Part shown: positions 1 through 50,956 of the stretch, in pieces
How the letters are laid out: every line of letters starts with the position of its first letter
Position numbering within the stretch: position 1 is the first letter of the stretch
NCBI GenBank assembly: GCA_035512495.1
Contig: DATKDW010000062.1
Span: forward strand, 1 to 50,956
Direction of reading: 5' to 3'
Length of the DNA: 50,956 bases
Source: Acidimicrobiales bacterium
Lineage (GTDB): Bacteria > Actinomycetota > Acidimicrobiia > Acidimicrobiales > CADCSY01
The notes under the pieces: model-generated
Told to the model about the DNA's origin: nothing
What the model saw: the letters and a program-made list of their open reading frames with translations, nothing else
Databases searched by the model: none
Translations under genes and position numbers: made by a program

Positions 1-166
1 ACACAACCCGACGGGGTCAGACCGCCCCATCCCGAGATGTGCACCCCAGACGTCGTCTCCCGACATCCAGCGCACACAACCCGACGGGGTCAGACCGCCC
101 CATCCCGAGATGTGCACCCCAGACGTCGTCTCCCGACCTCCAGCGCGCACAACCCGACGGGGTCAG
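1..166. repeat. 73-bp tandem repeat, 2.3 copies, open to the left
   Basis: Copies start at 1, 74 and 147. Copies 1 and 2 (73 bp each) differ at only one or two positions, and the third stops after 20 bases. Each copy opens with a block like ACACAACCCGACGGGGTCAG. The last partial copy runs into the stop codon of the M23 peptidase gene, so the array begins at the 3' end of that gene. The unit is far longer than CRISPR repeats, and there are no unique spacers. Whether it continues left of the window cannot be seen. Confidence 0.9.
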
Positions 167-1245
167 CAGTTGGCGGCGAGGGTGGGGTACGGGTTGACCG
201 GCGACCCCCCACCAGGGTGGATCTCGAAGTGAAGGTGGGTGGGCCCGCCCCGGGCGTTGCCCGAGTCGCCCACGTAGCCGAGGACGGTGCCCTGGCTCAC
301 TCGCCCGCTGGCCCCGCTGAGGCTGTCGAGGTGGGTGCCGAAGTAGGTGGTGCCGTCATCGCCCTTGAGGTAGTACGAGATGCCACCGAGGCGGGAGTTG
401 TGACCCCGGACGGAGCCGCTCACGCTTGCCACCACCGGCGTGCCACGGGGGCTGAGGATGTCGGTGCCCTGATGGCGCCGGCCGCCGGAGCGGGGCTGGC
501 CCCAGTCGTTGGTGAACGCCCGGGGTCCCTGCACCGGGCAGGTCCAGCTGCCTCTCGACGGGGCCGGGGCGGACCGGGGGGCGGGGGTCGAAGTGCGCCG
601 GCTGGCTGTCCCGTCGGGGGCGGCGACCGAGGCGGCACGCTCGCGCGCCCGCTGGGCGGCGGCCTCCTGCTCCTTGCGCCGACGCTCGGCCTCCACGCGC
701 GCTCGTCGCTCGGCATCGATGCGCTCCTGGCGTGCGAGCTCGACGTTGGCCCGGGCGGCCCGCTCGCGAACCGACTCGACAGCGTCGGCAGCGTCGGCAC
801 GGGCCCTGGTGAGGGCGGCGGCCTCGCGCTCGAGGTCAGCCGCGGCCGCCCGGAGCTCGTCGACCACGTCGGTGGTGTCGGCCCCTGCGAATCGGGCCAG
901 CACAGCACCTCGTGCCGACACCGCGAGGTCGGGGTCGAGCACCGACACCTTGAGCATGTCGCCGCCCCGCATGAACTCGAGGATGGCGGCCTCGCTGACC
1001 AACGAGCGCAGGAGCACGACCCGGGCGGCGGTGGCCCCGTACGTGGCCTCGAGGGCGGCGACCTCGCCCCGCAGCTCGGCCAGGCGACTCTGGGCCGACG
1101 CCAGCTCGCTCGCGACCTGGTTGGCCTGTCGGCGCGCCGAATCGAGCTCGCTGCTCTGCGCGCCGGCGGGCGCGGCGGAGATCAGGAGCGCGACGGTCAT
1201 CGCCAACACCAGGGGGGCACGCATCCGGAGCATCGTACGCGTCAT
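163..1245 (-). CDS. Exported coiled-coil M23 metallopeptidase (murein hydrolase)
   Basis: A secreted zinc metallopeptidase of the M23/LytM family, expected to cut or help remodel peptidoglycan outside the membrane. The 360-residue protein has a signal peptide (about residues 1-30, ending APAGAQ) and a long Ala/Glu/Arg-rich segment of coiled-coil type (about 32-210). The M23 domain is at about 232-360. Zinc-site motifs HxxxD (HQGTD, about 258) and HxH (HLHFE, about 337) are both present, so the enzyme looks active. I chose the ATG at 1245 because it sits just before the signal peptide; an ATG at 1224 is also possible. Longer upstream frames lack homology-like character. It lies 190 bp downstream of the liv-type operon on the same strand and may or may not share its transcript. 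The 73-bp repeats start at its stop codon. Confidence 0.88.
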   Translation of the reverse strand: MTRTMLRMRAPLVLAMTVALLISAAPAGAQSSELDSARRQANQVASELASAQSRLAELRGEVAALEATYGATAARVVLLRSLVSEAAILEFMRGGDMLKVSVLDPDLAVSARGAVLARFAGADTTDVVDELRAAAADLEREAAALTRARADAADAVESVRERAARANVELARQERIDAERRARVEAERRRKEQEAAAQRARERAASVAAPDGTASRRTSTPAPRSAPAPSRGSWTCPVQGPRAFTNDWGQPRSGGRRHQGTDILSPRGTPVVASVSGSVRGHNSRLGGISYYLKGDDGTTYFGTHLDSLSGASGRVSQGTVLGYVGDSGNARGGPTHLHFEIHPGGGSPVNPYPTLAANC

Positions 1246-1305
1246 GCAACCGCAAAGAAAGCCACGCAACCGTCGTCTGACTGTGATGAGAGGAGGAGAC
1301 CCGTC

Positions 1306-1435
1306 GGCGACGGACCCCGTCAGCCCCGCTTCTGGCACCAGAAACGTGCTGGAAACCGACGCGATCCTGGTGCCAGAACGGTGCGCGAAGGCGACGGGCC
1401 CCGTGAGCCCCGCTCGGCGACGGGCCCCGTGAGCC
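1306..1435. repeat. Three 20-bp GC-rich direct repeats in the gap between operon end and M23 gene
   Basis: A 20-bp word of the form GGCGACGGRCCCCGTSAGCC occurs at 1306-1325, 1390-1409 and 1416-1435. The last two are identical and the first has two changes. The core CGGYGACGGGCCCCG is shared with the intergenic repeats near 32600 and 41400-41570, so this belongs to a dispersed family. The last copy abuts the stop codon of the gene at 1436. Function is unknown; a role in transcript termination is possible. Confidence 0.75.
1330..1378. terminator. Perfect 12-bp inverted repeat, possible terminator or operator pair
   Basis: TTCTGGCACCAG at 1330-1341 and its exact reverse complement at 1367-1378 are separated by 25 bases. 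The left arm is itself a dyad: TTCTGG-CA-CCAGAA spans 1330-1343. The right arm is a near-perfect dyad with the same half-sites. On the minus strand it lies about 60 bases past the last gene of the liv-type operon and about 85 bases before the M23 start. It could be a long hairpin ending the operon, or two operator sites 35 bp apart controlling the peptidase. No T-run follows. Confidence 0.6.
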
Positions 1436-2539
1436 TCAGAGGCGGGTCGGGGGGGCGGTGCGGGGGCGGGCGAAGCGACCGATCCCGCGGGACGGCGCGC
1501 TGATGATCGATGCCTCGGCGGTGGTGGTGGCGGCCGCGGCCGCTGCCGTGCCCGAGCCCCCGAGGGAACCGAGGAGGCGGGGCGCCCGCACCGGCTGCGA
1601 TCCGAGCCAGAACAGGGCACCAGCGATGGCCATCAGGGTGAGGACGGCGGCGACCTGGGCGGTGCGGCTCTCGTCGGTCAGCGGAGCCTGCTGGGCGGTG
1701 GGCGTGCCGGAGCCGCTGCCCGGGACAGGGGGCGCGGCGATGGCGTCGTCGTCACCGTCGTCCGGGACCTCGACCGGAGGCGCCGGATCGACCGAGAAGT
1801 CGCCCGACGAACCGCCGCCGGACGGGACGGGGCTCGGCCCGGGGTCGAAGCTGAAGTCACCACCCGACGAGCCGCCGCCGTCGCTGGGCTCGAAGCCTTC
1901 ACCGGAGTCGAAGTCGTCGTCGAAGTCGAAGTCGGAGTCCGAGCCGAAGTCGCCGTCGAAGCTGCCGGGACCCATCAGGGTCTCCTCGTCGGGCGCCTCG
2001 AAGGTGATCGAGAACGACGGCGCCCCGTCACGAGGGAGGAGCACCACGTCGATGCCACCGTCGGCGACGACAGACTCCGAGATGAACCAGGTCATCTCCT
2101 GGCCATCCGGTGAGAGCACCCCGGTGCTGGCGCCGTCGCAGTTGGCCTCGGGACGGTCCTCCCACGCGCCGTTCTCCACCGGCTCCCAGTCCGACGTGGC
2201 CGGGCACGCCACGATCTCGGGTGGCTCCCCGGGCGCGGCGAGGGTCGTGCCGGCAACCCGAAGCAGCAGGGTGGCGTTGCCGACGTCGTCGGAGAAGCGC
2301 ATGGCAGAGATGGCCACGTGGCCGCTCGGGTCGTTGGCCACGTAGAGCCCACCGTCGGGGACCGGCACCGGTGGCGGCAGCGGGGCCGCGCCCAGGAGAC
2401 CCGCCTTCGCCTTGTACCACCAGCCGGACTCGGTCGGCGCCTCGGCGCCGGCGGGCATCGGCATGGCCACCACCCCGGCGAGGCCGATGCAGACCACCGC
2501 GGCCAGACGGCAGCTGCGCTGGATCATGCGGGCGGTCAT
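1436..2539 (-). CDS. Unknown exported, C-terminally anchored Asp/Gly/Ser-rich protein of the liv operon
   Basis: I do not recognise the family. The 367-residue protein has an N-terminal signal peptide (about 1-32). A folded-looking domain of about 150 residues follows, beginning with a WWYKAKAG segment and rich in V/I strands. Then comes a low-complexity linker with runs of D, G, S and P. A single membrane helix (about 315-335) precedes a basic tail. The layout suggests an extracytoplasmic domain held near the membrane. The ATG at 2539 overlaps the stop of the fused ATPase gene as ATGA, so it is probably translationally coupled to the transporter. An accessory role for that transporter is inference. 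Confidence 0.72.
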   Translation of the reverse strand: MTARMIQRSCRLAAVVCIGLAGVVAMPMPAGAEAPTESGWWYKAKAGLLGAAPLPPPVPVPDGGLYVANDPSGHVAISAMRFSDDVGNATLLLRVAGTTLAAPGEPPEIVACPATSDWEPVENGAWEDRPEANCDGASTGVLSPDGQEMTWFISESVVADGGIDVVLLPRDGAPSFSITFEAPDEETLMGPGSFDGDFGSDSDFDFDDDFDSGEGFEPSDGGGSSGGDFSFDPGPSPVPSGGGSSGDFSVDPAPPVEVPDDGDDDAIAAPPVPGSGSGTPTAQQAPLTDESRTAQVAAVLTLMAIAGALFWLGSQPVRAPRLLGSLGGSGTAAAAAATTTAEASIISAPSRGIGRFARPRTAPPTRL

Positions 2540-4413
2540 CGGCCGGACGCCTTCAGCGGCTTGCGCCGCCCCGTGGCCTGTTCGGGGGTCACGTCGTCGT
2601 CTCGCACGGGTGCACCCTTTCGATCGGCCTTCGCCGTGGAGCCGGTGTCGTCGCCGGCCGCGCGCTCGCTCGCCGAGGTGCCGGTGGCGGCACCGGAGCG
2701 GTTGATGATGTCGACGTCGCCGCCGAGGTAGGACGATACGACCCGCGGGTCGTTGATGACCACGTCGGGCTCGCCCTCGGACATCACGGAGCCGAGCTCC
2801 AGGGCGATCAGGCGGTCGGACACCGAGGTGATCAGCGGCATGTCGTGCTCGATGACGAGCAGGGCGCACCCGGTCTCGCGCTGGATGCGCTTGAGGAGCG
2901 GCCCCAGGGCCTCGGTCTCCTTCTGGGCCACGCCGGACGAGGGCTCGTCGAGGAGCAGCACAGCGGGGTCGTGAGCGATCGACATGGCAAGGTCGACGAT
3001 GCGACGGCTGCCGGTCGAGAGCTCCGAGACGAACTTGTCGCGGAAGGCGCTGAGGCTCATCAGCTCGATGAGGTCGTCGACGGTGTAGGCGACGTCCTCC
3101 TCGGACTCCTGCATGGCAGGGAGGGCGAGAAGAGCAGCGAGGTGGTCACGCACCTCGATGTGGCGCTCGAGGCCGAGGGCGATGTTCTCGGCGACGGTGA
3201 GCGACGGGAAGATGCGCGCGTCCTGGAACGACCGGCCGAGACCGGCCATGGCGCGGCGGTCGGCGCCCCAACCGGTGATGTCGACGTCGTCGAGGCGGAT
3301 CCGACCTCCGTCGAGGGCCAGCAGCCCGGAGATGAGGTCGAAGATGGTGGTCTTGCCGGCACCGTTGGCCCCGATGAGCCCGATCGTCTCGCCCTTGTGG
3401 AGGGTGAAGCTGACGTCGTTGACAGCGGTGATGCCGCCGAAGCGCTTGGTGAGGCCGTCGACCTGGAGCGCAGGCTCGGTGGAGATCGGAACAGCGCGCG
3501 TGGCGGAGGCCGGCACCGGGGCGCCGGTCGCGGACACCTCACCCTCGACCCCTGCGGCGTCGTCGGCACCGGAGAGGAACACCGCCCGGAGGATGTCGCC
3601 CCGGGAGAGCAGCTCCTCGGGCTTGCCGGAGAACCGGACCTCGCCCTTCTCCATGAAGTACGCCTTGGTGGCGATGGTGAGGGCCACGTTCACCGACTGC
3701 TCCACCAGGATGATCGTGCACCCCGAGGCGTGGATCTCGCGGACGATGCCCAGCAGCTGCTCGACGATGGTCGGCGCCAGCCCGAGGGAGAGCTCGTCGA
3801 TGATGAGCAGCTTGGGCTTGGCGACGAACGCCATGCCCACGGCCAGCTGCTGCTGCTCACCGCCGGAGAGGTTGCCGGCCATCTGGTCCCAGCGCTCCCG
3901 GAGGCGGGGGAACTGATCGAGGACCTCCTCGATGCGGGCCTTGACGTCGGCGGGGTCGTCGTTGGCGTAGAGCCAGGTGCTGGCCTTGAAGTGCTCGGCC
4001 ACCGTGAGGGTCGGGAACACGGCCTTGCCGCCGGGCACCTGGACGATGCCCATCTTGGCGGCGTCGACGGCACCCACCCGGGAGATGTCGTTCCCGTCGA
4101 AGGTGATGGTGCCGCCGATGGGCGTCACCAGGCCCGAGATGGCCTTGAGGAGGGTCGACTTGCCGGCGCCGTTGGTGCCGAGCAGGGCCACGATCTCGCC
4201 CTGCTGCACGTCGAGGTCGACCCCGAAGAGCACCTGCACCTTGTCGTAGGCCACCTCGACGCCCCGGCACGACAGCAGCGGGGCTTCGCCTTCGGCCGGG
4301 GCCGATTCGCGCCCGGCGGGCACGTCGATGGGGGTGGTGGGGTCTGGGTCGACGGCCACGCTGCCGGCCTCGCTCGTGGCCTGGCCCTCGGCCCCTCCCT
4401 TGCGCAGCCTCAT
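2536..4413 (-). CDS. Fused LivF-LivG double ATPase of a branched-chain amino acid-type ABC transporter
   Basis: One 625-residue polypeptide holds two complete ABC domains. The first (about 45-280) is LivF-like: Walker A GTNGAGKST at about 79, signature LSGGEQQQ, Walker B followed by DELSLGLAP, and the LivF-typical LVEQ switch. The second (about 325-570) is LivG-like: Walker A GANGAGKTT, a degenerate signature LSTGSRR, Walker B LLLDEPSSG and the H-loop IEHDM. A charged tail of about 50 residues ends the protein. LivF and LivG are normally separate chains; no stop codon separates them here. It powers the fused permease encoded just upstream, whose stop overlaps this ATG (ATGA at 4410-4413). Substrate class (amino acid, urea or other) is not determined. 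Confidence 0.93.
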   Translation of the reverse strand: MRLRKGGAEGQATSEAGSVAVDPDPTTPIDVPAGRESAPAEGEAPLLSCRGVEVAYDKVQVLFGVDLDVQQGEIVALLGTNGAGKSTLLKAISGLVTPIGGTITFDGNDISRVGAVDAAKMGIVQVPGGKAVFPTLTVAEHFKASTWLYANDDPADVKARIEEVLDQFPRLRERWDQMAGNLSGGEQQQLAVGMAFVAKPKLLIIDELSLGLAPTIVEQLLGIVREIHASGCTIILVEQSVNVALTIATKAYFMEKGEVRFSGKPEELLSRGDILRAVFLSGADDAAGVEGEVSATGAPVPASATRAVPISTEPALQVDGLTKRFGGITAVNDVSFTLHKGETIGLIGANGAGKTTIFDLISGLLALDGGRIRLDDVDITGWGADRRAMAGLGRSFQDARIFPSLTVAENIALGLERHIEVRDHLAALLALPAMQESEEDVAYTVDDLIELMSLSAFRDKFVSELSTGSRRIVDLAMSIAHDPAVLLLDEPSSGVAQKETEALGPLLKRIQRETGCALLVIEHDMPLITSVSDRLIALELGSVMSEGEPDVVINDPRVVSSYLGGDVDIINRSGAATGTSASERAAGDDTGSTAKADRKGAPVRDDDVTPEQATGRRKPLKASGR

Positions 4414-6623
4414 GAAGACCCCTTCCCGGTGCCCGAGCCGGTGAGCTCGCGCTCGCTCCACTCGAGCTCCTCGGCGTGGTGCTGCGCGTCTTCCATGATG
4501 TGGTCCTGGTCGCTGGTGTCCTCGACCATGCGGTCGGCGACGAGGGAGGGCACGAGGATGTCGTGCTTGGCCGCCACCCATCGCAGGTAGCGGTCGCGCA
4601 GCTGGTAGCCCGCCTGGGCAAAGCCTCCGGGCAGGAACAACAGGATCAGCAGGAGGCCCGGCCCGGTGACGAGGAAGGAGATCCCCGTGAGCCTCGGTTC
4701 GCCGAAGAGGCTCACGGCCTCGATCACCACCGCGCCGGCCACGGCCCCCGGTAGCGAGGTGAGCCCGCCGATCACGGTGGCGACGAAGACCTGGATGCTC
4801 GGCACGAGACCGTAGGTCGAGGCGTCGACGGACTGGCTCTGGTACACCTGCAGCACCCCGGCGATCCCGGCGATGGCCCCGGCAACGGCGAAGGCCGCCA
4901 GGCGGGTGCGGACCAGGTTCATGGCGTAGGCCGGCGCGGCACGTTGGTTGTCGCGGGTGGCGATGAGGACCCGACCGCTGCGGTTCTTCCGGAAGGATCG
5001 GGCCGCCAGCAGCACCAGCACCAGGAACACGACGCACAGGTAGTAGTAGTTGCGCTCCGGCGCCAGGTCGATGCGCTCCCAGAGGATGGGCCGCCCGACG
5101 CGGGCGTTGGCCTGACTCGGCAGGATCAGCTGGCCGATCGCGTAGTTCCGCTTCAGGAAGTAGAACTGCACCGCGCCGGCGAACGACAGGGTCGTGACCG
5201 CCAGGAACAGGCCCTGGATCCGCACCGCGGGGATGCCCACCACGATGGCGATGGCCGCCCCGGCGAGGGCGCCGGCGATCACGGTGGTGAAGAAGTCCTG
5301 GTTGAAGTCGGTCGCCAGCTTGCCTGCGACCACGGCGCCGGCACCCACGATGGCGAACTGCCCGAGGCTGATCTGGCCCGCCCAACCGGTGAGGATCACC
5401 AGGGAGACGGCGACGATGGCGGTGATGGGGATGGTGCTGAGCTTGGCGACCTCGCCGGCGCTGACCATGAGGGGGGCGAAGAGCACGAGGGCCAGCAGGA
5501 GGCCGGCGAGCACCCAGCGCCCCACCACCACCTCGCGCACGTTGCGCAGCTCGGTGGGGACGGGACGGAACTCCTTGAGCGACTGCCAGGTCGAGACGCC
5601 GGCGTCGTAGGCCCGCGACAGGCTCCCCCGCTGGAACAGGAGGGCACCGAGGATGAACGCCAGCATGATGGCGGCGGCGAGGTCGGAGGAGCCGGTGGCC
5701 GCGACCGAGCTCTGCTCGAGGACCCCGACAGCGAAGCCGGCGACCACCGCGAGGGGGATGCTCTCCATCCGAGCGATCACGGCCGCTGCGAGGGCGAAGA
5801 GGAGGACGGTGTAGCCGAGGCTGCCGTCGACGGGGACGCCGACGAGCGGCGAGCGGAGGAAGATGGTCATGGCCCCGAGGAGCCCGGCGATCATCCACGA
5901 GACCGTCTGGACCCGCTCGACCGGGATGCCGAGCAGCGAGGCGCGGTCGGCGTTCTCGGCCGACGCCCGCAGGGCGATGCCGATGCGGGTGAACCGGAAG
6001 AACAACGCCAGGCCGGCGGCGAGGGCCACGACGGTGACCACCGAGAAGATGTAGTCGCCGTTGAGGAGCAGGTTGTTGGTGGCGGTGTTGACCTGGAGAT
6101 CGGTCCACGGCGTGGTGACGCCGGAGCTGATGTCCTCGCGCCCCAGCCAGATGGGGATGTACAGCGCCACGAAGGCCAGGATCTGGGCCACGCCGATGGT
6201 GGCCACGGTGAGGATGAGGCGGGGAGCCTTGGAGAAGCGCCGGATCACCACGACGTCGGTGAGCCCGCCGAGGCCGAGGCCGCCGACGATGGTGATGGGC
6301 AGGGCGACGAAGTACGGCACGCCCTTGAGCACCATGAGCAGGACGGCGAGGATCGCCGGGACGGCGCCGATGGCGGCGGCGGCGAAGTTGATGATCCGGT
6401 TCGTGCGGTAGATCAGGATGATGCCCACGGCGACGAGGCCGTAGAGCGACCCGCTGGCGACCCCGAACAAGAAGAGGCTCAGGGGCGGCGAGAACGCCAC
6501 CTGCACGCCGAGGACGAACAACACGACGACGAGCGCGAAGCGCCCCGCCTTGGCCACGGGGTTGTCCGCCCGGGCCGCGGCGAGCACCTCGCCGAGCGGG
6601 GCCGGGAGCGCGGGGGCGCTCAT
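4410..6623 (-). CDS. Fused LivH-LivM permease of a branched-chain amino acid-type ABC transporter
   Basis: This 737-residue membrane protein joins two permease domains that are normally separate. The N-terminal LivH-like part (about 1-330) contains the stretch GSLYGLVAVGIILIYRTNRI and a RASAENADRASLLGI coupling loop. The C-terminal LivM-like part (about 355-690) contains GWAGQISLGQFA, GLFLAVTTLSFA and an RDNQRAAPAYAMN loop. The last 60 residues are acidic and cytoplasmic-looking. It forms the membrane channel that pairs with the fused double ATPase, so the whole transporter could be built from one copy of each chain. The ATG at 6623 overlaps the stop of the binding-protein gene (ATGA), and its stop overlaps the ATPase start. 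Confidence 0.94.
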   Translation of the reverse strand: MSAPALPAPLGEVLAAARADNPVAKAGRFALVVVLFVLGVQVAFSPPLSLFLFGVASGSLYGLVAVGIILIYRTNRIINFAAAAIGAVPAILAVLLMVLKGVPYFVALPITIVGGLGLGGLTDVVVIRRFSKAPRLILTVATIGVAQILAFVALYIPIWLGREDISSGVTTPWTDLQVNTATNNLLLNGDYIFSVVTVVALAAGLALFFRFTRIGIALRASAENADRASLLGIPVERVQTVSWMIAGLLGAMTIFLRSPLVGVPVDGSLGYTVLLFALAAAVIARMESIPLAVVAGFAVGVLEQSSVAATGSSDLAAAIMLAFILGALLFQRGSLSRAYDAGVSTWQSLKEFRPVPTELRNVREVVVGRWVLAGLLLALVLFAPLMVSAGEVAKLSTIPITAIVAVSLVILTGWAGQISLGQFAIVGAGAVVAGKLATDFNQDFFTTVIAGALAGAAIAIVVGIPAVRIQGLFLAVTTLSFAGAVQFYFLKRNYAIGQLILPSQANARVGRPILWERIDLAPERNYYYLCVVFLVLVLLAARSFRKNRSGRVLIATRDNQRAAPAYAMNLVRTRLAAFAVAGAIAGIAGVLQVYQSQSVDASTYGLVPSIQVFVATVIGGLTSLPGAVAGAVVIEAVSLFGEPRLTGISFLVTGPGLLLILLFLPGGFAQAGYQLRDRYLRWVAAKHDILVPSLVADRMVEDTSDQDHIMEDAQHHAEELEWSERELTGSGTGKGSS

Positions 6624-8416
6624 CGCGGCTTGGCCGGGATCTGGAGGGAGCTGTTGGGGTACTTGCCGAGGTCGATCCGGCTGCCGCCGACCTGGACGTA
6701 GGTTCCGGCAACACCGTTGCGGCTGCTCGGCTTGGTCGTGCTCCAGTACACGACCCGCATGTCCTGGTTCCAGGTGTAGTTGCCCTCGCTGAAGCCCCGA
6801 CGGATCTGGCCGGTGTTGCCGCCACCGCGGAAGCCCTGGGCGAAGGCGCCGGCCTCCATGGTGCCCGGGTGGAGGGTGGGCCCGGCCCCCTGGATGAGGC
6901 TGGCGATCATGTTCCAGTAGTCCCAGTCGCCCGTGACGGAGTTGTAGGGCGGGTTGCCCTCCCTACCCGCCGCCTGCCAGACGCGAGCCCCGGCATCTTT
7001 GTTCTCGGGCTCCTGGGCGGTGATGCTGGAGATGCCGAAGGCGTCCTCGAAGTTGCACGGCCGGCTGCCCTTGAGGGGGCACGCCACCTGACCCATGTAC
7101 GCCTGGGCGGCCTGGTCGGCGTCCATGAAGCCGAAGCCGCCGATGAGGTTCTCGGGGTAGTAGTTCTGCTGCTGCTCCTCGGCGTAGAGGAACATCGGCG
7201 CCACCAGGTCGCAGAGGCAGAGCACGGTGGTGGCCGTGGGGTCGTCCCGCATGCGGGTCACCGCCGCGCGGCGCTGCTGGTCGGCGGTGGTGATGTCCTG
7301 GGCATAGAAGTAGGTCTTGGCGATCTGCTTCCCGCACCCGCCCAGTGCCTTGCGCAGGTCGACCTCGACCATGGCCTGGTTCTCGGGGTCGTTGGTGCTG
7401 ATCACGCCGAGCACCCGGGGCTGGCCGTTGAAGTTCTGGAGCGAGTTGGCGGTGCCGGCGTACTCCGTCGGTCCGCTCAGCTGCTTGCAGTACCACTCAG
7501 CGACGTGCTGGGCGACCTTGGTGCCGCTCATCTGCACGTCCCAGTGGAAGGGGCGCCGGACCTGGTGGAACGAGTCGCGGAAGTGCCAGCCACCGGCGTT
7601 GGGGGTGCCGAGGCGGGACAGCTCGTCGTAGGTCTCCGACGACAGCGACGAGTTCCACTTGAAGAAGTAGGGCTTCTTGTCCTTGACGATCTGGCGCATC
7701 TCGTTGCGCAGGCACCGGTTGTTCGGCGGGATCGTGTCGCAGTTGCCCTGGAAGATCTCGATCCGGAACGTGCGGCCGTAGAGCTCGAAGTTGGCGTTCA
7801 CGAAGTCCATCACGGCCGCGTTGTACGCCCTGCGCTGCTCCAGCTCGACGAAGGCGCCCTGGGCCTTGAGGATGGTGTCGACGGCGTCGCTGCCCTTGCC
7901 GACGTAGTCGATGATGAGGACCTCGTCGGCGCTCACCCCCTGGTAGGTGGCGCCGCCGTTGTCGCCCTGGAACTTAGGCGTGCACGGCGGCGCGTGGAAC
8001 GTGATGGCCGGGTTGAACTGGCGCCCGTCGACGCAGTGGCTGGTGTCTCCGGCCGGCTGACCGCCGCCGCCGCCACCGTCGACAGCACCGCCGCCGCCGC
8101 CGCCCGTGGTACCGCCACCGCCACCGCCGCCGCCCGTGGTGCCGCCAGTGCCCGTGGTGCCGCCACCGCCCGCGGTGCCTCCAGTCCCACCAGTGCCGTC
8201 ACTGCTGAAATCGCTGCCGTCGCCGGTTGAGAAGTCGTTGCCCGTGCCGTCACCGCTCCCGGTGCCGTCGAACTGCTGGGCGCCGTTGGGGCCGGTCGCG
8301 AACTGGGTGAAACCCGGGTCGTCCGGGGCGCGCGACGGCGCCAGCGCGATGACGAGGAGCTGCACGGCAGCCAGGGCGGCCAGCGGCGCATACCGGCGGG
8401 CGAGCGATCGTTGCAT
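6620..8416 (-). CDS. Extracellular substrate-binding protein with long glycine-rich N-terminal linker
   Basis: This is the ligand-binding component of the ABC system, of the periplasmic-binding-protein type used by Liv/Urt transporters. The 598-residue protein has an N-terminal hydrophobic export or anchor segment (about 10-30) with no lipobox cysteine. A Gly/Thr/Asp-rich low-complexity stretch covers about 50-125, followed by a binding domain of about 460 residues. The domain is cysteine-rich (CVDGRQ, CTPKF, GNCDT and others), suggesting disulfides. I chose the ATG at 8416 because AGGGAG lies just upstream; an ATG at 8455 lacks such a site. The linker probably spans the cell wall from a membrane anchor, which is inference. 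It is the first gene of the four-gene operon and has a CRP-like palindrome upstream. Confidence 0.87.
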   Translation of the reverse strand: MQRSLARRYAPLAALAAVQLLVIALAPSRAPDDPGFTQFATGPNGAQQFDGTGSGDGTGNDFSTGDGSDFSSDGTGGTGGTAGGGGTTGTGGTTGGGGGGGGTTGGGGGGAVDGGGGGGQPAGDTSHCVDGRQFNPAITFHAPPCTPKFQGDNGGATYQGVSADEVLIIDYVGKGSDAVDTILKAQGAFVELEQRRAYNAAVMDFVNANFELYGRTFRIEIFQGNCDTIPPNNRCLRNEMRQIVKDKKPYFFKWNSSLSSETYDELSRLGTPNAGGWHFRDSFHQVRRPFHWDVQMSGTKVAQHVAEWYCKQLSGPTEYAGTANSLQNFNGQPRVLGVISTNDPENQAMVEVDLRKALGGCGKQIAKTYFYAQDITTADQQRRAAVTRMRDDPTATTVLCLCDLVAPMFLYAEEQQQNYYPENLIGGFGFMDADQAAQAYMGQVACPLKGSRPCNFEDAFGISSITAQEPENKDAGARVWQAAGREGNPPYNSVTGDWDYWNMIASLIQGAGPTLHPGTMEAGAFAQGFRGGGNTGQIRRGFSEGNYTWNQDMRVVYWSTTKPSSRNGVAGTYVQVGGSRIDLGKYPNSSLQIPAKPR

Positions 8417-8511
8417 GGTTTGGACTCCCTGGAGCCGCGGAGCGGATCCGATCATTTGACGTAGGTGAGACTTCGCGAGGTGGCGCCGTGGTTCCTGCGA
8501 TTCCCCGCCAA

Positions 8512-8532
8512 GGCCCTGACCAAACTAGGGCC
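8512..8532 (-). terminator. Possible hairpin downstream of the CNNM genes
   Basis: GGCCCT at 8512-8517 and AGGGCC at 8527-8532 form a 6-bp stem with a 9-base loop. It lies about 20 bases past the stop codon of the minus-strand CNNM gene and upstream of the liv-type operon. A second overlapping stem (CTGAC/GTCAG) is possible. There is no clear T-run, so this is a weak call. Confidence 0.4.
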
Positions 8533-8540
8533 CCGAGTCA

Positions 8541-8556
8541 GGTGATATTCGTCACG
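8541..8556. promoter_or_regulatory. CRP/FNR-family-like operator upstream of the liv-type operon
   Basis: GGTGATATTCGTCACG contains GTGA-N6-TCAC, the core of CRP, GlxR and related cyclic-nucleotide regulator sites. It lies 125 bp upstream of the binding-protein start and overlaps the stop codon of the CNNM gene. Two more sites of the same type precede the peptide transporter operon at 11098 and 11133. No convincing -35/-10 pair was found to fix its position relative to a transcript start. Confidence 0.55.
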
Positions 8557-9598
8557 TGTCGTGGTCGTGCTCGTCGTGCTCGTCGCGGATGTCTCCCACC
8601 AGCTCCTCCAGCACGTCCTCGAGCGTGACGATACCGGCCGTCGTGCCCGTATCGGAGACCACCAGCGCGAAGTGGAGCCGGGCACGGCGCATGGCGCGCA
8701 GCAGCGCCTGCAGCTCCTGGTCCTCGGGGACGACGAGCATCCGGCGGAGCAGCCCCGGAGGCAGGGGACGGCGACGGCCGACCTCGGGCAGCTCGAGGAG
8801 GTCCTTGGCGTGGACGAAGCCGAGCACGTCGTCGAGCGACCGCCCGAAGACCGGCAGCCGGGAGTGGCCGCTGTCGAGCACCACCTCCTCGACCCGCTCC
8901 ACCGACGCCGCCGCCCCCACGGCCACGACCTGCTCGCGCGGGATCATCACGGCGGAGACGGGCCGCGCGGCGAATGCCAGCGCGCCGCTCATCAGGCGGT
9001 GCTCGACCTCCTCGAGGAGCCCCTCCCGGCGGGACACCGCGAGCATGGTCGCGATCTCCTCACCGGTGTGGGCGACGATCAGCTCGTCGGTCGGCTGCAC
9101 ACCGAGGAGCCGCAGGCCCACGTTGGCCGCGGCGTTGAGGGCGACGATGAGCGGGCGGAAGGCGACCGTGTAGGCCCGCATCGGCAGCGCCAGCCAGAGC
9201 GCCGACCGCTCGGGCTCGGCGATGGCGATGTTCTTCGGGACCATCTCTCCGAGGACCATGTGCAGGAACACCACGATGGTGAGCGCGATGACGAAGGCGA
9301 TGGTGTGCGTCGCGGCGGCCGGCACCCCGAGCGCCTCGATCGGCCCCTCGAGCAGCCGGGCGACCGCCGGCTCGGCCACGAAGCCGAGACCGAGCGACGC
9401 CATCGTGATGCCGAGCTGGGCAGCCGAGAGCATGAAGGAGAGGTCCTTGACCGCCGACTCGGCGGCACGGGCACGGGGGTCGCCACCGGCGGCGAGCTGC
9501 CCCATGCGCGCGCCGCGCACGGCCACCAGGGCGAACTCGGCGGCCACGAAGAACGCATTGGCGGCCAGGAGCAGGACGGCGACGGTGATGGCCCCCAT
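8552..9598 (-). CDS. CNNM/HlyC-CorC family membrane protein lacking the C-terminal CorC domain
   Basis: A 348-residue protein with an N-terminal CNNM (DUF21) transmembrane domain (about 1-175; motifs NAFFVAAEFALV, MVLGEMVPKNIAI). A pair of CBS domains follows (about 200-335; ISDSG-like LDSGHSRLPV, and FALVVSDTGTTAGIVTLEDVLEELVGDI). It ends in a His/Asp-rich tail instead of the usual CorC_HlyC domain. Family members are linked to Mg2+/Co2+ efflux or cation homeostasis; the exact ion is unknown here. The ATG at 9598 overlaps the stop of the upstream CNNM gene as ATGA, so the two paralogues are an operon and may form a heterodimer (inference). Confidence 0.9.
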   Translation of the reverse strand: MGAITVAVLLLAANAFFVAAEFALVAVRGARMGQLAAGGDPRARAAESAVKDLSFMLSAAQLGITMASLGLGFVAEPAVARLLEGPIEALGVPAAATHTIAFVIALTIVVFLHMVLGEMVPKNIAIAEPERSALWLALPMRAYTVAFRPLIVALNAAANVGLRLLGVQPTDELIVAHTGEEIATMLAVSRREGLLEEVEHRLMSGALAFAARPVSAVMIPREQVVAVGAAASVERVEEVVLDSGHSRLPVFGRSLDDVLGFVHAKDLLELPEVGRRRPLPPGLLRRMLVVPEDQELQALLRAMRRARLHFALVVSDTGTTAGIVTLEDVLEELVGDIRDEHDEHDHDT

Positions 9599-10932
9599 CA
9601 GCGCCTCCCCCGGTCGAGGCCGTCGTCGCCCGGGGGGCGCGCCGGCGAGGGCGCGGCGACGCGCAGCGAGGCGATGCGCCGGCGCTCGAGCTCGAGGACC
9701 TCCAGCTCCCAGCCCTCGTGGTCGACCCGCTCACCGGGCACCGGCAGGTGGCCGAGGCGATCGAGCACGAACCCCGCAACCGTCTCGTAGGGGCCGGCGG
9801 GCAGCACCAACCCCGTCACTGCCGCGACCTCGTCGAGGTGCAGGGACCCGTCGACGACCGTGGTGCCCGTCGGCAGCGAGCTCGTCAGGCTCGGCTCAGG
9901 CGGGTCGTGCTCGTCGGCGATCTCGCCGACGATCTCCTCGAGCAGATCCTCGAGGGTGAGGATCCCGGCCACGCCGCCGTACTCGTCGAGGACGACCGCC
10001 AACGGGATGCCCTCGGCGCGCATCTCGGTGAGCAGCGACTCGAGGTCGCGCCCCTCGGGGATGAAGAGTGGCGGCCTGCTGACCGCGGTGACGGGGGTCG
10101 TCGCCCGCTGGGCAGCCGGCACCAGGAGGACGTCCTTGGCGTGGGCCACGCCCACGATGTCGTCCCGATCGGCCCCCTCGACCGGGAAGCGGGAGTGCCC
10201 GGTCTCGACCGCCTGGCGGCTGAGGTCGGCGACGGTGGCCTCGACCGGCAGGGTCACCATGTCGACCCTCGGCACCAGCGCACCGGCCGCGTTCATCTGG
10301 CCGAAGCGGATGGTGCGGGCAAGCAGGTTCGCGGCGTCGGCATCGAGGGTCCCCTCCTCGCCCGACGACCGGATCAGCAGCTCGATCTCCTCGAGGCTGC
10401 GCACCGAGCGCAGCTCGTCCCGAGGTTCGATGCCGATGCGGCGGACGGTCGCGTCGGCGGCCCCGTTGAGGAACCGGATCAGCGGCCCGAACACGGCGGT
10501 GTAGGCGCGGAGCGGACCTGCCAGCGCCAGGCTGGTCGGAAGCGGATGGGCGATGGCCAGGCCCTTCGGGATCAGCTCGCCCATCACCATCTGGACCACG
10601 GTTGCGATCAGCAGCGCGAGGGCAATCGAGGTGGCAGTGCGGTTTCCCTCGGGGAGGGCGCCGAGCATCGGCCGGATGGCCCTGGCGATGGTGGGTTCGG
10701 CGACGAAGCCGAGCACGAGGGAGGTGACCGTGATCCCCAGCTGAGCGCCGGAGAGGTTGAACGAGAGGCGGCCCAGGGCGGCGGCTGCCCGCCGCGCCCG
10801 ACGACCGCCGACGGCGGCGAGGACCTCGACGCGCTCACGGTCGACGGCGACGAGGGCGAACTCGGCGGCCACGAAGAAGGCGTTGGCCAGGATGAGCAGG
10901 GCAGCAGCGGCCAGGCCGAGCGCGATGTCGAT
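9598..10932 (-). CDS. CNNM/HlyC-CorC family membrane protein, probable ATC start codon
   Basis: A full-length member (444 residues with the proposed start): CNNM membrane domain with ANAFFVAAEFALVAVDRER, MVMGELIPKGLAI, two CBS domains (ETGHSRFPV; VLDEYGGVAGILTLEDLLEEIVGEI), and a C-terminal CorC_HlyC domain (about 350-430) missing from its partner. The frame has no ATG, GTG or TTG between an in-frame TAG at 10963-10965 and a GTG at 10872. That GTG would remove the first membrane helix. ATC at 10932 starts the expected N-terminus and has GGAGG ten bases upstream, so I used it. A sequencing error is the other explanation. The role is probably divalent-cation transport or sensing with the downstream paralogue. 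Confidence 0.85.
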   Translation of the reverse strand: MDIALGLAAAALLILANAFFVAAEFALVAVDRERVEVLAAVGGRRARRAAAALGRLSFNLSGAQLGITVTSLVLGFVAEPTIARAIRPMLGALPEGNRTATSIALALLIATVVQMVMGELIPKGLAIAHPLPTSLALAGPLRAYTAVFGPLIRFLNGAADATVRRIGIEPRDELRSVRSLEEIELLIRSSGEEGTLDADAANLLARTIRFGQMNAAGALVPRVDMVTLPVEATVADLSRQAVETGHSRFPVEGADRDDIVGVAHAKDVLLVPAAQRATTPVTAVSRPPLFIPEGRDLESLLTEMRAEGIPLAVVLDEYGGVAGILTLEDLLEEIVGEIADEHDPPEPSLTSSLPTGTTVVDGSLHLDEVAAVTGLVLPAGPYETVAGFVLDRLGHLPVPGERVDHEGWELEVLELERRRIASLRVAAPSPARPPGDDGLDRGRR

Positions 10933-11097
10933 GGTGGTGCGACCTCCGGGAAAGCCCCGAGACTAGCGCTGCCACGCAGGCGGAGAGACGGGCTACGTCC
11001 GGCGTCACCCGAACGGACCATCTCCGGCAGATCCGGAAGAGGCAGCACCTCCAGATGGCGCACCATCGCCGACGGAGGCAGTACGATCCGCCTCCGT

Positions 11098-11113
11098 CGT
11101 GACGGCGGTCACC
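11098..11113. promoter_or_regulatory. CRP/FNR-family-like operator, upstream copy
   Basis: CGTGACGGCGGTCACC contains GTGA-N6-TCAC. Its centre is 35 bp upstream of the centre of a second, fully consensus-like site at 11133-11148. Both sit in the 286-bp region between the divergent CNNM genes and the peptide transporter operon. Confidence 0.5.
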
Positions 11114-11132
11114 GCCGACGCACGGCCCGCGG

Positions 11133-11148
11133 TGTGACCCCAGTCACA
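11133..11148. promoter_or_regulatory. CRP/GlxR-like operator matching TGTGA-N6-TCACA exactly
   Basis: TGTGACCCCAGTCACA is a perfect 6-bp-arm dyad and matches the classic CRP consensus TGTGA-N6-TCACA. GlxR and mycobacterial CRP in actinobacteria use the same half-sites. It ends 11 bases before a TATACT hexamer, so it would cover the -35 region of that promoter. Whether binding activates or represses cannot be told from sequence. Confidence 0.65.
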
Positions 11149-11159
11149 GGCGCGGTTCC

Positions 11160-11165
11160 TATACT
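11160..11165 (+). promoter_or_regulatory. Candidate -10 element of the peptide transporter operon
   Basis: TATACT lies 53 bases before the GTG start of the binding lipoprotein and matches the TATAAT consensus at five of six positions. No good -35 is seen; the CRP-like dyad occupies that place, which would suit a regulator-dependent promoter. Confidence 0.45.
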
Positions 11166-11218
11166 CCGACCGGGCGACCGTCCGGTCGGCCCGACGAACC
11201 AACACCAGGGGGACCCAC

Positions 11219-12916
11219 GTGGTCACACGACGCGCCGGATCGGCGTCATCACCATTCATCCGACTCCTCGCTCTGCTCGTCTCGCTCGGCCTGCTGGCGG
11301 CGGCCTGCGGCGGCGACGACGGCGGCGGCGACGACACCGGCGCCACCGCTGACGGCGACACGCCCACCACCGCGGCGCGCGACGAGGGCGAGCCCCAACA
11401 GGGCGGCTCCATCACCGTCGGCCTCGAGGCCGAGACCGCCAACTGGCTGCCGAGCACCGGCAACTGGGCTTCCTCCGGCTACAACGTGGCCTACACGCTC
11501 TACGACCCGCTCATGGCCGGCTCCGAGGGCGGCGAGGTCCTGCCGTTCCTGGCCGAGAGCCTCGAGCCCAACGACGACCTGACCGAGTGGCAGCTCACCC
11601 TCCGCGGGGGGGTCACCTTCCACGACGGCACGCCGCTCAACGCCGAGGCCATCGCCCACAACCTCGGGATCAACAAGGGCGAGACCTCCGTGCTCTCCGG
11701 CGCCCTCGCCAGCGTCGAGACCTTCGAGGTCACGGGTGAGCTCACCGGCACCTACCGGCTGTCCGAGGGCTCCGCCGCCTTCCCCGACCGCCTCACCTCG
11801 GCGGCGGGCATGCCCTTCTCGCCCACCGCGTACGACGCCGACACCGACGGCTTCGCCGACAACCCCGTCGGCACCGGCCCCTACCAGTTCGTGTCCTGGA
11901 GCCGTGACGACCGCCTGGTCGTGGAGCGCTACGACGGCTACTGGCAGGAGGGCCTGCCCTACCTCGACGAGATCACCTTCCGGCCCATCCCCGATGAGGA
12001 CACCCGGCTCCAGAGCCTCCTCTCCGGCGACGTCGAGGCCATGACCACGCTGCGCCAGAGCATCGTGCGCCAGGCCCTCGACGCCGAGGAGCAGGGCACC
12101 ATCGAGACGACGCTGTTCATCGGCAACAACGGTGGTGGCGCCATCTACAACGTCAACAAGCCGCCAGTCGACGACGCCCGGGTCCGCCTGGGCCTGGCCC
12201 ACGCCCTCGACCAGGAGGGCCTCGTCGACGTGCTGGGCGGCACCGGCATCACCCCGCCGCAGACCCAGTACTTCAGCCCCAACAGCCCGTTCTTCTCGGA
12301 GGCGGTCGACGAGGCGTGGCCCAAGCTCGACGAGGACCGCTCCCGCGAGCTGCTCGACGAGTACGTCAACGACCCCGAGCGCTCCGACGGCAAGGCCGTC
12401 GGCGCACCCATCTCGGTGGAGTTCAACTGCCCGCCCGACCCCAGCCTCATCGAGCTGGCCCAGGCGTACCAGGCCTTCTGGACCAACGTCGGCGTCGAGG
12501 TGTCGCTGAACCAGGTCGAGCAGGCGGTCCACATCCAGAACGCCTTCGCCGAGGACTACATGATCAACTGCTGGCGGATGGGCGGCGAGGCTGACCCGTA
12601 CAACGTCCTCAACGACGCCTTCGGGAGTACCGAGAACCCGCTGAACTTCACCAACTACACCAACCCGGTGATCAACGAGAACCTCGAGATCCTTCGCACG
12701 GAGACCGACCCGGACACCCGGTTCGAGGCCGCCGAGGCGATCATGCTGCACTTCGCCGAGGCAGTGCCGAACCTCTGGACGGGCGGCACGGCGACCGTGA
12801 TCGCCACCATCCCGGAGATCAACAACGTCGGCGGGTGGACCCTGCCCGACGGCACGCGCGGCACGGGCACGCCCGACGCCGTCACCCGATGGGGCGCTGT
12901 CTGGATCGACCAGTAG
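11219..12916 (+). CDS. Peptide ABC transporter substrate-binding lipoprotein (SBP_bac_5 family)
   Basis: The extracytoplasmic solute receptor for the peptide-type ABC system encoded directly downstream. The 565-residue protein has a lipoprotein signal (hydrophobic segment then LLAAAC, cysteine at about residue 30), a Gly/Asp-rich spacer, and a DppA/OppA-like domain. Recognisable pieces include WQLTLRGGVTFHDGTPLNAE and VGTGPYQFVSWSRDD. The GTG at 11219 follows an AGGGGGA ribosome site by a few bases. It is the first gene of the SBP-B-C-D-F operon and lies behind two CRP-like operators and a TATACT hexamer. The ligand could be a peptide, nickel complex or other solute; sequence alone does not decide. 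Confidence 0.93.
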   Translation: MVTRRAGSASSPFIRLLALLVSLGLLAAACGGDDGGGDDTGATADGDTPTTAARDEGEPQQGGSITVGLEAETANWLPSTGNWASSGYNVAYTLYDPLMAGSEGGEVLPFLAESLEPNDDLTEWQLTLRGGVTFHDGTPLNAEAIAHNLGINKGETSVLSGALASVETFEVTGELTGTYRLSEGSAAFPDRLTSAAGMPFSPTAYDADTDGFADNPVGTGPYQFVSWSRDDRLVVERYDGYWQEGLPYLDEITFRPIPDEDTRLQSLLSGDVEAMTTLRQSIVRQALDAEEQGTIETTLFIGNNGGGAIYNVNKPPVDDARVRLGLAHALDQEGLVDVLGGTGITPPQTQYFSPNSPFFSEAVDEAWPKLDEDRSRELLDEYVNDPERSDGKAVGAPISVEFNCPPDPSLIELAQAYQAFWTNVGVEVSLNQVEQAVHIQNAFAEDYMINCWRMGGEADPYNVLNDAFGSTENPLNFTNYTNPVINENLEILRTETDPDTRFEAAEAIMLHFAEAVPNLWTGGTATVIATIPEINNVGGWTLPDGTRGTGTPDAVTRWGAVWIDQ

Positions 12917-12967
12917 CGCCGTGAGCGCCCACGCACCCGGGAGAGGACGCAGAGGAGGAGTCGCACC

Positions 12968-13924
12968 GTGGCACGGATGATCGGCAAGAAGGTCTTGGCG
13001 CTCATCCCCATCATGCTGGCGGTGTCGTTCTTGACCTTCTTCCTCCTCAACCTCCTTCCCGGGTGCGTGGAGTGCCAGGTCCTCGGGCCCCAGGGGGTCA
13101 CGCCCGCCGCCCTCGAGGCGGTCCGGGCCGACCTCCGGCTCGACGACCCCCTGCCCGTCCGGTACATCGGGTGGCTGGGCGACGCCCTCCAGGGTGACCT
13201 GGGCCGCTCCTACCAGACCCGCCAGGAGGTCAGCACCGCCATCATGGAGCGGCTCCCGGTGACCGTCGAGATCGCCGTGGTCTCGCTCCTGATGAGCCTC
13301 GTGGTGGCCATCCCGCTCGGGGTCCTCACCGCCTACCGGGCCGGTGGACCCTTCGACAAGGTGGTCACCGGCACCACCTTCGGGCTCCTCTCGATCCCGA
13401 ACTTCATGATGGCGCTCCTGTTGATCTACGTCTTCGCCGTCCGCTACGGGTGGTTCCCGGCCACCGGGTGGACGCGGCTCACCGCCGACCCGGTGGGCAA
13501 CCTCCGGTCGGTCTTCATGCCTGCGTTCGCCCTCGCCACCGCCAACGTGGCGGTCTTCACCCGCCTGCTGCGCACCGACATGATCGCCACGCTGCAGGAG
13601 GACCACGTGATGCTGGCCCGTTCCAAGGGCCTGCCCACCTGGAGGATCCTGCTGCGCCACGCCCTGCGGCCATCGTCGTTCTCGCTGCTGACGGTGGCCG
13701 GCCTCACCGTGGGCAACCTCCTCGGCGGGGCCGTGATCGTCGAGGAGATCTTCGCCCTCCCGGGCATCGGCCGCCTCCTGCTCAGCTCGATCTTCCAGCG
13801 CGACCTGCTGATCGTCCAGGGCGTGGTCCTGCTCATCACCATCGCCTACGTGGTCGTGAACTTCACGGTCGACATCCTGTACTCGTTCCTCGACCCCCGG
13901 ATCCGACAGGGAGGCCGTCACTGA
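12968..13924 (+). CDS. Peptide ABC transporter permease, DppB/OppB type
   Basis: Inner-membrane permease of the peptide transporter, 318 residues, about the normal family length. It begins with a membrane helix (VLALIPIMLAVSFLTFFLLNL), has the large external loop, and carries the cytoplasmic coupling loop EDHVMLARSKGLPTWRILLRHALRP. It ends with DILYSFLDPRIRQGG, typical of the family. An unusual CVEC pair sits just after the first helix. The GTG at 12968 is preceded by GAGGAG seven bases upstream. The gene ends with TGATG overlapping the DppC start. Confidence 0.94.
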   Translation: MARMIGKKVLALIPIMLAVSFLTFFLLNLLPGCVECQVLGPQGVTPAALEAVRADLRLDDPLPVRYIGWLGDALQGDLGRSYQTRQEVSTAIMERLPVTVEIAVVSLLMSLVVAIPLGVLTAYRAGGPFDKVVTGTTFGLLSIPNFMMALLLIYVFAVRYGWFPATGWTRLTADPVGNLRSVFMPAFALATANVAVFTRLLRTDMIATLQEDHVMLARSKGLPTWRILLRHALRPSSFSLLTVAGLTVGNLLGGAVIVEEIFALPGIGRLLLSSIFQRDLLIVQGVVLLITIAYVVVNFTVDILYSFLDPRIRQGGRH

Positions 13925-14925
13925 TGTCCGACTCCACCCCCCCCGGGCCCGGCCCTGACGGCACCCCGCCCAGCGCCGACGGCGTCGACGGATCGCTCCA
14001 CCTCTCCGACCAGATCGACCGGGAGCGCGACGAGTCCGAGCTCAGCGAGCTCGCCGGCCAGGCGCCGGTCCCCAGGATCCCCGCAGCCAAGAAGGACAAG
14101 CTCAAGCGCAAGGCACGCGGCATCGTCTTCTGGCTGGCGCTGGGTTGGATCGGCGTCGTGGTCTTCGTGGCCGTGTTCGCCAACGTCCTCCCGTTCCGTG
14201 AGCCCAACGACATCTTCATCACCGACAAGCTCTCGACGCCCGGACAGAACGGCTACGTGCTCGGCACCGACGGGCTGGGTCGCGACATCCTCTCCCGGCT
14301 GGCGTTCGGCGCCCGTGTGTCGCTGATCATCAGCCTCTCCGCCGTCGGCATCGGCATCGTCGTGGGCGGCACCCTCGGGATGATGGTGGGCTACTTCCGG
14401 GGCAAGTTCGAGCTCGGTGTGATGGCGGCGATCGACATCATCCTCGCCTTCCCCGGCCTCATCCTGCTCCTCGGCATGGTTGCGTTCGTGGGCCAGAGCC
14501 TCACCGCCATCACGATGGTGGTCGGCTTCCTCTCGATCCCGGTCTACGCCCGCGTGGCCCGGGGCACCACCCTGGCCGTCGCCCAGCGGGAGTACGTGCT
14601 CGCCGCCCGCGCGATGGGCGCCAGCAACACCCGGATCCTCTTCCGCGAGATCATGCCCAACGTGATCCTGCCGGTGGCCGCCTTCGGGCTCGTCGCCCTC
14701 GGGATCATCATCGTCCTGGAGGGATCGCTGGCCTTCCTGGGCCTGTCGGTGCAGCCCCCCGACGCCACCTGGGGGTCGATGATCGCCGAGGGCAAGCGCC
14801 ACCTGAGCAGGACCACCCACGTGGCCCTGATGCCCTCCCTCGTGATGTTCCTCACCGTGCTCTCGGTGAACTTCGTGGGCGACAGCCTCCGCAGCCGCTT
14901 CGACGTCAAGGAGTCCAGCCTGTGA
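13924..14925 (+). CDS. Peptide ABC transporter permease, DppC/OppC type, with long acidic N-terminus
   Basis: Second permease subunit, 333 residues. The first 65 residues are an acidic, Pro-rich cytoplasmic extension, longer than usual. They are followed by five or six helices, the GTDGLGRDILSRLAFGARVSL segment typical of DppC, and a coupling loop (YVLAARAMGASNTRILFREIMPN). The ATG at 13924 shares one base with the DppB stop, and its own stop overlaps the DppD GTG (GTGA). The pair DppB-DppC forms the channel. Confidence 0.94.
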   Translation: MSDSTPPGPGPDGTPPSADGVDGSLHLSDQIDRERDESELSELAGQAPVPRIPAAKKDKLKRKARGIVFWLALGWIGVVVFVAVFANVLPFREPNDIFITDKLSTPGQNGYVLGTDGLGRDILSRLAFGARVSLIISLSAVGIGIVVGGTLGMMVGYFRGKFELGVMAAIDIILAFPGLILLLGMVAFVGQSLTAITMVVGFLSIPVYARVARGTTLAVAQREYVLAARAMGASNTRILFREIMPNVILPVAAFGLVALGIIIVLEGSLAFLGLSVQPPDATWGSMIAEGKRHLSRTTHVALMPSLVMFLTVLSVNFVGDSLRSRFDVKESSL

Positions 14926-16067
14926 GCACCCCATCCCGTCGCAGGTCTCACGGGGTGCTCCTGCCCGAGGACTCCCGGCACGCGGGCTGCCTGCTCGAGG
15001 TCGAGGACCTCAAGACCTACTTCGACACGCCCCTGGGCACCGTCAAGGCCGTCGACGGCGTCTCCTTCACGCTCGAGCAGGGCAAGACGATCGGCATCGT
15101 GGGCGAGTCGGGCTCGGGCAAGACGATCCTCTCCCGCTCGGTGATGAACCTCCTGCCCAAGCGCACCGCCATCCCCGCCGGGGGGCGCGTGCTGTTCGAA
15201 GGGCGCGACCTCCGCCAGCTCGGCACCAAGGAGATGCGCAAGATCTGGGGACTCGAGATGGCAATGGTGTTCCAGGACCCCATGACCTCGCTCAACCCCG
15301 TCGTCAAGATCGGCCGCCAGCTCACCGAGGGCCTCCGCCACCACCTCGACATGTCGAAGGGCGACGCCAACGAGACGGCGGTCGCACTCCTGCGCTCCGT
15401 CGGCCTCCCCGCCCCCGAGCGACGCCTCAACGAGTACCCCCACCAGCTGTCGGGCGGCATGCGCCAGCGCGTCACCATCGCCATCGCGCTGGCTTGCGGT
15501 CCCAAGCTGCTGGTCGCCGACGAGCCCACCACCGCCCTGGACGTCACCGTCCAGAAGCAGATCCTCGACCTGCTCCAGGCCCAGCAGCGCGACCGGAACA
15601 TGGGGATGATGCTGATCACCCACGACCTCGGGGTGGTGGCCAACCGCGCCGACGAGATCGTCGTGATGTACGCCGGGCGCGTCGTCGAGAAGGCGGCCAC
15701 CCGGACCCTGTTCAAGAGCATGCGCCACCCCTACACCGAGGCGCTCATGGCATCGATCCCCCGGATCGAGAACCCCAGCCACACCCTGCTCCAGGCCATC
15801 CCCGGGCGACCGCCCAACCTGGCCAACCTCCCCGACCGCTGCCGATTCGCCGAGCGCTGCCGCTACGCGCAGCCTCGCTGCCTCCAGGAGGACCCCGACC
15901 TGTTCCCCGCCGACGAACCCGGCCACGCCTACCGCTGCTTCTTCCCGGTGGGAACGCAGTCCGGCGCCGACGCCCTCGCCGTCAACGAGGCTGCCGGCGT
16001 CAACGCCTGCGGCACCCCTGTGTCCATCGCCGGCCTGACCGACACCGAGTCGGCGGTGACGGCGTAG
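14922..16067 (+). CDS. Peptide ABC transporter ATPase, DppD/OppD type
   Basis: ATP-hydrolysing subunit, 381 residues. ABC motifs: Walker A GESGSGKT (about 62-70), Q-loop in FQDPMTSLNP, signature LSGGMRQRV, Walker B LLVADEPTTALD and H-loop LITHDL. The C-terminal oligopeptide-transporter domain carries a cysteine cluster (CRFAERCRYAQPRC), which in this family can bind an iron-sulfur cluster or metal. The GTG at 14922 overlaps the DppC stop as GTGA. The TAG stop at 16065-16067 shares its last base with the GTG of the next gene. It works as a heterodimer with the DppF-type subunit. Confidence 0.94.
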   Translation: MSTPSRRRSHGVLLPEDSRHAGCLLEVEDLKTYFDTPLGTVKAVDGVSFTLEQGKTIGIVGESGSGKTILSRSVMNLLPKRTAIPAGGRVLFEGRDLRQLGTKEMRKIWGLEMAMVFQDPMTSLNPVVKIGRQLTEGLRHHLDMSKGDANETAVALLRSVGLPAPERRLNEYPHQLSGGMRQRVTIAIALACGPKLLVADEPTTALDVTVQKQILDLLQAQQRDRNMGMMLITHDLGVVANRADEIVVMYAGRVVEKAATRTLFKSMRHPYTEALMASIPRIENPSHTLLQAIPGRPPNLANLPDRCRFAERCRYAQPRCLQEDPDLFPADEPGHAYRCFFPVGTQSGADALAVNEAAGVNACGTPVSIAGLTDTESAVTA

Positions 16068-17122
16068 TGGCCGGCAGCGGAACCGCCCACCTCCGCGACC
16101 GCGACGACATCGTCCTGCGCGTCGAGCACCTCGTCGTCGACTTCCCCACCGCCGGCGGCAAGGTGCACGCCGTCTCCGACGTCAGCTTCGACCTGGCCAA
16201 GGGTGAGACCCTCGGCCTGGTGGGCGAGTCGGGCTGCGGCAAGTCGACCACCGGGCGCGCCATCATGCAGCTGCCGAAGCCCACGTCGGGGTCGGTGATG
16301 TTCGGCGACAAGGACCTCACCCAGCTCAAGGGCGAGGAGATGCGACGCACCCGCACGCAGCTCCAGATGATCTTCCAGGACCCCATCTCGTCGCTGAACC
16401 CGCGCCGCAAGATCAAAGACATCGTCGGCGAGGGGATCTCCATCTGGGGGAAGAAGGACGGCGGGGATGGCAAGGATGCCGATCAGCGCGTCGACGAGGT
16501 GCTGGAGGCAGTCGGCCTCGACCCCGACACCGTCGGCGACCGACGGGCCCACCAGTTCTCCGGCGGCCAGTGCCAGCGCATCTGCGTCGCCCGCTCGCTG
16601 GTGCTCGACCCCGAGATCATCATCTGCGACGAGCCCGTCTCGGCCCTCGACGTGTCGGTGCAGGCGCAGATCCTCAACCTGCTCGAGGCCATGAAAGCGC
16701 GCTACGAGCTGACGCTCATGTTCATCGCCCACGACCTCGCCGTGGTCAAGAACATCAGCGACCGGGTCGCCGTGATGTACCTCGGCAAGATGTGCGAGCT
16801 GGCCCCCTCCGACACGCTCTACGCCGAGCCCGCCCACCCCTACACCCATGCCCTGCTGGAGTCGATCCCCAAGCCCGACCCCACCGCGCTGCCGTCGGAG
16901 TTCACCCTCGGCGGCGAGCTCCCCTCACCCATCGACCCGCCGAGCGGCTGCCGGTTCCGGACCCGCTGCCCCAACGTGCAGGACCGCTGCGCTGCCGAAG
17001 AGCCGCTCATGCGCCAGGTCGGCGCCGAGCACTACGTGGCGTGCCACTTCCCCAACGTCGGGGGCGAGGCCCCGGCCTCCGCGGGGGTACCGGTCGAGGT
17101 GAACGAGCCGCCCACCACCTGA
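16067..17122 (+). CDS. Peptide ABC transporter ATPase, DppF/OppF type
   Basis: Second ATPase subunit, 351 residues: Walker A GESGCGKST, FQDPISSLNPR Q-loop, signature FSGGQCQRI, Walker B IIICDEPVSALD and H-loop FIAHDL. The C-terminal domain has the family's cysteine motif (CRFRTRCPNVQDRC). I set the start at the GTG at 16067, which shares one base with the stop of the DppD-type gene. The longer open frame upstream (from 15494) is a shadow of that gene. It completes the SBP-B-C-D-F set and ends 28 bases before the TPP enzyme, which could be on the same transcript. Confidence 0.93.
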   Translation: MAGSGTAHLRDRDDIVLRVEHLVVDFPTAGGKVHAVSDVSFDLAKGETLGLVGESGCGKSTTGRAIMQLPKPTSGSVMFGDKDLTQLKGEEMRRTRTQLQMIFQDPISSLNPRRKIKDIVGEGISIWGKKDGGDGKDADQRVDEVLEAVGLDPDTVGDRRAHQFSGGQCQRICVARSLVLDPEIIICDEPVSALDVSVQAQILNLLEAMKARYELTLMFIAHDLAVVKNISDRVAVMYLGKMCELAPSDTLYAEPAHPYTHALLESIPKPDPTALPSEFTLGGELPSPIDPPSGCRFRTRCPNVQDRCAAEEPLMRQVGAEHYVACHFPNVGGEAPASAGVPVEVNEPPTT

Positions 17123-17150
17123 GACACCAGACCATCGGTAGGTTGCGGGG

Positions 17151-18803
17151 ATGACCCGCGGGCGCGACATCTTGCTGGAGGTGCTGCGCACCGAGGGGGT
17201 GCGCCACCTCTTCGGCAACCCGGGCACCACCGAGCTGCCCCTCGTGGACGCCCTGGTGGGCGCCGACGACCTCGAGTACGTGCTCGCACTGCAAGAGGCG
17301 ACGGCCGTCGGGATGGCCGACGGCTACGCCCAGGCCACCGGGCGCCCGGCGTTCCTGAACCTGCACACGTCGGCCGGCCTCGGCAACGCCGTCGGCAACC
17401 TCACCAACGCCCAGGCCAACGGCACCCCGCTCGTGGTCACGGCCGGCCAGCAGGACCGCCGCCACCTCCACCACGACCCCCTCCTCGGCGGCGACCTGGT
17501 CGGCCTGGCCGCCTCGGTATCGAAGTGGACCCACGAGACCTCCACCCTCGGCGAGCTGGGCACGGTGCTCCGACGGGCGTTCCACGACGCCGCCTCGGCG
17601 CCGGCCGGGCCGGTCTTCGTATCCATCCCCATGGACGTGCTCGAGGAGGAGGGCGACCACCAGGTGCCCCCGCCGTCGCAGCTCCACCGGGCGACCGTGC
17701 CCGCCGGCCTCACCCTGGAGCGCCTGGCCGACCGGCTGGCCACGGCCCCGGTGGGGAGCCTGGCGATCGTGGCCGGCGACGAGGTCGCCCCGGCCGGCGT
17801 GGACCCCCTGGTGAACCTGGCCGAGACCCTGGGGTGCCGGGTCCACGGGTCACCGCTCCACTCCACCACGGTCTTCCCCACCGACCACCCGCTCTGGGCG
17901 GGGCCGCTGGCACCGGCGGCCTCCGGCATCAACGCCACCCTGGCCGCCTACGACACGGTGCTCCTGGTGGGCGGCCGCGCCTTCATGGTCTACCCCTTCA
18001 CCCCCGGGCCGGCGGTCCCACCCCACGTCGCCCTCCTCCACCTCTCCCCCGACCCCGCCCAGCTGGGCCGCACCTGGCCCACCGACCTCGGAGTGGTCGG
18101 CGACCCGGCCGAGACCCTCCGCGCCCTACTCGTCGCCGTCCACGGCAGGGTCGACGCCACGGCGGCCGAGACGGCGCTGGCCGAGGCCCGCACCACGGCG
18201 GAGGCGGCGGCCGCCCGCTTCGATGCCAAGGCCCTGGCCGCCTACGACCAGCAGCCGATGGCCCCCGCGGCGGCCGCCCACGCCTTGGTCCGGGCACTCC
18301 CGCCCGACAGCGTGGTCGTCGACGAGGCCATCACCACGGGGTCGCACGTCCGCGGCTACCACCGCACCGCCCGCGCCGGCCGCTACTTCTTCTGCCGCGG
18401 CGGCGGGCTGGGCTGGGGCATGCCCGCCGCCCTCGGCGTCTCGCTCGGCTACGACCGGGAGCCGGTCCTGTGCGTGGTGGGCGACGGTTCCGCCATGTAC
18501 TCGCCCCAGGCGCTGTGGACGGCGGCGCGCCTCGACCTACCGGTCACCTTCGCCGTCGTCGACAACGGCCAGTACCTCATCCTCAAGAACGCCCTGCGGG
18601 GCATGGGCGGCCGCAGCGCCGAGACCGGCACCTTCGTCGCCATGGACCTCGACCGACCGGCCATCGACTTTCCGGCGCTGGCCCGCTCCATGGGCGTCCC
18701 CGCCACATCGGTCGAGCGGGCGGGCGACGTCGGCGACGCCGTGCGCGCCGCCCGGCAGGCGGGCGGGCCGCACCTCCTCCACCTCCCCATCGCCGCCCCG
18801 TGA
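17151..18803 (+). CDS. Thiamine-diphosphate-dependent enzyme, benzoylformate decarboxylase-like
   Basis: A 550-residue member of the acetolactate synthase/pyruvate decarboxylase superfamily, closest by motif to benzoylformate decarboxylase (MdlC). Seen: GNPGTTELPL near the N-terminus, the catalytic Glu in LQEATAVGMADGYA (about 48), and HTSAGLGNAVGNL with the active-site His. The ThDP-Mg2+ motif starting GDGSAMYS and ending VVDNGQY is near residue 440. In Pseudomonas MdlC a Ser follows GNPG (Thr here), and a second His lies in a VFRYHQY segment. The matching place here reads AFMVYPF with no His. Substrate is therefore uncertain; a 2-oxoacid decarboxylase or lyase is likely. It follows the peptide transporter genes by 28 bases. 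Confidence 0.85.
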   Translation: MTRGRDILLEVLRTEGVRHLFGNPGTTELPLVDALVGADDLEYVLALQEATAVGMADGYAQATGRPAFLNLHTSAGLGNAVGNLTNAQANGTPLVVTAGQQDRRHLHHDPLLGGDLVGLAASVSKWTHETSTLGELGTVLRRAFHDAASAPAGPVFVSIPMDVLEEEGDHQVPPPSQLHRATVPAGLTLERLADRLATAPVGSLAIVAGDEVAPAGVDPLVNLAETLGCRVHGSPLHSTTVFPTDHPLWAGPLAPAASGINATLAAYDTVLLVGGRAFMVYPFTPGPAVPPHVALLHLSPDPAQLGRTWPTDLGVVGDPAETLRALLVAVHGRVDATAAETALAEARTTAEAAAARFDAKALAAYDQQPMAPAAAAHALVRALPPDSVVVDEAITTGSHVRGYHRTARAGRYFFCRGGGLGWGMPAALGVSLGYDREPVLCVVGDGSAMYSPQALWTAARLDLPVTFAVVDNGQYLILKNALRGMGGRSAETGTFVAMDLDRPAIDFPALARSMGVPATSVERAGDVGDAVRAARQAGGPHLLHLPIAAP

Positions 18804-18817
18804 CTACCCCCACCCTG

Positions 18818-18869
18818 CGTCTGGGCGGTGATCGTGGTCGCTCGAGCGGCCAGGTTCACCGCCCAGACG
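18818..18869. terminator. Strong bidirectional hairpin between convergent genes
   Basis: CGTCTGGGCGGTGA (18818-18831) and its exact reverse complement (18856-18869) form a 14-bp perfect stem. The 24-base loop contains its own palindrome CGCTCGAGCG. Runs of C and G outside the stem can extend the pairing. It sits between the TPP enzyme (plus) and the SRPBCC gene (minus), and the SRPBCC stop codon lies inside the stem. No U-tract is present on either side. Confidence 0.75.
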
Positions 18870-19326
18870 GGGGTTCGGGAGGTGGGCCGCCGGCCACACA
18901 GGCCAGGAGGCGGGGGCGGGAGCGCTCGATCTCGTCACGGAGCATGCGCTCGAGGACGGGGCCCCCGAACGCCCCGCCGTAGTGGAGGCCCATGGTGAGG
19001 CGACTGCCGCCGTCGTGGGGATCGACGGTGGCCTCCAGCAGCCACGTCGAGTGGCGGCGGCCGTCGAGCTCGCGCCGCTCGAAGCGGACGGCCTCGCCCG
19101 GTTGGAGGGTGCTGCGAACCATGCGCAGGCGCTTCGAGCGGGCAAGTGGACCGAGGCGGCCGCGCAAGTCGACCAGCCAGGCTGGACCCGGATCGCCGTC
19201 GTGGGGCGGAGCCGGCTCGGCGCGCGGGACGATCTCGAGCCACTCGGGGTAGCGACCGAGGTCGCTGACCCAGGCGGTGAGCACGGACGGCTCGCATGGC
19301 GCATCGAGGGTGGCGGTGATGTCCAC
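18856..19326 (-). CDS. SRPBCC (START-like/polyketide cyclase-type) family protein
   Basis: A 156-residue protein with the helix-grip pattern of the SRPBCC superfamily: an N-terminal strand VDITATLDAPCE, then VSDLGRYPEWLEIVPRAE, and later strands with RFERRELDGRRHSTWLLEATV and a long C-terminal helix (GGPVLERMLRDEIERSRPRLL). Such proteins bind hydrophobic ligands; no specific function can be given. I chose the GTG at 19326, which begins the first strand and has GAGGT about ten bases upstream. The longer frame to 19473 runs into the divergent promoter region. It is convergent with the TPP enzyme and divergent from the antiporter island. Confidence 0.8.
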   Translation of the reverse strand: MDITATLDAPCEPSVLTAWVSDLGRYPEWLEIVPRAEPAPPHDGDPGPAWLVDLRGRLGPLARSKRLRMVRSTLQPGEAVRFERRELDGRRHSTWLLEATVDPHDGGSRLTMGLHYGGAFGGPVLERMLRDEIERSRPRLLACVAGGPPPEPPSGR

Positions 19327-19457
19327 GCGCCTGTCTACCTCACCCGGGTGTGCACGCCACACCAGGCATCCCGTGGCATCGTGTCGGACGTGACCGAGAC
19401 GGGCGGCACCCCCTCCAGCACCGGGAGCCAGCCGACCGCCGGGGGAAAGGCTGGCCC

Positions 19458-21653
19458 GTGAACCTGGTGGCACCCAGCGAGCACCAGCTGCTCGTCTTCT
19501 GGACGACGCTGGCCGTCCTCCTCCTCGTGGCCCGCCTCCTGGGTGGGGCCATGCGGCGCATCGGCCAGCCTGCCGTCGTCGGCGAGCTGACGGCAGGCCT
19601 GCTCCTCGGACCGTCAGTGCTCGGCCAGGTGGCGCCGGGGGCGACCGCCTGGCTGTTTCCCGCCGACAACGTGCAGTCCGGCATGCTCTTCACCGTCGGC
19701 TGGATAGGCGTGGTGCTCCTCCTCGTCGTCACCGGCTTCGAGACCGACCTCACGCTCATCCGCCGCCTCGGGTCGGGCGCGGCGTTCGTGTCCGCCGGCA
19801 GCCTCCTGGTGCCCATCGCGCTGGGCGCCGTCGTGGGCTTCCTCCTTCCTGGCATCTTCGTCGCGGATCCCGACCAGCAGGTCGTCTTCGGGCTCTTCAT
19901 CGCGACGGCGTTGAGCATCTCCTCGCTGCCGGTGATCGCCAAGATCCTCGGCGAGCTCGGCCTCATGCGGCGCAACTTCGGTCAGATGACGCTCGCGGCC
20001 GGCATCGCCAACGACGTGGTCGGGTGGGTCCTCCTCGGACTGATCGCCGGCCTGGCGCAGGCGGGTGAGATCGCCCTCGGCCGCTTGGCGCTCACGCTCG
20101 CCGGTATGACGCTGTTCCTCGTCGGATCGCTCACCGTGGGCCAACGAGCGGTCGACGTCTTCCTGCGCCGACTGCGCCGAACAGAGGCGGGAGTACCCGC
20201 CACGATCACCACCTACGTCGTCATCGCTCTGCTCGCCGGTGTCGTCACCCAGGCGCTCGGGGTCGAGGCGGTCCTCGGTGCCTTCGTCGCGGGCATCGTC
20301 CTCGGCCGCTCGAAGTTCCGACAAGTCGAGGTCGAGCACCAGCTCGAGTCAGTGACGGCCGCCGTGTTCGCACCGGTCTTCTTCGCCACCGCGGGATTGC
20401 GGGTCGACCTCGCCCTGCTGGCCGAACCTCAGGTCCTCTTCTGGTCGGCTGTTGTCGTTGCCGTCGCCAGCGTCTCGAAGATCCTCGGTGCGTGGATCGG
20501 CGCCAAGGCGGCGCGGCTTCCCGGCCGCGAGGGGCTTGCGCTCGGGATCGGGCTCAACGCCCGTGGCGCCTTCGGGCTCATCATCGCCACCGTCGGGCTG
20601 TCGCTCGGCGTTCTGAACCAGGCGTCGTACACCGTGCTGGTGATCATGTCGATCGTCACATCGATGATGGCGGGACCGATGCTGCGCTGGGTCGTACGGT
20701 CGTGGGCCGGCACCGTTGAGGAACAGAAGCGGCTCCTCCGCGAGGAGACGCTCAGCCGCAACGTGATGGTGAAGCCGACGCGCTTCCTCCTCCCCACGAC
20801 CGGAGGACCCAACTCGATCGTTGCCGCCCAGGTGATGCACCTGGCGTGGCCACCCGATGTGGGAGCCACGCTCCTCATCGCCGGCAAGGACGTGGACGAG
20901 CAGGGGATCGAGGCCATCACCTCGGTGCTCGGGGACCGCAGCACCGACATCGAGCGGGTGTCGTCGGAGGACGCGCCCGACGTCATCCTGCGGGAGGCGC
21001 GGCTGGGCTACGGGGCCATCGGTGTCGGGGCGCCGGACGAGGCACTCGGGCGTTGGATCCTCTCCCCTGTCGTCGACGAGCTCCTCCAGGAGACGTCGGT
21101 GCCGGTCGTGATCGTGCGCAGGGCGCGCAACCTCGACCGACCGACGCCAGGCGCGTTCGCGCGCGCCGTCGTGCCGGTCTCGGCCGCGAGGCCGTCGCGC
21201 GCGGCGCAGGAGATCGCCGGCCACCTGAGCGCCAACATCGGCACCGAGGTCGTCCTCACCCACATCGCCGCACCCGCGCGCGACGCGCTGACCCGCCGGC
21301 TGCGGGGCGTCTTCGGGCGTCGGCCCGACGCTCCTGAGGCCGCCGAGGCATCGGGTGGCAGCAGCACGTTGGTAGACGCCCAAGGCGACGTCGCCACGAA
21401 GATCCTCGAACGGGCAGAGGCCCTGGCCGACGAGCTCGGCGCCCGCTCCCGCTCAGTGGTCCGCCGGGGCACGTCCAAGCCCGACGAGATCATCCAGACC
21501 GTGATCGACGAGGACGCCGACCTGGTGGTCCTCGGTGCCGACCTCCGCCAGCTCGAGGGCCGGCCGTTCCTCGGCCACGGCGTGGAGCATGTCCTCGACG
21601 CCTGTGCGGTCACCGTCGTGGTCGTGGCCACACCGACCGGTGACCCGGGATGA
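19458..21653 (+). CDS. CPA2-family cation/proton antiporter with C-terminal Usp-like domains
   Basis: A 731-residue protein. An N-terminal Na+/H+ exchanger domain of about 12-13 helices (about 8-420) is followed by a soluble region resembling two universal-stress-protein folds (about 450-590 and 600-725; segment YGAIGVGAPDEAL and later DADLVVLGADLRQ). Core motifs: GQPAVVGELTAGLLLGPS near the N-terminus and IANDVVGW, which places an Asn-Asp pair where CPA2 proteins carry the ion-binding acid. The GTG at 19458 follows an AAAGG; the frame upstream is open but not protein-like. The stop overlaps the next antiporter's ATG (ATGA). Likely role: K+ or Na+ exchange for protons, regulated by its soluble tail. 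Confidence 0.9.
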   Translation: MNLVAPSEHQLLVFWTTLAVLLLVARLLGGAMRRIGQPAVVGELTAGLLLGPSVLGQVAPGATAWLFPADNVQSGMLFTVGWIGVVLLLVVTGFETDLTLIRRLGSGAAFVSAGSLLVPIALGAVVGFLLPGIFVADPDQQVVFGLFIATALSISSLPVIAKILGELGLMRRNFGQMTLAAGIANDVVGWVLLGLIAGLAQAGEIALGRLALTLAGMTLFLVGSLTVGQRAVDVFLRRLRRTEAGVPATITTYVVIALLAGVVTQALGVEAVLGAFVAGIVLGRSKFRQVEVEHQLESVTAAVFAPVFFATAGLRVDLALLAEPQVLFWSAVVVAVASVSKILGAWIGAKAARLPGREGLALGIGLNARGAFGLIIATVGLSLGVLNQASYTVLVIMSIVTSMMAGPMLRWVVRSWAGTVEEQKRLLREETLSRNVMVKPTRFLLPTTGGPNSIVAAQVMHLAWPPDVGATLLIAGKDVDEQGIEAITSVLGDRSTDIERVSSEDAPDVILREARLGYGAIGVGAPDEALGRWILSPVVDELLQETSVPVVIVRRARNLDRPTPGAFARAVVPVSAARPSRAAQEIAGHLSANIGTEVVLTHIAAPARDALTRRLRGVFGRRPDAPEAAEASGGSSTLVDAQGDVATKILERAEALADELGARSRSVVRRGTSKPDEIIQTVIDEDADLVVLGADLRQLEGRPFLGHGVEHVLDACAVTVVVVATPTGDPG

Positions 21654-23590
21654 GCCTGCCACTCGACGAACCCTCACTGGTCTTCGTCGTCCTGTTCGCC
21701 ACCGCGCTTGTCGCGCCCATCGCCGCCCAACGGGCAGGCCTGCCGGGGATCATCGGCCTCATCGTCGCCGGCCTGGTCCTCGGCCCCAACGCCCTCAACG
21801 TCGTCGAGCGGGACGGCACGGTCGCCGTCCTCGGTGGGGTGGGCCTGCTGTACCTGGTCTTCCAGGCGGCCCTCGAGCTCGACCTCGACGACTTCGTCCG
21901 GCACCGCAACCAATCGCTGACCCTCGGGGCGATCTCCTTCACTCTCCCCTTCGCACTGGGCATCGTCGTCCACCAGGCGATCGGGTTCTCGACCATGGCG
22001 GCCATCCTCCTTGCCTCATGCTGGGCCTCGCACACCCTGCTCACCTACCCCGCCCTCCAGCGGATGGGCGCGGTCGGCAACCGGGCGGTGGCCACCACGG
22101 TGGGCGCCACGATCGTCACCGACATGTCGGCCCTCACCGCCCTGGCCCTGGTGGTGGCTGCCCACCAGGGCGCGCTCGACGCCACCTTCGTCCTGACCTT
22201 CCTCCCGAGCGTCGCCGCCGTCCTGTTCGTCATCCTCTGGGTGCTCCCCCGCGTCGCCAGGTGGTTCTTCACCGGACTCGGCCAGGACCGCACCGTGCGC
22301 TTCCTCTTCGTCGCCGTCGCGCTCTTCGGCTCCGCCGGCCTGGCCGAGCTGGCCGGCATCCAGGCCATCGTTGGCGCCTTCCTGGCCGGGCTCGCCCTCA
22401 ACCGGCAGATCCCCAACAGCGGTCAGCTGATGTCGCAGATCTCGTTCTTCGGTGCGTCGTTCCTCGTGCCCATCTTCCTCATCTCGGTGGGCATGCTCGT
22501 CGACCCCGCCGTCGCGATCGCCGACCCTGCTTCACTCGGTCGGGCTGCGGCCTTCACCGCGGTCGTCGTGACCGGCAAGGGCCTCGCGGCCGTGATCGCC
22601 GGGAGGCTGTTCGGCTACCAGAGCGCCGAGATCGGCACCGTGGCCTCCCTCTCGATCGCCCAGGCGGCCGCCACCCTGGCAGTGGTCTTCGTCGGCCTCC
22701 AGGTGGGCCTCATCGACGAGGGGACCGTCAACGCCGTCGTGCTCGTCATCCTCTCGTCGTGCCTGGTCGCCTCCTTCGCCGCCGCTCGTTGGGGCCCCCT
22801 GCTCCCGCGACCTCCCATCAAGGAGTCCACCATCGGCCAGACCGTCCTGGCGCCGGTGATCTCCCCAGAGCTCTCCGGGACGCTCATGCGCATCGGCGCC
22901 CTCCTGGCACGGCCAGACAGCGGCCGCGTCGTCCCCCTGACCGTGCTCGACCTCGAGACCGGCTCCGACGTGGTCGAAGACCATCGCACCCGGCTCATCG
23001 CCGAGTCGGAGCGCATGGTCCTCGCCGCGGGGGCTGATGCCCAGAGCGTGGTTCGCCTCGACCTCACCGCCAGCGCCGGCATCCTCCACGCTGCGGTCGA
23101 GCAGTCGGCGACCTGCCTGCTGATGGGCTGGCGGGGCTACACCACCCGCAAGGAGAGCTTCTTCGGCGAGCGGGTCGACGCCCTCCTCGCGCTCTCGCCC
23201 GTCCCGGTCATCGTCTGCCGGCAGGGCCGAGACGACGACATCGCCCGCGTCGTCCTCTCCGTGACCAGGCGCGACCTCACCCCCGCCGGCCTGCCGGGCC
23301 TCGAGCTCGCCGCCCTCGTCGCGACCCGGATCGCCGTCGGCGCGGGGATCCCGATCGTCGTGGTCGCCCAGGAGGAGACGACCCTGGTGCCCACCCTCGT
23401 CAACGGGTCCCGCGACCCACAGGTGGTGATCGACGAGCGCCACCCCCGGGAGGCGCTGCCGGACACGACCGGGCCGGGCGACCTCGTCGTCACCGGGATC
23501 TCGCCCCTACGCGCCGGCCTCGGTCACAACGTCCCCCGCCTCGCCCGAGCCCTCCCCGACAGGACCTTGCTCGCGGTCGCCCCCCGGTAG
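21650..23590 (+). CDS. CPA2-family cation/proton antiporter, second copy, with degenerate Usp-like tail
   Basis: A 646-residue membrane antiporter: about 12-13 helices (1-390), then a soluble tail of about 250 residues. Motifs: AGLPGIIGLIVAGLVLGPNALN near the start, and GATIVTDMSALTALALV, where a Thr-Asp pair replaces the Asn-Asp of its neighbour. IQAIVGAFLAGLALNR and VSVGMLVD-type segments also match the family. The tail contains a LLMGWRGY strand and loosely resembles Usp or nucleotide-binding folds. The two CPA2 copies are divergent, not a recent duplication. Translation is coupled to the preceding antiporter through ATGA. Confidence 0.88.
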   Translation: MSLPLDEPSLVFVVLFATALVAPIAAQRAGLPGIIGLIVAGLVLGPNALNVVERDGTVAVLGGVGLLYLVFQAALELDLDDFVRHRNQSLTLGAISFTLPFALGIVVHQAIGFSTMAAILLASCWASHTLLTYPALQRMGAVGNRAVATTVGATIVTDMSALTALALVVAAHQGALDATFVLTFLPSVAAVLFVILWVLPRVARWFFTGLGQDRTVRFLFVAVALFGSAGLAELAGIQAIVGAFLAGLALNRQIPNSGQLMSQISFFGASFLVPIFLISVGMLVDPAVAIADPASLGRAAAFTAVVVTGKGLAAVIAGRLFGYQSAEIGTVASLSIAQAAATLAVVFVGLQVGLIDEGTVNAVVLVILSSCLVASFAAARWGPLLPRPPIKESTIGQTVLAPVISPELSGTLMRIGALLARPDSGRVVPLTVLDLETGSDVVEDHRTRLIAESERMVLAAGADAQSVVRLDLTASAGILHAAVEQSATCLLMGWRGYTTRKESFFGERVDALLALSPVPVIVCRQGRDDDIARVVLSVTRRDLTPAGLPGLELAALVATRIAVGAGIPIVVVAQEETTLVPTLVNGSRDPQVVIDERHPREALPDTTGPGDLVVTGISPLRAGLGHNVPRLARALPDRTLLAVAPR

Positions 23591-23658
23591 CCGGCCGGCG
23601 ACCGACCGTCGAGCCGCAAGTACTCTCGGCCCATGGGCGATCGAGGAGCGGTCACCGG

Positions 23659-25161
23659 GTGAACGCCGCCCTCCCCGGTGATGCCGCTCTGCTGGCGGGC
23701 GCTGCCCTGCTCGTCGTCGGCGTCCTGCTGAGCGGCTTCGCCGATCGCTTCCGGGCGCCAGGTCTATTGCTCTTCCTCGGCCTCGGCATGCTCCTCGGGG
23801 ACGACGGGCTCGCCTTCATCCGGTTCTCCGACGCCGAGGCGGCACAGCGCATCGGCGTGGTCGCCCTGGTGGTGATCCTGTTCGAGGGTGGACTCTCCAC
23901 CTCGGTCACCGACGTCCGCCGCGTCGCCGCCCCAGCGGCGTTGCTGGCCACGGTCGGCGTCGTCGTGACCGCCCTGGTCGTGGCGGGCGGGGTCCTCCTG
24001 ATCACCGACACCTCACCGACCACCGCCCTGCTGATCGGGGCCGTGGTCGCCTCCACCGACGCCGCCGCCGTCTTCGCCGTCCTCCGCCGAGCGCCGACGC
24101 CCCGCCGCCTCAACTCCCTGCTCGAGACCGAGTCGGGCGGCAACGACCCCATGGCGGTGCTGCTCACCGTGGGGGTGCTGGCCTCGTGGTCGGGCGATCC
24201 CGACGTCACCGAATGGGCGCTGTTCGGTGCCCGCCAGCTCGGCGGCGGCCTCGTCGTCGGCTTGGCCGTGGGGGCCGCCGGCTCCTTCGCCGTCCAACGT
24301 CTCCGCCTCGACAGTGCCGCCCTCTACCCGGTGCTCGCCCTGGGGCTGGCCGGTCTCGCCTACGGGGCCGGGGCCGGGGTGGGGGCCTCGGGGTTCCTCG
24401 CCGTCTACGTGACCGGGCTGGTGCTCGGCTCCACCGCGCCCCGTCAACGGCGGTCCATCCGGCGGTTCCACGAGGGCCTGGCCTCCGTGTCGCAGATCGC
24501 CCTCTTCCTGCTGCTCGGGCTGCTCGTGTTCCCCGCTCAGCTTCCGGCCGTTGCCATCACCGGCCTGGCCACAGCGGGCGTGCTGATCTTCCTCGCCCGC
24601 CCGCTGGCCGTGCTGACCTGCCTGCCGTGGTTCGGCTTCGACCGCCGCGAGCTCACCTTCAGCGCCTGGGCCGGGCTGCGGGGGGCGGTGCCCATCGTGC
24701 TGGCCACCTTCCCGCTCATTGCCGGCTACCCCGACGGCGACCTGGTCTTCAACGTGGTGTTCTTCGTGGTGCTCGTCTCCGCCGCTCTCCAGGGCCTCAC
24801 CGTGGGGCCGCTGGCCCGGGCGCTCGGGCTCGAGGCGGGCACGACGGCGTGGGATGCCGTCGCCGACCTCGTGTCGATCGACAGCGCCGGCGTCGACGTG
24901 GTGGAGCTGGAGATCACCTCCTCGTGCGGGGTGGCCGGGCGAACCCTGCGCGAGGTGCCGCTGCCGGGGACGGCACGCGTGGCCGCCGTGCTCCGTGACG
25001 ACGGCGTGCGCGTCCCCGACGGCAACACCCGACTGGCACCCGGCGACCTCCTCATCGTGGTGACGGCCAGCGACGCGGGCGGCCCCGCGCTGCTCACGGC
25101 ATGGGCGGAAGGACCCCGCGCCGACCCCCTGGCACCGCCCCCCGACGGCGGGCAGGCATGA
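23659..25161 (+). CDS. CPA1-type potassium/proton antiporter with TrkA-C domain (NhaP2/CvrA-like)
   Basis: A 500-residue antiporter of the NhaP2 (CvrA) kind: about 12-13 helices (1-395) and a C-terminal TrkA-C (RCK-C) regulatory domain (about 410-480; VVELEITSSCGVAGRTLREV and later APGDLLIVV). The ion-site motif TESGGNDPMAV contains the Asn-Asp pair of electroneutral CPA1 antiporters, and FEGGLSTSV is also characteristic. The GTG at 23659 is preceded by GAGGAG about 10 bases upstream. A nine-codon frame (23633-23662) ends across this start. Probable role: K+ efflux in exchange for H+, gated by ligand binding to TrkA-C. Confidence 0.9.
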   Translation: MNAALPGDAALLAGAALLVVGVLLSGFADRFRAPGLLLFLGLGMLLGDDGLAFIRFSDAEAAQRIGVVALVVILFEGGLSTSVTDVRRVAAPAALLATVGVVVTALVVAGGVLLITDTSPTTALLIGAVVASTDAAAVFAVLRRAPTPRRLNSLLETESGGNDPMAVLLTVGVLASWSGDPDVTEWALFGARQLGGGLVVGLAVGAAGSFAVQRLRLDSAALYPVLALGLAGLAYGAGAGVGASGFLAVYVTGLVLGSTAPRQRRSIRRFHEGLASVSQIALFLLLGLLVFPAQLPAVAITGLATAGVLIFLARPLAVLTCLPWFGFDRRELTFSAWAGLRGAVPIVLATFPLIAGYPDGDLVFNVVFFVVLVSAALQGLTVGPLARALGLEAGTTAWDAVADLVSIDSAGVDVVELEITSSCGVAGRTLREVPLPGTARVAAVLRDDGVRVPDGNTRLAPGDLLIVVTASDAGGPALLTAWAEGPRADPLAPPPDGGQA

Positions 25162-25171
25162 TGGCGCTCTC

Positions 25172-25549
25172 GTGCCCCTCGAGATCACCCGCTACTCCAT
25201 CCTCGCCTTCCTGGCCGTCCTGGTGCTCGCCGCTGCCGCCGGCGGCGCTTCGGCCCTCGTCGTGGGCTGGGCCCGGTCGATCGTGCGAGCGGCACCTGCC
25301 GTTGCCGGCGCCGGCCTGGCGCTGACGAGCCTCGCCGCCCTCAACCTGGCCGTGCCCCGGACGTGCTCGATCGAGCCCGAGGTCCGGAACCGCCCCGTGA
25401 TCTCCGCCCTGGTCGGCGACGCCTGCGAGCGGACCGCCCTGGGCCAGGTGCAGCTCGTCCTCCTCCTCGGGGTCAGTACCTCGCTGGCGGTGCGGACCGC
25501 GACCACCAGACCGCCACGCCGGGCGCTCGGCGCCGTCGCCGACCGGTAG
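25172..25549 (+). CDS. Small membrane protein of unknown function in the antiporter island
   Basis: I do not recognise the family. The 125-residue product has one strong N-terminal helix (about 8-32), a second hydrophobic segment (about 38-60), a middle region with two cysteines (TCSIEPE, GDACERTALG) and a third hydrophobic stretch (about 90-108). It begins with GTG at 25172, ten bases after the CPA1 antiporter stop, and ends 26 bases before the khtT-like gene, so it is part of the same operon. The two Cys residues could form a disulfide outside the membrane. It may be a subunit of one of the antiporters (inference). Confidence 0.6.
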   Translation: MPLEITRYSILAFLAVLVLAAAAGGASALVVGWARSIVRAAPAVAGAGLALTSLAALNLAVPRTCSIEPEVRNRPVISALVGDACERTALGQVQLVLLLGVSTSLAVRTATTRPPRRALGAVADR

Positions 25550-25575
25550 CCTCGCTCCGACCGAGGAGGATCCCC

Positions 25576-26061
25576 ATGGCCGAGGTGCGTGAGACCAAGC
25601 TGCCGGGCGTCGGGGTCCGGCACGACTTCGTGACCAGCGAGGGCGAGCGGATCGGCGTCCTGGTGCACCGCACCGGCCGCCGCGAGCTCCTCGTCTACGA
25701 CCGCGAGGACCCCGACTCGTGCCGCCAGGTCGTGCACCTCGACGGCGACGACACCCGAACCCTCTCGGAGGTGCTCGGCTCCTCCCCTGTGAGTGAGGCG
25801 CTCGGCGAGCTCCAACAGGAGGTGGAAGGCCTCACCATCGACTGGATCACCGTCGAAGACGCCTCTACCGCCGTCGGCCGCACGCTCCGCGATGCCGCGC
25901 TCCGTGCCCGCACGGGCGTGTCGATCGTCGCCGTGCTGCGCAAGGGCGAGACCATCCCCTCGCCAGGCCCCGACTTCGTCCTGGAGGGGGGCGACACCGC
26001 GGTCACGGTCGGCACCGCCGCTGGCACCCAGGATCTCACCAACCTCCTCCACCACGGGTAG
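25576..26061 (+). CDS. khtT: KhtT-like TrkA-C regulatory subunit of a K+/H+ antiporter
   Basis: A 161-residue soluble protein like KhtT (YhaT) of Bacillus: an N-terminal domain (MAEVRETKLPGVGVRHDF, about 1-75) and a C-terminal TrkA-C domain (about 85-160; AVGRTLRDAALRARTGVSIV and later DFVLEGGDTAVTVGT). In Bacillus, KhtT controls the antiporter KhtU and responds to nucleotides and pH. The ATG at 25576 has GAGGAG eight bases upstream, an unusually good site here. It is followed four bases later by the KhtU-like gene, as in known khtTU operons. Confidence 0.88.
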   Translation: MAEVRETKLPGVGVRHDFVTSEGERIGVLVHRTGRRELLVYDREDPDSCRQVVHLDGDDTRTLSEVLGSSPVSEALGELQQEVEGLTIDWITVEDASTAVGRTLRDAALRARTGVSIVAVLRKGETIPSPGPDFVLEGGDTAVTVGTAAGTQDLTNLLHHG

Positions 26062-26065
26062 CGCA

Positions 26066-27250
26066 GTGGTCATCGCTGCCGCCTCGGCCGAGGTGGCGCT
26101 GATCTTCGTCGATCTGGGCCTGGTCGTCGTCGGCCTCGCCTTCTTGGCGCGGACCTCTCACCGGCTCGGGATCAGCCCCATCCCGTTCTACCTCGTGGCC
26201 GGCCTGTTCTTCGGCGGCGGCGGCATCGCCGCCATCGACCTGGGCGAGGACGTCATGGAGCTGGGATCGGAGATCGGTGTCGTCCTGCTCCTGCTCACCC
26301 TGGGCCTGGAGTACACCGCCGAGGAGCTTGGCGCCGGGCTGCGCACCGGTCTTCCCTCGGGGATCGTCGACATCGTCGCCAACGGCGTGCCGGGCCTGGT
26401 CGCCGGGATGGCCCTCGGCTGGGACGTCCGGGCCTCGATCCTCCTCGGGGGTGTCACCTACATCTCCTCGTCGGGGATCATCGCCAAGGTCCTCGGGGAG
26501 CTCGATCGGCTCGGCAACCGCGAGACGCCAACGGTGCTGACGATCCTCGTCATGGAGGACCTGGCCATGGCCGTGTACCTCCCGGTGGTCGCGGTCCTGC
26601 TCGCCGGCGGGGCGCTCGCCAGCGGGCTCGTCTCGGTGGGAGTCGCCCTCGCCACCGTCACGGTGGTGCTCGTCGTCGCGCTCCGGCTGGGCCACCGCAT
26701 CAGCCAGGTGATCTTCAGCCAGTCCGACGAAGCCCTGCTCCTGAGCATCCTCGGCCTCACGCTGCTGGTGGCGGGCCTGGCCCAGCAGCTGCAGGTCTCC
26801 GCGGCCGTCGGCGCCTTCCTGGTGGGCATCGCCGTGGGCGGCCCGGTGTCCGACCGTGCCTCGGCCCTCATCGGGCCGCTCCGGGACCTCTTCGCCGCCA
26901 TCTTCTTCCTCTTCTTCGGGCTCCAGGTCGACCCGGCCAACCTCCCGCCCGTGGCAGGGGTCGCCATCGCCCTGGCGGTCGTCACCGCCATCACCAAGCT
27001 GGGCACCGGCTGGTGGGCAGCCCGGCGGGCCGGCATCGCCCGGCCGGGCCGGATGCGCGCCGGCACCGCCCTGGTCTCGCGCGGCGAGTTCTCGATCGTG
27101 ATCGCCGGACTGGGCGTCTCCGCCGGGATCGAGCCACAGCTCGGACCCCTCTCGGCCGCCTACGTCCTCGCCCTCGCCATCGCCGGGCCCCTCCTCACCC
27201 GCTACGCCGACGACATCGCGCGGCGCACCGCCCGCCCGAGCAGGACCTGA
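26066..27250 (+). CDS. khtU: KhtU-like CPA2 K+/H+ antiporter
   Basis: A 394-residue, roughly 12-helix antiporter without a soluble tail, as expected for the KhtU/YhaU type that relies on a separate KhtT subunit. Motifs: GISPIPFYLVAGLFFGG, LTLGLEYTAEELG, and TILVMEDLAMAVYLPVV with a Glu-Asp pair at the ion site. VSAAVGAFLVGIAVGGPVS and the RAGTALVSRGEFSIVIA stretch also fit the family. The start is GTG at 26066, four bases after the khtT-like stop, which implies coupled translation. It is the last gene of the antiporter island and converges on the RsbW-like gene 31 bases away. Confidence 0.88.
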   Translation: MVIAAASAEVALIFVDLGLVVVGLAFLARTSHRLGISPIPFYLVAGLFFGGGGIAAIDLGEDVMELGSEIGVVLLLLTLGLEYTAEELGAGLRTGLPSGIVDIVANGVPGLVAGMALGWDVRASILLGGVTYISSSGIIAKVLGELDRLGNRETPTVLTILVMEDLAMAVYLPVVAVLLAGGALASGLVSVGVALATVTVVLVVALRLGHRISQVIFSQSDEALLLSILGLTLLVAGLAQQLQVSAAVGAFLVGIAVGGPVSDRASALIGPLRDLFAAIFFLFFGLQVDPANLPPVAGVAIALAVVTAITKLGTGWWAARRAGIARPGRMRAGTALVSRGEFSIVIAGLGVSAGIEPQLGPLSAAYVLALAIAGPLLTRYADDIARRTARPSRT

Positions 27251-27281
27251 GGGATCCGATGGGGCGGAGACCGCGGCGGTG

Positions 27282-27728
27282 TCAGGAGGTGTGCGCGACC
27301 TCGAACCACACGACCTTGCCGCCGTCGATCGGATCGGCACCCCACGACAACGCCAGCTGGTCGACGAGGAAGAGGCCCCGGCCGCCGACCTGGTCATGGC
27401 CAGGCACCTCGGAGATGGGGAGGAATGCGGAGCCGTCGGCGACCTCCACGCGGATGACCTCCGGGCCAACCTTGACGTCGAGGCGCAGCTCGGTGCGGGC
27501 ATGGAGGAGGGCGTTGGTCACGACCTCGGTGACCAGCAGGGAGACCAATTCGATCGTCTCGTCGGCCCCACAGCCGTCCGCCAGGGCACGCGCCACCAGG
27601 CGGCGGGCGGCCCAGGCACTGTGACGCTCGGGCGGGAGGGCCTCTGAGAGATCGATGCCGGGGCCATACCCACACGAGGAGCAACCGGAACAACAGGTGC
27701 TCGGCGGGTCGGGGGACGGTGCCCCCAC
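27282..27728 (-). CDS. RsbW-like ATP-binding protein (HATPase_c) with N-terminal cysteine cluster
   Basis: A 148-residue serine-kinase/anti-sigma-type protein of the GHKL fold: N-box LLVTEVVTNALLHA, ADGSAFLP (G1), and GGRGLFLVDQLALSWG (G2). Such proteins bind a sigma factor or phosphorylate an anti-anti-sigma factor; no partner is encoded next to it. Before the domain comes STCCSGCSSCGYG, a CCxxCxxC cluster that could bind metal. The only usable start after the tRNA gene is GTG at 27728. The open frame reaches back through tRNA-Leu to 27851, but that part is tRNA sequence. The GTG lies inside a hairpin that also looks like the tRNA terminator, so the exact start is uncertain. Confidence 0.75.
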   Translation of the reverse strand: MGAPSPDPPSTCCSGCSSCGYGPGIDLSEALPPERHSAWAARRLVARALADGCGADETIELVSLLVTEVVTNALLHARTELRLDVKVGPEVIRVEVADGSAFLPISEVPGHDQVGGRGLFLVDQLALSWGADPIDGGKVVWFEVAHTS

Positions 27729-27753
27729 CGCCGCCGGAGGGCGGCGGCTGGGG
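27723..27753 (-). terminator. Hairpin after tRNA-Leu
   Basis: CCCCA plus GCCGCCG (27723-27736, with a two-base bulge) pairs with CGGCGGC plus TGGGG (27742-27753), leaving a five-base loop. On the minus strand it starts 22 bases beyond the tRNA 3' end. It overlaps the proposed GTG of the RsbW-like gene. An 11-base word GGGTTGCGTGC is repeated at 27751 and 27767 between hairpin and tRNA. Confidence 0.5.
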
Positions 27754-27774
27754 TTGCGTGCAGCGGGGGTTGCG

Positions 27775-27857
27775 TGCGGCGGGTGGGATTCGAACCCACA
27801 TGCCCCGAAGGACAGAGGCTTTTGAGGCCTCCGCGTCTGCCGTTCCGCCACCGCCGC
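27775..27857 (-). tRNA. tRNA-Leu, anticodon CAA
   Basis: The minus strand folds as a class II tRNA. The 7-bp acceptor stem GCGGCGG/CCGCCGC is perfect, with A as discriminator base. The D arm has the Leu-type GCGGAACGGCAGACGC, and the anticodon stem GAGGC/GCCTC encloses loop CTCAAAA. There is a long variable arm, and the T arm is GTGGG-TTCGAAT-CCCAC. The anticodon CAA (27822-27824) reads UUG. No CCA is encoded. A TACACT hexamer on the minus strand at 27870-27875 could be its -10. Confidence 0.95.
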
Positions 27858-27949
27858 GCGCGCCGCCAGAGTGTAGGAGGACGGGACCCGACTCCGGTGC
27901 GCAGCGGCCCCAGTGGGCCCCGGCGACCCGAGTCACTAGTCTCGCCGAG

Positions 27950-28087
27950 GTGGGCGCGAAGGGACGACGACGGAGGCGACCGCCGTGGTGGCTGGTGGCG
28001 CTGGCCGCGGCCGGGATCCTGGCGGGCTACCGCCATCGCCGCCTCGGCGCCGCCGAGGGCGGACCGATGCCCACGCCGCCTCGGTGA
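27950..28087 (+). CDS. Possible small basic single-pass membrane protein
   Basis: A 45-residue product: a basic N-terminus (KGRRRRRPP), one hydrophobic helix (WWLVALAAAGILAGY, about 13-27), then a short basic/polar tail. It starts at GTG 27950, divergent from tRNA-Leu, and ends 65 bases before fabD. The positive-inside pattern and clean stop make it plausible, but there is no strong ribosome site. Small size means chance cannot be excluded. Function unknown. Confidence 0.45.
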   Translation: MGAKGRRRRRPPWWLVALAAAGILAGYRHRRLGAAEGGPMPTPPR

Positions 28088-28152
28088 AACCTCCCCGGTA
28101 GGGACGAGGTCGGAGCAAGAGGCGGGCAGCACGGGACATCGAGAGGGTTGAG

Positions 28153-29340
28153 ATGCTGGCGTTCACATTTCCGGGACAGGGATCGCAACGTCCGGGCATG
28201 GGCGCGGCATGGCTCGACCACCCCTCGTGGGAGCTGGTCGGCGAGGCCTCCGAGGTCGCCGGGCGCGACGTGGCCCGCCTGCTCCTCGAGGCCGACGTCG
28301 ACGAGCTGAAGCAGACCCGCAACGCCCAGCTCACCACCTTCGTCGCCAGCCTCGTCGTCCTCGACGCCGTGGAGCGGGTCGGCGTCGCTCCGGGGATCAT
28401 GGCGGGGCACAGCCTGGGCGAGTACAGCGCCCTGACGGCCACCGGTGCCCTGTCGTTCGCCGACGGCGTCCGGATCGTGGCCGCCAGGGGTGACGCCATG
28501 CAGGACGCCACCGAGGAGCGACCCGGCACCATGGCCGCCATCCTCGGCCTCGACGACGACGACGCCGATGCCGCATGCCGCAAGGCCGACGGTGACGTGT
28601 GGGTGGCCAACTTCAACGCGCCCGGCCAGGTCGTGATCTCCGGCGGCGTCGACGCCGTGGCGGCCGCCTCCGATGCGGCCAGAGGCCTCGGCGCCAAGAA
28701 GGTGATGCCGCTGCCGGTGAGCGGGGCGTTCCACACGCCGCTGATGGCCTCGGCGCGCGACCGCCTGCGGGAGGCCATCGCCCAGGTGACCCTGCGCGAA
28801 CCCGATGTCGCCGTGGTGGCCAACATCGACGCCCGTCCCCACACCGACCCCACCGAGTGGAGCGGGCTGCTCTCGGCCCAGCTGTGCAGCCCCGTGCGGT
28901 GGCGCCAGTCGGTGCAGCGACTGATCGATCTCGACGTCGACAGCATCGTCGAGCTGGGCCCCGGCGGGGTGCTCACCGGCATGGCCAAGCGGATCAGCCG
29001 AGAGACCCGCTCCGTGGCCGTCGCCACCCCCGACGACCTCGACCACCTGCTCGAGCTCCTCGCCGGCGAGCCTGCCGCCGCCGCCAACCAGCCCGACGGA
29101 GAGCACCTCTACATGACCGAGCGCATGGTGGTGAGCCCCACCGCCGGCGTCTTCACCCCCGCCCAACCCTGGCTCGGCGGCTCCGAGGGGGCGACCGTGC
29201 AGGTCGGCGACCTCGTCGGCCACGTGGGCGACCACGAGGTTCGCTCGCTCTTCGCCGGGACCGTCATGGGGCTGATCGCCGTCGAAGGCGAGCGCGTCAC
29301 CCCGAGCCAGCCCATCGCCTGGCTGCGCGTCAACCAGTGA
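28153..29340 (+). CDS. fabD: Malonyl-CoA:ACP transacylase fused to a lysine-less biotinyl/lipoyl-like domain
   Basis: Loads malonyl groups from CoA onto acyl carrier protein for fatty-acid elongation in the cytoplasm. The FabD domain covers about 1-310: FPGQGSQ near the start, active-site Ser in GHSLGEYSAL (about 89), the Arg in VAARGDAMQ, and the catalytic His in SGAFHTPLM. Normal FabD is about 310 residues; this one is 395. The extra C-terminal part (about 325-395) has the pattern of a barrel-sandwich hybrid domain: VVSPTAGVF, VQVGDLVGHVG, FAGTVMGLIAVEGERVTPSQPIAWL. It contains no lysine, so it cannot be biotinylated or lipoylated. First gene of the fab operon; the ATG at 28153 follows a GAGAGGG. 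Confidence 0.93.
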   Translation: MLAFTFPGQGSQRPGMGAAWLDHPSWELVGEASEVAGRDVARLLLEADVDELKQTRNAQLTTFVASLVVLDAVERVGVAPGIMAGHSLGEYSALTATGALSFADGVRIVAARGDAMQDATEERPGTMAAILGLDDDDADAACRKADGDVWVANFNAPGQVVISGGVDAVAAASDAARGLGAKKVMPLPVSGAFHTPLMASARDRLREAIAQVTLREPDVAVVANIDARPHTDPTEWSGLLSAQLCSPVRWRQSVQRLIDLDVDSIVELGPGGVLTGMAKRISRETRSVAVATPDDLDHLLELLAGEPAAAANQPDGEHLYMTERMVVSPTAGVFTPAQPWLGGSEGATVQVGDLVGHVGDHEVRSLFAGTVMGLIAVEGERVTPSQPIAWLRVNQ

Positions 29341-30284
29341 GCGCGACCCCCCTCGGCACGGGTGCCGCCATCACCTCATGGGGCGTCGCCCTCCCCGAAC
29401 GGGTCGTCACCAACCACGAGTTCGCGTCGCGACTCGACACCAGCGATGCGTGGATCGTGGAGCGCAGCGGCATCTCCGAGCGACGCATGGGCGGCACCAC
29501 CGGGACCCTCGCCGCCGCTGCCGGCAAGGCCGCCCTCGACCGCGTGGGAACCGACCCCACCTCGGTCGACCTCCTCGTGCTCGCCACCACGACGCCGGAC
29601 CAACAGATGCCGGCGACCGCCTCGGCCGTGCAGGAGGCCCTGGGTCTGGACTGCGGCGCCATGGACCTCAACGCCGCATGCTCCGGCTTCGTCTACGCCC
29701 TCGTGGCCGCCGCCGGGATGCTCGGCATCGGCGCCCGCCGCATCCTCGTGGTGGGTGCTGACGTGATGAGCCGCATCACCGACCAGGACGATCGCGGCAC
29801 CGCCGTGCTCTTCGGCGATGGCGCCGGGGCCGTCCTCCTCGACGCCGTCGACGGTCCCGGCCAGCTGCTCGGGTGGGACCTCGGCTCGGACGGCGCCGCC
29901 CGCCACCTCCTCTACACCGACCTCGGCGGCTTCACCCACATGGACGGCAAGGAGGTCTTCCGCCGGGCGGTGCGCGGCATGGTGGAGTCCTCGAAGGTGG
30001 CGCTGGCTGCCGCCGGCCTCACGACCGACGACGTCAGCCTGCTCGTGCCCCACCAAGCCAACCTGCGGATCATCGAGTCGGCGTGCGCCCGCCTCGGCAT
30101 CCCCGCCGACCGGGCAGCCACGGTGCTGGACCGCACGGGCAACACCTCGGCGGCGTCGATCCCCCTGGCCCTGGCCGACGCCGCCGACGCCGGCCGCATC
30201 GCCGACGGCGACATCCTCCTGCTCGTCGGCTTCGGCGCCGGGCTGACGTGGGCCAGCGCCGTCCTACGATGGGGCTCCCCATGA
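29337..30284 (+). CDS. fabH: 3-oxoacyl-ACP synthase III (KAS III)
   Basis: Starts each fatty-acid chain by condensing an acyl-CoA with malonyl-ACP. The 315-residue product has all three active-site residues: Cys in NAACSGF (about 112), His in LVPHQANLRI (about 240) and Asn in RTGNTSAASIP. The GTG at 29337 overlaps the fabD stop (GTGA), and its stop overlaps the fabG ATG (ATGA). Acyl-CoA preference, straight or branched, cannot be told from this reading. Confidence 0.95.
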   Translation: MSATPLGTGAAITSWGVALPERVVTNHEFASRLDTSDAWIVERSGISERRMGGTTGTLAAAAGKAALDRVGTDPTSVDLLVLATTTPDQQMPATASAVQEALGLDCGAMDLNAACSGFVYALVAAAGMLGIGARRILVVGADVMSRITDQDDRGTAVLFGDGAGAVLLDAVDGPGQLLGWDLGSDGAARHLLYTDLGGFTHMDGKEVFRRAVRGMVESSKVALAAAGLTTDDVSLLVPHQANLRIIESACARLGIPADRAATVLDRTGNTSAASIPLALADAADAGRIADGDILLLVGFGAGLTWASAVLRWGSP

Positions 30285-31003
30285 GCGAGCAGGGCGACGA
30301 CGACGGCCGGGTCGTGCTGATCACCGGCGGCAACCGGGGCATCGGCCTCGCCTGCGCCCGCGCCTTCGAGGCCCAGGGGGACCGGGTCGCCGTCACCTAT
30401 CGCTCCGACCCGCCCGAGGGGCTCCTCGCCGTCCGCTGCGACGTGACCTCGGTCGACGACGTCGACGCCGCCTTCAGCGAGGTCGAGGAGCGCCTCGGTC
30501 CGGTCGAGGTCGTGGTGGCCAACGCCGGGCTGACCCGCGACGGGCTCATCGTGCGCATGGCCCAGGACGACTTCGACGCCGTGATCGACACCAACCTCGC
30601 CGGGGCCTACCGGGTCGCCCGCCGCGCTGCCCGCCCCATGCTCAAGGCCCGAGGCGGCCGCCTCATCTTCGTCTCCTCGGTGGTCGCCATGCTCGGGTCC
30701 GCCGGGCAGGCGAACTACGCCGCGTCCAAGGCCGGCCTCGTCGGCCTGGCCCGGTCGCTCGCCCGCGAGCTCGGCTCCCGAGGGATCACGGCCAACGTGG
30801 TCGCGCCCGGCCCGGTGGAGACCGACATGACAGCCGCCCTCGGCGCCGACCGCCAGGCCGAGCTCGCCGCCGCCGTCCCCCTCGGCCGCTTCGCCTCCCC
30901 GGAGGAGATCGCCGCGGTCGTCACGTTCCTGGCCTCCCCCGGTGCCGCCTACATCACCGGTGCCATCGTGCCGGTCGACGGCGGACTCGGCATGGGCCAC
31001 TAG
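30281..31003 (+). CDS. fabG: 3-oxoacyl-ACP reductase (short-chain dehydrogenase)
   Basis: NAD(P)H-dependent reduction of 3-oxoacyl-ACP in the elongation cycle. The 240-residue short-chain dehydrogenase has the cofactor motif TGGNRGIG (about 15-22), NAG ([12 protein letters not shown]), the catalytic Ser in [11 protein letters not shown], and Tyr-Lys in [11 protein letters not shown]. It ends [11 protein letters not shown] as FabG proteins do. The ATG at 30281 overlaps the fabH stop; a further 52 bases separate it from acpP. Position inside the fab operon supports the FabG name over other SDRs. Confidence 0.94.
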
Positions 31004-31055
31004 CAGGCACCAGACTTCCCCGACCACCCCGCACGAACCACAGGAGAGAGACACC

Positions 31056-31298
31056 ATGGCTGAGGACACCTTCGAGACGTTCAAGAAGTGCGCCGTCGAG
31101 GTGCTGCAGGTCGAGCCCGACCAGGTCACCAAGGAGGCGAAGTTCGCCGACGACCTCGACGCCGACAGCCTCGACCTCGTCGAGCTCGTGATGGCCCTCG
31201 AGGAGGCGTTCGACATCGAGGTCCCCGAAGAGGACCTCGAGGGGATCGAGACCGTCGGCCAGGCCTACGACCTCGTCCAGGGCAAGCTGGGCTCGTGA
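31056..31298 (+). CDS. acpP: Acyl carrier protein
   Basis: An 80-residue acidic carrier of growing acyl chains. The phosphopantetheine attachment Ser is in [13 protein letters not shown] (about residue 38), followed by the typical helix [15 protein letters not shown]. The ATG at 31056 has AGGAGAG nine bases upstream, the strongest ribosome site of the operon, as expected for an abundant protein. Its stop overlaps the fabF GTG (GTGA). Confidence 0.97.
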
Positions 31299-32464
31299 GC
31301 CGGCGCCGGGTCGCCGTCACCGGCATCGGCATCGTCGCGCCCTGCGGCACCGGCACCGAGGCGTTCTGGGAGGGGCTGCTCGCCGAGCCGGCCCCCGGTG
31401 CCCGCGAGATCACCGACTTCGACCCGTCGCCGTGGTTCGGCCCCAAGGAGGCACGGCGCACCGATCGCTTCGCGCAGTTCGCCGTGGCCGCCGCCGCCAT
31501 GGCGCTCGACGACGCCGGTGAGCTCACCGCCGACCTCGACCGGGCCGGCGTGCTGATCGGCACCGGCGTCGGTGGCCTCCACACCCTCGAGGACCAGATC
31601 GTCATCCGACACGAGAAGGGCGCCAAGCGGGTCTCGCCCTTCCTCGTCCCCATGATGATGAGCAACGCTGCCGCCGCGTCGGTCTCGATGCGCTTCGGCT
31701 GGCGGGGCCCCTGCGAGGCCACGGTGACCGCCTGCGCGGCGAGCACCCACGCCATCGGCAACGCCGCCCGCCTCATCGCGTCGGGCACGTGCGACGCGGT
31801 GATGACCGGCGGCAGCGAGGCGGCCATCACACCCACCGGGGTGGCCGGCTTCGCCAACATGACCGCCCTCTCGGGGTCGGGGATCTCCCGCCCCTACGAC
31901 ATCGACCGGGATGGCTTCGTGATCGCCGAGGGCGCGGTGGTGCTCGTGCTGGAGGAGCTCGAGGCGGCCCGGGCGCGCGGCGCCCGCGTCTACGGGGAGA
32001 TCATGGGGTCGGCCAGCACGGCCGACGCCCACCACATCACCGCCCCCGCCCCCGGCGGCAACGGCGCCGTGCGGGCCATGGAGCTCGCCCTCGCCGACGC
32101 CGGCGTGCGAGCCGCCGACGTCGCCCACATCAACGGCCACGGCACCTCCACCCCCCTCAATGACGCGGCCGAGGCCGAGGCCATCACCACGGTCTTCGGC
32201 ACGCCCGGGCCGCCGGTGACCTCCACCAAGGGCGTCACCGGCCACGCCCTCGGCGCTGCCGGAGCGATCGAGGCCGCCGCCGTGCTCCTAGCCATGGAGC
32301 ACCGCCTCATCCCCCCCACCGCCGGCCTGGTGAACCTCGACCCCGCCATCACCATCGACGTGGTGCGCGAGCCCCGCCCGTGGGAGCCCGGGCCGTCGCT
32401 GTCGAACAGCTTCGGCTTCGGCGGTCACAACGGCTGCCTCGTCATCGGCCCCCCACCCCAGTAG
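31295..32464 (+). CDS. fabF: 3-oxoacyl-ACP synthase II (KAS II)
   Basis: Condenses malonyl-ACP with acyl-ACP during elongation. The 389-residue product shows the Cys-His-His triad with the conserved Lys: TACAAS (about 147), [11 protein letters not shown] (about 282), [17 protein letters not shown] (about 313-320). It ends [15 protein letters not shown] as KAS I/II enzymes do. The GTG at 31295 overlaps the acpP stop. Last gene of the fab operon; the gap to the convergent alkyltransferase gene holds hairpins and an intergenic repeat. Confidence 0.95.
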
Positions 32465-32476
32465 CAGAAAAGTGGC

Positions 32477-32621
32477 CTCGGCGAAGCCGAGTCCGCAACC
32501 GGCCACGCCGAGTCCAGCCGGCGTGCTCAACTGGCTGGGAGCGGGTGGCACCGAGGGGAGGGGCCCGCCGCCGGAGCCTGCGGAGGCGGTGGGAGGGGTC
32601 CCGCTCGGTGACGGGCCCCGC
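32477..32621. repeat. Dispersed palindrome-rich intergenic repeat, copy 1
   Basis: An 81-bp core (32541-32621) is identical to 41491-41571 except for one C/T change. It contains GGGGTCCCG-CTCGGTGA-CGGGCCCC, a strong hairpin with one bulged T, and a second CCGCC/GGCGG stem. Just upstream is CTCGGC-GAA-GCCGAG (32477-32491), with a longer counterpart at the other copy. It lies between the convergent fabF and alkyltransferase genes, 7 bases from the latter's stop, where a bidirectional terminator would be expected. Confidence 0.85.
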
Positions 32622-32627
32622 TCGCAG

Positions 32628-33164
32628 TCAGCTGAGCACGCCTTCGAGGTGGAGGAGGTGCGCTTTCAGGTGGAGCCCCCCGGTGTAGCCACCGAGGCCG
32701 CCGCCGGTGCGCAGCACCCGGTGGCAGGGCACCACGATGGGGATCGGGTTGGCCCCGAGGGCGTTGCCCGTGGCACGGGAGGCCCGGGGGCGCCCGATGG
32801 CGGCAGACAGGGCCCCGTAGGTGCTGACCTGCCCGAAGGGGATGGCGGCGCAGGCCCCGAGGACCTCGCGCCCGAAGGGACTCACGAGTGCCCAGTCGAC
32901 GGCAAGGTCGAAGCGCTTGCGTCGCCCGGCCAGGTACTCGTCGAGCTGGCGGCGGGGCTCGTCGACGAGGGCCGGCGCCTCCATCACCCGGGGAGAGATC
33001 CGCCGGGCCAGCACCTCGAGGACGGCTGCGGGGTCGTTGGCCTCGAACGACACCCGCACCAGGCCCCGTGACGTCACGGCCACCAGGAGCTGGCCGAGGG
33101 GCGACTCCAGGGTCCCCCATGCCACCTGTAGCTCGGTGACGCGCTCCACGGTGCTGGCGGTCAT
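32628..33164 (-). CDS. ogt: Methylated-DNA--protein-cysteine methyltransferase
   Basis: Suicide repair protein that moves alkyl groups from O6-alkylguanine to its own cysteine. The 178-residue product contains the active-site motif IVVPCHRVLRTGGGLGGYTGG (Cys at about 144), the DNA-binding stretch IPFGQVSTYGALSAAIGRP, and the Asn hinge ATGNALGANP. I chose the ATG at 33164, with GAGGAGG eight bases upstream, over the longer frame to 33236. It is a stand-alone Ogt-type protein with no Ada domain. It follows fabZ by 34 bases on the same strand. Confidence 0.94.
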   Translation of the reverse strand: MTASTVERVTELQVAWGTLESPLGQLLVAVTSRGLVRVSFEANDPAAVLEVLARRISPRVMEAPALVDEPRRQLDEYLAGRRKRFDLAVDWALVSPFGREVLGACAAIPFGQVSTYGALSAAIGRPRASRATGNALGANPIPIVVPCHRVLRTGGGLGGYTGGLHLKAHLLHLEGVLS

Positions 33165-33198
33165 GGTGTCCTCCTCGATGGCCGTGTTGGAGAGTCTG

Positions 33199-33627
33199 TC
33201 AGGCCGGAGCCAGGAAGAAGAGGAGGTCGGCAGCACACGCGAGCTCGCCGTCGACGGTGGCCCGCCCCGATCCCTTGCCGGCTCGTGCCGACATGCGCCC
33301 GAGGGTCACCTCGAGCTCGAGCGTCTCGCCCGGCACGACCTGGCGGCGGAATCGGGCGCCGTCGATCCCGCCGAAGAGCGGGAGCTTGCCGGCGAAGCGC
33401 TCGTCGGCAAGCACCGAGCACGCGCCGACCTGCGCCAGCGCCTCGATCATCAAGACGCCCGGCAGGGTCGGGCGGCCGGGGAAGTGCCCGGCGAAGAACG
33501 CTTCGTCGCCGGTGAGGGTCCACCGCCCCGTGGCCGACGTCCCGGGGTCGAGGGCGACCAGCTCGTCCACCAGCAGGAACGGGGGGCGATGCGGCAGCAG
33601 GTCGACGGGGGCGGGCAGCGAGCTCAC
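33199..33627 (-). CDS. fabZ: 3-hydroxyacyl-ACP dehydratase
   Basis: Dehydrates 3-hydroxyacyl-ACP in fatty-acid elongation. The 142-residue hotdog-fold protein has the active-site motif FFAGHFPGRPTLPGVLMIEALAQ, with catalytic His at about 48 and Glu at about 62. The usual Met-Pro-Gly is Leu-Pro-Gly here. RPPFLLVDEL near the start is typical. The GTG at 33627 overlaps the peroxiredoxin stop as GTGA. The gene is separated from the fab operon and read in the opposite direction, in a unit with repair and stress genes. Confidence 0.92.
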   Translation of the reverse strand: MSSLPAPVDLLPHRPPFLLVDELVALDPGTSATGRWTLTGDEAFFAGHFPGRPTLPGVLMIEALAQVGACSVLADERFAGKLPLFGGIDGARFRRQVVPGETLELEVTLGRMSARAGKGSGRATVDGELACAADLLFFLAPA

Positions 33628-34073
33628 GCCACCGCCCGACGGAGCTTGGCCGGGGTGTCCTTGGGCGAGATCTTGTGCCAGACCTCGACCAGCTTGCCCT
33701 TCTCGTCCACCAGGAAGGCCGAGCGGATCACGCCCTGGTACTTCCGGCCGTACATCGACTTCTCCCCCCAGGCCCCGTAGGCCTCGGCCACGGCGTGGTC
33801 GGGGTCCGAGAGCAGGGTGAAGCCGAGTCCGTGCTTGTCGTCGAAGCGCTGGAGCTTCTCGGGCGGGTCGGGGCTGATGCCGACCACCGCCACATCACCG
33901 AGCTCCGGGAGGACATCGCGCAGCCCGCAGGCCTGTGTGGTGCACCCTGGCGTGTCGGCCTTCGGGTAGAAGTACACGAGCACCTTGCGGCCCTTGAACG
34001 ACGACAGCCGGACCGGCTCGCCGGTCTGGTCTGTGAGGGTGAACGCGGGGGCCTTGTCGCCGGGTTCGAGCAT
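33624..34073 (-). CDS. bcp: Thioredoxin-dependent thiol peroxidase (Bcp/PrxQ)
   Basis: Reduces peroxides through a peroxidatic cysteine. The 149-residue product has the Bcp motif YFYPKADTPGCTTQACGLRD, with peroxidatic Cys at about 45 and resolving Cys five residues later, and VVGISPDPPEKLQRF. The ATG at 34073 follows AAGG by eight bases; the longer frame to 34325 overlaps the HU gene and is not protein-like. Its stop overlaps the fabZ start. Confidence 0.95.
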   Translation of the reverse strand: MLEPGDKAPAFTLTDQTGEPVRLSSFKGRKVLVYFYPKADTPGCTTQACGLRDVLPELGDVAVVGISPDPPEKLQRFDDKHGLGFTLLSDPDHAVAEAYGAWGEKSMYGRKYQGVIRSAFLVDEKGKLVEVWHKISPKDTPAKLRRAVA

Positions 34074-34117
34074 GCCGGCAACCTTAGGGCCCGGCGACGG
34101 TGCGACCGGCCGGACCG

Positions 34118-34149
34118 CGTCCCCGCCCGCCGGCGGGCGGGCGGGGACG
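34118..34149 (-). terminator. 14-bp perfect GC hairpin after the HU gene
   Basis: CGTCCCCGCCCGCC (34118-34131) pairs perfectly with 34136-34149 around a four-base loop. It is 20 bases past the HU stop and before the peroxiredoxin gene on the minus strand. It probably ends most HU transcripts; no U-tract follows. Confidence 0.7.
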
Positions 34150-34168
34150 GTGCCGCGAGGGGCGCCGC

Positions 34169-34465
34169 TCAGCCCGGTGCGGGCTCCTTGCCGGCGGCGA
34201 TGGCCTTGAGCTTGGAGCCGGCGCTGATCTTGACGGCCTTGGTGGCCGGGATCTGCAGCTCCGCACCTGTCTGGGGGTTGCGCCCGGTCCGGGCCGACCG
34301 CAGGGTCTGCTCGAACGAGATCCACCCCGGGATCGAGATCTTGTCATCGCCTCTGGCGACGACGTTGGCAACGACGTCGAACAGGCCCTTGAGGGAGGCG
34401 TCGACGTCGCCCTTGGCGACCCCGCTGCGCTCGGCGATGGCGTCGACCAGCTCAGATCGGTTCAT
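34169..34465 (-). CDS. hup: HU-family nucleoid protein
   Basis: Small DNA-bending protein that compacts the chromosome. The 98-residue product has the HU pattern: MNRSELVDAIAERSGVAKGD at the start, the IPGWISFEQTLRSARTGRNPQTG arm with the conserved RxGRNPxTG, and KISAGSKLKA near the end. It lacks the long Lys/Ala/Pro tail found in mycobacterial and streptomycete HupB/HupS. A TTGACA on the minus strand at 34542-34547 could be its -35, but no good -10 is seen. Confidence 0.94.
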   Translation of the reverse strand: MNRSELVDAIAERSGVAKGDVDASLKGLFDVVANVVARGDDKISIPGWISFEQTLRSARTGRNPQTGAELQIPATKAVKISAGSKLKAIAAGKEPAPG

Positions 34466-34615
34466 GTGCTCTCCTTGTGGCGTCGGGTGCCGGGGCTCAG
34501 GCCCGGGCTCACCAGCTCATGCGAGCCGGTGACCTACCGGGTGTCAAACCACGACAGCACCAGCATGACCGGTTCAGGCCGCCGCGCGGTGCATCCTCGC
34601 CGGCGCGGACGACGC

Positions 34616-34645
34616 TTGCGCCCGGCAATCGAACAGGTGTACGAT
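34616..34645 (+). promoter_or_regulatory. Promoter with overlapping LexA (SOS) box for the HNH nuclease gene
   Basis: TCGAACAGGTGTACGA at 34629-34644 matches the actinobacterial LexA box TCGAAC-N4-GTTCGA with one change. It overlaps TACGAT (34640-34645), a plausible -10, which has TTGCGC (34616-34621) 18 bases upstream. A repressor bound here would block the promoter. Mycobacterial 13E12-repeat genes, relatives of the downstream gene, are known LexA targets. Confidence 0.72.
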
Positions 34646-34689
34646 GGGGGTGCTTCCCCGAGTGAACCGGTCCCGTGTGCGAGGTCTCG

Positions 34690-35952
34690 ATGGGAAGCGT
34701 CTCGATGGGAAGCGTTGGTGTGCCCTCGATCGATGAGCTGGTGGCCATCGACGCCACCAGCCTCGACTCGGCGGGCGTGCGGGCGCTGGCGGTGGAGCTC
34801 GAGCGGGCCAAGGCCCGCCTCGACGCCGCGCTGCTGGCCGTGGCTGGCGAGCTGGACCGCAACGGCTGGTACCTCGACGACGGGGCCGCCAAGGTTCGCT
34901 GCTGGTTGGCCCACCACAGCGGCATCGCCCGGGCGACGGCCGGTAGCCGGGTGCGCTTGGCCAAGCGGCTCCGCTTCACCCCGCTCATGGCCGACGCCCT
35001 CGCGGCCGGCGCGGTCAGCGAGGGCCACGCCCGCGCGTTGGCGCGGTGCCTCACCCCTCGCACCCTCGTGGCGCTCACCCGCGACGAGGCCCTCCTGGTC
35101 GACCAGGCCAAGGTGCTGTGCGTCGACGACTACGAAGTGCTTGTCACCAGGTGGCTGTCGCTCAACGACGACGGGCCAGAGCCCGGCACCGGCGAACCCA
35201 GCCAGGTGCGGGCATCCCGCTACGGCGACGGCCGGGTCAAGCTCGACGGCGACCTCGACATCGACGACGGCGCCGAGCTCCTCGCCGAGCTCGACGCCAT
35301 CACCGACGAGCTGTGGCGGGAAGACCAACGCCTCGACGACCACGACCCCGCCGCCCACCGCAGCCACGCCCAACGTTGCGCCGCCGCCCTCCTCGAGATG
35401 GCGCGCCGCTCCTCGGCCACCCGCCGCCAGGACCTCGAAGACGACGTCGCCGAGGCTGACCGCCGAGAGCGGGCCCGCCCCCGGCGGGCGCAGCTCATAG
35501 TCACCGTGCCCCTCGACGCCCTTGCCGGCGCCCGGGGCGTTGCCGCCACCTTCGACGACGGCACCCTCGTACCCCGCTCCACCCTCGAACGGTGGCTGTG
35601 CGACTGCGCCACCTCCACGGTGTCCACCAAGGCGGGGGTGCCCTTCGACGTCGGCCGCAGCCAGTACACGCCGTCCCCCGCCCAACGCCGAGCATTGGTG
35701 GCTCGCGACGGCGGCTGCATCGTCCCCTCCTGCAACCGACCAGCCCGCTGGTGCGACGCCCACCACGTGGTTCCCCACCCCGCGGGTCCCACCCAGCTCG
35801 ACAACCTCGTGCTCCTCTGCAACCGCCACCACAAGCTCGCCCACAACCACACCATCCGCCTCCGACCTGCGAGTCCGCAGCGCTGGATCGTCCTCCGGGG
35901 CGACGGCACCCCCATCCGGGAACGGCCACCGCCCATCCCGCTGCGCTGCTGA
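34690..35952 (+). CDS. DUF222/HNH endonuclease (13E12 repeat family)
   Basis: A 420-residue protein of the actinobacterial 13E12 family: an N-terminal helical DUF222 domain (about 10-290) and a C-terminal HNH nuclease domain (about 330-400). The nuclease shows RALVARDGGCIVPSC, then CDAHHVVPHPAGPTQLDNLVLLC and NRHHKLAHN, giving the His-Asn-His residues and two zinc-type Cys pairs. The biological role of the family is unsettled; association with mobile or SOS-induced loci is known. Start codons at 34675 (GTG), 34690 (ATG) and 34705 (ATG) are in frame. The ATG at 34690 has GAGG five bases upstream. A 15-bp tandem duplication (34684-34713) repeats SMGSV and duplicates the start. Confidence 0.88.
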   Translation: MGSVSMGSVGVPSIDELVAIDATSLDSAGVRALAVELERAKARLDAALLAVAGELDRNGWYLDDGAAKVRCWLAHHSGIARATAGSRVRLAKRLRFTPLMADALAAGAVSEGHARALARCLTPRTLVALTRDEALLVDQAKVLCVDDYEVLVTRWLSLNDDGPEPGTGEPSQVRASRYGDGRVKLDGDLDIDDGAELLAELDAITDELWREDQRLDDHDPAAHRSHAQRCAAALLEMARRSSATRRQDLEDDVAEADRRERARPRRAQLIVTVPLDALAGARGVAATFDDGTLVPRSTLERWLCDCATSTVSTKAGVPFDVGRSQYTPSPAQRRALVARDGGCIVPSCNRPARWCDAHHVVPHPAGPTQLDNLVLLCNRHHKLAHNHTIRLRPASPQRWIVLRGDGTPIRERPPPIPLRC

Positions 35953-36216
35953 AGGGCGACGAGGTGAAACGCCGCGATCGTGGGGGCGGAGCAATCTCCC
36001 GCGCCAGTCGGGTCGGCTATCGAATCCACTTCGGGACGCCCGCGCCCCCGAGCCGCCGCAGCCGTCTGTGTTCAGTGTCCGCTGCCAGCGTCGCGCCACC
36101 GTTCCTCACTGCCCATGGGCCTCTCTCGAGCCGTCCCGACTGCCGGAGAGCCCGGCCGCCTCTACGGCACGTATCACGCAACCGGCCGGTCGCGGACACC
36201 ACGCCGGCAACGTCGG
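35953..36216. other. 264-bp gap between convergent genes, no gene seen
   Basis: The region between the HNH nuclease gene and the zinc-ribbon-like gene has long GC-driven open frames on both strands but no start site, domain or RNA fold that I can support. No clear terminator hairpin was found. Confidence 0.5.
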
Positions 36217-36537
36217 TCAGACCAGGCCGCGGCGGCGGGCCCACCAGTCGTCGGGCCGGGCGTGGGCGTGGAAGTGGTTGGGGATCTGACGCATGACCCG
36301 GTCGATGGTGACCCCCACGTCGGGGAACTGCTCGGCGGCGACCCGAGCCAGCTCGGCCAGCATGTGCTCCAGCTCGGTCTCGGGGGGCTCGACCCCGTGG
36401 GAGCGCCACACCACCATCGGGATGGCACAGGCCTCGCACTCGGCCACCCAGCACACATCGTCCTCGTGGAACCAGGGGGTGAAGCGCGCCGCTTCGCACA
36501 GCTCGCAACCCTCGACCACGACACGATCGCCCTCCAC
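36217..36537 (-). CDS. Small protein with paired-cysteine (zinc-ribbon-like) motif, function unknown
   Basis: A protein of about 106 residues. It carries CELCEAARFTPWFHEDDVCWVAECEACAIPMVVW: a CxxC pair, a His/Asp/Glu-rich stretch, and a second CxxC pair, arranged like a zinc ribbon. The C-terminal half is a long helix (TELEHMLAELARVAAEQF) ending in PNHFHAHARPDDWW. I do not recognise a named family, although the arrangement looks conserved rather than random. The start is GTG at 36537, or GTG at 36519, which has a better spaced GGAGGG. It is convergent with the HNH gene and divergent from the membrane protein at 36664. Confidence 0.68.
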   Translation of the reverse strand: MEGDRVVVEGCELCEAARFTPWFHEDDVCWVAECEACAIPMVVWRSHGVEPPETELEHMLAELARVAAEQFPDVGVTIDRVMRQIPNHFHAHARPDDWWARRRGLV

Positions 36538-36663
36538 GGCCTTCGATCCTACGGGCGCACCTGCGAGCCGCTGGGCGCGCCCGCCTGCACCCGGCGGCGT
36601 TTCACGAGCGCGCGCCCCGGGCACCATCAGGGCACGAGCGACGAGTAGGCGGAGGGGCGAGCG

Positions 36664-37479
36664 ATGGGCGACCGACGGACCGAGTCAACCGATCGAACCG
36701 ACGAGCAGCTCGGCGGGCCCGGCCCGGAGGACACGGACGACGAGGACAAGCAGAAGACCAAGCGTCGCCCCCGGGGCCGGCGCGGAACCGCGGCCAGGCC
36801 GCCGCGGGGCAACGAGACCCTGTCGCCGCTGAGCGCCGTGTCCGGGACCCTCACCGCCTTCGGCCTGCTCGCCCTCCTGGCGGCGCTCTCCGCCGGCATC
36901 GCCGCCGTGATCGGGGCCGACATCGCCGGGCTCAGCGACGACGAGTGGCGCAACGTCGGCATCGGCGGCGCCGCGGCCATGGCCCTGGCGCTGCTCGCCT
37001 CCTTCGCCTTCGGCGGCTACACCGCCGGGCGCATGGCCGGCCGCGCCGGGCTGCGCCACGGGCTGGTCGTCTTCGGGCTCGGCCTGCTCGTCATCGTGGT
37101 CGCCGGCCTGGTGACCTCGCTCACCGCCGACACCACCGCCGTCGGCGACGAGCTGCGTGACCAGGGCGTGCCCACCAGCACCGACACCTGGACCGACATC
37201 GGCATCGGTGCCGGCATCGCCGCCGCCCTCGCCATGCTCGTCGGCGCGCTGCTCGGCGGGTGGCGTGGCGAGCGCTGGCACGCCCGCCCGGTCGCCCATG
37301 GCACCCAGCCGGCCCGCCCCTACGACGAGATCGTGGCCGACGCCCGGTCGCGGGACGGCGACGACCGGACAGCGATCGACCTCCCAACTGACACCGGGAC
37401 CGAACCTGGCAGCAGCCTCGAGGAGGAGCGCGCCGACCACGCCGTCGACCCCGACGAGCGCACCTCCCAGGACCACTAG
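36664..37479 (+). CDS. Unknown membrane protein with charged N- and C-termini
   Basis: A 271-residue protein. The first 50 residues are polar and switch from acidic to very basic (KTKRRPRGRRG). About four hydrophobic helices follow (roughly 60-85, 100-120, 130-150, 180-200), two of them separated by GGYTAGRMAGRAG, a glycine-rich loop of the kind seen in small TIGR04086/YrzE-like membrane proteins. The C-terminus is acidic. The ATG at 36664 follows GGAGGGGCGAGCG. No function can be given. It converges on trpA. Confidence 0.7.
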   Translation: MGDRRTESTDRTDEQLGGPGPEDTDDEDKQKTKRRPRGRRGTAARPPRGNETLSPLSAVSGTLTAFGLLALLAALSAGIAAVIGADIAGLSDDEWRNVGIGGAAAMALALLASFAFGGYTAGRMAGRAGLRHGLVVFGLGLLVIVVAGLVTSLTADTTAVGDELRDQGVPTSTDTWTDIGIGAGIAAALAMLVGALLGGWRGERWHARPVAHGTQPARPYDEIVADARSRDGDDRTAIDLPTDTGTEPGSSLEEERADHAVDPDERTSQDH

Positions 37480-37500
37480 CGCGGGACGGGCGGTCCGGCG

Positions 37501-38295
37501 TCAGCCGCGGTCGAGCGCCTCCCGGAGCCCACCGACGAAGTCGGCGGCGGCCTCGGGGCCCCCGCCGGCGAGGAGCGTGCGGATCAGGGCCGACGCCACG
37601 ATGACCCCGTCGGCCTCGGCGCAGACCTCCACCGCCTGGCGGGGCGTCGAGACACCGAAGCCGATGAGCACGGGCTTGTCGGTGACGGCCTTGAGGCGCT
37701 TCGCCATCACCGCCGCCGACGACGCCACCTCGGCCCGCTCGCCGGTGATGCCCATCAGGCTCACCCCGTAGACGAACCCTCGGGAGCGGGCCGCGATCTC
37801 GCCCAGGCGGTCGTCGGAGGTGACCGGCGCCGCCAGCAACACGGTCTCGATGCCCGCGGCGGCGGCCTCGGCCTCCCACCCGGCGGACTCGTCGAGGGGC
37901 AGGTCGGGCAGGATGGCTCCCGCCACCCCCGCTGCTGCCAGCGAGCGGGCGAAGCGGAGCTCGCCCATGCGGTACGCCAGGTTGTAGTAGGTCATCGCCA
38001 CCAGCGGGACGCCGGCGTCGACCCCGGTGAGGTCATGGAGGATCGAGGGCGGCGTCACCCCCCGGGCCAGGGCCGTCGCCGAAGCTTCCTGGATGGTGGG
38101 GCCGTCCATGACCGGGTCGGAGAACGGGATCCCGACCTCGATGGCATCGGCACCGGCCGCCGCCACCGCCCGCAGGACCTCCGTCCAGTCGTCGGTGAGG
38201 CCACCGGTGACGTAAGGGGCCAGGAGCTTGTGGCCGGCGTCGCGACGGGCGCGCAGCGAGGCCTCGAGCGGGCCGACCTGCGTCGTGGGCGTCAC
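37501..38295 (-). CDS. trpA: Tryptophan synthase alpha chain
   Basis: Cleaves indole-3-glycerol phosphate to indole and glyceraldehyde 3-phosphate; the indole passes through a tunnel to TrpB. The 264-residue TIM barrel has the catalytic Glu in [20 protein letters not shown] (about 48), the Asp in LPDLPLDE, and the phosphate-binding GFGVSTPRQ. The GTG at 38295 overlaps the trpB stop (GTGA), giving coupled, equimolar synthesis of the two chains. Last gene of the trp run in this window. Confidence 0.97.
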
Positions 38296-39518
38296 CGCGT
38301 GCCTTTGCGGATGCGCATGACCTGCTCAGCGTCCTTGTCGCCTCGGCCGCTGAGGTTCACCAGGACGGTGGCTCCGGTCGGGATCGCCCCTCCGGCCTCT
38401 CGGGCCACCCAGGCGATGGCGTGCGCCGGCTCCAGCGCCGGGATGATGCCCTCGCTGCGGCTCAGCAGCTCGAAGGCGTCGAGGACCTCGGCGTCGGTGA
38501 CCGTGACGTACTCGGCGCGGCCGGTCGCGGCCAGGTGGGCGTGCTCGGGACCGACACCGGGATAGTCGAGCCCGGCGGAGACGGAGTGGGCCTCGCTGAC
38601 CTGGCCGTGCTCGTCCTGGAGGAGCAGGCTGGCCGACCCGTGGACGACCCCGGGCAGCCCCCGACCGATCGCCGCGCCGCCATCGGGCTGCACCCCCACC
38701 AGACGGGCCGGGCCCTCGGCAAAGCCGGCGAAGATTCCCGCGGCATTGGATCCCCCGCCGACGCAGGCCACGACGAGGTCGGGGTCTCCGCCGTCGAGCA
38801 GCTCCTTGGACTGCACCCGCGCCTCGTCGCCGATCACCCGCTGCAGCTCCCGGACCATCCACGGGTAGGGGTGCGGACCCATCACCGAGCCGATGCAGTA
38901 GTGGGTGGTCTCGACCGAGGCCACCCAGTCGCGCATGGCCTCGTTGATGGCGTCCTTGAGGGTCCGGCTCCCCGACGACACCGGCCGCACCTCGGCGCCG
39001 AGCAGCTCCATCCGGAAGACGTTGAGCGCCTGGCGCTCGACGTCGACCTCGCCCATGTACACGACGCAGTCGAGGTCGAAGAGCGCCGCCGCCGTCGCCG
39101 CCGCCACCCCGTGCTGGCCGGCCCCGGTCTCGGCGATGAGGCGCTTCTTGCCCATGTGCCGGGTGAGGAGGGCCTGGCCGATGACATTGTTGATCTTGTG
39201 GGACCCGGTGTGGTTGAGGTCTTCGCGCTTGAGCAGCACCCGCACCCCGAGGCGGCGCGACAGGTTCTCGGCCTCGGTCACCGGCGAGGGCCGGCCGGCG
39301 TAGGTGCGGAGCCGGTCGTCGAGCTCGGTGTGGAAGGCGTCGTCGGACCATGCGGCGCGGAACGCGGCTTCGAGCTCCTGGCAGGCGGGAACGAGGGATT
39401 CCGGCACGAAGCGACCGCCGAAGTCGCCGAAGCGGCCACGGTCGTCGGGGTCGCCCATGTGGGTTGCCTCGACCGCCGACCCAGGGGCGGGGCGGGAGCC
39501 GTCCGCTGCGTCGGTCAT
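38292..39518 (-). CDS. trpB: Tryptophan synthase beta chain
   Basis: PLP-dependent condensation of indole with serine. The 408-residue product has the PLP lysine in [10 protein letters not shown] (about 102), [11 protein letters not shown], and the PLP-phosphate loop VGGGSNAAG. The N-terminal [15 protein letters not shown] marks it as TrpB1, the form that pairs with TrpA. The ATG at 39518 overlaps the trpF stop (ATGA); the longer frame to 39677 is a shadow of trpF. Confidence 0.97.
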
Positions 39519-40180
39519 GCCAGCTCCTCGCGCCAGTCGTAGGGCAGGGGGCCGCCGGCGGCGGCCTCGTACCCGGGTGGCGCCGCTGCCTTGGCGGCGT
39601 TGACGAAGGCGCGCAGCTGGCGTGGGTCCTTGTGCCCGGGGGAGGACTCGACGCCCGAGGCGACGTCGACACCCCACGGGTGGACCCGGTCGATGGCGGC
39701 GGCCACGTTGCCGGCGTGCAGGCCACCGGCGAGCATCAGGCGCAGCCGGGCGGGCACGTCCTCGGCCAGGGACCAGTCGAAGACCTGGCCCGACCCGGGG
39801 CTCTCGTTGTCGATCATCACCACGTCGGCCCCGTAGTCACGCGCCGAGGCCACCGCCGGATCGCCGGCGCCGAAGACCTTGAACACCACCGGCACCCGCT
39901 CCTTCACGTACTGCGTGTCGGACGGCGACTCGTGGCCGTGCAGCTGCGCCGCCCGCAGGCCGGTGGTGTTCACGATCTCGACCACCCGCTCGGGTGCCTG
40001 GTCGCGGAACACGCCGACGGTGAGGATCTCGGGCGGGAGCCGGCGGAGGATGTCGCGCACCATGGCCGGGGCCACCTGCCGAGGCGAGGGGGCGAAGATG
40101 AAGCCCACCGCGTCGGCGCCCAGGGCCACGGCAAGCAGGGCGTCCTCCTCGCTGGTGGTGCCGCAGATCTTCACGAACAC
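39515..40180 (-). CDS. trpF: Phosphoribosylanthranilate isomerase
   Basis: Third step of tryptophan synthesis after anthranilate. The 221-residue barrel has the catalytic Cys in MFVKICGTT (about 6) and the Asp in the [13 protein letters not shown] segment. [24 protein letters not shown] and the GGLHAGNV phosphate loop also match. The GTG at 40180 overlaps the trpC end by 10 bases. Streptomycetes and mycobacteria usually lack trpF and use PriA (a dual HisA/TrpF enzyme), so a dedicated trpF beside hisA is worth noting. Confidence 0.95.
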
Positions 40181-40971
40181 GGTGTCACCGCCACGCCGGC
40201 GGCCACCAGGCCGGCGACCGCGTCCCCTGGGTCGCCGCTGGTGACGAGGGTCTCCCCCACCAGGACGGCGTCGTAGCCGGCCGCTGCCAGGGCGGCGACA
40301 TCGGCAGCGTGGCGGACTCCCGACTCGGCGACGCTCGTGACCCCTGACGGGATCGACGGCGCCAGCCGCAGGGCGAGCTCCCGGTCGACATCGAAGGTGG
40401 TGAGGTCGCGCTGGTTCACCCCCACGATGGTGGCACCGGCTCCGAGCGCCTCGTCGAGCTCCGCGGCGTCGTGCACCTCCACCAGCACCTCGAGGCCCAG
40501 ATCGCCGCCGAGGGCGATGACCCGCCGTAGCTCGCGAGCGTCGAGGGCGGCGACGATGGCGAGGACGGCATCGGCACCCATGAGGCGAGCGTCGACCACG
40601 TCGCGGTCGTCGACGGTGAAGTCCTTGCGCAGGACCGGCAGGGCGACGGCTGCCCGGGCCTCGACCAGGTCGTCGACCGAGCCACCGAAGAACTCGGCGT
40701 CGGTGAGGACCGAGAGGCAGCTGGCACCGCCCGCCTCGTAGCGGCGTGCGAGGTCAGCAGCCACCAGGTCGGGGAACAGGTCCCCTCGCGAGGGCGACCG
40801 CCGCTTGACCTCGGCGATGACCGACGTACCCGGCCGGGCGGTGAGTGCACCCGCGAAGGAGCGCGTGGGGGCGAGGCCGTCGCACGCGGCCACCAGCGTC
40901 GCCAGGTCACGCGCGTCGCGCCGAGTGACCGCCCGGTGGGCAGCGACGATGCGATCGAGGTAGGTGCCCAC
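40171..40971 (-). CDS. trpC: Indole-3-glycerol phosphate synthase
   Basis: Closes the indole ring. The 266-residue barrel has VIAEVKRRSPSRGDL (catalytic Glu and Lys near 55-57), LSVLTDAEFFGGS, VLRKDFTVDD (Lys), IVGVNQRDLTTFDVD and SVAESGVRHAADV. I chose the GTG at 40971 as the start of GTYLDRIV; the frame to 41097 runs into intergenic sequence. Its 3' end overlaps trpF. It lies 61 bases downstream of the YgiN-like gene on the same strand. Confidence 0.95.
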   Translation of the reverse strand: MGTYLDRIVAAHRAVTRRDARDLATLVAACDGLAPTRSFAGALTARPGTSVIAEVKRRSPSRGDLFPDLVAADLARRYEAGGASCLSVLTDAEFFGGSVDDLVEARAAVALPVLRKDFTVDDRDVVDARLMGADAVLAIVAALDARELRRVIALGGDLGLEVLVEVHDAAELDEALGAGATIVGVNQRDLTTFDVDRELALRLAPSIPSGVTSVAESGVRHAADVAALAAAGYDAVLVGETLVTSGDPGDAVAGLVAAGVAVTPCS

Positions 40972-41032
40972 GGCGGACCAGCCTACCGGCGGCCTCCGGA
41001 CTGCCCGGAGCCGTTCCGGCCCTCGACCTTCC

Positions 41033-41350
41033 TCAGCCCTCGAGCGAGATGCCCTTGGCCTGCACCGGCGTGGCGAGGACGATCTCGGGACGCCCATCGG
41101 CGAGATCCCGGAGACCGGCCCCGACCGCCTTCATTGCGTCGCTGCCGCCGTGGGCGCCGAGGGACTCGGCGTCGGCGTAGAGCTCGTAGAACAGGATGGT
41201 GTCGGGGTCGCCCTCCACCCGGTGGAGGACGTAGACCTCGGTGCCCTCCTCGGACTCGACCACGGGGAACATCGTGGCCAGGGCGACGGCGACCTCGTCG
41301 CCCTTCCCGGCCTTGGCCTTGATGGTCGCGAACACGGCGATCTTCGACAC
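41033..41350 (-). CDS. YgiN-like antibiotic-biosynthesis-monooxygenase (ABM) domain protein
   Basis: A 105-residue dimeric alpha-beta-barrel type protein: IAVFATIKAKAGKGDEVAVAL, then EVYVLHRVEGDPDTILFYELYADAESLGAH and later MKAVGAGLRDL. Relatives oxidise quinols or act on small aromatic compounds, but many have no known role. The GTG at 41350 has AGGAG eight bases upstream. It sits between the J-domain gene and trpC on the same strand; a role in tryptophan metabolism is not shown. Confidence 0.87.
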   Translation of the reverse strand: MSKIAVFATIKAKAGKGDEVAVALATMFPVVESEEGTEVYVLHRVEGDPDTILFYELYADAESLGAHGGSDAMKAVGAGLRDLADGRPEIVLATPVQAKGISLEG

Positions 41351-41400
41351 GGTGGGGTCTCCTGGAGGGGCGTCGGACGTCGACGGCGACCGTAGCCGCC

Positions 41401-41571
41401 CGGTGGGAGGGGTCCCGCTCGGTGACGGGCCCCGCCGTCACCCCACCAACCGCCTCGGCCGAAGGCCGAGACCGCAGAACCGGACTGACGGCGGGTGGCA
41501 CCGAGGGGAGGGGCCCGCCGCCGGAGCTTGCGGAGGCGGTGGGAGGGGTCCCGCTCGGTGACGGGCCCCGC
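41401..41571. repeat. Dispersed palindrome-rich intergenic repeat, copy 2 plus a partial copy
   Basis: 41491-41571 matches 32541-32621 at 80 of 81 positions. A truncated third copy of the 3' half lies at 41401-41435. Between them is CTCGGCC-GAA-GGCCGAG (41454-41470), a longer version of the hairpin before copy 1. The unit fills the 223-bp gap between the YgiN-like gene and the J-domain gene, three bases from the latter's stop. Folded as RNA it would give three or four GC-rich hairpins. Confidence 0.88.
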
Positions 41572-41573
41572 CG

Positions 41574-42110
41574 TCACCCTTCGTCGCGGGTCGCCCTGGC
41601 CAGGGCCAGGAGGGGCACCACCAGGAAGCCCACACAGGACAGCACGAACAGCGCCACCGCCAGCCCGAGCAACGGCGCCGAACCGAGCGCCAGGCCCACC
41701 GCGCCTGCCCCCACGCTGGCCGCGAACAGGGCGATGGGCGCGACGGTGGCGATGCGTCGACCGGGGGCCAGGGCCGCAGGGTCGTCCCGGTAGGGATGGT
41801 CGGCGACGTCGAGGGGGTCGGGGTCGTCGTCACCCGGCTCGAAGGGCCGGAAGACCGAGGTCTCGGCGTCCCCGTCGGGATCAGCGCCGCCGGCGAGGCG
41901 TCGGTCGTAGGCGGCCCGCCGGGTCCGGTCGCCGAGTACGCGCCAAGCTTCGTTCACCTCGCGCATGCGCCGCTCGGCGTCGGCCCGCTCCGCGGGCGGG
42001 GAGCCGGCGACCACGTCGGGGTGGTGCCGCCGGGCCAAGGCGAGGTAGGCCCGCCGGACCTCTGCCTCGCCGGCATCGGGCGCCAGCCCGAGCACCTCGT
42101 AGTGGGTCAC
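41574..42110 (-). CDS. Membrane-anchored J-domain protein
   Basis: A 178-residue protein with an N-terminal J domain (about 1-70): THYEVLGLAPDAGEAEVRRAYLALARRHHPD, with the essential His-Pro-Asp at about 30-32, and VNEAWRVLGDRTRRAAYDRRL. A short acidic linker leads to two membrane helices (about 120-145 and 150-170). It probably recruits DnaK/Hsp70 to the membrane; no client is indicated. It has no zinc-finger or substrate domains of full DnaJ. The GTG start at 42110 is followed directly by THYEVL, the usual J-domain beginning. Confidence 0.88.
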   Translation of the reverse strand: MTHYEVLGLAPDAGEAEVRRAYLALARRHHPDVVAGSPPAERADAERRMREVNEAWRVLGDRTRRAAYDRRLAGGADPDGDAETSVFRPFEPGDDDPDPLDVADHPYRDDPAALAPGRRIATVAPIALFAASVGAGAVGLALGSAPLLGLAVALFVLSCVGFLVVPLLALARATRDEG

Positions 42111-42137
42111 GAGGCGGGGGCGACGGCGCGGACGGCG

Positions 42138-43067
42138 TCAGCCATCGTCGTCTGCAGTGGTGGTCGTCTTCCCCTCTGTCGTGGTGGTCGTGGTCCCGGA
42201 CCCCCCGCCGGGATCGGTGGTCGCCGTCCCGTCCGTGGTTGTCGTGGTGGTCGGAGCCGTGGTGCAGTCCGCTACGACCAGCATGACGGTGTCGGTGCCG
42301 TCGAGGGTGGCGACGAGGGGCTGACGCCCGGTCGTCTGGCAGACCAGCGTGAAGGTCGCCGAGCCGTCACTGCCGGTGGTGACCGGGTTGGCGCTGCGAA
42401 CGCTCCAGGAGCCGGTCCCCCCGAGCCTCACCGAGACCCCGGGGCGTGGGCGCGATCGCACGATGCCGTCGTCGTCGACCGCCCAGGTCGAGAGCCGGAC
42501 CTTGAGGTTGGTCGGCTCGTCGACGATGGGCGGGTTCGGCGCCGCCACGGTGTCGACCCGCTCGCGCTCGACGAGCTCGAGGCGCTGCTCGACGCCGCGC
42601 GTCTGGCCAGACCGCAGGAAGAGGATGGTGGGCCGGATGAGCGCCAGGTCGGGCACCCGCCAGGCACGGATCCGGTAGCGACCGCCGAGGACGTCCGGGA
42701 GGTTCCACGTGCCGTCGGGGGCCGTCGGCACCATGACGGCGGCCACCTCGCCACCGACGAACCGCTCGATCAGCACGGTCGCCCCCCCGACGGGCCCGTT
42801 CGGACCGTCGACCCGACCCACCAGGGTGGCGTCGCCGCCAGCCCCCACGATGGCCACCGTCGTGGTGGTCGTGGTGCCCCGCACCTCGCGGAGGCGGACC
42901 TGGCTGCGGTCGGGCCGGGAGGTGGAGGTGGCCTCGAGGGTGGTGACCGTCTCGGGCTCCGGCAGCGCTTGGAACCCCCGCGGGGACGAGCAGCCGACGA
43001 TGGTCGCGAGGAGCAGCGGGGCGAGGAGCACGACGACGTGGCGGCCGCGGCCGTGAGAGAGGGACAC
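42138..43067 (-). CDS. Lipoprotein with carboxypeptidase-regulatory-like repeat and Thr-rich tail
   Basis: A 309-residue predicted lipoprotein: signal peptide with lipobox ATIVGC (Cys at about 26), a Thr-rich spacer, and a beta-sandwich resembling carboxypeptidase regulatory/Cna-B-like domains (about 75-175; ATLVGRVDGPNGPVGGATVL and GTWNLPDVLGGRYRIRAW). A second beta-rich region and a Thr/Gly/Asp-rich C-terminus (about 265-309) follow. Function is unknown; such domains are usually structural or carbohydrate-binding. It starts five bases after the ygfZ stop. Confidence 0.78.
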   Translation of the reverse strand: MSLSHGRGRHVVVLLAPLLLATIVGCSSPRGFQALPEPETVTTLEATSTSRPDRSQVRLREVRGTTTTTTVAIVGAGGDATLVGRVDGPNGPVGGATVLIERFVGGEVAAVMVPTAPDGTWNLPDVLGGRYRIRAWRVPDLALIRPTILFLRSGQTRGVEQRLELVERERVDTVAAPNPPIVDEPTNLKVRLSTWAVDDDGIVRSRPRPGVSVRLGGTGSWSVRSANPVTTGSDGSATFTLVCQTTGRQPLVATLDGTDTVMLVVADCTTAPTTTTTTDGTATTDPGGGSGTTTTTTEGKTTTTADDDG

Positions 43068-43072
43068 GACGG

Positions 43073-43926
43073 CTACGGCAGCGGCTCGACGGTGGCCGGG
43101 GTGACGCCGTCACCCCACCGGAGCGCCGCCGGGCCCGGCACCTCGACCCCCCTGCGGACGTAGGCCAGCGCCACGGCACCGCCTTCGACGGGGGCGACGC
43201 TGGTGAGGGTGCCCACCTCCTCACCGTCGACCTCGAGGGTGGCGCCCGCCATCGGGAGCAACCCCTCGACGACCACCCGTCGCAGCCGCACCGGGGTGTT
43301 CCCGCCCCGCGAGTCGATGCGGGCCACCAGCTCCTGGCCGGTGTAGCAGCCCTTCGTGAAGCTGACCGAGCGCTCGACCAGGCCGGCGGCGGCGGGGATG
43401 GTCGACTCGCCGAGCTCGGGACCCATGCGGGCCACGCCACGGGCGATGCGAAGGGCCTCGTACGTCCCGGGGGCGATGGTGGCGATGCCATCGGGGACGG
43501 CGACGCCCGGTCCCAGGAGGTCGCACCCCTCGACCCCCGGGGTCTCCGGCGGGACGGCCCACACGTCCGGTCCCGGGTCGAGCCCCTCGCAGTCCACGCC
43601 CCGGAGGGCCACGACCCGCCAGTCGTCGAGCAGCGCCAGCTCGCAGCGGACGCGCAGCTTGAAGCGCTCGAGCCGGGCCACGACCGCCCTCCCCCAACCT
43701 GCGTCGGTGTCGAGCACGAGCTCGTCGTCGGCGACCCGGGTGACCCGGAGGAAGGCATCGACCTTGCCCTGCGGCTGGAGGAGGAGCGAGAACGCCGAGC
43801 CGCCGACCTCGAGGGCCTCCACGTCCTGGCTCAGCTGGCCCTGCAGGAAGGACACGGCCTCGTCGCCGGCTGCGCGCACGACGTCGCGCGCCAGCACCAA
43901 CCCCCCGCTGGCGGCGACCTCGACGG

Positions 43927-43930
<4 letters not shown>
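43073..43930 (-). CDS. ygfZ: YgfZ-like folate-binding protein (iron-sulfur cluster maintenance)
   Basis: A 285-residue member of the GcvT-like family that supports iron-sulfur enzymes in a tetrahydrofolate-dependent way. The family signature KGCYTGQELVARI is present near residue 195; the Cys is required in E. coli YgfZ. FLQGQLSQDVE near the N-terminus and LLLQPQGKVDAFLRV are also typical. The ATG at 43930 overlaps the trpE stop (ATGA), so it is coupled to tryptophan synthesis genes without an obvious metabolic link. Confidence 0.92.
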
Positions 43931-45441
<1,511 letters not shown>

Positions 45442-45445
45442 GGGC

Positions 45446-45805
45446 TCAGCCGGATCCGAAGGGCCGGTAGAAGCAGCTCACCTCACCGGTGTGGCACGCG
45501 CCCTTGCCCTCCTGGTCGACCACGAAGAGCAGCGTGTCGCCGTCGCAGTCGAAGTACGCCTCGCGCACCCACTGGCGGTCGCCCGAGGTGTCCCCCTTGG
45601 CCCACTCCTCCTTGCGGGAGCGGCTCCAGAAGACGGTGCGACCCTCGGCAAGGGTGCGCCGGAGGGTCGCGGCGTTCATCCACGCCATCATCAGGACCTG
45701 GCCGGTCGCCCGGTCCTGCACGATGGCGGGCACCAGGCCGGCGGCGTCGTACGTGACGCGGCCCAGCTCGTCGTCGGTCGCATCGATGGTCGTGGCGGCG
45801 TCCAT
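45446..45805 (-). CDS. hisI: Phosphoribosyl-AMP cyclohydrolase
   Basis: Third step of histidine synthesis, opening the adenine ring of phosphoribosyl-AMP. The 119-residue product is the single-domain form without the HisE pyrophosphohydrolase. It has [33 protein letters not shown], the metal-site DCDGDTLLF, and [11 protein letters not shown]. The ATG at 45805 starts it; the frame to 46690 is a shadow of the divergent DsbA-like gene. It is the first gene of the hisI-trpE run, with a 105-bp divergent promoter region upstream. Confidence 0.95.
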
Positions 45806-45910
45806 GGCCCCATCGTAGGGCCGGGTGGTCCACCTCCTGGCCTCGGTTCCGGCTGGCCTCGGGAGATCACCCTGGGGATGATCGGTGGGCGGCGCCGTGT
45901 TGGACCCACC

Positions 45911-46549
45911 ATGCAGGTCGAGATCTGGTCCGACGTCGTCTGCCCCTGGTGCTACATCGGCAAGCGCCACCTCGAGGCCGCTCTCGCCGACTTCGAGCAC
46001 GCCGACGAGGTAGAGGTCGTGTGGCGGTCGTTCGAGCTCGACCCTGCTGCGCCCGGCGTTCGTGAGGGCCGCTACGTCGAGCGCCTGGCGCGCAAGTACC
46101 GCACCTCGGTCGAGGGCGCCCAGGGCATGGTCGACCGCATGACGGCGGCCGGGGCGCAAGCCGGGCTCGACCTGCGCTTCGACCTCGTCCGGTCGGGCAA
46201 CACCTTCGACGCCCACCGGCTCATCCACCTCGCCGCCGCCCGGGGGATCCAGGACCGCGTCGAGGAGCGTCTGCTGGCCGCCACCTTCACCGAGGGCGAA
46301 CCCATCGCCGACCACGCCGCGCTCGCCCGCCTGGGGGTGGAGGCCGGGCTCGACCCCGACGAGGTGACCGAGGTCCTGGCCTCTGGGGCATTCGCCGACG
46401 AGGTGCGCGCCGACGAGCGGCGGGCCACCGAGATCGACGTCACCGGTGTGCCGTACTTCCTCATCGACGGTCGGGGCATCGGCGGCGCCCAGCCCCCCGA
46501 GACCCTCCTGCGCGTCCTCCGGCGAGCCTGGGAGGCTCGGGTCTCCTGA
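45911..46549 (+). CDS. DsbA-family FrnE-like oxidoreductase
   Basis: A 212-residue thioredoxin-fold protein of the FrnE (2-hydroxychromene-2-carboxylate isomerase/DsbA-like) group. It begins [22 protein letters not shown], with a CxxC pair at about 11-14, and ends with [20 protein letters not shown], carrying the cis-Pro loop. No signal peptide, so it acts in the cytoplasm; related FrnE has disulfide isomerase activity. It is the only plus-strand gene in the trp/his cluster, divergent from hisI. An in-frame ATG at 45877 would add 11 residues. Confidence 0.92.
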
Positions 46550-46559
46550 CAACCCGGGG

Positions 46560-46865
46560 TCATCGCGAAGATGTGCCCTCCAGCTCCTCGAAGTGCTCGA
46601 CCACAGGGAACGGGTCGTAGAAGTGGTGCAACAGGTCGCGCCACTCCTCGTAGGCCGCCGAGCCCCGGAAGCCCTCGGTGTGGTCCTCAAGGCGCTCCCA
46701 CTCCACCAGGAGCAGATAGCGGTTGGGGTGCTCGACGCAGCGGCGGAGGGCTACCGACGAGCAGCCCTGCGCCCCGGCGATGATCGCCTTCGCCCGCCGG
46801 AAGGCGACCTCGAAGGCGGCCTCCTGTCCCGGGGTCACGTCGAGGATCGCGTGTTCGAGGATCAT
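46560..46865 (-). CDS. ABM-domain (antibiotic biosynthesis monooxygenase-like) protein
   Basis: A 101-residue ABM-fold protein: [22 protein letters not shown], then [38 protein letters not shown] and a C-terminal strand. Relatives are small monooxygenases or haem-degradation-like proteins; no function is assigned. It has no sequence closeness by eye to the YgiN-like protein at 41033 beyond the fold. It converges with the FrnE-like gene, ten bases apart. Confidence 0.85.
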
Positions 46866-46932
46866 GGCCTCAGTCTGGCTCGCGGAGGGAGAGCGATGCG
46901 ACGCCGGGGTCCGGGCGACGGCGTGCGTACCG

Positions 46933-46989
46933 CCTGGTTCTCGGCACGCAGATGGTGCGCGGGCGGCAACGGACGTGCCCAGAACCAGG
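46933..46989 (-). terminator. 16-bp inverted repeat after hisF
   Basis: CCTGGTTCTCGGCACG (46933-46948) pairs with 46974-46989 at 15 of 16 positions, with a 25-base loop. It lies 15 bases past the hisF stop on the minus strand, so it is a likely terminator of the hisH-hisF run. Loop length and the TTCT-GGCAC words resemble the inverted repeat at 1330-1378. Confidence 0.65.
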
Positions 46990-47004
46990 AGGGGCCAGGC
47001 CCGG

Positions 47005-47769
47005 TCAGTCGGGTGGGCGGACGACGACGCCGGCCGCGGCCATGGCCTCTTTGGCCTCGGCCACGGTGTGCTCCCCGAAGTGGAAGATCGAGGCGGCGAG
47101 CACAGCGTCGGCGTGGCCCTCGAGGACGCCGTCGACGAGGTGCTGCAGGGTGCCGACCCCGCCGCTGGCGATCACCGGGATGCCACAGGCGTCGACGACC
47201 CTCTGGATCAGCTCCAGGTCGAAGCCATCGCCCGTGCCGTCGCGGTCCATGGAGGTCAGCAGGATCTCGCCGGCGCCACGCGCCTCCACCTCGGCCGCCC
47301 ACGCCACGGCGTCGATGCCCGTGGGTCGCCGGCCCCCGTGGGTGTACACCTCGAAGCCCCACTCCGTGCGGCGCGCGTCGATCGACACCACCACACACTG
47401 AGCGCCGAACATGCCAGAGATCTCCGCCACCAGCTCGGGTCGGGCCACGGCAGCCGAGTTCACGCCGACCTTGTCGGCGCCGGCACGGAGGAGGCGACGG
47501 GCGTCATCGACGGTACGCACCCCTCCGCCGACCGTGAGGGGGATGAAGACCTCCTCCGCGGCACGGGCGACCACCTCGACCATCGTGTCGCGGTCGTCGG
47601 AGGACGCGGTGGTGTCGAGGAAGACGACCTCGTCGGCGCCTTGGGCGTCGTATCGGGCCGCGACCTCCACTGGGTCGCCGGCATCGCGGAAGTCGAGGAA
47701 GTTGACCCCCTTCACCACGCGCCCGGCATCCAGATCGAGGCAGGGGATGACGCGGGCCGCCTGCACCAT
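47005..47769 (-). CDS. hisF: Imidazole glycerol phosphate synthase, cyclase subunit
   Basis: With HisH, makes imidazole glycerol phosphate and AICAR. The 254-residue barrel has [20 protein letters not shown] with catalytic Asp (about 12), [17 protein letters not shown], the second catalytic Asp in [18 protein letters not shown] (about 131), and [15 protein letters not shown]. The ATG at 47769 shares one base with the stop of the ABC-F gene (TGATG). hisH is 2.7 kb upstream in the same direction. Confidence 0.97.
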
Positions 47770-49373
47770 CAGGCCATCGCAACGAGGTCGAGGAGGTCGT
47801 CGCTCCAGTAGTCGAGGGTCCCCTCGGGCATCATCAGCACCCGTTGCGGCGCCAGCTCGCGCACGAACTCCGGATCGTGGCTGACGAGGATCATCGAGCC
47901 CTTCCAGCCCCCCAGGGCGTGGGCGACCGCGGTGCGGGACGGCGGGTCGAGGTTGTTGGTCGGCTCGTCGAGCAAGAGCAGGTTGTGGCGCCCGGCGGTG
48001 AGGAGGGTCAGCGAGAGCTTGGTCTTCTCACCACCGGAGAGCGTGCCAGCGTCCTGGAAGGCCATCTCCCCGGAGAGCCCGAACATGCCGAGCAGGGAGC
48101 GGAGCTCGACGAGCGGGCGGTCGGCCTCGGCCTGGACGTGGGTGAGGAGGTCGGTGCCGGCGGCGATGTTCTCGTGCTCCTGGGCGTAGTAACCCGTCGA
48201 CACGTTGAGCCCGAAGCGCACCGTGCCGGAGTCGGGTTCGCTCTGGCCGGCCAGGATGCGCAGGAGCGTGGTCTTGCCGGCCCCATTGAGGCCCATGACC
48301 ATCAGGCGCTCGCCCCGGCCGAGGTCGAAGGCCACGTCGGTGAAGATCGGGGGCCCGTCGTAGGACTTCGCCAGCCCCTCGACCTCCAGCACCACCTTGC
48401 CGGCGTGCGGGGGGTCGGGCAAGCGCACCGCCATGCTGCGCTCCCGCGTCGGGCCGGTCACCTTGGCCCCCTCGAGGCGGGAGACCCGCTTGTCGAGCGA
48501 CTTGGCGGTGCGGGCCCGCTTGGCCGTCTGGCCCCGCATGGAGTCGGCCAGCGACGCCAGCCGGTGGATCTCGGCGTCCTGGGCCGCCACCGTCTTGGCC
48601 AGGCGCACCTCGTCGGCGGCCCGGGCCTCCCGGTACTGGGTGTAGGTGCCCTTGTACTCCACCATGTGCCCAACCCCGTCGCCGGCCCGGTCGAGGTGGA
48701 GGATCCGGGTGATCGCTTCGTCAAGCAGGTCGAGGTCGTGGCTCACCACCAGCAGGGCACCCCGGTAGCCGCGGAGGAAGCCCATGATCCATGCCTTGGC
48801 GTCGGTGTCGAGGTGGTTGGTCGGCTCATCGAGCAGGAGGACGTCGCTGCCGGCGAAGAGGATGCGGGTCAGCTCGACGCGACGGCGCTCGCCGCCGGAG
48901 AGGACCTTCAGGGGCATCTCGAGGCGGTCGTCGGCCAGACCGAGACCGGAGGCGATTCGGCGGATCTCGGCCTCGGCGGCGTAGCCGCCCTCGTGCTCGA
49001 ACGCGTCCTGGGCCTTGCTGAGCCGAGCCACGTTGCGCTCGGAGGGGTCCTCTTCGCACGCCAGGCGGGCCTTCTCGATCCGGGTGGTGATCTCGTCGAG
49101 GCCTCGGCCGGCCAGGACGTGCGACAGGGCCGTGGTGCCGTCGAGGGCGGTGGTGTTCCGGGGGTCCTGGTTGAGGTAGCCGAGGGCACCCTGGATGGAG
49201 ACGGTGCCGCTGTGGGGCGGCGCCGCGCCCGCCATCACCTTGAGCATCGAGGTCTTGCCGGCCCCGTTGCGACCCACGAGGCCGACCTTGTCGCCGGCGC
49301 GCACGCTGAAGGTGGCGTCGGCCAGCGTCAGCCGACCACCCACCTCCACCGAGAGATCGCGCACGGAGAGCAT
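47769..49373 (-). CDS. ABC-F family ATPase (ribosome-associated type)
   Basis: A 534-residue soluble protein with two ABC domains and no membrane part. Domain 1: Walker [32 protein letters not shown]. Domain 2: Walker [32 protein letters not shown]. The linker between them (about 230-320) is charged and helical, as in EttA/Uup-type factors that bind the ribosomal E site. No clear antibiotic-resistance signature is visible, so a housekeeping translation role is likeliest. I chose the ATG at 49373 ([13 protein letters not shown]); the frame extends to 49400. It is coupled to hisF. Confidence 0.9.
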
Positions 49374-49439
49374 TGGTCCAGCGTGGCAGGGCCAGGCCAC
49401 GGTGGCACATCGTCTTTCCGGGTCGACGAGCCCCGAGGG

Positions 49440-49739
49440 TCAGGCCTCCGCGACCTGGAGGGCGCCCAACGAGGCGCTCGCCGGCTCGGCCCGAAGGGCG
49501 GTGACGCCCGCCGCGTCTTCCTCGCCGTCGCCTTCATGTTCGTCGCGGCCGAGGCCGGCGGCCTCGAGGCGGGGCGCCAGGTTGGCGGCGATGATCGCCT
49601 CGGTCAGCTCACACGAGACCGGCGACCGCAGTGACGACCGGACGAGGGACAGCGAGGAGCGCCGCTCCAGGGCATCGGCGACCACCAGGAGGGCGAGGAT
49701 GAGAGCGAGGGTGCCGGGGACGAGGAGGACGAAGAGCAT
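49440..49739 (-). CDS. Small single-pass membrane protein of unknown function
   Basis: A 99-residue product beginning with a strong membrane helix (MLFVLLVPGTLALILALLVV, about 1-20). A basic/Ser-rich region (LERRSSLSLVRSSLRSPVS) and a helix (CELTEAIIAANLAPRLEAAG) come next, and an acidic tail ends the chain. No family recognised. The ATG at 49739 has GGAAGGTG eight bases upstream; starts up to 49781 are possible. It sits between hisA and the ABC-F gene, all in the same direction. Confidence 0.6.
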   Translation of the reverse strand: MLFVLLVPGTLALILALLVVADALERRSSLSLVRSSLRSPVSCELTEAIIAANLAPRLEAAGLGRDEHEGDGEEDAAGVTALRAEPASASLGALQVAEA

Positions 49740-49797
49740 GTGCTTCACCTTCCCCACGCCGGAGAGAAGGTATGCGAGCACCTACGCTCCGTGGTCG

Positions 49798-50505
49798 CTA
49801 CGGACCGGCGAGGACCTCGAGGGCACCGGTCACGTCGAAGCGCCCCTCGTACAGGGCCTTGCCCACGATGACCCCGGACACACCGATGCAGTCGAGGGCA
49901 CGCAGGTCGTCGAGCGATCCCACCCCTCCGCTGGCCACGACTGGGGTGTCGGTCACCTCCAGCAGCCTTCGGTAGCCGTCGAGGTCGGGGCCCTCGAGCG
50001 TCGCGTCCCGCGCGATGTTGGTGACGACGAACGACGCCGCGCCGCTGAGCTCTGGCCAGGCCAGCGCCTCGAACAGCTCGACGCCCGCTCCGTCCTCCCA
50101 GCCCCGGACCCGGACCTGACCGTCCCAGTGGTCCAGCCCGATGGCGACCTGGCCGGGCGCCTCCTGGATGAGGCGGGCGGCGAGGTCCGGCTCGCCCACC
50201 GCAACGCTCCCGAGGACGATCCGACTGACGCCTTCGTCCAGCAGCGAGGTGTCACGCACGCCGCCACCGGTCTGCACCGGCACCGACACGGCGGCGGCGA
50301 CGGCGATGACGAGCTCGCGGTTCGAGCCCTGCCCCCGGGAGGCGTCGAGGTCCACGACGTGGATCCACGGGGCGCCGGCGTCCTCGTAGGCCCGCGCCAC
50401 CGCCACCGGGTCGTCGCCGTAGACGGTCTCCCTGGAGAAGTCGCCCTGGTAGAGCCGCACGCAGCGGCCACCGCGCAGGTCGATGGCGGGGTAGAGGTCG
50501 ATCAT
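49798..50505 (-). CDS. hisA: Phosphoribosylformimino-AICAR-phosphate isomerase (HisA/PriA type)
   Basis: Amadori isomerase of histidine synthesis. The 235-residue barrel has YPAIDLRGGRCVRLYQGDF with the catalytic Asp (about 8), WIHVVDLDASRGQGSN, VQTGGGVRD, VRVRGWED, and PVVASGGVGSLDDLRAL with GVIVGKALYEGRF. The overall look is PriA-like. At the second catalytic position the family normally has an acidic residue in a T-D-I-x-x-D-G-T motif. Here the stretch reads VVTNIARDATLEGPD, with Asn for Asp and Ala for Gly. The ATG at 50505 overlaps the hisH stop (ATGA). Confidence 0.93.
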   Translation of the reverse strand: MIDLYPAIDLRGGRCVRLYQGDFSRETVYGDDPVAVARAYEDAGAPWIHVVDLDASRGQGSNRELVIAVAAAVSVPVQTGGGVRDTSLLDEGVSRIVLGSVAVGEPDLAARLIQEAPGQVAIGLDHWDGQVRVRGWEDGAGVELFEALAWPELSGAASFVVTNIARDATLEGPDLDGYRRLLEVTDTPVVASGGVGSLDDLRALDCIGVSGVIVGKALYEGRFDVTGALEVLAGP

Positions 50506-50956
50506 GCTGGCACCTCGGCGCCGAGGCGACGGACCCAGTTTCCCAGGATGGCCAGGCCAGCGGTGGACGATTTCTCGGGGTGGAACTGGGTGGCCCACAG
50601 ACGGCCACGCTCGACTGCGGCGGCGAGAGGCCGCCCGTAGTGGCAGGTGGCCACCACGTGCTCGCCCGGGTCGGCGGCGTAGGAGTGCACGAAGTAGACC
50701 CACACCGGCCGCTCGACCCTCTCGAACAGGGCCGGCTCACCGACGATGTCGAGGGTGTTCCACTGCATCTGCGGGCGCTTGACCCCATCGGGGAGCCGAC
50801 GGACCGTGCCTGGCAGCACGCCGAGCCCGGGAACCCCGGGATCCTCCTCGGAGCCCTCGTACAGCAGCTGCATCCCCACACAGACGCCGAGGAAGGGTCG
50901 CTCCGAGGCGGCCTCGGCGGCCGGCTCGTCGAGGCCTGTCCGGCGCAGCGCCGCCA
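50502..50956 (-). CDS. hisH: Imidazole glycerol phosphate synthase, glutaminase subunit (5' end outside window)
   Basis: Class I glutamine amidotransferase that supplies ammonia to HisF. About 150 residues are present; the N-terminus lies beyond the right edge. The nucleophile Cys is in PFLGVCVGMQLLYEGSEED, and the His-Glu pair is in WATQFHPEKSSTAGL. The QWNTLD and VHSYAADP segments are typical of HisH. Its stop overlaps the hisA start. Confidence 0.95.
   Translation of the reverse strand, partial: AALRRTGLDEPAAEAASERPFLGVCVGMQLLYEGSEEDPGVPGLGVLPGTVRRLPDGVKRPQMQWNTLDIVGEPALFERVERPVWVYFVHSYAADPGEHVVATCHYGRPLAAAVERGRLWATQFHPEKSSTAGLAILGNWVRRLGAEVPA

Follow-up and report, generated by a model that had tools for sequence, protein, structure and literature searches.

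The window, i.e. the whole stretch of 50,956 nucleotides analysed here, carries the genes of two ABC importers, both accompanied by palindromes of the type GTGA-N6-TCAC. The first importer, of the peptide type, is encoded on the plus strand by an operon consisting of the gene for a substrate-binding lipoprotein (P0002; SBP_bac_5; 11219–12916), followed by those for two permeases (12968–13924 and 13924–14925, both BPD_transp_1) and two ATPases (14922–16067 and 16067–17122, both ABC_tran with oligo_HPY). The divergent spacer ahead of this operon harbours, within 11098–11148, two palindromes—TGTGACCCCAGTCACA at 11133–11148, a perfect TGTGA-N6-TCACA, as the sequence-only reading had claimed, and CGTGACGGCGGTCACC at 11098–11113, located 35 bp upstream of the former, centre to centre.

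Concerning the second importer, the gene of its putative liv-type substrate-binding protein (P0001; 6620–8416, minus strand) starts with an ATG preceded by AGGGAG, and the third palindrome, CGTGACGAATATCACC (8541–8556, minus strand), is positioned 125 bp before it, overlapping the stop codon of a CNNM/CBS gene (8552–9598, minus strand). The label "liv-type" comes only from the next genes on the same strand, encoding a branched-chain-type permease (4410–6623, with two stretches of BPD_transp_2) and an ATPase with two ABC_tran domains (2536–4461), P0001 itself having no match in Pfam or NCBIfam. The family to which it belongs comprises putative binding proteins whose linkers are rich in glycine (four in this genome and 14 in the genome G007) and is covered by no model of either database. 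It should also be mentioned that a CNNM/CorC gene on the minus strand has an apparent ATC start codon (10932–10930), nine bases past GGAGGT (10947–10942), its first ordinary start codon being found 20 codons further in, inside the conserved N-terminus; either the start codon is a rare one or the sequence contains an error here.

All three palindromes are exact at the positions given by the sequence-only reading. The sites at 8541–8556 and 11098–11113 match the eight core bases of GTGA-N6-TCAC and differ from the ten bases of TGTGA-N6-TCACA by two mismatches each, whereas the site at 11133–11148 differs by none and, according to a pattern search, has no other perfect counterpart in the genome of 2.8 Mb. 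Of the three, the 8541 site is the weakest, being one base off the extended palindrome GTGAC-N4-GTCAC. The background rate assumed in the sequence-only reading, about one copy per 65 kb, is sound, since dinucleotide shuffles of the whole window lead to an expectation of 0.80 copies, i.e. about one per 64 kb. Its account of a non-coding trio holds as well, but the window contains six copies in total, those at 14842, 37111 and 44306 having been left unmentioned; these are intragenic and were counted as background. GTGA-N12-TCAC, too, occurs six times in the window, reflecting codon-phased spacing in coding DNA of 72% GC, and because other codon-phased spacings are also common in such DNA, weight was placed only on the non-coding sites. 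The raw count of GTGA-N6-TCAC, in the window or in the genome, was dropped as evidence for the same reason and because intragenic copies dominate it.

The palindromes could, in principle, be background matches in a GC-rich genome or the product of a constraint unrelated to any regulator, as might be suggested by the 78 copies of GTGA-N6-TCAC present genome-wide, 40 of the 58 sampled ones being intragenic. The non-coding sites speak against it: three were observed, whereas none of 3000 shuffles of the window's 3840 intergenic bases reached three (the maximum being two), and the two palindromes in the promoter of the peptide operon (10946–11218) were not reproduced in any of 20000 shuffles. The extended palindrome GTGAC-N4-GTCAC, moreover, is found seven times in the genome, and all seven copies are intergenic, the non-coding share being 12% in approximately 300 kb of sampled sequence. 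As the spacing-6 palindrome also recurs upstream of homologues in other genera (see below), an origin by chance appears very improbable.

The distribution of the seven extended sites points to importers in particular. Two of them are those of the peptide importer and two precede further liv-type importers (contigs C81 and C15), so that four of the seven are located at genes for binding proteins of ABC importers; of the remaining ones, two precede glpD (C44) and an rpf-like gene (C40), and the last is flanked by a nuoF-like gene on one side and a sigma-factor gene on the other (C4). It is worth mentioning that rpf2 is a target of GlxR in Corynebacterium glutamicum (PMC3917453) and rpfA a target of CRP in Mycobacterium tuberculosis (PMC4117774). 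Enrichment at other transporter promoters, on which the sequence-only reading depended, is thus seen both as the intergenic excess and as sites before other importers, in this genome as well as in its relatives.

In the relatives, 9 of the 56 SBP_bac_5 homologues are preceded by a palindrome of spacing 6 having no more than one mismatch (0–2 for other spacings), and 9 of the 39 homologues of P0001 by one having no more than two (0–1 for other spacings). A perfect copy is present in G003, a genome of the same family, approximately 77 bp before its homologue. A homologue scan of genome contigs for footprinting returned only distant homologues from Clostridia and proteobacteria.

With regard to the regulator, the sequence-only reading presupposed a protein of the CRP/FNR family, and the genome does encode such proteins: it possesses four cNMP-binding domains, distributed over four proteins, two of which have a Crp-type HTH, together with five class III cyclase domains. 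The main candidate is P0003, encoded on contig C21, where its gene is flanked by a PIN-type gene on one side and a disA-like one (c-di-AMP synthase) on the other; a palindrome was looked for at the P0003 gene itself and none was found. Rv3676 of M. tuberculosis and GlxR are the closest to P0003 among solved structures, and in the alignment of P0003 with its orthologues both the phosphate-binding cassette and the recognition helix are conserved, the latter reading SRERVNK in P0003 and SRETVNK in Rv3676. Of the six cAMP contacts listed in PMC4005916, four are retained, the C-helix contacts T134/N135 of Rv3676 being replaced by V/D according to the alignment. Because these two contacts are not kept, and since apo-Rv3676 has been reported to bind DNA (PMC4005916), cAMP dependence of P0003 should not be assumed.

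Importer sites occur in 13 of the 24 genomes with P0003 and in none of the eight without it (Fisher p 0.007, uncorrected for ancestry), a comparison affected by the fact that the eight genomes hold more distant homologues; the co-occurrence is suggestive of a link between P0003 and the importer sites. It also bears on the other Crp/Fnr protein of this genome, Crp2 (222 aa), which might read the sites in place of P0003. The gene for Crp2 and a stand-alone cNMP-binding gene are arranged in tandem (G000:C58, L222:4988-6174), and the sequence separating the two contains a GTGA-N6-TCAC palindrome. The HTH of Crp2 is of the Crp type and possesses the R-E-R contacts known from CRP, and the palindrome following its gene, GGTGATGCACGTCACC, is similar to the sites of the window. 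Importer sites are, however, present in G003, G006 and G054, where the P0003 orthologue is the only strong Crp HTH listed, whereas importer sites are lacking in G035, which does contain a Crp HTH though not an orthologue of P0003, so we regard Crp2 as an unlikely reader of them.

Based on the shuffle excess, the presence of P0003 and of cyclases, the intergenic position of the sites, the recurrence of spacing 6 and the co-occurrence with P0003, the reading we favour, with reasonable though not full confidence, is that the palindromes are operators of the GlxR/Rv3676-type Crp-family regulator P0003 and define an uptake regulon of the CRP/GlxR family. P0003 would bind all three palindromes of the window, and its small GTGAC-N4-GTCAC regulon would cover ABC importers for peptides and for branched-chain-type solutes, glpD, the rpf-like gene and others, with a cyclic nucleotide as the presumed signal. 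The sequence-only reading had proposed shared control by a cyclic-nucleotide or an FNR-type regulator. The former part is borne out by the homologues, the intergenic enrichment and the placement at importers. The FNR operator is TTGAT-N4-ATCAA (TTGA-N6-TCAA), and the FNR-type alternative was rejected, as the window contains no TTGA-N6-TCAA.

The skeleton alone does not name the regulator, since the operators of Rex, an NADH sensor, share TGTGA-N6-TCACA, as exemplified by TGTGAACNNNTTCACA of Streptomyces coelicolor (PMC5355995). Were the sites of the window Rex operators, the importers would follow the NADH/NAD+ ratio and not a cyclic nucleotide. Rex is known to tolerate C in one half of its operator, as in that of nuoA1, TTGTGACCTGCTTCACAT (PMC5355995), and Rex-like sites precede whiB genes across the order, this genome included (G000:C58:67922-67937). 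These whiB sites, mostly TGTGAA-N4-TTCAC, are situated within the leader, a short distance ahead of the ribosome-binding site; palindromes upstream of whiB were found in 34 of 57 genomes, 13 of them being perfect (0–2 for other spacings), and they occur independently of P0003 (14 of 22 genomes without it, 20 of 35 with it) and even in genomes without any strong Crp HTH. In this genome, sites of the same A class are present also at cytochrome b operons and at nuoA. Two separate cytochrome b/ferredoxin operons (L224:6112 and L197:1816) have a nearby TGTGA-N6-TCAC[GA], either assignable to the A (Rex-like) class or of mixed type.

The two classes are separated by the base following TGTGA, which is C in 23 of 23 importer sites (21 of these also having G in the mirror position), but C in only one and A in 31 of the 34 whiB sites. 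The three sites of the window belong to the C class, the inner bases being C and G in the peptide-importer pair (11099 and 11134) and C and A in the liv-type site (8542), and all three fail to conform to the Rex operator TGTGAA-N4-TTCACA with inner A/T on both sides. Importer sites, furthermore, are confined to genomes with P0003, whiB sites being found regardless of it, and a motif scan of the examined stretches located no rex gene here; the Rex NAD motif was absent from the examined loci, which make up so small a part of the genomes that this absence has no evidential value. Control of the importers by Rex seems improbable, while the A class, judging from its motif and gene context, would be read by Rex. 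The whiB1 gene is a known target of Rv3676, and the whiB sites had been considered as support for CRP control; they were withdrawn, being equally common without P0003 and matching Rex operators. A Crp-free regulon, suggested by perfect palindromes in P0003-less genomes, was likewise discarded, since these copies are mostly intragenic, the exceptions outside genes being those at a cytochrome operon in G035, at a nuoF-like gene in G039 and a few others.

A more far-reaching proposal, which we put forward as a rather doubtful one, is that a single skeleton serves two regulators split by a single base pair—the GlxR relative acting on GTGAC-N4-GTCAC at importers and Rex acting on TGTGAA-N4-TTCAC at whiB and respiratory genes—and that the former, lacking the usual C-helix contacts to cAMP, may answer a signal other than cAMP. 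The rule suggested by the two classes is that C versus A after TGTGA may distinguish CRP-type from Rex-type sites, which the consensus TGTGA-N6-TCACA confuses. In Streptomyces, too, the Rex sites share the skeleton but have A and not C after TGTGA, are independent of P0003 and belong to respiratory and whiB genes and not to importers; the Rex targets there, wblE of the whiB family and the nuo genes, resemble those of the A class in this genome, and in Streptomyces avermitilis Rex represses wblE through an operator that lies downstream of the wblE start site (PMC5355995).

Returning to P0003 and the promoter of the peptide importer, the hexamer TATACT (11160–11165, plus strand) is, judged from its sequence, the likely −10 element, and transcription would start near 11172; no sigma-70 −35/−10 pair at this promoter passes a consensus scan. 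Relative to the predicted start, the perfect site, with its inner C and G the proposed main operator, is centred near −31.5 and the second palindrome near −66.5. Since the former spans the −35 region just upstream of TATACT, P0003 bound there would most likely block RNA polymerase, and control at this promoter is probably repressive; the second copy may strengthen the binding or permit activation at lower occupancy. In the relatives, the corresponding palindrome frequently adjoins or overlaps either a −10-like hexamer or the probable start, and such variable, promoter-covering positions would fit repression better than activation. For CRP of M. tuberculosis, binding near the start site is associated with repression and binding upstream with activation (PMC4117774).

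The type of control proposed is itself ordinary; its importance lies in bringing an uptake regulon of the CRP/GlxR type to a poorly studied lineage of actinobacteria, the host being taken for an uncultivated actinobacterium on account of its WhiB, Rpf-like and GlxR-type genes. Compared with the GlxR regulon of C. glutamicum, with its operator TGTGANNTANNTCACA (PMC4254451, PMC3917453), the regulator family, the palindrome skeleton and the presence of an rpf gene among the targets are alike, whereas the sites predicted here have C/G at the inner positions without a central TA and the regulator differs in two C-helix cAMP contacts. The CRP of M. tuberculosis (Rv3676; PMC4117774, PMC4005916) is the closest solved relative of P0003; the skeleton fits, rpfA is among its targets, as the rpf-like gene would be here, and its near-start sites repress. 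It has, however, a T-S-type pocket where P0003 has R-S, and T/N in the C-helix in place of V/D, and the sites of the present genome, unlike those of its regulon, are concentrated at importers. Finally, GTGAC-N4-GTCAC agrees with the strong motif of S. coelicolor Crp, GTG(N)6GNCAC, as quoted in PMC10033298, in having G six bases past GTG, although Crp in Streptomyces acts mainly on genes for development and antibiotics, whereas the sites predicted here are found at importers.

Follow-up and report, generated by a model that had tools for sequence, protein, structure and literature searches.

An apparently lineage-specific line-up of four cation/proton antiporter genes in a draft genome of the Acidimicrobiales

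The stretch of DNA analysed here (the window) covers positions 1-50,956 of a contig of 199,659 bases from a draft assembly of an Acidimicrobiales bacterium (2.8 Mb in 97 contigs, 96% complete, 3.25% contamination); its G+C content is even, at 68–75%. On the forward strand, at 19458-27250, six genes (denoted A to F) lie head to tail over 7.8 kb and four of them encode cation/proton antiporters. The row and its flanks contain the following features.

18856..19326, minus strand: polyketide-cyclase/SRPBCC-like gene (PF10604), flanking and outside the row, divergent from A
19458..21653, plus strand: gene A, CPA2 antiporter with a C-terminal Usp region, 731 residues (Pfam PF00999 and Usp)
21650..23590, plus strand: gene B, CPA2 antiporter with a tandem-Usp-like tail, 646 residues (Pfam PF00999 and Usp)
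23621..23662, plus strand: possible internal start (TACTCT at 23621-23626, 6 nt, then a 9-codon open reading frame)
23659..25161, plus strand: gene C, CPA1 antiporter of the NhaP2/CvrA type with TrkA_C, 500 residues (Pfam, NCBIfam)
25172..25549, plus strand: gene D, small membrane protein, 125 residues (hydrophobic stretches)
25576..26061, plus strand: gene E, KhtT-like cytosolic subunit with TrkA_C, 161 residues (Pfam, KhtT alignment)
26066..27250, plus strand: gene F, KhtU-like CPA2 antiporter, 394 residues (PF00999, KefC alignment)
27282..27851, minus strand: flanking HATPase (RsbW-like) gene, converging on F
27774-27857: tRNA-Leu(CAA), overlapped by the listed 5' end of the HATPase gene

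Genes A and B overlap by 4 bp, and the remaining spacings are 68 bp (B-C), 10 bp (C-D), 26 bp (D-E) and 4 bp (E-F). Since the listed 5' end of the HATPase gene runs into the tRNA, its true start probably lies further in. The upstream side of the row also holds a gene for a thiamine-diphosphate enzyme, and a fabD-like gene lies beyond the HATPase and tRNA genes. The whole 2.8 Mb assembly has five matches to Na_H_Exchanger (PF00999), four of them inside the row, a concentration that random placement would hardly produce.

The gene families named in a preliminary description of this DNA are all borne out by Pfam, NCBIfam and alignments to KhtT and KefC. Both A and B carry PF00999 followed by PF00582, above the gathering score in each case (175.2 and 44.6 bits in A, 172.5 and 31.7 bits in B). 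Their membrane parts align over nearly the whole length of NapA (4bwz, 5bz2), but the D-D pair of NapA is N-D in A and T-D in B, and both proteins have Usp tails where NapA has none and KefC (8bxg) has an RCK domain. The model of B (mean pLDDT 83.1) matches 5bz2 with Z 40.6 and an r.m.s.d. of 3.3 over 375 aligned residues, and its tail resembles the tandem Usp protein TTHA0350 (3ab7; TM-score 0.74 by target length), although in B this element is fused to an antiporter. Gene C scores 498.8 bits against the NCBIfam ‘potassium/proton antiporter’ model NF003716, whose curated cut-off is 355 bits. It has the CPA1 fold, S-T-D-A, E5, N-D, R8 and TrkA_C tail of the NhaP-II/CvrA K+/H+ antiporters (NF003716; PMC6181914); the protein itself is ordinary, and its neighbours alone set it apart from these systems. 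Gene D has no Pfam match and contains two or three hydrophobic stretches. A Shine-Dalgarno-like AGGAGG precedes E, of which residues 4-148 of 161 align to Bacillus subtilis KhtT (7agv, E 1e-21), and among solved structures the nearest relative of F is KefC.

The adjacency of the KhtT-like RCK_C protein E and the KhtU-like CPA2 gene F, which recurs in relatives, reproduces the order of KhtTU in B. subtilis and CpeAB(C) in Streptomyces venezuelae, where an RCK_C subunit is followed by a KhtU-like CPA2 antiporter (PMC10117811). According to that paper, KhtTU and CpeAB respond to c-di-AMP and KhtT/CpeA bind it. A c-di-AMP cyclase domain is encoded in the present genome (PF02457, 93.8 bits). Unlike those systems, E has no signature Asp: in the Asp-x-Arg signature of its RCK_C domain the Asp is replaced by Ala and the Arg is kept, and inspection by eye finds the Asp in 0/26 aligned relatives of E. 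Binding of c-di-AMP by E was thus considered and rejected, and the ligand may be a different one. The missing residue would count against c-di-AMP control of E-F, not against descent from the KhtTU family. The pair further differs from KhtTU/CpeAB in standing in a row with three additional antiporters, and in having upstream of E the small gene D, which elsewhere is not tied to KhtTU. A role for D as the counterpart of KhtS/CpeC was also rejected: in one relative (genome G007) the D homologue stands beside the polyketide-cyclase-like gene, and a search of that genome for KhtU is empty.

The ion sites were located by alignment to NapA, PaNhaP/MjNhaP1 and KefC. The CPA motif reads I-S-S-L / N185-D186 / K341 in A, A-S-H-T / T157-D158 / K310 in B and I-S-S-S / E164-D165 / K311 in F, and gene C has S132-T-D-A135 / E158 / N162-D163 / R314; the essential residues, Asp at position 7 and Lys at position 8, are thus present in both A and B. 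These alignments reproduce the pairs Asn-Asp, Thr-Asp, Asn-Asp and Glu-Asp that had been read for A, B, C and F from the sequence alone. The eight-residue rule for CPA proteins given in PMC6181914 takes S-T-D-A, as in NhaP-II, to be of the K+ type, uses the residue at position 4 as a predictor of K+ transport (Ser or Thr being K+-like) and links Asp at position 6 with electrogenic exchange. On this rule, C is predicted to be of the K+ type from its S-T-D-A, F and B are predicted to be K+-like from the Ser or Thr at position 4, and A, with Leu at that position, is predicted not to be. Position 6 is Asn in A and Thr in B, neither being the Asp of electrogenic NapA-type exchangers, and the acidic sixth residue that the same paper ties to electrogenic exchange is absent from A, B and C. 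Four residues would in any case be a weak predictor of ion selectivity. Among relatives scoring above 140 bits, E-D is found in 29/29 relatives of F and N-D in 11/11 of C; the seven relatives of A divide into four with N-D and three with D-D, and T-D occurs in 17/37 relatives of B. As all F-type and all C-type relatives share their pair, the pairs are mostly family traits, and the tuning within this cluster that had been inferred from them does not follow. The proposal that the differing pairs imply different ions or stoichiometry is partly supported: the rule of PMC6181914 does separate the four proteins, but their pairs mainly mark the families to which they belong.

Scanning 18700-28300 revealed no sigma-70-type promoter and no terminator-like site; with 0.2 promoters and 1.2 terminators expected by chance, this silence is uninformative. 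The 68-bp gap between B and C holds the TACTCT element and a mini-ORF that runs from ATG 23633 to TGA 23662, its stop overlapping the GTG of C. A TANNNT motif lies 5-8 bases before 4 of the 49 called starts in the window, compared with 8 of 3,027 ATG/GTG triplets overall, an excess that makes use of the motif probable. The four do not include the start of C. A second transcription start before C is plausible, and to judge from these signals the row is probably read in two transcripts, A-B and C-D-E-F. An alternative, close to the view of the preliminary description, is that the six genes form a true operon selected as a single module for pH/K+ homeostasis and yielding exchangers of differing ions and set-points in fixed proportion. 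The single strand, the gaps of -4 to 68 bp with A-B and E-F tightly coupled, the lack of a terminator-like site in the scanned region and the four different antiporter motif types all agree with such an operon. The promoter-like motif and mini-ORF between B and C speak against it, as does the occurrence of D away from antiporters in G007, and the terminator result says little given the chance expectation.

The distribution of the genes makes a six-gene operon an unlikely explanation. In an order-wide sample of 246 genomes, the source genome (G000) included, A-type genes occur in 71 genomes, B-type in 13, C-type in 32 and F-type in 67. Two or more types are found in 50 genomes, again counting the source, and all four in three (G000, G068 and G140); G000 is the only one with all four in one place, and the full set is together in 0/245 other genomes. 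Two types lie within 10 kb of each other in just one of the 49 other multi-type genomes (G037, where E, F and A are consecutive), the next closest pair being B and C in G017, 15.9 kb apart. The 11 other genomes sampled from the family, all from genera other than that of the source, contain no comparable antiporter group, and at 24 loci of B relatives none of A, C, E or F is found beside B. Breaks between draft contigs will hide some neighbours in these counts. A second PF00999 gene at locus L065 (G001:C60:17470-18603), transcribed divergently from the C relative, escaped the profile scan, and ‘solitary’ is slightly overstated there. The view that the set is an unusual one thus holds across the order, while the conserved gene order by which the preliminary description proposed to test it is not found; a conserved antiporter operon is not supported by conservation. 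A literature search with partial coverage found no paper on such an antiporter array, nor on CPA2-Usp proteins of the Asp-less kind described below.

Phylogenetic trees divide the antiporters: the placement of A and F agrees with the host family, and that of B and C does not. Gene A is sister to an orthologue from the same family (SH-aLRT 96), as is F (SH-aLRT 97); C is sister to a gene from another family (in G161, support 98), and B to a gene of G198, also from another family (support 95/90). The placement of B and C would reflect transfer or uneven loss. The slot itself can be followed in relatives, five of which have the polyketide-cyclase-like gene adjoining A or an A-like gene. G004 and G009 have an A orthologue (68-69%) next to this divergent gene (62-68%) and none of B-F after it, and G003, G005 and G006 have at the same position an A-like gene (38-47%) whose ion site is D-D. 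A single PF00999 match and no hit to A, B, C or F are found in G007, where the polyketide-cyclase-like gene (53%) has the D relative as its divergent neighbour. In these relatives, then, the slot already held an antiporter or D, and the trees indicate that the row combines genes tracking the host family with others whose origin is less clear. G011 has orthologues of the two genes upstream of A with a C-type gene some 6 kb away, behind which the contig breaks off; some of this neighbourhood may therefore predate the assembly of the row proposed here.

Two more specific routes to the present arrangement were considered and set aside. The first, in which B-F entered between A and the HATPase gene, conflicts with the relatives, whose HATPase lies on the strand of A and shares only some 39% identity across roughly 100 residues; here the HATPase gene is on the opposite strand, beyond F. 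The second is a move of KhtTU away from a site between Mpa and MarP (presumably a proteasome ATPase gene and a protease gene, respectively), for which the loci show no direction. Four relatives from two genera have KhtTU between Mpa and MarP, and a further two have it next to MarP where the contig ends; other genera have it elsewhere. The MarP-like gene of the source genome (50% identical) has no KhtTU beside it, and the Mpa match of this genome begins at base 9 of its contig.

That B and C fail to track the host family, and that the slot differs between relatives (a D-D A-like gene in three of them, D alone in G007), would also be expected had the genes accumulated neutrally, with no joint function, at a permissive site flanked by the polyketide-cyclase-like gene and by the tRNA-Leu/fab region. 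However, the gathering of four of five antiporters would be rare under random placement and all frames and sites are intact, and we regard neutral accretion as rather improbable, slightly more so than the six-gene operon. A contig joining pieces of different genomes is conceivable, given that the draft consists of 97 contigs and has 3.25% contamination, but the length of the contig (199,659 bases), its even G+C and the affinity of A and F to genomes of the same family leave an assembly artefact with very little probability.

Our preferred reading, to which we give a probability of roughly 0.6, is that four independent exchangers of monovalent cations, each coupled to protons, have come together in an array specific to this lineage. 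In such an array C (NhaP-II type) would expel K+ for H+ under the gating of its TrkA_C domain, and F with E (KhtTU/CpeAB type) would do the same, gated by TrkA_C/RCK_C; A and B may carry out a similar exchange, A perhaps of Na+ and B perhaps of K+, with their Usp tails as gates. The joint effect would be to lower cytoplasmic K+/Na+ and bring protons in under alkaline conditions in the cell, on loading with K+ or after an osmotic downshift. Such a row would have formed as scattered genes came to lie next to A, and the benefit of joint control is probably what has preserved it. A saline or alkaline setting, as proposed earlier, is not supported beyond a weak hint from B relatives in presumed soda-lake MAGs, and the nearest of these relatives share 40-47% identity and fall in a different group. 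The row is a lineage-specific line-up of transporter kinds each of which is already known, and taken alone it is a modest oddity, bound to its lineage; it does provide a ready set for asking whether stacked exchangers of different ion preference widen the range of pH/K+ control.

The most surprising result of the analysis lies outside the window, in a branch of B relatives that has lost the transport Asp and that would matter more than the array. B itself keeps the Asp at position 7 (D158), a residue conserved in 94% of the superfamily according to PMC6181914. In 19 of its 37 relatives, Thr, Asn or Val stands in its place, and that helix segment contains no acidic residue in any of the 19. B and its relatives share an invariant Lys and a polar element whose third residue is His in the majority. 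Many of the relatives have a Usp motif of the G-x-x-G type; in what we take to be the nucleotide motif of Usp proteins, the third Gly precedes a Glu in B. In a tree built without the two ion-pair columns, all 19 Asp-less proteins form one clade (100/99) that adjoins the Asp-bearing group of B. They come from Nitriliruptoraceae MAGs, several of which we take, by their names, to belong to a soda-lake sediment series, from one other actinobacterial MAG and from three genomes of the same order as the source.

The Asp-less branch looks selectively maintained: dN/dS is about 0.07 to 0.25 in seven Asp-less gene pairs (Nei-Gojobori, stop-to-stop frames), and 0.27 and 0.33 in two Asp-bearing pairs by the same method. 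Transport in the CPA superfamily is considered to depend on the position-7 Asp; the upkeep of a branch that lacks this residue would point either to a transporter-derived sensor or to a case in which that rule is broken. One tentative account, which we hold at somewhat less than even odds, is that within the CPA2-Usp family of B (A-S-H-T, T-D, K) a sister branch lost the Asp once, with fold, Lys and Usp remaining under selection; its members would now be membrane sensors or regulatory partners, or exchangers with an unknown coupling, and B would be their active cousin in the array. Both Pfam domains are kept in 5/5 Asp-less proteins scanned. The AlphaFold2 model of one of them, L032 (mean pLDDT 81.3), matches 5bz2 with Z 42.6 and an r.m.s.d. 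of 3.0 over 373 aligned residues, and the CPA2 fold is thus retained, at the level of the model, without the Asp. One MAG (locus L031) has two adjacent copies in tandem, of which one lacks the Asp and the other bears it.

The aspartate at motif position 7, the second residue of the ion-site pair and thought to be essential for transport, is absent from 19 of the 37 relatives of B (the second CPA2 antiporter of the row, which itself keeps D158 in its T157-D158 pair). The Asp-less proteins, including L032:1556-3508 and L031:1704-3659, all fall in a single clade (support 100/99), and at L031 one Asp-less and one Asp-bearing copy of the B type lie in tandem. Judged from sequence, the Asp-less relatives look to be selectively maintained.

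Within Nitriliruptoraceae, B-type genes occur at L031-L040, L043, L044, L053 and L054, and in many of these MAGs they occupy a recurrent slot, which we take to consist of an RF3-like GTPase gene, an MFS-like gene, the B-type gene or genes and then a Fur-like gene on the opposite strand. Elsewhere, in G068, a STAS-domain gene (L165:11679-12017) lies immediately upstream of an Asp-bearing B relative, with a 4 bp overlap.

In three genomes (G003, G005 and G006; loci L058, L059 and L071) the slot of A, the first CPA2 antiporter, beside the polyketide-cyclase-like gene, encodes another CPA2-Usp-like protein, 38-47% identical and carrying a D-D site, which looks like an exchange of one antiporter for another at a fixed location. 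Two of the antiporter types also lie close together in G037, with KhtT, KhtU and A in a row (L183:7925-11895); besides this case and the row of the window, none was seen in 246 genomes of the order.

The small membrane protein D (window 25172-25549), of no known family, and its G007 relative (L082:4423-4779) have in common a C...RNRP...C pattern, located in both within a loop. One further gene of the window has a C-terminal extension:

28153-29340, FabD-like protein, Acyl_transf_1 at residues 4-290 of 395

Its additional ~100 C-terminal residues, in which a Pfam search matched nothing, look to form a domain of the biotinyl/lipoyl type in which no lysine stands out as the attachment site.
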